DNA of 29,156 nucleotides from the IMG/VR virus record IMGVR_UViG_3300038759_000087, positions 1-29,156 of that record. The stretch is one strand, 5' to 3'. The first letter of the stretch is position 1. Every line of letters begins with the position of its first letter. Under the pieces are notes generated by a model. The model did not search any database, was not told the DNA's origin, and saw only the letters and a program-made list of their open reading frames with translations. Below, one piece after another: positions 1-29,156 of this stretch. Position numbers and translations under genes: made by a program. This DNA is from a virus.

Positions 1-1
1 A

Positions 2-61
2 GCAGCCACATCAGCCTCTAACGCAGCCACATCAGCTTCAAATGCAGCTACATCAGCTACA
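2..61 (+). repeat. 21-bp tandem repeat (AATSASN coding)
   Basis: Nearly three copies of a 21-bp unit (2-22, 23-43, 44-61) encode AATSASN heptads in the fibre stalk. Copies differ mostly at third positions. The repeat may extend upstream of the window. Confidence 0.8.
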
Positions 62-2794
62 GCGTCTGCCTCTAGTGCCAGTGCTTCAGCAAGCTCTGCC
101 GCAGCAGCAGCAGCGAGCTATGACGCCTTTGATGATCGTTACTTAGGCGACAAAGCCTCAGACCCTACTTTGGACAACGATGGCAATGCGCTATTAACTG
201 GTGCTTTGTACTTCAACACCACCTCAGATGTCATGAAGGTCTATGATGGTTCTGCGTGGAACATCGCAGCTATCTCTTCTGCCTCCCCAACCTTCACAGG
301 CACAGTGACTGCTGATGGGCTGATTGTTGATGGAAACGCTACTATTAACGCTGCATCGCCTATTCTTTACTTAACAGAAAGCGATACAACAGATCTAAAC
401 ACTAGAATTAGAAATGCCGCTGGAAACTATCAGATTCATACAGGTAACGATGCGTTAAACAGCTTTACTGCCCGAATGAATATCAGTCATTCCACAGGCG
501 ACATCTCCTTCTACGAAGACACCGGAACAACGCCTAAGTTCTTCTGGGACGCTAGTGCTGAGAGTTTGGGTATTGGTACTAGTAGTCCTGCCACAGAACT
601 TGAAGTTAATGGTGATATTGGTATTGCTCGTACTTCAGGCGGTTATACGTTTAGAGAGACTGTTGGGGGTGGCGAAAGAGCAAGCATTAAGTCTAATTCC
701 AGTAATGAGTTAATATTTAACTATGCTGGCGCAGTAGAAGCAATGCGCATTGATGCTGCTGGCAACGTGGGGATTGGTACTGATAGTCCTCAAGATGACC
801 TTCATGTTTCAGGTGACGGGTCTGGCGGGGCTTTTGGTCGCATTAGGATAACTGGACAAAGTAACGAAGCAATACAAAACCAGATATACGGCGATACTAG
901 CGGTAATCTTATTTTTCAAGCTGACCAAGGAAATGCCGCAGCGTCCTCATCAATGCGATTTAGCGTTGACGCCTCCGAAGCAATGCGCATCGACTCCTCT
1001 GGCAATGTTGGCATTGGTGCAACAACAGTAGACTCTGCGCTTCACATTGAAAAATCTACGCCGCGCCTTACGTTACAAATTGCAGGTAACAGCGGCTATA
1101 ACACGATTGAATCTGGCGGTGGTAACGAGCTTATCTTTGGACGCTCTGGCGCAGAGCAAATGCGCATTGACAGCGCAGGGCAGCTTTTACTTGGTCGAGG
1201 TGCTAATGTTGCATCAGGCGCTGAAGCTACACGAATACAGTTCTACAACACACTCAGCACTTATGATATAGCGTCTATTAGAAGTTTGGTTGGGGTAGGA
1301 CAAGTAAACAGAGGTGAATTATCGTTTGCTGTAAATAATGGTGCAGGTCAGCAGGAGAGAATGAGGCTAGATTATTTAGGCAGGGTTGGTATTGGTACTA
1401 GTTCGCCTAGCGCGAAACTAGATGTTTTTTATGGAAACATTGGCGGCGGAAAAGGCGTCGAGCTTTCTGGGACTAGCTCATACGTCGCAGACGGAAGTTA
1501 TGGAACATCACTAGATATTTCTCACACCTACCAATCTAATGACGGTTCTTTTAGAGCCATTAACATTGATATAACAGATACAGGCACTTCTAATCAAACG
1601 CTATATGGCTTGCACGTTAATGCTGAAGCTAATTATTTCTCAGGCAAGGTTGGTATTGGTTATGCAAGTCCTGTTGAAAAACTAAGTGTTTTTGCAGGCG
1701 CTGAAGGCGTTGTTGCTAGATTTGTTGGCTTAGGAGCAGGGCGTGGTTTATCAATAAAGTCTGAAACAAGCGGTCAATATTCAAACCTCAACACTATTGA
1801 TTCTGGCTCAACTGGAAGCACAGGCATTTTAGCATTTTCTACGGACGGAAATGAACGTGTCCGCATCACCTCATCAGGCAATGTTGGTATTGGTACTAGT
1901 AGTCCTAGTGTAAAATTACATATTACATCAGGTTCTGATGGCGCTATTTTTTATGCCGCAAGAACAGGTGGCACTAATAATCCAACATTTGTCACATCAG
2001 TAACAGACGCAGGTTCGTTAGTTACGCTCCGTGCCGGAAGCACCAATAATACCGGTCAATTAGCTTTTAGCGTTTCAGGTGTCGGCGAAGCAATGCGCAT
2101 TGACTCATCAGGCAACCTGTTGGTGGGGACTACAACAAGCAACGCCTTAGGGGCTTCAAGCGGTGGAACTTTAACGGGTTTAGAGCTTCAAAGTGGCGGC
2201 GTACTGCTAATCGGCACTAACAATGATAAGTGTGCGATTTTTAATCGGCAATCATCAGACGGGGAAATTCTTAGATTCCGCAAAGACGGCACAACCGTAG
2301 GTAGTATTGGTACTAACAGCAACAGCCGCTTCTTTGTCGGCGGGGCATCTGGCCTAATACTTTTCTCAACAGCATACCTACCTGCGACTTCAAGTGGCGT
2401 TGAAAGTGACAACACTCTTGATCTAGGCGGGGCTACTGTTCGCTTTGACGACGTCTACGCCACCAACGGAACTATCCAAACTTCCGACCGCAACGAAAAG
2501 CAAGACATTGAGTCACTATCTGAAGCAGAGCAGCGTGTTGCTGTAGCGGCTAAAGGACTGCTGCGCAAGTTCCGTTGGAAGTCTTCCGTTGAAGAAAAGG
2601 GTGACGATGCTCGTATCCACTTCGGCATTATCGCTCAAGACCTACAGGCTGCATTTGAAGCAGAAGGTTTAGACGCAGGACGTTACGCAATGTTTATCCA
2701 TTCAACGTGGACAGACGAAGAAACAGGTGAAGAGCGTAGCCGTATGGGTGTGCGTTATTCAGAACTACTAGCATTTATAATTGCAGCACTTTAA
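2..2794 (+). CDS. Tail fibre protein with C-terminal S74 intramolecular chaperone (5' end outside window)
   Basis: The reading frame is open from the window edge, so the true start lies upstream; the TTG at 170 is only an internal codon. The visible N-terminus is a low-complexity Ala/Thr/Ser/Asn stretch (heptad AATSASN, bases 2-61), then a segment of the YDAFDDRYLG type common in phage fibres, then many repeats of the form EAMRIDSSGNVGIGT that probably build a trimeric beta-rich shaft. The last 110 residues match the peptidase S74 / endosialidase chaperone: TSDRNEKQDI carries the catalytic Ser-Asp pair (codons at 2483 and 2486), followed by a helical tail ending FIIAAL. In this family the domain drives trimerisation and then cleaves itself off before the Ser. 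The role is host receptor binding. The order fibre-lysis-early genes implies that the fibre ends the late operon across the circular or permuted genome junction. Confidence 0.93.
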   Translation, partial: AATSASNAATSASNAATSATASASSASASASSAAAAAASYDAFDDRYLGDKASDPTLDNDGNALLTGALYFNTTSDVMKVYDGSAWNIAAISSASPTFTGTVTADGLIVDGNATINAASPILYLTESDTTDLNTRIRNAAGNYQIHTGNDALNSFTARMNISHSTGDISFYEDTGTTPKFFWDASAESLGIGTSSPATELEVNGDIGIARTSGGYTFRETVGGGERASIKSNSSNELIFNYAGAVEAMRIDAAGNVGIGTDSPQDDLHVSGDGSGGAFGRIRITGQSNEAIQNQIYGDTSGNLIFQADQGNAAASSSMRFSVDASEAMRIDSSGNVGIGATTVDSALHIEKSTPRLTLQIAGNSGYNTIESGGGNELIFGRSGAEQMRIDSAGQLLLGRGANVASGAEATRIQFYNTLSTYDIASIRSLVGVGQVNRGELSFAVNNGAGQQERMRLDYLGRVGIGTSSPSAKLDVFYGNIGGGKGVELSGTSSYVADGSYGTSLDISHTYQSNDGSFRAINIDITDTGTSNQTLYGLHVNAEANYFSGKVGIGYASPVEKLSVFAGAEGVVARFVGLGAGRGLSIKSETSGQYSNLNTIDSGSTGSTGILAFSTDGNERVRITSSGNVGIGTSSPSVKLHITSGSDGAIFYAARTGGTNNPTFVTSVTDAGSLVTLRAGSTNNTGQLAFSVSGVGEAMRIDSSGNLLVGTTTSNALGASSGGTLTGLELQSGGVLLIGTNNDKCAIFNRQSSDGEILRFRKDGTTVGSIGTNSNSRFFVGGASGLILFSTAYLPATSSGVESDNTLDLGGATVRFDDVYATNGTIQTSDRNEKQDIESLSEAEQRVAVAAKGLLRKFRWKSSVEEKGDDARIHFGIIAQDLQAAFEAEGLDAGRYAMFIHSTWTDEETGEERSRMGVRYSELLAFIIAAL
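571..1906 (+). repeat. Dispersed nucleotide repeats in the fibre shaft
   Basis: The 19-base string TATTGGTACTAGTAGTCCT occurs identically at 571-589 and 1888-1906. Near copies lie around 771, 1390 and 1653. GAAGCAATGCGCAT followed by a Gly-Asn-Val/Leu codon run recurs near 738, 978 and 2088. These encode the EAMRID..GN(V/L)GIGT..SP shaft motifs. The near-identity at DNA level, not only protein level, suggests recent duplication or gene conversion between shaft modules. Confidence 0.75.
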
Positions 2795-2810
2795 ATAGAA
2801 GGAAATTAAG

Positions 2811-3146
2811 ATGACAACTTTTAACTGGACTATCGCAACTCTCGAATACGACCTACAGCCCTCTGATATGGACGGCGCTGTCATAGTCGCGCATTGGAGA
2901 GTAAACGCTGAAGAAACCACTGGCGAAGGAGACGATGCTGTAACGTACACTGCGTCTGCTTACGGTACTTGTGGCTTCAACCCAGACCCATCAGCAGAAG
3001 GTTATGTACCCTACGCTGATCTTACTCAAGAAATTGTTCTTGGGTGGGTGTACGACTCAGTAGACAAAGACGCTACTGAAGCAAGTCTGCAAGCTAACAT
3101 TGATTTGCAGGTCAACCCTGTCACTGCCTCGGGTGTTCCGTGGTAG
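2811..3146 (+). CDS. Conserved small phage protein downstream of the tail fibre
   Basis: 111 residues, ATG preceded by AGAAGGAAATTAAG. The protein is acidic, with an N-terminal FNWTIATLEYDL strand region, a central HWRVNAEE segment, a Tyr/Gly segment (YTASAYGTCGF) and the end TASGVPW. I recognise this architecture as a family of unknown function that often follows tail fibre genes in environmental phages. It has no membrane segment and no signal peptide. The position, 16 bp after the fibre and co-directional with it, suggests a fibre accessory, chaperone or virion surface role; that is inference only. Confidence 0.85.
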   Translation: MTTFNWTIATLEYDLQPSDMDGAVIVAHWRVNAEETTGEGDDAVTYTASAYGTCGFNPDPSAEGYVPYADLTQEIVLGWVYDSVDKDATEASLQANIDLQVNPVTASGVPW

Positions 3147-3168
3147 TTTTTAACTAGGAGAAAATCTA

Positions 3169-3402
3169 ATGAGCAAAGACAACAAGCCTCAGATGATTAC
3201 GATAAACGATGTTGAATACGACACAGCTACATTCACTGAAGAGCAGGTGGTTTTAACGAATCACTGTCTTGATCTGGACAGGAAGATTGGCAACATGAAC
3301 TTCCAGTTACAGCAGTTACAGGTGGGCAAAGACTCGTTCTTTAAGCTCTTGAAAGACTCTTTAGAGACTGTTGACGAGTCGTTTGAAAGACAGATTGATT
3401 AA
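3169..3402 (+). CDS. Small helical phage protein, unknown function
   Basis: 77 residues with a good ribosome binding site (AGGAGA, 9 bases before ATG). It starts with a short strand-like segment containing ITINDVEYDTATFTEEQ. An extended amphipathic helix rich in Leu, Gln and Lys follows (about residues 25-72), likely a coiled coil. This matches the general plan of small phage proteins that begin with an xITINGxEYD motif, for which no function is established. It sits between fibre-associated and lysis genes in the late operon. Confidence 0.8.
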   Translation: MSKDNKPQMITINDVEYDTATFTEEQVVLTNHCLDLDRKIGNMNFQLQQLQVGKDSFFKLLKDSLETVDESFERQID

Positions 3403-3405
3403 AAA

Positions 3406-3618
3406 GTGACGCACCTGTTCTTGTTAATGGTTCTAGTTAATGGGCAGGTGCAGTCATCTGATATGTATTTCTATGACATCCATAGATGCAATTATTTCGC
3501 TACAGCTATTGTTAAAGGGAAAGTAGAAAGAACTCTTAATTACGAACCCCGAGGCATAGCCATCGCTGCATATTGTTTGCCCCGTGTGACAGACCCAGTA
3601 ACAGTGAGGGCATACTAA
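3406..3618 (+). CDS. Small protein with hydrophobic N-terminus, unknown function
   Basis: 70 residues from a GTG start only 3 bp after the previous stop; the ribosome binding site is weak, so reinitiation is likely. The first 15 residues (MTHLFLLMVLVNGQV) are hydrophobic and could act as a signal or anchor. The rest contains two Cys (CNYFATAIV and AYCLPR), and the C-terminal ...YCLPR pattern is seen in small proteins near phage lysis genes. Its TAA overlaps the next ATG as TAATG. Possible roles are an exported Cys-containing protein or a lysis accessory; there is no direct support for either. Confidence 0.65.
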   Translation: MTHLFLLMVLVNGQVQSSDMYFYDIHRCNYFATAIVKGKVERTLNYEPRGIAIAAYCLPRVTDPVTVRAY

Positions 3619-4079
3619 TGGACGCGATAACAATAGCCGCTTGTATATCTGGGGCTAGTCGCGCCTATAATATGGTTGCCAAGGCGGTTAATGCAGGCCG
3701 TGAAATTGAAGATACTGCTCAGTATCTAGGGAAGTTCTTTGACTCTAAGGAAAAGATTCTTGAGATTGAAAAAGAAAATCAACACGGCCCTAAGTTTCTT
3801 AGGGGTGCTTCCGTAGAAAGCCAAGCCTTAGAAATACAAATGGCGAAGCACAAGACGCAGCAGATGGAAAAACAGTTGCGCGAACTCCTCGTTCTTACAG
3901 TAGGCGAAGAGTTCTATAACGAAATGATGAAGACGCGTCGCACAATAAGATCGCAGAGGCTAGCCGCAGCAGAGGCCAGAGCGAAGAAGAAGCGTTTGAT
4001 AATTGATGGTGGGTTAATAGTCTTAATGACAGTAGTCACTATAGGCGCTGTTTCCGCGATGATAAGGTTGGTTGTTTGA
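3618..4079 (+). CDS. Coiled-coil protein with C-terminal membrane anchor
   Basis: 153 residues, started at the ATG overlapping the previous stop; an in-frame upstream codon at 3573 would lie inside the previous gene. Residues 1-30 form a short helical start. Residues 45-125 are a charged coiled coil with the run EEFYNEMMKTRRTIR and a basic cluster ARAKKKR. The end (about residues 130-150) is a single transmembrane helix (GGLIVLMTVVTIGAVSAMI). I recognise this as a recurrent environmental phage family just upstream of lysis genes, function unknown. The topology resembles spanin or signal-anchor-like lysis accessories, but the reversed order (membrane helix at the C-terminus) argues against a classical i-spanin. 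Confidence 0.8.
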   Translation: MDAITIAACISGASRAYNMVAKAVNAGREIEDTAQYLGKFFDSKEKILEIEKENQHGPKFLRGASVESQALEIQMAKHKTQQMEKQLRELLVLTVGEEFYNEMMKTRRTIRSQRLAAAEARAKKKRLIIDGGLIVLMTVVTIGAVSAMIRLVV

Positions 4080-5266
4080 TGAGCTTAATCGATTACTGTA
4101 GGACTGAGAATCAGAGAAAGACCGTTGAGGCGTGGGAAGACTCAGGCCGCAACAGTGCTATCGCTGCGGTAAAGATTGGCATTTCTCCGTCTACGGTTCG
4201 CGATCATGTCTCCTACGCAAAAGCTGCTGCAAGTGCGGCTGGGTACTCTGACAACTGGGATGCGCGAAGGCACGTTCCTGAAGGTGAGACAGTCATCGGT
4301 CGTTCTATATACACTGCGGACGATGAAGGCAACAAGGCTTGGTTGAAGACTAAGCGGACAATGACGGAGGCTCAGAGAGACACTGCTATCAAGGCGTTCG
4401 TGGAAGGTCTGACTAAAGACTTACCTAAAGCCAAGAAGCAAGCCAAGCCAAAGGTTAAGAAGTTCGACCCTGACCTTCTCCCTACTATAGTAATTGGCGA
4501 TGCTCATTTTGGCATGAGGGCAGATGCTAGAGAAACTAAGGAGCGGGACTACGACACTAAGATAGCTTCTGAGTGTATGAGAGACGCTATCGACTACTTA
4601 GTAGCCTTAGCACCGCCATCAGAAAATGCATTGCTCGTAAACGTGGGAGACTTCATTCACGCTAACGGTAGTGGTGGTACAACCTTTGGTGGTACTAAGC
4701 TAGACGTAGACACTAGAATCGAGGTGGTCTTAGACGTAGCAGCACAGACGTTTGTGTACTCTATCTCTAGGATGTTAGAGAAGCATCAGAAAGTCTCTGT
4801 CATTATGGCTAGGGGTAATCATGATTCAGACACAGCCATTGCCCTCGCGTTGATCTTAAAGTATTACTACGACAAAGAACCACGAGTAAGTATCTTAGAC
4901 CCTCACGGGTTCTTCCATACTTTACAGTTTGGGCAAAACCTCATAGCAGTACACCACGGTGACAAGGTGAAGGCCGCCAAACTAGCCTCCCTTCTTCCCA
5001 AGATGCTACCTGAGCAGTGGTCTACTACTAATTACAGAAAGTGGTTGGTGGGACATATCCATCATCAGACACTTTTGGAGACAGATAATGGCGTTTTTTG
5101 CGAATCCTTCGCGACGTTGTCTCCACCCGATTCTTGGCATGCAGGTTCTGGCTTTTCTTCGGCATCTGCTATGCACCAGATTGTCTTCCATAGAGAAGGC
5201 GGTGAGGCTTTACGCCATATCTATCAACTCAGAAGCAGCCGCAAGGTCGCTGATTTAACGCTATAG
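4079..5266 (+). CDS. Calcineurin-like metallophosphoesterase with N-terminal HTH-like segment
   Basis: 395 residues from the ATG in TGATG (a TTG lies one codon earlier). The phosphoesterase motifs are complete and in order: D141-A-H143 (GDAHFGM), D191 (VGDFIH), N247-H248-D249 (GNHD), H292-H293-GD, and G-H326-I-H328. These are the usual ligands of a two-metal centre. Residues 1-60 carry a helix-turn-helix-like stretch (RNSAIAAVKIGISPSTVRDHVSYAK) resembling small-terminase or transposase HTHs, joined by a Lys-rich linker. The family cleaves phosphomonoesters or phosphodiesters, including nucleic acids. The substrate here is unknown; the DNA-binding-like domain makes DNA a plausible target (inference). 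It is co-directional with the fibre and lysis genes, hence late expressed. Confidence 0.88.
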   Translation: MSLIDYCRTENQRKTVEAWEDSGRNSAIAAVKIGISPSTVRDHVSYAKAAASAAGYSDNWDARRHVPEGETVIGRSIYTADDEGNKAWLKTKRTMTEAQRDTAIKAFVEGLTKDLPKAKKQAKPKVKKFDPDLLPTIVIGDAHFGMRADARETKERDYDTKIASECMRDAIDYLVALAPPSENALLVNVGDFIHANGSGGTTFGGTKLDVDTRIEVVLDVAAQTFVYSISRMLEKHQKVSVIMARGNHDSDTAIALALILKYYYDKEPRVSILDPHGFFHTLQFGQNLIAVHHGDKVKAAKLASLLPKMLPEQWSTTNYRKWLVGHIHHQTLLETDNGVFCESFATLSPPDSWHAGSGFSSASAMHQIVFHREGGEALRHIYQLRSSRKVADLTL

Positions 5267-5273
5267 GTTCATT

Positions 5274-5531
5274 ATGGAAGACCGACTCTCTCGTGTAGAA
5301 AAGAAGATCGACTCATTACAGGAGGCTATTATCTCTCTCGCGAGGGTAGAAGAACGCCTAGTGACTGTGTTTAACCGCCAGTCTAATATAGAGTCTAAGG
5401 TAGACCATATTGAACAGAAGGTTGACGGTCTAGCCGAGAGTATGGCTGCTGCTAGGATTACTGAGCGAATTGTTTGGATTTTGATAACCGCAGCAATAGC
5501 TGCTTTTTTTGGTGTAATGGAGCAATTATGA
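5274..5531 (+). CDS. Holin-like protein (coiled coil plus one TM segment)
   Basis: 85 residues. Residues 1-60 form a heptad-rich coiled coil (RVEKKIDSLQEAIISLARVEERL) and residues 66-84 a C-terminal transmembrane helix (ERIVWILITAAIAAFFGV). This plan matches XhlA/haemolysin-type and related single-TM phage lysis proteins. It opens a run of three membrane protein genes ahead of the lysozyme and overlaps the next gene as ATGA. Expected role: inner-membrane lesion formation or its regulation. Which of the three membrane proteins is the actual holin cannot be decided from sequence. Confidence 0.75.
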   Translation: MEDRLSRVEKKIDSLQEAIISLARVEERLVTVFNRQSNIESKVDHIEQKVDGLAESMAAARITERIVWILITAAIAAFFGVMEQL

Positions 5532-5650
5532 AATACGCTAAATTGATAGGAAAGTTTGTTAAATCTAAGTTTATGTCTGCTACTGACGAGCAGGCTACTG
5601 TTGTGACTATTTTAGCTGCGGTTATTATCATCGCTTTAGCGGTGGCATAA
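5528..5650 (+). CDS. 40-residue single-TM membrane protein in the lysis cassette
   Basis: ATG at 5528 overlaps the stop of the previous gene (ATGA), and its TAA abuts the next ATG at 5651. The protein is MKYAKLIGKFVKSKF..., with a Lys-rich amphipathic N-terminus, then a short polar turn (SATDEQ), then a hydrophobic helix VVTILAAVIIIALAVA to the end. The size, basic N-terminus and single TM helix recall small holin/antiholin or pinholin-like peptides. The exact fit between neighbouring start and stop codons is the main evidence that it is a gene. No family assignment is possible. Confidence 0.65.
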   Translation: MKYAKLIGKFVKSKFMSATDEQATVVTILAAVIIIALAVA

Positions 5651-6058
5651 ATGTTATCAATGTTAGGGACACTTATTGGTCCAGTGTCTGCTATATTAGA
5701 TAAAGCAGTACCAGATAAAGACCTCAAAGAAAAACTAGCGCATGATATTGCCACTATGGCAGAAAGACACGCGCACGATCAAATTCAAGCGCAACTTGAG
5801 ATAAATAAGACAGAGGCTGCGCATAAGAATTTGTTTGTAGCTGGTTGGCGACCTGCCTGTGGCTGGGTGTGCGTACTTGGAATGGCGGGAAACTTTCTCG
5901 TAATTCCTTTTGCTAATATGACTTTGAATTTGCTAGATACTGGCGTAGAAGTTCCAATGATTGACCTTGCGACTATGCTTCCTGTTTTAATGGGGATGCT
6001 GGGATTAGGTGGGTTAAGAACTTTTGAAAAAACAAAAGGTGCGCAGAAAAATCACTAG
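5651..6058 (+). CDS. 3TM holin, gene-transfer-agent type
   Basis: 135 residues. The N-terminal 60 residues are helical and charged (VPDKDLKEKLAHDIATMAERHAHDQ), followed by the characteristic HKNLFVAGWRPACGWVCVLGMAGNF segment entering the first TM helix. A second hydrophobic stretch (FLVIPFANMTLNLL) and a third (ATMLPVLMGMLGLGGLRTFEK) complete it. The order xHxNxFVAGWRPxxGWVC plus a terminal GLGGLRTxEK is typical of the GTA_holin_3TM family, which makes the membrane hole that lets endolysin reach peptidoglycan. The start directly follows the stop of the 40-residue gene, with AGCGGTGG as ribosome binding site. This is the best-supported holin of the cassette. Confidence 0.88.
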   Translation: MLSMLGTLIGPVSAILDKAVPDKDLKEKLAHDIATMAERHAHDQIQAQLEINKTEAAHKNLFVAGWRPACGWVCVLGMAGNFLVIPFANMTLNLLDTGVEVPMIDLATMLPVLMGMLGLGGLRTFEKTKGAQKNH

Positions 6059-6067
6059 GTAAACCCT

Positions 6068-6277
6068 ATGACAAACAAAGTGATTGAGTTTCCAAAAACA
6101 AAAACTGCTGATGATATTCACGATATTATGTATGCGCTGGATGTAGAATTAACTGAATTAAGCACAAAATCCTTAGAACTTGGATTGCCCATTTATAGTA
6201 TTATAGGCGTTATGCAAGGACAGATTTATTTCCTTTTGGGATTAGAAGCAGGAGATGGTGAAGATGACGAGCAGTAA
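6068..6277 (+). CDS. Small acidic protein between holin and lysozyme, unknown
   Basis: 69 residues beginning MTNKVIEFPKTKTADDIHD and ending in an acidic tail GDGEDDEQ. A central hydrophobic stretch (LPIYSIIGVMQGQIYFLLGL) is borderline for a membrane helix. The KVIEFPK start is common in small phage and plasmid proteins of unknown function. It overlaps the lysozyme start by 14 bases. The position suggests a lysis-timing or accessory role, but nothing in the sequence proves it. Confidence 0.7.
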   Translation: MTNKVIEFPKTKTADDIHDIMYALDVELTELSTKSLELGLPIYSIIGVMQGQIYFLLGLEAGDGEDDEQ

Positions 6278-6683
6278 ACACCTTACTGATATGCTTATTC
6301 GTCACGAAGGGAAACGAAACAAACCTTATGAATGCACTGCTGGCAAGCTAACTATAGGCGTAGGCAGAAATCTTGATGACGTTGGTCTGACTGAAAATGA
6401 GATAATGTACTTGCTAAACAACGACATTGAGCGTTGCGACAAAGAACTCTTACACAACTTTAAGTGGTATCCAGAGTTATGCCGAGTAAGGCAGGATGCT
6501 TTAATAAACTTATGCTTTAATGTCGGGATTACACGTTTGCTAACTTTCACAAAATCTCTGGATTATATGGAAGCTGGAGAGTATGAGCTAGCCGCTGACG
6601 AATTTTTACGATCAAGGTGGGCTGAACAAGTCGGCAACCGTGCAATAGAGGTTACCGACCTAATCAGGGACGGGCATTACTAA
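6264..6683 (+). CDS. GH24 lysozyme (endolysin)
   Basis: 139 residues from the ATG at 6264, which has AGGAG nine bases upstream; the ATG at 6255 has that motif touching it and is less likely. The active-site region reads RHEGKRNKPYECTAGKLTIGVG: catalytic Glu15 and the Thr of TIGVG match T4-type lysozymes, while the position of T4 Asp20 is Cys. Phage lysozymes of the E-8aa-C/D-5aa-T class include such a Cys. A conserved ALINLCFNVG core and a C-terminal helix follow. There is no signal peptide or SAR-like N-terminal TM, so it should be cytoplasmic and depend on a holin. It ends converging on the leftward operon, with a 4-bp overlap. Confidence 0.93.
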   Translation: MTSSKHLTDMLIRHEGKRNKPYECTAGKLTIGVGRNLDDVGLTENEIMYLLNNDIERCDKELLHNFKWYPELCRVRQDALINLCFNVGITRLLTFTKSLDYMEAGEYELAADEFLRSRWAEQVGNRAIEVTDLIRDGHY

Positions 6684-6907
6684 GGCTTGACGTTTTCTAG
6701 CTTTTCTAATTCTGACTCAATGATAAAGTCACAGAACTGCTTAATCTTCCGCAAGTCCTCTACCCCGCCTTTATCCCTCCACCGTGTTGCATACTTCACA
6801 ATACAACCTTCAGCGAAAGGAAGTTGATTAGCCATAATATATTCTATGGGCTGAATCTTTAATTTCTTGTAGTGGTCGCCCGCTACTTGATAGTCGGTTG
6901 ATTTCAA
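6680..6907 (-). CDS. DUF3310 family protein (T7 gp1.7-like region)
   Basis: 75 residues, TTG start in TTGA overlap with the upstream gene; AAGGAG lies about 8 bases upstream, inside that gene's end. The sequence has the full DUF3310 signature: DHYKKLKIQPIEYIMANQLPF, then EGCIVKYATRWRDKGGVEDLRKIKQF. In T7 the domain occurs in gp1.7, a nucleotide kinase; most other members are uncharacterised. This last gene of the leftward early operon may affect nucleotide pools. The convergent end with the lysozyme gene leaves no room for a terminator between them. Confidence 0.88.
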   Translation of the reverse strand: MKSTDYQVAGDHYKKLKIQPIEYIMANQLPFAEGCIVKYATRWRDKGGVEDLRKIKQFCDFIIESELEKLENVKP

Positions 6908-7107
6908 TGTAATTCTCCTTCATCTTTATCATACATAAAGTCAAACTTTTCTTCTAAGCCCTGCTCTTCAAGAAACTCATTATGGTCCATTAGCAGTGCC
7001 ATCATAGTAGCAATACATCTTTTAGGACCTTCCTCAAGGTCATGAAACTCGCTATCTAAGAACTCAGTCATTTCCTCCGAGGTCATAGCGATAATGTATT
7101 GTGTCAT
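6904..7107 (-). CDS. Small acidic protein, unknown
   Basis: 67 residues, strongly acidic (MTSEEMTEFLDSEFHDLEEG; MYDKDEGELH), predicted all-helical. It overlaps the NinG-like gene upstream (ATGA) and the DUF3310 gene downstream (TTGA). High acidity and small size resemble DNA-mimic or host-takeover peptides, but no specific family is recognised. Expressed with the recombination operon. Confidence 0.7.
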   Translation of the reverse strand: MTQYIIAMTSEEMTEFLDSEFHDLEEGPKRCIATMMALLMDHNEFLEEQGLEEKFDFMYDKDEGELH

Positions 7108-7532
7108 CTTAAACGATTCTCGTGGTATTTAATTTGTTCATTAAACTCATCAAGCATATCTTCGTAGTCTGCTTTATAGAGTTTAATTGGATTAGATTTA
7201 GTCGCTATCATCTCTTCAACAAAGTCCCTGCCGTACATATCTTCCATCCAGAGGGTGTATTGTTGAGCGGCTGAACCGTACCTCATGCCCCACATATTAC
7301 AGGCTTGACATTGAGCGTGGACATTCTCAATTCTTAATGCCCAAAAGCTGGAGCTTCCTTTGGCCAACCAATGCCCGCCCTGTAGCTGTGAGTAATGCTT
7401 AACAACTCCACAAGACACGCAAGCGCAGTTACCGTCATCGTCTGCTGCTGCAAGCCTACACAAACGCTGAATAGCTTTGAGGCATTCCTGTCGTAAGACT
7501 TTACTGCTTTTGACTTTAGGTTTGCGCTTCAT
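7104..7532 (-). CDS. ninG: NinG/Rap-like recombination protein
   Basis: 142 residues. The lambda NinG (Rap) features are present: a basic N-terminus (KRKPKVKSSKVLRQECLKAIQRLCRL), a zinc-binding pair CVSCG ... CQACNMW, the QLQGGHWLAKGSSSFWALR core and a helical C-terminus with LYKADYEDML. Rap is a structure-specific endonuclease for D-loops and Holliday-type junctions in lambda recombination. Lying in one operon with an Erf annealase and a YqaJ exonuclease, it would resolve intermediates of the phage recombination pathway. The length is shorter than lambda Rap (about 200 residues), in keeping with compact environmental homologues. It overlaps both neighbours by 4 bases. Confidence 0.87.
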   Translation of the reverse strand: MKRKPKVKSSKVLRQECLKAIQRLCRLAAADDDGNCACVSCGVVKHYSQLQGGHWLAKGSSSFWALRIENVHAQCQACNMWGMRYGSAAQQYTLWMEDMYGRDFVEEMIATKSNPIKLYKADYEDMLDEFNEQIKYHENRLR

Positions 7533-7738
7533 AGTTTATAAGGTCTTCCTGTTTGTAAGCAGTTAATTACCCGAAGAGCCCTTAATCTGGTCTTACTGTC
7601 CATCCTTTTAAGTTTGGACTCTAAGAGCTTAATGCTAAATAGCTTGCTTTGTACTGGGTAAATCTTAGATAAGGCTCTGATTTCATTGCTTATCTTATAG
7701 ACATTTCTTGTCTCAGAGTCGCCTGTTTGCTTCTCCAT
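7529..7738 (-). CDS. Small basic helical protein, unknown
   Basis: 69 residues, ATG at 7738 with ATGAGG eight bases upstream. Basic and helical (ESKLKRMDSKTRLRALRVINCLQTGRPYKL), no metal-binding motif, no TM. Its first 49 bases overlap the end of the upstream gene in another frame, a larger overlap than usual here, so the exact start is less certain. Possibly a DNA- or protein-binding accessory of the recombination operon; function unknown. Confidence 0.6.
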   Translation of the reverse strand: MEKQTGDSETRNVYKISNEIRALSKIYPVQSKLFSIKLLESKLKRMDSKTRLRALRVINCLQTGRPYKL

Positions 7739-8034
7739 TGTTCAAACCTCATATTCATGACTTGAATCTTGTGTCTCAACAGGACGGCTTTCTCTATTGC
7801 GACCTTTAGACCTTCTAATAACTCAAGGTACTCAGGGTGAGAATAGGCATATCTCTCTTGTTTGGCAATCGGCATAGAGTGGTCGCCTCGTTCAGCCTCA
7901 TTCATAAGAATGGCTTTCTTAGACTTACGAAACTCCATTAGATACTGCCTATCAGCTTCGGCTTGGGCGAACTCTTGAGTGACTCGCTCCAGATCGGCTA
8001 AAGTGTTTCCTTCGCTCAAATTCATTCTCCACAT
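7690..8034 (-). CDS. Conserved helical phage protein, unknown
   Basis: Up to 114 residues of long helices. The segment YAYSHPEYLELLEGLKVAIEKAVLLRHKIQVMNMRFEQWRSKQA is a recurrent signature I recognise from environmental phage recombination/early operons, function not established. Start choice is open: ATG at 8034, ATG at 8025, or a TTG near 8019 that has GGAG seven bases upstream. The N-terminus overlaps the upstream gene by up to 83 bases in another frame. Coiled-coil character suggests oligomerisation. Confidence 0.75.
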   Translation of the reverse strand: MWRMNLSEGNTLADLERVTQEFAQAEADRQYLMEFRKSKKAILMNEAERGDHSMPIAKQERYAYSHPEYLELLEGLKVAIEKAVLLRHKIQVMNMRFEQWRSKQATLRQEMSIR

Positions 8035-8143
8035 ACAATCTAACGCGAGGTTGGTAGTCGGAAGGCACTTTTGACAGCGCCTCTCGTCTTTCTTCTCTGG
8101 TGGTTAAGGCCAGTATCTCTGCGGCGTAGTGTCTTGGCTTCAT
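7952..8143 (-). CDS. Small phage protein MKPRHYAAEIL-type, unknown
   Basis: 63 residues. The start MKPRHYAAEILALTTREERREALSKVP matches a small family that in phages begins MxPxxYAAEI and contains REERxxALxxVPxxxxxxVRxxVE; no function is known. The family usually stops soon after VENxFxRR. Here 18 more residues (Arg/Ser-rich) are read through DNA that also encodes the start of the next gene, so the C-terminus is probably shaped by the overlap. ATG overlaps the previous stop (ATGA). Confidence 0.72.
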   Translation of the reverse strand: MKPRHYAAEILALTTREERREALSKVPSDYQPRVRLYVENEFERRKHFSRSGASHSRVRPSRS

Positions 8144-8313
8144 GATTGAGGCCCAGCAAAACGCTCAATGATTAACGATAAATCCGTCACATCATCGTAT
8201 AAGCAGACGCCAAACTTATTCTCATGAAAGACAATCACAAAAGGCTTGCACTCTGATTCTGCACAGAACTGAGCCTCATCTATAGCATCTTCTGCGTGGT
8301 CAAAGAGAATCAC
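8140..8313 (-). CDS. 57-residue protein, unknown
   Basis: Starts with GTG in a GTGA overlap with the HTH gene, with AAGGGG five bases upstream, and stops in an ATGA overlap with the next gene, so it fills the gap exactly. The protein starts VILFDHAEDAIDEAQFCAESE and continues CKPFVIVFHENKFGVCLYDDV. It is acidic, with alternating hydrophobic strands suggesting a small alpha/beta fold, and has three Cys. No family recognised. Both start and stop are fixed by translational-coupling overlaps, which is the chief support. Confidence 0.72.
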   Translation of the reverse strand: MILFDHAEDAIDEAQFCAESECKPFVIVFHENKFGVCLYDDVTDLSLIIERFAGPQS

Positions 8314-8513
8314 TCTAACCCCTTAGCTAAGAACTCTAGCTCATCTACGCCCAGTTCCTCAGCCATTTTATTAACCAACGAAAGACTAGCGTCCTTCTGG
8401 TATCTCCAACGGCTGACCTGCTGCTTATGAACGCCAAAGCGTCTCGTCAACTCAACAGACGAGACACCTTGTTCATCTTGGGCAGTCCTCATAGCTTTCC
8501 CAAAATCAATCAT
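8310..8513 (-). CDS. XRE/Cro-type helix-turn-helix regulator
   Basis: 67 residues from ATG 8513, which has GAGGT six bases upstream overlapping the previous gene's stop; an in-frame ATG at 8543 lies inside the upstream gene and is less likely. The fold is a single HTH_XRE domain: FGKAMRTAQDEQGVSSVELTRRFGV, recognition helix VHKQQVSRWRYQKDA, then LSLVNKMAEELGVDELEFL. It probably acts as a dimeric operator-binding repressor. Candidate targets in this window are the palindromes at 9967-9985 and 10161-10195, which flank the promoter of its own operon (inference). Confidence 0.9.
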   Translation of the reverse strand: MIDFGKAMRTAQDEQGVSSVELTRRFGVHKQQVSRWRYQKDASLSLVNKMAEELGVDELEFLAKGLE

Positions 8514-8520
8514 ATTTACC

Positions 8521-8763
8521 TCAGAAGGGTAGGTCGTCTGCAAAGTCTTCTACTGGCGCAGCGGGTTGAGATACTGCTTGCTCTTCCTTAGGAGTAAACG
8601 AAAGACTAACCAAAGGCTTCTTACCGCCTTCCTTAGAAGTCCACGCCGATACCCAGTATTCAACGCCATTGATTTCAGCCTGACCTTTGAGATTAGGGTG
8701 CTTATCGGTAGTTTGCTTGTCATTCTTCCACAGCGCGCCACGGTTATTGTTATCGTAGTTCAT
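8521..8763 (-). CDS. Putative ssDNA-binding protein with SSB-like C-terminal tip
   Basis: 80 residues. The body reads MNYDNNNRGALWKN, KHPNLKGQAEINGVEYWVSAW and LVSLSFTPKEEQ, consistent with a small beta-barrel. It ends with a flexible Ala/Pro linker and an acidic hydrophobic tip, DFADDLPF, closely like the SSB C-terminal motif DDDIPF that recruits recombination and replication enzymes. It lies directly after the exonuclease (ATGA-type overlap), as expected for an annealase/exonuclease/SSB set. OB-fold membership is inferred; the tip is seen directly. Confidence 0.75.
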   Translation of the reverse strand: MNYDNNNRGALWKNDKQTTDKHPNLKGQAEINGVEYWVSAWTSKEGGKKPLVSLSFTPKEEQAVSQPAAPVEDFADDLPF

Positions 8764-9362
8764 TCTTCCTTCCTTAATTTATCAGTTTCAGATTTTATGA
8801 TTTCAGCAGTCTCTATTAGCAAAGGTTCAGCCAGTGCTATCAACTCATCATCGCGCTGCACTTCAATAATGAGAGGTTTTATATCGGGGTGAAAAGACAT
8901 AAACCAATAAGACTCAAGGCCTAAAAGATACATAGTGCCTTGGACCTGTTGGACGTAGGCACTGGGCAACTTACCTTTGCGTAGATAAGCGCAATGGGTA
9001 GAGCCCAGAGGACACTTGATTTCCAAGCCGGTTTTGTCAAACAGCCCATCAGGGCTACAGCCGATCTGATGCTTCTCGTGAATGGCAAAGCCGACTTCTC
9101 TGACTTCAACGTCCATAAGCATCTCAAACATCGCCCTAGCTTGCGGTTCTAGGTCATTGCCACGCTGCATAGCCTCAGACTTAAACATCTCTGTAGGAGC
9201 TCCTATGAGATTCTCAGCGATCAACTGGTTAATCAGGGTGTCGCGGGTAGCACTGAGCTTACCCGCAGTAGTAAAGACCTTGGAGAAGTTGCTAGCCGAC
9301 ACAACTCCACACCGTGCCTGTAACCATTCATCCGAGCCCTGTTCGCAGTCTATAAATCTCAT
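8760..9362 (-). CDS. YqaJ/lambda-type alkaline exonuclease
   Basis: 200 residues. Motifs of the YqaJ viral recombinase family: N-terminal QGSDEWLQARCGVVSASNFSKV (substrate-end contact), RGNDLEPQAR (Glu), GCSPDGLF (Asp), LEIKCP (Glu-x-Lys of the PD-(D/E)XK core) and YVQQVQGTMYLLGLE (Gln). All catalytic positions are present. The enzyme degrades the 5' strand of duplex ends to give 3' overhangs for the annealing protein encoded just upstream; the two genes overlap by 4 bases. Function: recombination, circularisation and concatemer formation of phage DNA. Confidence 0.93.
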   Translation of the reverse strand: MRFIDCEQGSDEWLQARCGVVSASNFSKVFTTAGKLSATRDTLINQLIAENLIGAPTEMFKSEAMQRGNDLEPQARAMFEMLMDVEVREVGFAIHEKHQIGCSPDGLFDKTGLEIKCPLGSTHCAYLRKGKLPSAYVQQVQGTMYLLGLESYWFMSFHPDIKPLIIEVQRDDELIALAEPLLIETAEIIKSETDKLRKEE

Positions 9363-9937
9363 GAAGCCTCCTGCATCTTGAGACGTTTCTTCTCAAGCAA
9401 AGGAATGGCGTGTTTGAACTGGTCAGAGGTCATCTGCTCTACGGCAGAGGCGTTATAAGCCTTTAAGAACTTAGACTCTTCGGTGTTCGTGAGTTCAAGC
9501 ATAGCCCTGACAGAATGGACCTGCTCTTGTGAGACAACAGATTTAGCAGCTTGAGTGACAGAATTTCCATCGTCATCTTCGGCAGGAATTCCCAGTGCGC
9601 TTTGCAGGCTGAAACGACGACAGTACGTCACCAACCCGCCGTAAGTGTGGGCATCTGTCTTCGGGGCAGGTATAGAGAAACTAGACTCCATCCACTGCCC
9701 AGAGGAATGCATGAGTCTGGTAGTGACTCCGACCTCGCCGTTATAAGAGAAAGGAAACTGCACATAAGACAGGCCATTCTCAGCTAGAGGGGCTTTGGCT
9801 GCGGATATGACTGAGCCAAGATCGGCGTACTTAGATTTGAAGAAAGGGTTGTCAGCGCCTTTAGCAGCACCGCCCATTTGACCCTGTGCCTTAGCAAGCG
9901 CAGTAGCCAGTTCGTTTAGGTTTTCTGATGTTTGCAT
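9359..9937 (-). CDS. erf: Erf-family single-strand annealing protein
   Basis: 192 residues from ATG 9937, preceded by the strong AAAGGAGATTAAA; an in-frame ATG further upstream lacks such a site. The ERF core is visible: ALAKAQGQMGGAAKGADNPFFKSKYADL, ISAAKAPLAENGLSYVQFPF, LMHSSGQWMESSF and AHTYGGLVTYCRRFSLQSALGIPAEDDDGN. Residues 135-192 form a C-terminal helical extension (QVHSVRAMLELT). Erf proteins (P22 Erf is the type) bind and anneal ssDNA, enabling circularisation of terminally redundant genomes. First gene of the leftward operon, promoter at 9966-9994. Confidence 0.93.
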   Translation of the reverse strand: MQTSENLNELATALAKAQGQMGGAAKGADNPFFKSKYADLGSVISAAKAPLAENGLSYVQFPFSYNGEVGVTTRLMHSSGQWMESSFSIPAPKTDAHTYGGLVTYCRRFSLQSALGIPAEDDDGNSVTQAAKSVVSQEQVHSVRAMLELTNTEESKFLKAYNASAVEQMTSDQFKHAIPLLEKKRLKMQEAS

Positions 9938-9965
9938 TTTAATCTCCTTTAGATAATGCCCAGTC

Positions 9966-9994
9966 AGTCTACTGCCAGCGTAGACATTGGTCAA
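9966..9994 (-). promoter_or_regulatory. Leftward promoter of the recombination operon
   Basis: On the minus strand, TTGACC (9989-9994) is followed after 17 bases by TAGACT (9966-9971), about 30 bases before the erf start codon. Five of six and four of six bases match the sigma70 boxes at ideal spacing. Confidence 0.6.
9967..9985. promoter_or_regulatory. Palindromic operator candidate over the -10 box
   Basis: GTCTAC-TGCCAGC-GTAGAC, a perfect 6-bp inverted repeat with a 7-bp centre, covers the -10 region of the leftward promoter. A protein bound here would block transcription of erf and the HTH gene, giving possible autoregulation. Confidence 0.5.
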
Positions 9995-10018
9995 CTGTTT
10001 TTATTGACATTGAATAAA

Positions 10019-10061
10019 ACAAGGACAATTTGAAGGATTTTTTACCCTGATTTGTCCTTGT
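10019..10061. repeat. Inverted-repeat element 1
   Basis: Perfect 10-bp arms (ACAAGGACAA / TTGTCCTTGT) flank a 23-base centre beginning TTTGAAGGATTTTTT. It is one of two related elements (see 10114-10156). Upstream of the leftward promoter; no gene covers it. Confidence 0.75.
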
Positions 10062-10113
10062 CAACGTAAATTCGGCAAGAAATTACCCATCGAATATGTG
10101 GATTTTTCTAAAT

Positions 10114-10156
10114 ACCACGACAATTTGAAGGATTTTTTGGCTGGATTTGTCGTAGT
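10114..10156. repeat. Inverted-repeat element 2
   Basis: Second copy: arms ACGACAA / TTGTCGT (7 bp, then one mismatch and two more pairs) around a 23-base centre that again begins TTTGAAGGATTTTTT and ends GGAT. The spacing equals that of element 1. One arm position differs (G to C) with the matching change on the other side. Confidence 0.72.
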
Positions 10157-10160
10157 GTCA

Positions 10161-10195
10161 ATCGGAGTTCCGATGTTAGGTGTCGGAGTTCCGAT
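10161..10195. promoter_or_regulatory. Two tandem palindromes (TCGGAGTTCCGA)
   Basis: TCGGAGTTCCGA occurs at 162-173 and 183-194 of the 10-kb block (10162-10173 and 10183-10194). The centres are 21 bp apart, two helical turns, so bound dimers would lie on one face of the DNA. The first copy extends to ATCGGA-GT-TCCGAT. Likely operator pair for a phage repressor such as the HTH protein encoded at 8310-8513 (inference). Confidence 0.6.
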
Positions 10196-10198
10196 AGC

Positions 10199-10237
10199 GG
10201 GATGATAACGGGATGATAACGGGATTTATGACGGGAC
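10199..10237. repeat. 11-bp iterons
   Basis: GGGATGATAAC is repeated exactly twice (10199-10209, 10210-10220), then a diverged GGGATTTATGAC (10221-10232) and a partial GGGAC. Head-to-tail 11-bp spacing places the repeats on one DNA face. Iteron-type replication origin or repressor array are both possible. Confidence 0.65.
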
Positions 10238-10277
10238 AAAAAAAAGCCCCTTGACGTTTCACAACGTGTAGAGGCTT
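10238..10277 (-). terminator. Leftward intrinsic terminator
   Basis: Read on the minus strand: AAGCC ... GGCTT stem with further pairs and an inner ACGTT-GTGA-AACGT hairpin (GNRA-type loop), followed directly by eight T. The stem shows two symmetric internal mismatches. It lies upstream of the erf promoter, so it stops leftward transcripts coming from the right before they enter the recombination operon. Confidence 0.75.
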
Positions 10278-10795
10278 GCAATTTCTTCTAAAGGAGAATA
10301 ACATCGAAGATGTCGGTGGGTTGCTGAATCCCTAAATTCCGACTAAAGACAGGAAAGTAAGAAACCCGACAAGCCAAGTATACACAACATCTTGTGCCTG
10401 TCACACCCTTCCTTCCCTACATTTAGTCCCCCGCTGACCGTGTGGAAAAGCCTGACGTACTCTGGCTTATGGCAAGCTGACGCCTGAAATCAGCCCCAGA
10501 AATGGGAGGTCAAGCCATACCTTATGTCCTGCTCTGTCTGCGCCCTTGACAACAGGCAACCGCAAAGTCGAAAGATTGTGCCACGAACCTTGGTGAGATA
10601 CTTATACAACAGTGGCTGACTGTTCCACGCTGTGAAGCGTCAAGTCAGGGGGAAGCGACTCACTCGGGTGGGCGTTATATTGAGTACCAAGCCTACGGGC
10701 TTCCGCTTCGGCGGGCGTTAGTGTCAGGGTGTATAAGGCTCTGGGGCATTTGCGGGGGAAAAAGGGCGATTGCGCCTAAAATTCGTCTGACAGCA
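10270..10795 (+). ncRNA. Candidate large structured RNA
   Basis: About 525 bases without a credible protein gene but with dense pairing potential. A long nested helix joins GACTAAA-GACAGG (10341-10353) with CCTGTC (10397-10402) and TTTAGTC (10422-10428). GTCGG..GGTT (10312-10322) can pair with AACCCGAC (10363-10370), possibly as a pseudoknot. Hairpins: 10301-10313, CACAA/TTGTG 10383-10396, AAGCC/GGCTT 10448-10468, GCTGA/TCAGC 10476-10494, CCCA-GAAA-TGGG 10495-10506, AACAGT/ACTGTT 10608-10624, ACGCT-GTGA-AGCGT 10627-10640, CTCAC/GTGGG 10659-10672, AAGCC-TACG-GGCTT 10689-10702, CCGC-TTCG-GCGG 10703-10714, AGGGCG/CGCCT 10763-10777. GTCAAG/CTTGAC (10509-10550) and TGTCAG/CTGACA (10722-10792) close larger domains. 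GNRA and UNCG loops and one G-U-dependent stem work only on the + strand. The boundaries are approximate, no promoter is evident, and no known RNA class was recognised. Confidence 0.55.
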
Positions 10796-10814
10796 AAAAA
10801 CAGGAGAATAATCA

Positions 10815-11024
10815 ATGACTTGCAAAACAACAGAGAGTTTGTTTGATGGGGTAAAGGTCCGAGCTCATACGGGTAAACATATAGCATTTAGCTATGGCTA
10901 CAGGCAGGTCCAATGGTGGCCTAACGGCAAGAAAAAGACGGTGTATGACGAATACACTCTCAAGAGTCACACGAACTGCACGTTAGAAGATGCGCTGACT
11001 ATCCTCAAGACTGGTGAGAAATGA
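10815..11024 (+). CDS. Small basic protein, first gene of the rightward early operon
   Basis: 69 residues with CAGGAGAATAATCA before the ATG. Basic and aromatic, with SYGYRQVQWWPNGKKKTVYDEYTL suggesting a small beta-sheet protein; no known family. It directly follows the structured-RNA candidate, so that RNA may form its 5' leader. ATGA overlap with the next gene. Confidence 0.65.
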   Translation: MTCKTTESLFDGVKVRAHTGKHIAFSYGYRQVQWWPNGKKKTVYDEYTLKSHTNCTLEDALTILKTGEK

Positions 11025-11215
11025 CCGACCTCACCACCAAGCCCTGCCAATGCGGTGGCACATTAGAGCAGGTCATAGGCCACAACCACCGCTCTACCGA
11101 TGATACCTATGTGCCTTTCAGGGTTTGTTGGAACTGCTTCTCATGCCATAAAGTGGAAAAAGCGATTGGCAGAGAGACTTTCGTGGAAACAATTCATGAT
11201 AAAGGTAAACCATAG
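11021..11215 (+). CDS. Small zinc-ribbon-like protein
   Basis: 64 residues. Cys pattern CQCGG near residue 9 and CWNCFSCHK near residues 36-44 gives a probable four- to five-Cys zinc site. Otherwise polar with HNHRSTDD between the two knuckles. Such small zinc ribbons in phage early regions are often nucleic-acid or protein-binding; no specific family recognised. Overlaps the upstream gene by 4 bases. Confidence 0.7.
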   Translation: MTDLTTKPCQCGGTLEQVIGHNHRSTDDTYVPFRVCWNCFSCHKVEKAIGRETFVETIHDKGKP

Positions 11216-11280
11216 TTGTTTACTTCCGTAGTTGGTTTAGGCATTATTCTCCCAACAGCCACCAAATGAAGGAAAACAAA

Positions 11281-11466
11281 ATGCGATATACATTCAACTT
11301 CAAGTACACAGAGTCCGGCATATCTTGCATCTTGCTTGACCATAAAGAAGCAAAAGCCATCAAGCAGGGTAAAGACTCTGAGCAAAATCCGTGCTTTGTT
11401 TTAGATCAGGCAAGTTCAGAGCTTTACGAAGAAGTTATTGCCAATCGTTTTTGTTTAACCAAGTAA
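11281..11466 (+). CDS. Small protein, unknown
   Basis: 61 residues from ATG 11281, which has AAGGA eight bases upstream; an ATG at 11266 lies before that motif and is not favoured. Sequence MRYTFNFKYTESGISCILLDHKEAKAIKQGK suggests an alpha/beta fold, ends ANRFCLTK. No family recognised. A 65-base gap upstream contains no clear promoter. Confidence 0.55.
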   Translation: MRYTFNFKYTESGISCILLDHKEAKAIKQGKDSEQNPCFVLDQASSELYEEVIANRFCLTK

Positions 11467-11514
11467 GCAGTATTTGTTAGCGTTAAATTTACGCACAGTT
11501 ATCGGGGAATATAC

Positions 11515-11700
11515 ATGAAAGCCTTAATCGCACTGTTAATCGCACTAATCGTATTCGGCTACTCAGTTCTTCCGCCTGAGCGTGTTGTTGAAGAAATGGA
11601 AGCCAATCTGTACACCGAGATGGTCTGTCTCGGTCGAGCCACGGAGATGGAGTACGGCTGGCCTAACTATAAAAACCTTGATGTTACCTGTGGAGAATAA
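11515..11700 (+). CDS. Small membrane-anchored or exported protein
   Basis: 61 residues with CGGGGA before the ATG. Residues 1-19 (MKALIALLIALIVFGYSVL) form a signal-anchor or signal peptide; the remaining 40 residues are acidic and contain two Cys (VCLGRATEMEYGW, DVTCGE). An early-expressed membrane peptide could act in superinfection exclusion or envelope modification, but that is inference. Confidence 0.65.
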   Translation: MKALIALLIALIVFGYSVLPPERVVEEMEANLYTEMVCLGRATEMEYGWPNYKNLDVTCGE

Positions 11701-11701
11701 T

Positions 11702-12082
11702 ATGGATAACTTACATATAGCGATAGACGCTAACCTTGAAGACCTCGTAGACGCACCTAACCGTTGCGTAGACCCTACCGATAAGGCTGCTGACAACATT
11801 GTTATCGCCTTTGCTGAAAACGGTGACTGCATTGAGGAGTGGATGTTTAACGACTCTCCTCTTTCCGAGTGGGAACAGATGAAGGCTGATATGTGCAAAG
11901 CCTTCGCAGGTCAAATGAGTCATGATGACTTCTTCCTAAAGTACGACAGTTACTACCAACACGCCAAGCGTGAAATCATCGACCATCTGGATACTCGTAT
12001 CTGGAATCGCTACACAGACCTGCACGATGTTCCTGTGCTGGATATGTATGAATACAACGGCGTCAGCAGGGAGATGTTCTAA
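11702..12082 (+). CDS. Acidic protein, unknown
   Basis: 126 residues from ATG 11702, with TGGAGAATA upstream inside the previous gene's end; longer in-frame readings overlap the membrane peptide and are rejected. Very acidic (LEDLVDAPNRCVDPTDKAAD; ECIEEWMF-type segment) and rich in Asp, Tyr and Trp near the C-terminus (DHLDTRIWNRYTDL). No catalytic motif recognised. Ends TAATG into the next gene. Acidity fits a DNA-mimic or host-interaction role, unproven. Confidence 0.7.
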   Translation: MDNLHIAIDANLEDLVDAPNRCVDPTDKAADNIVIAFAENGDCIEEWMFNDSPLSEWEQMKADMCKAFAGQMSHDDFFLKYDSYYQHAKREIIDHLDTRIWNRYTDLHDVPVLDMYEYNGVSREMF

Positions 12083-12306
12083 TGTGGAGCTTAACTCGTA
12101 ACGGTCAGAAGTTTGGATATTGCGCCTTGGACAAGAAGGCTATTGAACAGTACCGAGAATGGTACATAGAAGATCATATAGTCGCTGAGTCAGCTCAAAT
12201 CCAGCAGCGTCTCTGGGACTCTTCCAAGAAAACTATGCTCCAGAGCGAAGCCGAGCAAATCGCTAAAGACACTCTGGAAGAGCAGATAGCGGTAACGGAG
12301 GTCTAA
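12082..12306 (+). CDS. Small helical protein, unknown
   Basis: 74 residues, ATG sharing one base with the previous stop (TAATG) and its own stop sharing one base with the next ATG. Predicted helical from residue 17 onwards (KAIEQYREWYIEDHIVAESAQIQQRLWDSSKK). No family recognised. Conserved spacing in a tightly packed run supports expression. Confidence 0.65.
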   Translation: MWSLTRNGQKFGYCALDKKAIEQYREWYIEDHIVAESAQIQQRLWDSSKKTMLQSEAEQIAKDTLEEQIAVTEV

Positions 12307-12458
12307 TGGCAAAGCTAAAGAACGGCAAGCGTTGCGACCTCTGTGGTGAGTGGATGCGAGCTTTGAAAGAGCACCTGTTCTGTGACTCTTGCGTCCCGAT
12401 CATTAAAAAGAGCCAAGAGCTTTGGAAGCCAGTCCGCGCAAATAAAGGAACGAATTAG
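12306..12458 (+). CDS. 50-residue zinc-finger-like protein
   Basis: ATG overlaps the preceding stop as TAATG. The protein starts MAKLKNGKRCDLCGEW, with a second knuckle FCDSCVP: C-x2-C ... C-x2-C with a 12-residue spacer, a probable zinc site. Basic C-terminus (KKSQELWKPVRANKGTN). Likely nucleic-acid- or protein-binding; family unknown. Just upstream of the methyltransferase. Confidence 0.7.
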   Translation: MAKLKNGKRCDLCGEWMRALKEHLFCDSCVPIIKKSQELWKPVRANKGTN

Positions 12459-12460
12459 CT

Positions 12461-13444
12461 ATGAACTACTACAACGAGTGGGATTCATTCGCAGCCGAGT
12501 GGCTAAAACAACTAATCAAAGACGGCCTCATCCCTGACGGTGAGGTCGATACAAGGAGCATTGCAGATGTCGAACCATCAGACCTTAACGGATTTACACA
12601 GTGCCACTTCTTCGCAGGTATCGGAGGATGGTCAAGAGCCTTGCAGCTCGCAGGATGGAGTTCAGACAGACCTGTTTGGACGGGAAGCCCTCCTTGCCAA
12701 TCCTTCTCCACAGCAGGAAAGGGAAAAGGAAAAGACGACGAGCGACACCTCTGGCCTGTCTTCTTTAATCTCATCCGAGAGTGCCAACCTACAGCAGTGT
12801 TTGGCGAACAGGTTGCAGCAGCTATCAGACACGGATGGCTCGATGATCTACAAATTGACTTTGAAGAAGAAGGATACGCCTCAGCAGCGGTCGTATTACC
12901 AGCTGGGGGCGTCGGCGCGTTCCACAAAAGGGACAGGCTCTTCTTCACAGCCAAGCGCGTGGCTGACCCCAACGACATCGGACACGAACGGAATACGGAA
13001 ACTAGACGGGAAGCGCAGCGGGGGACTGAACACGCAGGTAGTCTCGGCGTGGCCAACACCGATGAGTTCGGACAATCGCGACCGGGGGAAGTTCAGAGAC
13101 GCTTCGGTACAGAGAAGGATAGCCAAAGGGAAGTCAATCGAGCTGTCAATGTTAGTAGAGTCAGTACATCCTTGGCCAACACCAACTCATCACAACTCCA
13201 AGGAAGGGGGATACCCGGGGGAGTTGACCAGAAAGACAGTGCCACTAGGGGCGATGAAGCATTTAGTCTCTGGGGAAATTCCCAGATCATCTACTGCCGA
13301 GACGGAAAGTACCGCCCCATCCCAACTGAACCCGCGCTTTTCCCTTTGGCTAATGGGATACCCAATCGAGTGGGCATACTCCGCGGAGCAGGTAACGCCA
13401 TTGTCCCGCAAGCAGCGGCAGAAATCATAAAGGCGGTGATGTAG
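12461..13444 (+). CDS. C5 cytosine DNA methyltransferase
   Basis: 327 residues. Motif I FFAGIGGWSRAL (AdoMet site), motif IV GSPPCQSFSTAGKGKG with catalytic Cys79, a GEQV variant of the usual ENV motif, KRDRLFF (motif VIII region) and the terminal LRGAGNAIVPQAAAEII (motif X). About 55 residues of non-conserved leader precede motif I. The region between KRVADPND and GIPNRVG is polar and repetitive and would be the target-recognition part. Likely role: methylating phage DNA against host restriction, or host-signal control. The central part is overprinted by another ORF (12567-13430). The stop shares a base with the helicase GTG. Confidence 0.92.
   Translation: MNYYNEWDSFAAEWLKQLIKDGLIPDGEVDTRSIADVEPSDLNGFTQCHFFAGIGGWSRALQLAGWSSDRPVWTGSPPCQSFSTAGKGKGKDDERHLWPVFFNLIRECQPTAVFGEQVAAAIRHGWLDDLQIDFEEEGYASAAVVLPAGGVGAFHKRDRLFFTAKRVADPNDIGHERNTETRREAQRGTEHAGSLGVANTDEFGQSRPGEVQRRFGTEKDSQREVNRAVNVSRVSTSLANTNSSQLQGRGIPGGVDQKDSATRGDEAFSLWGNSQIIYCRDGKYRPIPTEPALFPLANGIPNRVGILRGAGNAIVPQAAAEIIKAVM
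12567..13430 (+). CDS. Overprinted protein inside the methyltransferase gene
   Basis: 287 residues in the +1 frame relative to the methyltransferase, lying entirely within it. ATG 12567 has AAGGAG eight bases upstream, a better site than the methyltransferase itself has. The protein is Ser/Thr/Gln-rich with SATSSQVSEDGQEPCSSQDG, three tryptophan repeats (AWLTPTTSD, AWPTPMSSD, PWPTPTHHN) and a C-terminal LNPRFSLWLMGYPIEWA block. I recognise this architecture from phage and prophage proteins with repeated W-P-T-P and a final NPxFxxWLMGYPxxW, function unknown, usually found with cytosine methyltransferases. Alternatively the pattern is a shadow of methyltransferase conservation; the length of open frame and the ribosome binding site argue otherwise. 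Confidence 0.6.
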   Translation: MSNHQTLTDLHSATSSQVSEDGQEPCSSQDGVQTDLFGREALLANPSPQQEREKEKTTSDTSGLSSLISSESANLQQCLANRLQQLSDTDGSMIYKLTLKKKDTPQQRSYYQLGASARSTKGTGSSSQPSAWLTPTTSDTNGIRKLDGKRSGGLNTQVVSAWPTPMSSDNRDRGKFRDASVQRRIAKGKSIELSMLVESVHPWPTPTHHNSKEGGYPGELTRKTVPLGAMKHLVSGEIPRSSTAETESTAPSQLNPRFSLWLMGYPIEWAYSAEQVTPLSRKQRQKS

Positions 13445-14928
13445 TGATTGAGCTGCGCCCACATCAGGAGGAAGCCGTAGAAGCCCTACGGCAGTCTCTC
13501 CGTCAGCAGAAGATGCGCCCTCTACTGGCTGCTCCGTGTTCAATGGGTAAGACGATGATCGCAGCCCATATCATGATGAACGCAGCCCGCAAGGGTATTA
13601 GAAGTGTTTTCTTCTGCGACCGAGTTAAGCTGGTCAGCCAGACCACCGATACCTTTGACCGCCTCGGGGCTGATTACTCAGTCCTGCAAGGTGACGACCC
13701 AAGGTACGACCCCAACAAGCTAATCCAAATAGCCTCCATTCAGACAGCGGTACGCCGCAAGCACTTCGCCTTTGATCTGGCGATAGTGGATGAATGCCAC
13801 ACGATGTACAAAGGTCTGGTAGAGGGGTTCATGCAGCGGTACAACAACGTGCCGTTTATAGGGCTTAGTGCTACACCTTTCTCCAAAGGGCTAGGAAAGC
13901 ACTGGGATGATCTTATAGTCACCACTACCACCAGACAGCTACTAGACAAAGGCTGGTTGTGTCCTACTGATTACTACGTTGGTAAGACCATTGACCGCAA
14001 AGGCATCAAGACCAAAGCCTTGTCTACGGGTGGCTCAGATTACGACCCTGAGGCGTTGGGTAAGGCTATGATCGACAACGAAACCTTTAATGGGGATGTT
14101 GTAGAGAATTACCGCAAGCACTCCAACGACCTCCAGAGGAAGGCTATAGCCTTTAGTCCGTCAGTGGCGCACTCCAAGTCTATGGTGGAAAGGTTTAACG
14201 CTGCGGGCATTCCAGCACTTCATATAGATGGTTATATGAGTGACGAGGAGCGGAAGTATATCTATGACGACCACAGGGCTGGACGGTGTAAAGTCTTGTG
14301 TTGCAGCCGCCTCTTGGGGGTTGGGTATGACGACCCCTCAGTGGAAGTATTGATAGACTGTTTCAGCACTAAGAGTCCGATAGCCTTTGTACAACGAGCA
14401 GGAAGAATCTGGCGAATCGCTGAAGGTAAGGAGAAGGCGACCTACCTTGACCACGCAGGTAATCTAAAAGTCCACGGCTTCCCAGAGGATATAGTCCCTC
14501 ACAAGTTAGATGACGGAACTCAGACCTTTAAGGAAAAGAACCAGACCAAGAAGGACGAGCGGGAGAAGCTGACCCGTGACTGTCCTGTCTGCTCCGCTGC
14601 GTTCCAAGGCCGCAAATGCGCCTGTGGGTATACTATTTCCAGCAACGACCCTGTATTCAAAGATGACGGGACTATGCTCAAGAAGGTTAGTAAAGACTTC
14701 AAGGTAGAGGACAAATCAGCTTGGATGGGGCAGTTCATGCAGATAGCCAAAGAGAAAGGCTATCAAGAGGGCTGGGCAAGTCATAAGTACAAAGAGAAGT
14801 TCGGCGTGTGGCCCAAGGGAGTCGATAGAACTCCAAGGCCAGTAACAGAAGAGGTGCGTGGATTTATCACACACATGAACATAAAGAGGAGAATCGCTAA
14901 TGAAAAACCTAGAATGTATTCTTGGTAG
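13444..14928 (+). CDS. SF2 DEAD/DEAH-box helicase with zinc knuckle
   Basis: 494 residues, GTG start overlapping the methyltransferase stop. N-terminal LRPHQEEAVEAL (Q-motif-like), motif I APCSMGKT, motif II DECH, motif III SATPFS, and motif VI QRAGRIWR with the preceding LLGVGYDDPSVEVLI. Residues near 375-390 hold CPVCSAAFQGRKCACGY, a four-Cys zinc site, followed by a helical tail. Overall plan is that of phage SSL2/type III-restriction-like helicases used in replication or recombination. With no DNA polymerase in view it may open the origin or restart forks using host enzymes (inference). Confidence 0.92.
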   Translation: MIELRPHQEEAVEALRQSLRQQKMRPLLAAPCSMGKTMIAAHIMMNAARKGIRSVFFCDRVKLVSQTTDTFDRLGADYSVLQGDDPRYDPNKLIQIASIQTAVRRKHFAFDLAIVDECHTMYKGLVEGFMQRYNNVPFIGLSATPFSKGLGKHWDDLIVTTTTRQLLDKGWLCPTDYYVGKTIDRKGIKTKALSTGGSDYDPEALGKAMIDNETFNGDVVENYRKHSNDLQRKAIAFSPSVAHSKSMVERFNAAGIPALHIDGYMSDEERKYIYDDHRAGRCKVLCCSRLLGVGYDDPSVEVLIDCFSTKSPIAFVQRAGRIWRIAEGKEKATYLDHAGNLKVHGFPEDIVPHKLDDGTQTFKEKNQTKKDEREKLTRDCPVCSAAFQGRKCACGYTISSNDPVFKDDGTMLKKVSKDFKVEDKSAWMGQFMQIAKEKGYQEGWASHKYKEKFGVWPKGVDRTPRPVTEEVRGFITHMNIKRRIANEKPRMYSW

Positions 14929-15325
14929 CTTGGATAAAGTCAGGAAACAAGGGCAGGGCTACATAGCCTGCTGTCCGGTACACGGGGACAACAACCCCTC
15001 AATGAGCATCAAAGAGGCTGATGACAAGATTTTGATGTTCTGCCACGCCTGTAATGCTAAAGGCCCAGAGATAGTACAGGCCATAGGTCTAAAGCCTGAT
15101 GTGCTGTTTGATAAGCCATTTAAGCGTGAGGAAGACAAGCACTGGCTGCTCAACAAGAAAGCTGATTGGGATGACACAATGATCTTAATGGCGCACGAAA
15201 CACTTAAACAAGGTAAAACAATCAGTTATAATGACTACAAGGAAATCCGGCAGTCATTAGCTCGCAGGGAACAAAGAAGAAAGCTGAACCTGCCGATTAC
15301 CTTCAATATGGAAATAGCACTATGA
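14900..15325 (+). CDS. CHC2-type zinc-finger protein, primase-like N-terminal domain only
   Basis: 141 residues, GAGGAG eight bases before ATG, overlapping the helicase end by 29 bases. Residues 1-55 match the primase zinc-binding domain: GYIACCPVHGDNNPSMSI and LMFCHACNAKGPEIVQAIGL, that is Cys-His then Cys-x2-Cys ligands. After a short helix the remainder is a charged helical tail (YNDYKEIRQSLARREQRRKLN). No TOPRIM or archaeo-eukaryotic primase core follows, in contrast to DnaG or T7 gp4. It could recognise priming sites and deliver them to a separate or host enzyme. Confidence 0.85.
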   Translation: MKNLECILGSLDKVRKQGQGYIACCPVHGDNNPSMSIKEADDKILMFCHACNAKGPEIVQAIGLKPDVLFDKPFKREEDKHWLLNKKADWDDTMILMAHETLKQGKTISYNDYKEIRQSLARREQRRKLNLPITFNMEIAL

Positions 15326-15495
15326 AAGACACCAGTCACATCAGCGAGGCCATAGCGCGCCACACCGAGGAGTTTCTAGCCAAGGGCGGGAAGATCAAAG
15401 TCATCCCTCCCCAGACCTTCTCTACTGGCTACACAGATAATGTCCGCAGGGACTTCACCGTGAAGAACAACCGTGGGGAAGATCGCTTTGGGTAG
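15322..15495 (+). CDS. Small replication-region protein, unknown
   Basis: 57 residues, ATG in ATGA overlap with the zinc-finger gene. The motif EEFLAKGGKIKVIPPQTFSTGY corresponds to a short recurrent phage motif (I-xxFLxxGGKIxxIP) found in replication regions; no biochemical function is known. Basic C-terminus (VRRDFTVKNNRGEDRFG). Overlaps the nuclease gene start by 23 bases. Confidence 0.72.
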   Translation: MKDTSHISEAIARHTEEFLAKGGKIKVIPPQTFSTGYTDNVRRDFTVKNNRGEDRFG

Positions 15496-15913
15496 GCCAC
15501 TGTATGAGTCAAAGGAAGACCTCGCCAAAGAGGAAAAGGTCAAAGCCCTCTTAGAGAAGAAGTGGCAGTCTACCCTCCACAAACTCCCTATCTCTTACAA
15601 CTACGACTATCTGGTAGAACGTAATGGTCATAGTGTCGCTTGGGTAGAGGTGAAGGTCAGAACCAATCCAATGAAGCAATATGATACAATGATGGTATCA
15701 TTGCACAAATTGTTAGCAGGCAGTCACCTTACATCTACAACAGGTATACCCTGCTTCCTAGTGGTACAGTGGACAGATGCGACTGGTTTTGTGAATATCA
15801 ACGAATGCGCCTCAACCCTAAAGATGGGAGGACGCGCAGATAGAAATGACTCTCAAGACCGCGACCCTTGTATGTACATAGACATAGATCAGTTTCAGGA
15901 GCTTACCCAGTGA
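15473..15913 (+). CDS. PD-(D/E)XK-like nuclease
   Basis: 146 residues from GTG 15473 (a TTG at 15488 is an alternative; neither has a strong ribosome binding site). Core: YNYDYLVERNGHSVAWVEVKVRTNP, where the Asp of YDYL and E-V-K form the D..ExK catalytic triad, followed by a helix with a Tyr/Met-rich segment and the strand GIPCFLVVQW. This order fits small phage nucleases of the restriction-like fold, such as Holliday junction resolvases or replication nucleases. The C-terminus continues to MYIDIDQFQELTQ. Adjacent to replication genes and TerS; substrate unknown. Confidence 0.75.
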   Translation: MGKIALGRPLYESKEDLAKEEKVKALLEKKWQSTLHKLPISYNYDYLVERNGHSVAWVEVKVRTNPMKQYDTMMVSLHKLLAGSHLTSTTGIPCFLVVQWTDATGFVNINECASTLKMGGRADRNDSQDRDPCMYIDIDQFQELTQ

Positions 15914-16278
15914 CAGAGAAGACACACGGCAACACTCGCGTCTTTACTGACAAAGAAATTGAAGAATGCTTTAAGATTGCCCCAGCATTAAATAAACAGC
16001 AGCTTGCAGATTATTATGGCTGTTGTTTCAATACCTTACACAGAGCGATGAAAAGACAGCCTGAATTTGGTGAAGCGTACAGGAAGGCTCATGCTATGGC
16101 GATCATCAATATGGCTGGGTCGTTGCAGAAGAAGGGCTTAGAGGGCGATGTGGGTGCGGCTAAGTTCTGGCTATCCCATCAGGCAGGATGGACCGAGACG
16201 AAGCGTACAGAAGTCTCTGGACCTGACGGCGAGCCTATTGAGTTAGATCATCTTTGGAAGATAGAGGTGGTGGAATGA
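15910..16278 (+). CDS. terS: Terminase small subunit
   Basis: 122 residues, GTG in GTGA overlap with the nuclease stop; upstream in-frame codons would lie inside that gene. An N-terminal HTH (LNKQQLADYYGCCFNTLHRAMKRQP) is followed by a helical oligomerisation region and the typical end GDVGAAKFWLSHQAGWTETKRTEVSGPDGEPI, which recurs in phage small terminases. It recognises the packaging site and loads DNA onto the large subunit. Two small genes intervene before terL. Confidence 0.85.
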   Translation: MTEKTHGNTRVFTDKEIEECFKIAPALNKQQLADYYGCCFNTLHRAMKRQPEFGEAYRKAHAMAIINMAGSLQKKGLEGDVGAAKFWLSHQAGWTETKRTEVSGPDGEPIELDHLWKIEVVE

Positions 16279-16484
16279 GCACTGGCCCGTGGGAAGGTGG
16301 AAAGGGCTCGCGCCCCAGAAAGTACAGCGTCAGCAAGTATCAGGACAATTACGAGAGGATATTCAATGCCGCTAAAGAAGGGAAAAAGCCAAAAGGTGAT
16401 AAGCCAGAACATCAGGACAGAGATGGCAGCGGGGAAACCACGCAAGCAAGCAGTAGCCATTGCTATGTCAAAGGCGAAGCGTAA
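16275..16484 (+). CDS. Small protein of the WKGGKGSxPR type, unknown
   Basis: 69 residues, ATG overlapping the terS stop (ATGA). MSTGPWEGGKGSRPRKYSVSKYQDNYERIFNAAKEG matches a small phage family with W-x-GGKGSxPRP and NYxxIFG, usually near terminase or replication genes, function unknown. After residue 35 the frame continues as a hydrophilic tail through the next gene's coding region, so only the N-terminal half looks family-like. Confidence 0.7.
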   Translation: MSTGPWEGGKGSRPRKYSVSKYQDNYERIFNAAKEGKKPKGDKPEHQDRDGSGETTQASSSHCYVKGEA

Positions 16485-16503
16485 GAAGGCCACCTACGAA
16501 TAA
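16366..16503 (+). CDS. Small lysine-rich protein ending ATYE (MPLKKGKS family)
   Basis: 45 residues, ATG with GAGAGGA upstream. MPLKKGKSQKVISQNIRTEMAAG and KPRKQAVAIAMSKAKRKK match a widely occurring phage micro-protein (xPLxKGxSxxxISxNIRxEIxxGKPxxQAVAIAxSxA). That family normally ends after the basic tail; here ATYE is added. The gene overlaps the preceding one for most of its length in another frame and its TAA shares a base with the terL ATG. Strong positive charge suggests nucleic-acid binding. See the finding on the shared C-terminus. Confidence 0.8.
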   Translation: MPLKKGKSQKVISQNIRTEMAAGKPRKQAVAIAMSKAKRKKATYE

Positions 16504-17915
16504 TGCCCCAGATGCAAATCCCTAAGAAGCTGCGGAGGTTCATAGACACTCCTAAACGCTTCAAGGTCGCCATAGGAGGCCGAGGCTCAGGCAAGTCAAT
16601 GAGCTTTGCCGATCTATGCCTGATGGACGCTCAGACCAAGGGGATTAAGACCGCCTGCTTCCGTGAGTTTCAGAACTCCATAGACGACTCAGTACACGCC
16701 CTCCTCAAGTCAGAGATAGACCGCCTCAACCTCCAAGGCTTTGAGGTGCAGAACAACCAAATCCTTTTCAATGAAGACCCCGTGTTTAAGTTCCGTGGTC
16801 TGGCAAGAAACCCAGAGGGCGTGAAGTCAATGCACGGCTTCCAAAGGTTCTGGGTGGAAGAAGCCCAAACGATTTCATTCAACTCCCTTAAGGCTTTGAC
16901 TCCTACACTGCGTGAGGAGGGCTCAGAGATATGGTTTTCAGCCAACCCCAGATCAAGTGTGGATGCCTTCTCCCAACGGTTCATCAAGCCCTTTGAAAAG
17001 CAATTAAGGCGTGACGGATACTATGAGGACGACTTGCACCTGATTGTGATAATCAATATCACAGACAACCCGCTCGCTCCTGACGTCTTGAAGCAGGAGA
17101 TGGCACACGACAAAGAGGTGATGTCTCCGGCGCTCTTCCAGCATATCTGGGAAGGGGAATACTACGACTCAGTGGAAGATAACATCATCCCAACAGAGTG
17201 GTATGACGCAGCCATAGACGCCCATAAGAAGCTAGGCTTTGAGCCTTCTGGTGCATTGATTGCTTCGCACGACCCGTCTGATGAGGGTGGAGACAGCAAG
17301 GGCTTTGCTATGCGCAAGGGCTCGGTTGTCTTAGAGGTGTGTGAAAAGGTAACAGGTGATTCTAACGAGGGTATGGACTGGGCTCTAAAGAAAGCCAGAG
17401 ACGCACAGGCAGATTGGTTTGTGTGGGACTGTGATGGTCTGGGCATCTCTCTCAAGCGTCAGGTAGACCAAGAGCTAGACTCCACCGCGATGCAAAAGCA
17501 CCAGTTCCGAGGCTCAGAAACTCCTGACGATGCGGTAGTTCCATACAGTGGTAAAGACTCCAAGACCAACAAAGACACCTTCTTCAACAAGCGGGCGCAA
17601 TACTGGTGGAAGCTACGGGATAGGTTTGAAGCTACCTACCGAGCAGTGGTGAAGGGTGAGTATGTAAACCCTGATGAGTTAATCTCTCTCAGCAGCGAAA
17701 TAGAGACGCTGGACCAGTTAAGAAGCGAAGTGTGCAGAATCCCGCAAAAACGCTCAAATAATGGTAAAATCCAGATAATGTCAAAGATTGATATGGCAAA
17801 GAAGCCGTATGAGCTACCGTCCCCGAATATGGGTGATGCGTTAATGATGTCAATGTTTTCACCAAAGGCAGTCCAGAAAGCGGCTGTCAAAATCAATTTC
17901 TCTGGCTGGGGCTAG
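16503..17915 (+). CDS. terL: Terminase large subunit (ATPase and nuclease)
   Basis: 470 residues. Walker A GGRGSGKS (25-32), Walker B region FWVEEAQ (about 116-122), coupling motif SANPRS. The C-terminal RNase H-like nuclease carries HDPSDEGGD (about 256), VWDCDGLG (about 307) and SPNMGDALMM (about 441), supplying the metal-binding Asp residues. It is closest in appearance to Sf6/P22-type headful terminases, which fits a circularly permuted, terminally redundant genome and the Erf module. ATG shares a base with the preceding stop. Confidence 0.95.
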   Translation: MPQMQIPKKLRRFIDTPKRFKVAIGGRGSGKSMSFADLCLMDAQTKGIKTACFREFQNSIDDSVHALLKSEIDRLNLQGFEVQNNQILFNEDPVFKFRGLARNPEGVKSMHGFQRFWVEEAQTISFNSLKALTPTLREEGSEIWFSANPRSSVDAFSQRFIKPFEKQLRRDGYYEDDLHLIVIINITDNPLAPDVLKQEMAHDKEVMSPALFQHIWEGEYYDSVEDNIIPTEWYDAAIDAHKKLGFEPSGALIASHDPSDEGGDSKGFAMRKGSVVLEVCEKVTGDSNEGMDWALKKARDAQADWFVWDCDGLGISLKRQVDQELDSTAMQKHQFRGSETPDDAVVPYSGKDSKTNKDTFFNKRAQYWWKLRDRFEATYRAVVKGEYVNPDELISLSSEIETLDQLRSEVCRIPQKRSNNGKIQIMSKIDMAKKPYELPSPNMGDALMMSMFSPKAVQKAAVKINFSGWG

Positions 17916-17918
17916 ACT

Positions 17919-20138
17919 ATGAAATACGATAACGGAATGGAAGAGAAGGAAGAGTCAGCGGAATACACCGAGGATGACTTGTCCTACAAAGATAAGTATG
18001 AGGACCACCAAAGCGTCATCAACCTTCTCTCCTCCTGCCAACAGGCCGACCACGACAACCGCGAGCAGGCCCGTGAGGCTCATCTGTTCCTTGATAAGAG
18101 GGACGGTCAGTGGGAGCCCTACTGGTGGAACGCCAACCAGAACAAGCCACGCTACACGTTCGATCAGGTCAACCCTATCGTCTCTCAGGTCGCCTCAGAG
18201 ATTGAACAGGCAGACTTTGATATCCGAGTCTCTCCTGCTGGTGGTAACGCTACGAAAAGCGTGGCATCTACCTATGACGGGATAATCCGAAACATTGAGA
18301 ATATCTCCAACGCCAAACAAATCTACGCCCAAGCCTGTAGAGGTATGGTGACTGGCGGGTTTGATGCGTGGAGGGTCTGTTCTAAGTTCGCAGACGACAA
18401 CTCATTCGACCAAGACATCATGATTGAGAAGATCGCCAACCCTTTGGATAGGGTGTGGTTTGACCCTGCGGCAGAGAAACAAGATAAGTCTGACTCAAGG
18501 TATGCGTTTGTCTTACATCCTATGGCAATAGACGAGTACCAGAGTCGTTGGCCTGAAGGCTCAGAGGAGTCAGTCACAGACGACCGTGAAGGTGATGCTT
18601 ACTACGACAAGGCTGAGGTCATTGTTGTGGGTGAGTTCCTGTATATGGAGTCAGAGGACCGCGAGCTGGTCATGATGAGCAACGGTCAGACTCATGAGGT
18701 CAATGAGGACTTTGAGAAGGTCAAAGATGACCTTGAGGCTATAGGTGTCACAGAGGTCCGCAGGCGCAAGCGCAAGATGCACAAGGTCTGCTCAAGGTAC
18801 TTCGACGGCAAGGACTGGTTGGAGGATGACAAAGATACAGTCTTTAACCGCATTCCTGTAGTTCCGGTCTACGGCAACTTCAAGATATTTGAAAACAAAA
18901 CGATCTACTGGGGTGTAGTGGAGAAGCTACTAGACCCGCAGCGCGTTATGAACTACGCAATGTCACGAGAGATTGAGGAAGGTGCGCTAGCTCCACGGGC
19001 TAAGTATTGGATGACTCCGACTCAGGCAGCGGGTCATGAAGACACATTAGCCACGCTGAACACTAACAGCGACCCAATGCAGCTCTTTAACCCTGACCCT
19101 GAGTTTCCTCAAGCCCCACAGCAGAACGGTGGCGCAGCTATCAACGCTGGTCTGAGGACAGTCGCTCAGGCTATGCAGGGCATGATGAACGCAACGTCTG
19201 GGATGTTCGCAGCGAATATGGGTGACAACCCTAACGCTCAGTCAGGTGTAGCGATACGTCAGCTCCAGAACAAGGGCGACAACGCTACCTACCAGTACAC
19301 ACGAGCTATGGAGATTGCTATCGCAGCAACGGGCCAGCTCATTAAGGACGCTATCCCCAAGGTCTACGACACCACTAGGACCATCCGCGTTCTAAGGGAA
19401 GACGATTCCTATGATATGGCTGACATCAACCAACAAGTCATAGACAACGCCACAGGCGAGATTGTGGTAGTTAATGATCTGTCAGTGGGTGTTTATGATG
19501 TGGTGTGTAAGGCAGGCCCGAGCTTCCAGAACCGCCAACAAGAAACGATTGAGGCGATTACTCAACTGGCTCAAGTCGATCCGTCTCTGATGCAGATCGC
19601 TGGTGACTTGTTGATGCAGAACATCAATACCCCTGCGGCAGCACAGATCGCCGAGAGAAAGCGAGCCCAGATGATACAAGCTGGAATGATTCCTCAGTCT
19701 CAAATGACCGAAGAGGAACTGATGGCAGCGCAGCAGCAGATGCAAGGCCAGCAACAACCTGACCCTGCAATGGTGCTAGCACAAGCCGAGCAGATGAAGG
19801 CTCAAGCCGAGATGATGCGGGCTCAGATAGAGCAGGCCAAGCTCCAGAACGAGCAGATGAAGCTACAGATCGAAGCTCAGAAACTCCAGTCTCAAACAGT
19901 GGGCGATCAGGCTGACAACCAGATTGACGCCTTCAACGCCGAGACTAAGCGTATGGAGACGCAGATCAAAGCCCAACAGGCAGGCGCTACCATTGACAAG
20001 ACCTCAGCTCAGGCAATGGGCGAGCAGTTAGACAACCAGAAGAAGATGTCTGACATGATGGAAGAGCAGCAACGCAAAGCAATGCAGCAAAGCCTTTCAA
20101 CAGCCCAACTTGTGAGTATTGCCCGTGGCGGAGTCTAG
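17919..20138 (+). CDS. P22-type portal protein
   Basis: 739 residues, matching the P22 portal in length. The N-terminus is acidic; the core includes DQVNPIVSQVASEIEQADFDIRVSPAGG, ACRGMVTGGFDAWRV, NPLDRVWFDPAA, VVEKLLDPQRVMNYAMSREIEEGALAPRAKYW and QSGVAIRQLQNKGDNATYQYTRAMEIA, all typical of the P22 portal family. Residues 590-730 are a long Gln/Ala/Met-rich coiled coil (EQMKAQAEMMRAQIEQAKLQ), like the P22 C-terminal helical barrel that reaches into the capsid. The dodecameric ring forms the DNA entry/exit vertex. It starts 3 bp after terL. Confidence 0.95.
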   Translation: MKYDNGMEEKEESAEYTEDDLSYKDKYEDHQSVINLLSSCQQADHDNREQAREAHLFLDKRDGQWEPYWWNANQNKPRYTFDQVNPIVSQVASEIEQADFDIRVSPAGGNATKSVASTYDGIIRNIENISNAKQIYAQACRGMVTGGFDAWRVCSKFADDNSFDQDIMIEKIANPLDRVWFDPAAEKQDKSDSRYAFVLHPMAIDEYQSRWPEGSEESVTDDREGDAYYDKAEVIVVGEFLYMESEDRELVMMSNGQTHEVNEDFEKVKDDLEAIGVTEVRRRKRKMHKVCSRYFDGKDWLEDDKDTVFNRIPVVPVYGNFKIFENKTIYWGVVEKLLDPQRVMNYAMSREIEEGALAPRAKYWMTPTQAAGHEDTLATLNTNSDPMQLFNPDPEFPQAPQQNGGAAINAGLRTVAQAMQGMMNATSGMFAANMGDNPNAQSGVAIRQLQNKGDNATYQYTRAMEIAIAATGQLIKDAIPKVYDTTRTIRVLREDDSYDMADINQQVIDNATGEIVVVNDLSVGVYDVVCKAGPSFQNRQQETIEAITQLAQVDPSLMQIAGDLLMQNINTPAAAQIAERKRAQMIQAGMIPQSQMTEEELMAAQQQMQGQQQPDPAMVLAQAEQMKAQAEMMRAQIEQAKLQNEQMKLQIEAQKLQSQTVGDQADNQIDAFNAETKRMETQIKAQQAGATIDKTSAQAMGEQLDNQKKMSDMMEEQQRKAMQQSLSTAQLVSIARGGV

Positions 20139-22113
20139 TCTTAGAGATTATGTAGCCAACACCGTTGGTCAGTTTAACGCCGGAGTCATTGATAACACTC
20201 TGGGGTTAGCTGACCTTGGTGCTCAGGGACTGGCTTATCTTTACAATAAAGCCACTGGCAGTAACGCACAGCCGTATAACTTATCTGGGATGGTAAAAGA
20301 TGAATTAGGTGTTCAGTCTGACCCATCGTCAATGTCTTATGCAGCAGGCTCTATTGCTCCTGCCGTTGTCACTGGAGTTAGTTCTGCACTACGTCAACTG
20401 CCTAATGTGATGGGCAGGGAGTCATTGAGCTACGCAGGCGGCGAGCTAGGCGGGCAGGTTGGTCAAGAGTATTTCGGTGACACTGGCGGCTTGGTTGGCT
20501 CAATCGCAGGAAGTATGGCTGCTCCACAGGGCGCTGTTAGATCAGATATATTCGCAGGCCCGAACTCACGAACCGCAGACTTGAAGGCTATGGAGGCTGC
20601 TCAAGAGCTGTCAGAGCGTGGCATGAGTCCTGCTGAGATTAAGGCCCAGACAGGTTGGGAAAAGAACCTTGACGGCAACTGGATGTATGAGATTCCTGAT
20701 GCCGGAGCTACCCTTAACAGAAGGCAGATACTAAATGACCTTCGGGCAGCAGGAACATATCCCGCTACGTCTGAGCAGGGATTAACAGGCATTGTTAGTG
20801 ATTATTTTGATAATCCAGCCTTGTTTGAAGCCTATCCTGCGCTAGCTAACAGGCCGCTGACAGCTTACGCCGACCCTAGTTCTAGCACTGGGGGCTATGT
20901 GCTTCCCAAGACTGGAGAGATTGGTATAAACGTAGGCATTCGTGACTCTAGAGACAAAGACCGTCCTTTGGGTAGTATGATTCACGAGCTGCAACACGCC
21001 GTGTCAGGGATAGAGGGACGCAGCGGAGGAGGAAGCCCTGCCTCAGTTCGTAACTTAATGGAGCAAAGCGAAAACAGGGATTTAGCTCCATATATGGATG
21101 ACTGGATAGAGTACAACAATATTCGTGGCGATATAAATTTAATCGGCAGCACTAAGAACTTTAGACAGCTTCAAGATATTGCGTCTTCTCCTGATCCTGA
21201 CTTCAAAGATTTAAGGAACACCTATCAGTATCGCAATATGTCAGGGATTGTTCATAATACATTCGGCGACCCAAGCAAAGACAATCTGCAAGAATGGACT
21301 CGTAATGCCGCGCAATTTTTGCTAGACAATTCAATGGATTCTGTAACTGATTCGCAAAAGAAAAGGCGCATACAGTACCTACTCAGCCTTCCTGAAGAGG
21401 GGTTTGAGCAAGAGTTAAAGGATGCTAAAGATATAGCTGATAAGAGCCGAGCTGGATACCAGTCATTTGAGGATACAAGGACTAAATATTATCAGCTCAG
21501 GCAGCTACCGGAGTTTGAACAATATCAAGCAATCAATGACGAAACTCTGGCTAGAGAAGCTACGGCCCGTATGAATATGACCGCGCCTTCAGCTTTGCGT
21601 GAATTATACACCTCAAGAGTGGAAAATCCTGATCGGTTGTGGAACGCAATAAGACGTTATTCTCCAGAAGAAAATGTTGTTAAAGATATTTATGATATGG
21701 ATGAAGATGAATACATCCAAGCGATTAACCCTCAAGGCACACGGATAGCTCCAGAAGCTAGGCCTAACCTTGGTATGGGCGATATGTACGGTATGGCTCC
21801 TCGCAATGCGTCTGAGGTAATGACGCAAGAGTTACCTTCTGGCGAAGTCGTCAGATATGTTCAGGATGACGATGCAGTATATGCGCTTGGGTATAATCCC
21901 GATCTAGGGGAAGAGGATGTGGTTGGCTATATGCTGGGCGGCGGTGACAGCAGCGAACTGGCTGTCGTAAACCAAATGCAAGGCCAAGGCATTGGAGGAA
22001 ACTTGTCTTACTTGTATAGGTCGCAAAATCCTATGGCGCAATCAGGCGGCCTTACCGAAGCTGGCGAAGGCGCTGCAAGAAAAACCTATAGACGCATAAT
22101 GGGTTACGAATAA
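20125..22113 (+). CDS. Polyvalent virion-associated protein with HELQH metallopeptidase and GNAT-like end
   Basis: About 662 residues from GTG 20125 (TTG 20119 is the alternative), overlapping the portal. Residues 1-140 are Gly/Ala-rich and partly hydrophobic (GVIDNTLGLADLGAQGLAYLY; AAGSIAPAVVTGVSS). Residues 230-320 contain NPALFEAYPALANRPL, GGYVLPKTGEIGINV and SMIHELQHAVSGIEG: H287-E-L-Q-H291 with the downstream Glu is a zincin motif, in the arrangement of large polyvalent protein associated domains. The last 60 residues (LAVVNQMQGQGIGGNLSYLYRSQNP) resemble GNAT motif A. Probably packaged and injected or acting during maturation; it sits between portal and scaffold. Confidence 0.72.
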   Translation: MAESSLRDYVANTVGQFNAGVIDNTLGLADLGAQGLAYLYNKATGSNAQPYNLSGMVKDELGVQSDPSSMSYAAGSIAPAVVTGVSSALRQLPNVMGRESLSYAGGELGGQVGQEYFGDTGGLVGSIAGSMAAPQGAVRSDIFAGPNSRTADLKAMEAAQELSERGMSPAEIKAQTGWEKNLDGNWMYEIPDAGATLNRRQILNDLRAAGTYPATSEQGLTGIVSDYFDNPALFEAYPALANRPLTAYADPSSSTGGYVLPKTGEIGINVGIRDSRDKDRPLGSMIHELQHAVSGIEGRSGGGSPASVRNLMEQSENRDLAPYMDDWIEYNNIRGDINLIGSTKNFRQLQDIASSPDPDFKDLRNTYQYRNMSGIVHNTFGDPSKDNLQEWTRNAAQFLLDNSMDSVTDSQKKRRIQYLLSLPEEGFEQELKDAKDIADKSRAGYQSFEDTRTKYYQLRQLPEFEQYQAINDETLAREATARMNMTAPSALRELYTSRVENPDRLWNAIRRYSPEENVVKDIYDMDEDEYIQAINPQGTRIAPEARPNLGMGDMYGMAPRNASEVMTQELPSGEVVRYVQDDDAVYALGYNPDLGEEDVVGYMLGGGDSSELAVVNQMQGQGIGGNLSYLYRSQNPMAQSGGLTEAGEGAARKTYRRIMGYE

Positions 22114-22114
22114 C

Positions 22115-22288
22115 TTAATCAGCCCCCGCTAGATACCTAACCTTCTCTTCAAGCTCTTCCATAAGCTCGGCGACGTACTCACGCTCGCCGTAGGCTTCTG
22201 ACAGTAATATCTCTCTCACCATAGACATAACCTCATCAGCCATCTGATCTGGGTCGTCTGTCTCAAACAAATCGTATGAATCGCTCAT
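22115..22288 (-). CDS. Leftward 57-residue acidic protein inside the head module
   Basis: Minus-strand ATG at 22288 preceded by AAGGAGGACTT, one of the strongest ribosome binding sites in the window. The protein starts MSDSYDLFETDDPDQMADE and continues with a helix VMSMVREILLSEAY, then EYVAELMEELEEKVRYLAGAD. Highly acidic, two helices. It is oriented against all surrounding structural genes and has its own promoter candidate (TATTAT with TCAACA at 18 bp). No family recognised. An acidic helical mini-protein behind a regulated promoter could be a regulator or host-interaction factor. Confidence 0.72.
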   Translation of the reverse strand: MSDSYDLFETDDPDQMADEVMSMVREILLSEAYGEREYVAELMEELEEKVRYLAGAD

Positions 22289-22314
22289 AAGTCCTCCTTG
22301 GTCAACTTGGCCAC

Positions 22315-22367
22315 ATAATAGCCTATTTAGCTAATAAGTGTTGATTTAGCACTAAATATGGTATTAT
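22315..22367. promoter_or_regulatory. Overlapping divergent promoters with palindromic operators
   Basis: Leftward: -10 TATTAT (22315-22320, minus) with -35 TCAACA (22339-22344, minus), 18-bp spacing. Rightward: extended -10 TGG-TATTAT (22359-22367) with TTGATT (22341-22346) at 15 bp, short but helped by the TGn element. The two -35 regions overlap. Palindromes TTAGCTAA (22327-22334) and ATTTAG-CA-CTAAAT (22344-22357) lie in the core, sharing TTTAGC, so one regulator could switch direction. Confidence 0.5.
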
Positions 22368-22419
22368 CGGAGATAGGCACACGGCCTTTTCCGTGGCATT
22401 TACCTGTAAGGGGCAACAC

Positions 22420-23250
22420 ATGAGCGAGCTGCAACCAGAAGATAACTACGAGTACGATTCTGAGGACGACGTAACCACAGAAGAGGAGGTAGTAGAAACT
22501 GAAGATTCTGTTGAGGAACAGGATTCCGAATCAGCACCGGAGGCTGGGGAGACTCAGGATAAACAAATTAAGTTCAGCGATGAGCAGCAACGCATATTCG
22601 ATGAGGCTGTTGGGAAGAAGGTCTACAAGCTCCGAGAGAAGGAGCGTGAAGCCGAGTCCCTAAAGAAACAGCTTGAAGAATTGCAGTCTAGGATTCCTGA
22701 GCAGAGACGGCCTAACGTCCCTGACATACCTGACCCGTTTGCACTATCCGATGAGGAGTACAAGCGAAGTCTGGCGCACAGAGACGAGGCGCTCAAACAA
22801 GCTATTGCGTATGACCAGCAACAGCACATGCTGAACCAGCAGCGACAACAGCTACAGGCGCAGCAGGTACAAAAGCAGCAAGAAGCACTGACCGAGAAGG
22901 TCCAGTCTTATTCCCAAAGGGCTAACAAGCTGGGGATTAAGGCAGAGGAGCTACAGGCAGCAGGTAACACGATAGCCCAGTTTGGTATTCAGGATGATGT
23001 AGCTAACTACATTCTTGAGGAAGACCAAGGGCCATTGATTACCACCTACCTGTCTAAGAACCTCTTAGAACTGGAAAAGGTGCGTGATATGTCTCCGGCA
23101 GCCGCCGCAGTCTACATCGCCACTACGGTTAAGCAGAAGGCTGCTGCTCTGAAACCCAAGGTAAATTCTGCTCCTGACCCATTGGAGCAGCCACACGGCG
23201 CTGGAACAGCCCCCAAACCTAGAGGGCCACAAGGCGCAACATTTGAATAG
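22420..23250 (+). CDS. Scaffolding protein, ends ATFE
   Basis: 276 residues from ATG 22420 with AAGGGG six bases upstream; a GTG at 22393 is less likely. Residues 1-50 are extremely acidic; 55-85 (KLREKEREAESLKKQLEELQ) and 105-165 (Gln-rich) are coiled coil; a helical domain follows (EELQAAGNTIAQFGIQDDVANYILEE), then a Pro/Lys-rich tail ending PRGPQGATFE. Composition and position directly before the coat gene are those of a P22-like scaffold, which templates procapsid assembly and exits before DNA packaging. In P22 the scaffold C-terminus binds coat; here that end carries the ATFE element shared with four small proteins. Confidence 0.85.
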   Translation: MSELQPEDNYEYDSEDDVTTEEEVVETEDSVEEQDSESAPEAGETQDKQIKFSDEQQRIFDEAVGKKVYKLREKEREAESLKKQLEELQSRIPEQRRPNVPDIPDPFALSDEEYKRSLAHRDEALKQAIAYDQQQHMLNQQRQQLQAQQVQKQQEALTEKVQSYSQRANKLGIKAEELQAAGNTIAQFGIQDDVANYILEEDQGPLITTYLSKNLLELEKVRDMSPAAAAVYIATTVKQKAAALKPKVNSAPDPLEQPHGAGTAPKPRGPQGATFE

Positions 23251-23261
23251 GAAAAGGCAAA

Positions 23262-24524
23262 ATGGCTAACAATCTTAATAGTAACGTCACACGGAAAGTC
23301 GCTCGCGTCTTTCTTGAGGCATTTGAATCAAGCCGAGTTCTGACTAAGACAGTCAACACTCAGCTTCTCTCAGGCAAGTTTAACCCTGCATCGGGTTCAA
23401 ACGTGGACTTCAAGCGTCCTCACGACTACAACTCAATCCGCACCTCTGGCGGTGACATCAGCTCTTCTACGAAGTCTGACATCATTGCAGGTAAGGCGAC
23501 TGGTACGGTTCAGGACTACTTCACTGCTGCTACTGAATGGGGCAATGTTGAAGAGGCTCTTGAGCTTGACCAACTCGACCAGATCATTGAGCCAATGGCT
23601 CGCCGTATCGTTACTGATATGGAGCTTGATCTTGGTGCATACATCCGCAAGAACGCTTCACTCAAGTATGGTACTCACGGCACTGCCGTAGACGCTTGGG
23701 GCGATGTGGCTGGCGCTGGTGCATTGATGGACTCTATCGGCGTTCCTATGAGCGACGACAAGTATTACATCATGAACCCTTTCACGACTACTGCGCTGTC
23801 TTCAGCTCAGAACGGTCTGAACGCGGCTGACGGCCTTGTGCGTACAGCGTGGGAGAAGGCTCAGATTTCTGCTAACTTCGGTGGCATGATGGCTCTGACT
23901 TCTAACGCTCTGTCTAGCTACACTTCAGGTTCTACTACTGACCGTGAAGGCGCGCTTGCAGCAGCTCCTGACGCGACTTACGTCACTGCTAAAGACACTA
24001 TGACTCAGGTTCTGTCTCTTGACGGTCTGGGTACTGGTACTATCAAAGCGGGTGATATGGTAACTATCGCAGGCGTTAATCGTCTGAACGTAGCTACTCG
24101 TCAGCCTATGCTTGACGCTTCTGGTGCAGTAGTTCCTTGGACTGGCACTGTCCTTGAGGATGTGACTATCGCTGGCAATGCCGCGACTATCACTGTCTCT
24201 GGCGCTGCTATCTACGAAGCTAACGGTCAGTACAACAACGTAGACGCCGCTCCTGCGGAAGATGCTGTTGTGACTATCCTTGGTGCTGCTTCAACTCTGT
24301 ACCAGCCTAACCTCTTCTACACGAAGCAGGCGTTCGGCATCGGTACTGTTAAGCTACCTAAGCTCTACTCTACTGACACAATCGCTACTACTAGCGATGG
24401 CTTCTCTATCCGCGTATCTAAGTACGCAGACGGCGATGCCAACACGCAGAAGATTCGTTTCGACCTTCTGCCTGCATACGCTACCTTCAACCCGCTCTTC
24501 GCGGGCCAAGGTTTCGGCGTATAA
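23262..24524 (+). CDS. Major coat protein, P22 type
   Basis: 420 residues (P22 coat is 430). Typical start MANNLNSNVTRKVARVFLEAFESSRVLTKTVN, then FKRPHDYNSIRTSGGDIS, EWGNVEEALELDQLDQIIEPMARRIVTDME, and a middle insertion rich in Thr/Gly/Ala corresponding to the P22 telokin-like I-domain region. It ends FRFDLLPAYATFNPLFAGQGFGV-like. HK97-fold capsid subunit. Codon use is strongly biased towards a small set (GCT/GCG, ACT, CGT), as expected for the most highly expressed protein. Followed by a strong hairpin. Confidence 0.94.
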   Translation: MANNLNSNVTRKVARVFLEAFESSRVLTKTVNTQLLSGKFNPASGSNVDFKRPHDYNSIRTSGGDISSSTKSDIIAGKATGTVQDYFTAATEWGNVEEALELDQLDQIIEPMARRIVTDMELDLGAYIRKNASLKYGTHGTAVDAWGDVAGAGALMDSIGVPMSDDKYYIMNPFTTTALSSAQNGLNAADGLVRTAWEKAQISANFGGMMALTSNALSSYTSGSTTDREGALAAAPDATYVTAKDTMTQVLSLDGLGTGTIKAGDMVTIAGVNRLNVATRQPMLDASGAVVPWTGTVLEDVTIAGNAATITVSGAAIYEANGQYNNVDAAPAEDAVVTILGAASTLYQPNLFYTKQAFGIGTVKLPKLYSTDTIATTSDGFSIRVSKYADGDANTQKIRFDLLPAYATFNPLFAGQGFGV

Positions 24525-24533
24525 GGATGACGG

Positions 24534-24560
24534 GAGGGGCTTCGGCCCCTCTCTTCTCTT
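24534..24560 (+). terminator. UUCG-capped hairpin after the coat gene
   Basis: GAGGGGC-TTCG-GCCCCTC (7 bp, very stable loop) followed by CTCTTCTCTT. The tract is pyrimidine-rich rather than a clean T run, so it is probably a partial terminator or mRNA stabiliser that lowers expression of genes downstream of coat. Confidence 0.6.
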
Positions 24561-24815
24561 ATGAAGCCCAGTAAAGGTAAAGCAAAGGTTAAAGTCACCG
24601 CATCCGGCAAGAAAGTCTCCTACGGGCAGGCTGGTAAAGCAAAGGATGGCGGGCCTCGCGTTCGCGCAGGTACAAAGAAGGGCGATGCATATTGCGCCCG
24701 ATCAGCCGGCCAGATGAAAAAACATCCAGAGGCCGCAAAGAATCCTAACAGCCCCTTGAGGCTTTCCCGTAAGCGGTGGAAGTGTAAGGGTGAGAAGAGT
24801 GCAACCTATGAGTGA
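24561..24815 (+). CDS. Small basic protein ending ATYE (KRWKC family)
   Basis: 84 residues: Lys-rich start (MKPSKGKAKVKVTASGKK), then VRAGTKKGDAYCARSAGQMKK, NPNSPLRLSRKRWKCKGEKS and final ATYE. The block GTxKGDAYCARS..MKKxPxAAxxPNSPLxLSRKRWxC is a recognisable phage micro-protein family with conserved Cys, function unknown. No ribosome binding site precedes the ATG; the only purine-rich run (GGGAGGGG) is in the stem of the hairpin about 20 bases upstream, so initiation may depend on RNA folding. Position after coat and the tail ATYE point to the capsid. Confidence 0.82.
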   Translation: MKPSKGKAKVKVTASGKKVSYGQAGKAKDGGPRVRAGTKKGDAYCARSAGQMKKHPEAAKNPNSPLRLSRKRWKCKGEKSATYE

Positions 24816-24969
24816 TGGACTCTACGCAAATATCCACAAGAAACGCAAACGTATCAAGCGCCAGAAGGCTGAGGGTAAGACTCCTGAGCGTATGCGTAAG
24901 GTTGGCTCTAAAGGAGCACCAACTGCTAAAGCGTTTCGCCAATCAGCAAAGACAGCTACATACGAGTGA
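24808..24969 (+). CDS. Small basic protein ending ATYE (GLYANIHKKRKRI family)
   Basis: 53 residues, ATG overlapping the previous gene's last 8 bases. MSDGLYANIHKKRKRIKRQK, PERMRKVGSKGAPTAKAFRQSAKTATYE. The plan GLxANIxxKRxRI..GxxxxMRKxGxKGAPTAxAFxxSAKTA is a very common micro-protein in marine phages, especially those of cyanobacteria, whose function is unknown; those versions usually end in Lys shortly after SAKTA. Here ATYE closes the protein. Charge and position suggest an internal head protein that contacts DNA (inference). Confidence 0.85.
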   Translation: MSDGLYANIHKKRKRIKRQKAEGKTPERMRKVGSKGAPTAKAFRQSAKTATYE

Positions 24970-24977
24970 GGTGATTT

Positions 24978-25091
24978 ATGCCAATGGTTAAAGGTAAGAA
25001 GTACCCGTACACTAAAGAAGGCATGAAGGCCGCTAAAAAGGCCAAGATGGCTAAGGGCAAGAAAAAGACTAGCGGAGCTACATACGAGTAA
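24978..25091 (+). CDS. 37-residue basic protein ending ATYE
   Basis: ATG at 24978 with GAGGTGATTT upstream; the stop shares a base with the next ATG (TAATG). MPMVKGKKYPYTKEGMKAAKK then AKMAKGKKKTSGATYE. The KKYPYTxxGxxAAKKA motif is shared by micro-proteins in many phages, function unknown. More than a third of residues are Lys. Third consecutive gene after coat with the ATYE terminus. Confidence 0.82.
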   Translation: MPMVKGKKYPYTKEGMKAAKKAKMAKGKKKTSGATYE

Positions 25092-25573
25092 TGGCTACTG
25101 TCGCGCAGGTCGCTAAGGCGGCACTACAAAGAATCTTGGTACAGGCATCTGAAGCTCCTCTTGAGCCGGATGAGTATCAAGATTTCATCTTTGCGATGAA
25201 CAACTATATGGCTCAACTAGATGCTCAAGGCATCAGTCTGGGTTATACAGAGGTGTCTGATCTGGGTGATACAGTAACAATCCCCACAGGCGCTTTAAGA
25301 GGTTTGATAGCGAATATGGCTATTGAAGTCTCACCTGACTACGGCGGTGTTATATCAGAAGGTCTGGTAGTAGCAGCGCGTCAGGGGTTGCAGACTATGC
25401 GCGTTATAGGACAGCGCATCAGGTCCACAGCAATGCCTTCTACACTCCCTATTGGCTCTGGCAACGAAGACGAGTCTTGGGGTATCAGCGGACACTTCTA
25501 CCCAGACCGCGAGGCAGAGATTCTAGCCGAAAGCACTGGGGCGATAGGTTTAGAGGTTAATACCAATGCTTGA
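25091..25573 (+). CDS. P22 gp4-like tail accessory factor
   Basis: 160 residues. MATVAQVAKAALQRILVQASEAPLEPDEYQDFIFAMNNYMAQLDAQGISLGYT is the characteristic start of the P22 gp4 head-completion family, followed by IPTGALRGLIANMAIEVSPDYGG and a variable C-terminus. gp4 forms the first ring added under the portal after packaging and closes the head for tail assembly. The position between coat and gp10-like gene agrees with P22 order, except for the three inserted basic genes. Confidence 0.9.
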   Translation: MATVAQVAKAALQRILVQASEAPLEPDEYQDFIFAMNNYMAQLDAQGISLGYTEVSDLGDTVTIPTGALRGLIANMAIEVSPDYGGVISEGLVVAARQGLQTMRVIGQRIRSTAMPSTLPIGSGNEDESWGISGHFYPDREAEILAESTGAIGLEVNTNA

Positions 25574-26408
25574 TAGAGCGCAAGGTCGCAAGAAGAGTGA
25601 GTTCGTTCAGAAGACTACGGTTGAGTCCGGTGGCTATCTGGATTATGTAGTTAATAACACTAACTACAAGATCAGTTATGATAACTTTGTAAATGGCTTA
25701 GGTGTCACTGGGTCTATCGTACAGGACGGCGCTGTTACAGGTGCTGCAATCCTAGACACTCAGGGCTCAATTAACTACATCCGCAACCTTGAAAACGGCT
25801 CTGGGATTGTCACCAACGTCTCTCCTGAGAATGGCGTCATAATCGCTCATAACCTGACAGCGGATACTACCGGCAGTCCTTTGTTCTTAAATACAACGGC
25901 AGACAGCCCAACAGTGGCAAGTCTTGTGGCGGGCGCAGGAATCTCTTTAACGTCCACGGATAACTACGTCACCATTGCTCAAGTAGGTGTCGCTGAGTAC
26001 GCCAGTGTTACGATGCACGGCAACTCTACTGAAACGGTTATTGCCAGTACAGCTACAGCAGTAAAGGTTGCTGGTACGTTTGTGGTTGGAGATGAAGCGG
26101 GTTACACCGGAGACACCACGGGACGCATTACCCACGATGGCAACACTGCTCGGCATATCATTAACGCGATAATCAGTCTTACGGTGGCAAGTGGCACAAA
26201 CCATACGGTTTCTATGTACATTGCGTTGAATGGCACTATCATCCCTTCAACCAAGACCACTGCTACAACATCTAATGGTCTGTACCGTAGCTTGGCGACA
26301 TTTGCGAATCTTGAGTTAGATGATGGGGATTATGTTGAGATATTCGTCAGGAACGAATCCACGACTGATAACCTAATTGTACTGGATGCCATCATAGGGG
26401 CGCTTTAA
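25566..26408 (+). CDS. Virion protein with C-terminal jelly-roll-like domain
   Basis: 280 residues. The N-terminal 60 residues (YLDYVVNNTNYKISYDNFVNGLGVTGSI) recur in phage tail proteins that attach fibres. The middle resembles trimeric beta structure (ENGSGIVTNVSPENGVIIAHN). Residues 145-280 (ASVTMHGNSTETVIAST, ISLTVASGTNHTVSMYIALNGT, LDDGDYVEIFVRNESTTDNLIVLDAIIGAL) match C1q/TNF-like or head-fibre jelly rolls. Likely a head or tail decoration or a second receptor-binding fibre. Overlaps gp4-like gene by 8 bases, TAATG to the next gene. Confidence 0.78.
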   Translation: MLDRAQGRKKSEFVQKTTVESGGYLDYVVNNTNYKISYDNFVNGLGVTGSIVQDGAVTGAAILDTQGSINYIRNLENGSGIVTNVSPENGVIIAHNLTADTTGSPLFLNTTADSPTVASLVAGAGISLTSTDNYVTIAQVGVAEYASVTMHGNSTETVIASTATAVKVAGTFVVGDEAGYTGDTTGRITHDGNTARHIINAIISLTVASGTNHTVSMYIALNGTIIPSTKTTATTSNGLYRSLATFANLELDDGDYVEIFVRNESTTDNLIVLDAIIGAL

Positions 26409-27835
26409 TGCCTGTAACCCAGTTACCCATAGCCAACGGCTTCTATGTCAGTGACTCCCTGCCTATCGCAGCGCAGGAGTGTACTAACTGGTATCCCAAC
26501 ATAGTCCAAGGTCAGGGACTCTCTCAGGAGACTCTGTTTGGCACTGAGGGCTTAACCCAATTAGCTACGTCTGGGATATTGAACAACCAGAACCGTGGCT
26601 CGCACGAGATGGCAGGCAAGCCTTACTTTGTAAATGGCGAAAGGCTTTATCGGCTAGAAACAGATTATACGCTTACCTTCTTAGGCGACATTGAGGGTAC
26701 TGCGCGGGTATCAATGGCTGACAACGGCACTCAGCTAATGGTGCTAGTCCCTAACGGTAACGGCTACATCTACAATCATGTAGCCGACACGTTTGCGGAG
26801 ATTACAGATTCGGACTTCACAGCGAACGGAAACCCCCAGTTTGTTGTGTTCATAGATGGCTACTTCTTGGTTACCACAGACTCAAAGAAGTTCATAGTAA
26901 GCTCCATCAATGACGGCTTGAGCTACAACGCCCTTGATTTTGGTACAGCCGAGTCCGACCCCGATGATATTGTTGCTCCGGTGGTTTACAAGAACCAATT
27001 GTTTATCTCTGGTCGTCAAACTTTTGAGGCTTTCCAGAATATAGGAGGTGCGGACTTCCCATTCAGCCGTACAGGTCTATTCCTACAGAAAGGGTGTCTA
27101 GCGCCTTACTCTCTGGTGAATGCTCAAGATACATTTATGTGGGTTGGTGGTGGAGAGAATGAGTCACCAGCGATCTGGGCGTTGAATGGTAACAGCACGG
27201 TTAAAATCTCCACTACAGCAATAGACTCGTTACTCAGCGGCCTCACAGACACGCAGGTAGCCGATATCTACTCTTGGGCATACGCCAGCAAGGGTGCGTA
27301 CTTTATAGGCTTCTCACTGCCTTCTACGACCCTTGTCTATGACACCACCAGTCAAAGGTGGCATGAACGCAAGTCATTCATTGAGGGCTCTTTGGGTACG
27401 TTTAGAGTGGCCTCTATTGTAAAGGCTTACAACATCATCCTTTGCGGTGATATTGTGGACGGCAGGATTGGTCAGCTAGACCCAGATGTCTATAAAGAAT
27501 ACGAAAACCCAATCATTCGCAGAGTCGCCACACAGCCTTTCCAGAATAATATGCAGTCCGTGTTCTTCCCCTCACTAGAATTAACCGTAGAGTCGGGCGT
27601 TGGTAACTCTGATGTCATTGACCCGCAGATTACGCTAGAGCGGTCTAAGGACGGAAAGACTTGGAGCGGTCCTATCTCACGAAGCATAGGCAAGATCGGT
27701 GAGTATACCCATCGGGCTATCTGGCGCAGGAATGGTCGTGCGGCAAGATTTGAAGTATTCCGATTCACTCTTACGGACGCAGTTAAGCCTGTAATCATTC
27801 AACTAACGGCGAACATTATTGGTGGAGACAAGTGA
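26408..27835 (+). CDS. P22 gp10-like packaged DNA stabilisation protein
   Basis: 475 residues (P22 gp10 is 472). MPVTQLPIANGFYVSDSLPIAAQECTNWYPN is the typical start; later blocks are GSHEMAGKPYFVNGERLYRL, VVYKNQLFISGRQTFEAFQNIGGADFPF, FMWVGGGENESPAIWAL and ERSKDGKTWSGPISRSIGKIGEY. It is a beta-propeller-like hexameric component that locks packaged DNA and links gp4 to the tail needle. GTGA overlap with the next gene. Confidence 0.92.
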   Translation: MPVTQLPIANGFYVSDSLPIAAQECTNWYPNIVQGQGLSQETLFGTEGLTQLATSGILNNQNRGSHEMAGKPYFVNGERLYRLETDYTLTFLGDIEGTARVSMADNGTQLMVLVPNGNGYIYNHVADTFAEITDSDFTANGNPQFVVFIDGYFLVTTDSKKFIVSSINDGLSYNALDFGTAESDPDDIVAPVVYKNQLFISGRQTFEAFQNIGGADFPFSRTGLFLQKGCLAPYSLVNAQDTFMWVGGGENESPAIWALNGNSTVKISTTAIDSLLSGLTDTQVADIYSWAYASKGAYFIGFSLPSTTLVYDTTSQRWHERKSFIEGSLGTFRVASIVKAYNIILCGDIVDGRIGQLDPDVYKEYENPIIRRVATQPFQNNMQSVFFPSLELTVESGVGNSDVIDPQITLERSKDGKTWSGPISRSIGKIGEYTHRAIWRRNGRAARFEVFRFTLTDAVKPVIIQLTANIIGGDK

Positions 27836-28086
27836 CAGGACCAAGACTAAACGTCGCGCAGCCTATCGTAAACGACGACGGTACGATGGCGCAGCCGTTC
27901 AGGCAGTTTACTCAAGACGCGAGCTTAAGTATTCCCATCGTGGGAACAGGCTCGCCAGAAGGAGTTATTACAGCTAGACAATACAGTCTCTACATTGACT
28001 CTACGGGTTCTGCGGGCTCAATTGAATACAGGAAGATGCAGCCGGATATCGCTGGTGATGTTACCAAGGGATGGGTGGCTGTTTGA
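27832..28086 (+). CDS. Small virion-associated protein at the gp26 position
   Basis: 84 residues, GTG in GTGA overlap. MTGPRLNVAQPIVNDDGTMAQPFRQFTQDASLSIPIVGTGSPEGVI: this xxPxVxxDGTMxxxFRxFxxxxSxxIPIxGxGSPEGVxxAxxxxxYxD pattern is frequent at the start of phage tail or fibre-adaptor proteins. P22 has the tail needle gp26 here; this product is far too short to be a full needle. Could be a plug or short adaptor. Unknown in detail. Confidence 0.75.
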   Translation: MTGPRLNVAQPIVNDDGTMAQPFRQFTQDASLSIPIVGTGSPEGVITARQYSLYIDSTGSAGSIEYRKMQPDIAGDVTKGWVAV

Positions 28087-28538
28087 TAGCAGAAACAAAA
28101 GATTCGAAGCTAATTAGTCTTATAGCTACGATACCGTCACTTTGGGAGACGATAGCCGAAGATGGCGTTTCTCCTGACAAGTGGCAACCAGATATGACAG
28201 AGGGTTGGTTGATAGGTTCAGATGACGATGGGTTGATAGGACTGTACAACGTCCATCCCCAGAACACTGTAACCTTACAGATACATCCGATCATCCCGCT
28301 GGAGACGAGAGGCAAAAGAGCCTACGACTCCGCACAAGAAGTATTACGTTGGATATTCACTACAACCCAGTACCAGAAAGTGGTGTGCGAGATACCCGTA
28401 ATCTACAGAAACGTAAAGCTATTTGCGATGAAGGCCGGAATGAAAGAAGAAGGCATAAATCGTCAAAGTTACTTAAAAAATGGTAAAATACACGATCAAT
28501 GGCATCTAGGTATTGCCAAACAGGAATTTGAACTATGA
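28083..28538 (+). CDS. GNAT-like protein, P22 gp14 / DUF2824 type
   Basis: 151 residues if started at TTG 28083 in TTGA overlap; an ATG at 28071 gives four more residues and a longer overlap. IAETKDSKLISLIATIPSLWETIAEDGVSPDKWQPD, DDGLIGLYNVHPQNTVTLQIHPIIPLETRGKRAYDSAQEVLRWIF and AMKAGMKEEGINRQSY show a GNAT-like fold (strand, motif-A-like loop, helix, late GFxxEG-type strand). P22 gp14, between gp26 and gp7, belongs to such a family and is needed for head/ejection protein assembly. Whether it acetylates anything is unknown. Confidence 0.8.
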   Translation: MIAETKDSKLISLIATIPSLWETIAEDGVSPDKWQPDMTEGWLIGSDDDGLIGLYNVHPQNTVTLQIHPIIPLETRGKRAYDSAQEVLRWIFTTTQYQKVVCEIPVIYRNVKLFAMKAGMKEEGINRQSYLKNGKIHDQWHLGIAKQEFEL

Positions 28539-29071
28539 GCAGCGTAACAGACAAACTATTCGGAAGCACCGACACATACGGTATGGATGTCGCTGCGGAA
28601 AACCGCCGATCAGCGGAAGAGTTCATTAAGCAGCAGGCCGCACAGGGTCGGCAAGATATTATTAGTGCCATTGACCCAATGACGCAATCTATCCAGCAGG
28701 GATATCAGAAAGGCGCAGATATTTACTCATACGCTATCCCCCAGCAGCTTGCGGCTTTACGCACAGGCGCTCAGGAAGCCCAGAGAATGCGTATGGGGGC
28801 TCTTCCTTCCTACCAGTACGCTTTGATGGGTGTGCCTTTTAATATGCCTCAGATGCTTTCTCAGACGCGCCCAGTGGACGTTCCTGCATATCAAGACGTT
28901 CCAAGTATGGGTCAGCCACAAGTAGTACAAGCGGCTTCGCGACCAGACTTAGGCTCTGACAGCATTGCGAGTATGCTTGCTGGCATCTTTAATACGGGCG
29001 GTTCAAGCGGTGGCGGTTATGGCGGTGGAGTCGGTGGGTCAGATTTCGCAAACGGTCAGCGAATCAACTAG
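28535..29071 (+). CDS. gp7-like ejection protein
   Basis: 178 residues, ATGA overlap with the gp14-like gene. A short start SSVTDKLFGSTDTYG, a helical middle (ENRRSAEEFIKQQAAQGRQDIISAIDP; GADIYSYAIPQQLAALRTGAQEAQ), a Pro/Gln-rich part and a Gly-rich tail (GGSSGGGYGGGVGGSD). Size, helical content and place after gp14 fit the P22 gp7 class of proteins injected with DNA to form a channel across the envelope. Assignment rests mainly on synteny. Confidence 0.65.
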   Translation: MSSVTDKLFGSTDTYGMDVAAENRRSAEEFIKQQAAQGRQDIISAIDPMTQSIQQGYQKGADIYSYAIPQQLAALRTGAQEAQRMRMGALPSYQYALMGVPFNMPQMLSQTRPVDVPAYQDVPSMGQPQVVQAASRPDLGSDSIASMLAGIFNTGGSSGGGYGGGVGGSDFANGQRIN

Positions 29072-29080
29072 GAGTCTCCA

Positions 29081-29156
29081 ATGGCTTTACCACGAGCACT
29101 AACCAACATCCCAGTAGATAACGATTACTCAATGGATGAGGCTGCGATCATTGAGC
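29081..29156 (+). CDS. Start of next ejection/tail gene (truncated by window)
   Basis: ATG at 29081 with AGGAG six bases upstream; open to the window end (MALPRALTNIPVDNDYSMDEAAIIE). By P22 order this would be the next ejection protein, but 25 residues are too few to say. Confidence 0.6.
   Translation, partial: MALPRALTNIPVDNDYSMDEAAIIE

Follow-up and report, generated by a model that had tools for sequence, protein, structure and literature searches.

The 29,156-nucleotide stretch of DNA analysed here, called the window throughout, represents part of the genome of a P22-like phage, with genes in the order terminase, P22_portal, scaffold, P22_CoatProtein, P22_Tail-4 and Phage_stabilise. The coat protein matched the PF11651 profile over its full length (residues 1-417, E 1.6e-70), and the coat family profile also matched the Sf6 gp5 structures. 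Four small basic proteins, designated F1 to F4, are encoded in the same region (Table 1), the F1 gene adjoining the terminase gene directly upstream. The start of F3 is most likely the ATG at 24808 and not the GTG at 24790, and comparison of F4 with Pfam and PHROG gave no match. Two other features were noted in passing. Between portal and scaffold, positions 20119-22113 encode a 664-aa protein in which an LPD23 (Large polyvalent protein associated) domain and an HELQHAV motif are found. Two long + strand ORFs in different frames (12461-13444 and 12540-13430) overlap in an apparent case of dual coding of about 890 bases, both matching DNA methyltransferase families (phrog_363, E 3e-76; phrog_1008, E 6e-37).

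Table 1. Features of the window that bear on the shared C-terminal end.
Feature	Coordinates	Strand	Detail	Final codons and stop
F1, 45-aa Lys/Arg-rich protein, phrog_2423, DUF6496-like, ends KATYE	16366..16503	+	tag codons 16489-16500	GCC ACC TAC GAA TAA
Scaffold, 276 aa, phrog_8865/648, P22 gp8 homologue, ends GATFE	22420..23250	+	tail motif 23233-23247	GGC GCA ACA TTT GAA TAG
Major coat protein, P22_CoatProtein family, putative tag receptor	23262..24524	+	closest solved relative Sf6 gp5	
Coat N-arm helix and next residues, ~aa 5-30, putative docking site	23274..23351	+	basic R11, K12, R15, R25, K29	
F2, 84-aa basic protein, ends SATYE	24561..24815	+	tag codons 24801-24812	GCA ACC TAT GAG TGA
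F3, 53-aa basic protein, phrog_16028, ends TATYE	24808..24969	+	tag codons 24955-24966	GCT ACA TAC GAG TGA
F4, 37-aa basic protein, ends GATYE	24978..25091	+	tag codons 25077-25088	GCT ACA TAC GAG TAA

Looking at the gene ends in Table 1, it can be seen that the four small proteins and the scaffold share the C-terminus A-T-(Y/F)-E, hereafter the tag. This had been pointed out in a sequence-only reading of the window, whose positions, codons and stops for the five ends were all correct when the genes were re-read, as was its statement that no other protein in the window ends this way. The motif terminates 5 of the 51 window genes against an expectation of 0.0013 (P(>=5) ~3e-17). When the window was pooled with its 80 closest coat loci, obtained by a scan with the coat, A-T-[YF]-E closed 123 ORFs on the + strand and none of the 10,941 on the − strand. 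All 123 proved to be scaffold or F1-F4, the copies in loci L073 and L076 being pieces of a broken F3.

Copies of the four small-protein families were then collected by profile searches and counted as distinct copies. Within the clade, which comprises about 120 related viral contigs, x-x-[YF]-E ended 94 of 100 copies (F1 16/19, F2 27/27, F3 35/38, F4 16/16), counts that are not independent because the loci are related; relatives that keep the small proteins and the scaffold mostly keep their C-termini as well, contrary to the outcome that the sequence-only reading had named as refuting its idea. The motif is broader than A-T-[YF]-E: position −3 varies (T, K, R, M or S on the small proteins; T, K, I, V, M and others on the scaffold), and the aromatic residue at −2 and the terminal Glu at −1 are nearly fixed. 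This profile is the same in both kinds of protein, with a preference for F in the scaffold and Y in the small proteins; by eye, the exact letters of the scaffold tag and of the small-protein tags showed no evident matching from locus to locus. The tag is kept despite insertions and deletions ahead of it (AKTATYE, AKTAKKATYE, KRNKGATYE), and an F2 that is truncated at its C-terminal side (L070-L072, L074, L075) still has the end KGATYE.

Six of the 100 in-clade copies are without the tag. Among F1 they end in AGKSKKK (L007, L055) or ATVE; among F3 they end in ITLE, and in one frameshifted copy the tag lies stranded downstream. The F1 copies of L007 (3299-3520) and L055 (3364-3528) resemble F1 of two outgroup phages, Vibrio phage FGH and phage BA3, and their sequences suggest a recent replacement. 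In some contigs F2-F4 are missing altogether, for example in L004, whose coat is 100% identical to that of the window. The absence of F2-F4 from L004 and the existence of tagless in-clade copies mean that the tagged proteins are not indispensable. A search for further tagged genes yielded only a P22 gp14-like (DUF2824) protein, which has the end ELEARYE in six related loci (EARYE in L040, L052, L057, L062, L080 and L215); the window copy (28071-28538) ends QEFEL. This protein is possibly a fifth carrier of the tag, or its end may be a chance resemblance.

Could such ends be imposed by DNA or RNA, through stop-start overlap, a Shine-Dalgarno sequence, the context of termination or a DNA end that was recently copied? 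The sequence-only reading had itself proposed, as an alternative, that the bases TAYGAG serve the next gene. This is partly so for F2, in which TATGAGTGA holds the ATG of F3: the Y-E codons TATGAG contain this start, and an overlap constraint thus exists there. The 12 tag bases of F3 and F4 in the window are identical, and some genes show a codon preference (GAA for Glu in 16/16 F1, TAC for Tyr in 16/16 F4). However, no stop-start overlap of this kind occurs at the other four genes, and even among the 27 distinct F2 copies five use TAC, which makes the ATG impossible and leaves the tag intact. Over all copies, the four Ala codons, the four Thr codons, both codons each for Tyr, Phe and Glu and all three stops are in use, it is position −3 that takes up the amino-acid changes, in the scaffold as in the small proteins, and untagged relatives elsewhere lie in comparably tight gene arrays. 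Judged from its codons, the tag is conserved at the level of the protein and not of the DNA. The codon tallies rule out a DNA-level motif or overlap as the general cause, leaving it as a partial constraint on F2, and we regard this whole class of explanation as highly improbable.

The same small-protein families are found elsewhere, in T7-like pelagiphages, cyanophages, cobaviruses and other phages. Outside the clade the tag was present in 0 of 97 distinct copies, a number that leaves aside four tagged hits first scored as outside, which were slices of the window itself. Most of these copies close with a simple basic stretch (TAKK or KKKK, for example), in agreement with the earlier statement that usual members of the families lack this ending. 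Since none of the copies elsewhere carries it, the tag is an addition made in this clade, and the possibility that it is an old feature of the families is ruled out. In Acinetobacter phages, relatives of F1 make up the N-terminus of prohead proteases, so that an F1-like domain is known from head assembly in other phages, which fits the reading proposed below. The relatedness of the clade loci, with the resulting non-independence of the counts, might be taken to mean that each gene merely inherited a meaningless ending from its common ancestor, or that the likeness is fortuitous. The sharing across four unrelated families and the scaffold already contradicts this, as does the free turnover of the sequence ahead of a tag that stays; chance is ruled out by the strand comparison and by the probability calculated for the window alone, and we give the idea of chance or lineage inertia almost no credence.

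We then considered the scaffold, on which the same end peptide is found as on the candidate cargo F1-F4. Its family profile aligned to P22 gp8 (8i1v_H) over residues 30-270 (E 1e-13); in Foldseek the P22 scaffold was again the best match, but with an E of only 0.09. The homology to gp8 stops at residue 270, where the coat-binding hook begins (gp8 residues 268-303; PMC12005531), and in the AlphaFold2 model of the window scaffold helices extend to residue 242 and are followed by no secondary structure. According to this alignment and model, the P22 helix-turn-helix hook is absent here and a predicted unstructured tail stands in its place. In P22, removal of the 11 C-terminal scaffold residues abolishes coat binding (PMC9965877), and hook residues R293 and K296 bind D14, E15 and E18 of the coat N-arm (PMC12005531; PMC9965877). 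Whereas P22 thus combines an acidic coat N-arm with a basic hook, the clade of the window combines a basic N-arm (conserved R11, K12 and R/K15; a net negative N-terminal stretch in 1 of 33 coats) with a tail ending in Glu.

The scaffold tail extends well beyond the clade. G-A-x-[FYI]-E ends most scaffolds encoded directly upstream of the coat down to about 45% coat identity, behind a hypervariable sequence, and examples include Sf6 (GAKIE), APSE-1 (GAMIE) and phiSG1 (GATIE); in a minority of scaffolds in the wider group, T, S, K, D or A replaces the terminal E. Sixty-one H6/1-like contigs, those with at least 1.5 kb read past the coat gene, are without any of F1-F4, and most of them have this scaffold end, which L004 has as well in spite of lacking F2-F4. 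From these comparisons, the scaffold tail is older than the tags on the small proteins. Loci with this coat and tagged proteins have scaffolds of the GATFE/GAMFE type, whereas P22-coat loci carrying untagged F1 or F3 have scaffolds that end AGKIR, KKR or KQG; that of P22 itself ends LKGIR. The P22-coat loci read that encode these small proteins and have a readable scaffold end all follow one rule, a G-A-x-[FY]-E scaffold accompanying tagged proteins and a different scaffold end accompanying untagged ones, the sole exceptions being the untagged F1 of L007 and L055.

Considering the shared ends, their conservation as protein, their co-occurrence with one type of scaffold and the position of the tail relative to the P22 hook, we think it likely that the small basic proteins end in copies of the short tail with which the scaffold binds coat, and that this tail loads them into the procapsid. 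The last four or five residues, with the consensus [G]-A-x-[FY]-E at a free C-terminus, would serve as a short linear tag for loading into the procapsid. In the scaffold it would make up the end of a flexible tail, standing where P22 has its hook and most probably binding the inner surface of coat subunits through its aromatic-Glu-carboxylate end; the conserved basic N-arm helix is a plausible site, to which the argument from charge points. Four unrelated Lys/Arg-rich proteins with the same tail would reach the same coat sites and be built into the procapsid with the scaffold, where their strong basic charge may serve to neutralise the packaged DNA or to order it. Of the shared coat-binding signal put forward in the sequence-only reading, the shared C-terminal signal stands, being present in about 120 contigs, absent from the same small-protein families elsewhere and paired with G-A-x-[FYI]-E scaffolds; we infer the coat-binding part from position, the tail replacing the coat-binding hook of P22.

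The partner of the tail could also be the portal, because P22 scaffold hooks contact the portal as well as the coat and several of them sit on the portal surface (PMC12005531). The tail would then bind this or some other head component and gather scaffold and small proteins at the portal vertex, a notion with which the location of F1 directly before the terminase gene agrees. In P22, however, every coat subunit shows the C-terminal module that lies at this position (PMC9965877), and the scaffold tail is conserved along with the coat family, so that we consider binding to the portal or another head component unlikely.

A further possibility is that the C-terminal [YF]-E is a protease signal or a stability determinant for proteins removed or protected during head maturation, since the scaffold has to leave the head and degrons typically occupy a fixed C-terminal position. 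Known bacterial C-terminal degrons, of which the ssrA tag is an example, have no acidic end, the P22 scaffold is recycled without cleavage, and no head protease was found among the head genes tested. This role is very unlikely.

On balance we favour the view that the end is a portable C-terminal tag: the clade may have given at least four unrelated protamine-like proteins the coat-binding tail of its scaffold, making them natural co-assembled cargo, and would have done so only where docking of an acidic tail replaces the basic P22 hook.

Peptides that load capsids are familiar from T4 internal proteins, encapsulin cargo and engineered P22 cargo. For artificial loading of P22 capsids, cargo has been fused to scaffold; in P22 gp8 and the P22 nanocages, as here, the scaffold body is homologous and the coat-binding element lies at the scaffold C-terminus, whereas here a short unstructured acidic-ended tail takes the place of the hook and the putative cargo genes are tagged naturally. 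The scaffolds of Sf6, APSE and phiSG1 have a G-A-x-I-E end of the same type, and no tagged small basic proteins were found in the loci of these phages that were read. T4 internal proteins are small proteins of the virion interior that a short peptide common to them routes into the prohead, much as is proposed here for F1-F4. The T4 capsid targeting sequence is N-terminal and is cut by the prohead protease, whereas the peptide described here is C-terminal and matches the scaffold end. Encapsulin cargo resembles the proposed system in that a short C-terminal peptide binds the inside of an HK97-fold shell, but the shell is a bacterial compartment and not a phage procapsid. In the open-licence literature, represented mostly by titles and abstracts, we found no report of a natural C-terminal tag common to a scaffold and unrelated small proteins; titles and abstracts on small basic proteins of virions, on recruitment signals at the C-terminus and on the proteomes of podovirus particles mentioned no such tag. 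If the proposal is true, a peptide of four or five residues loads proteins into P22-like capsids, a coat-binding end is predicted for the whole scaffold family, Sf6 included, and a role is given to small basic proteins that are widespread in phages and have had no known function. It would also provide a cargo tag far smaller than the pieces of P22 scaffold with which nanocages are loaded at present.

As a separate observation, branches of phages with a P22-type coat seemingly swap charge between the coat N-arm and the scaffold end. Eight loci (L222, L226, L234, L237, L244, L252, L254 and L265) mostly combine an acidic arm with a basic scaffold tail, as opposed to the basic arm and Glu-ended tail that go with coats of the window type; on net charge, L222 and L237 fall off this pattern.
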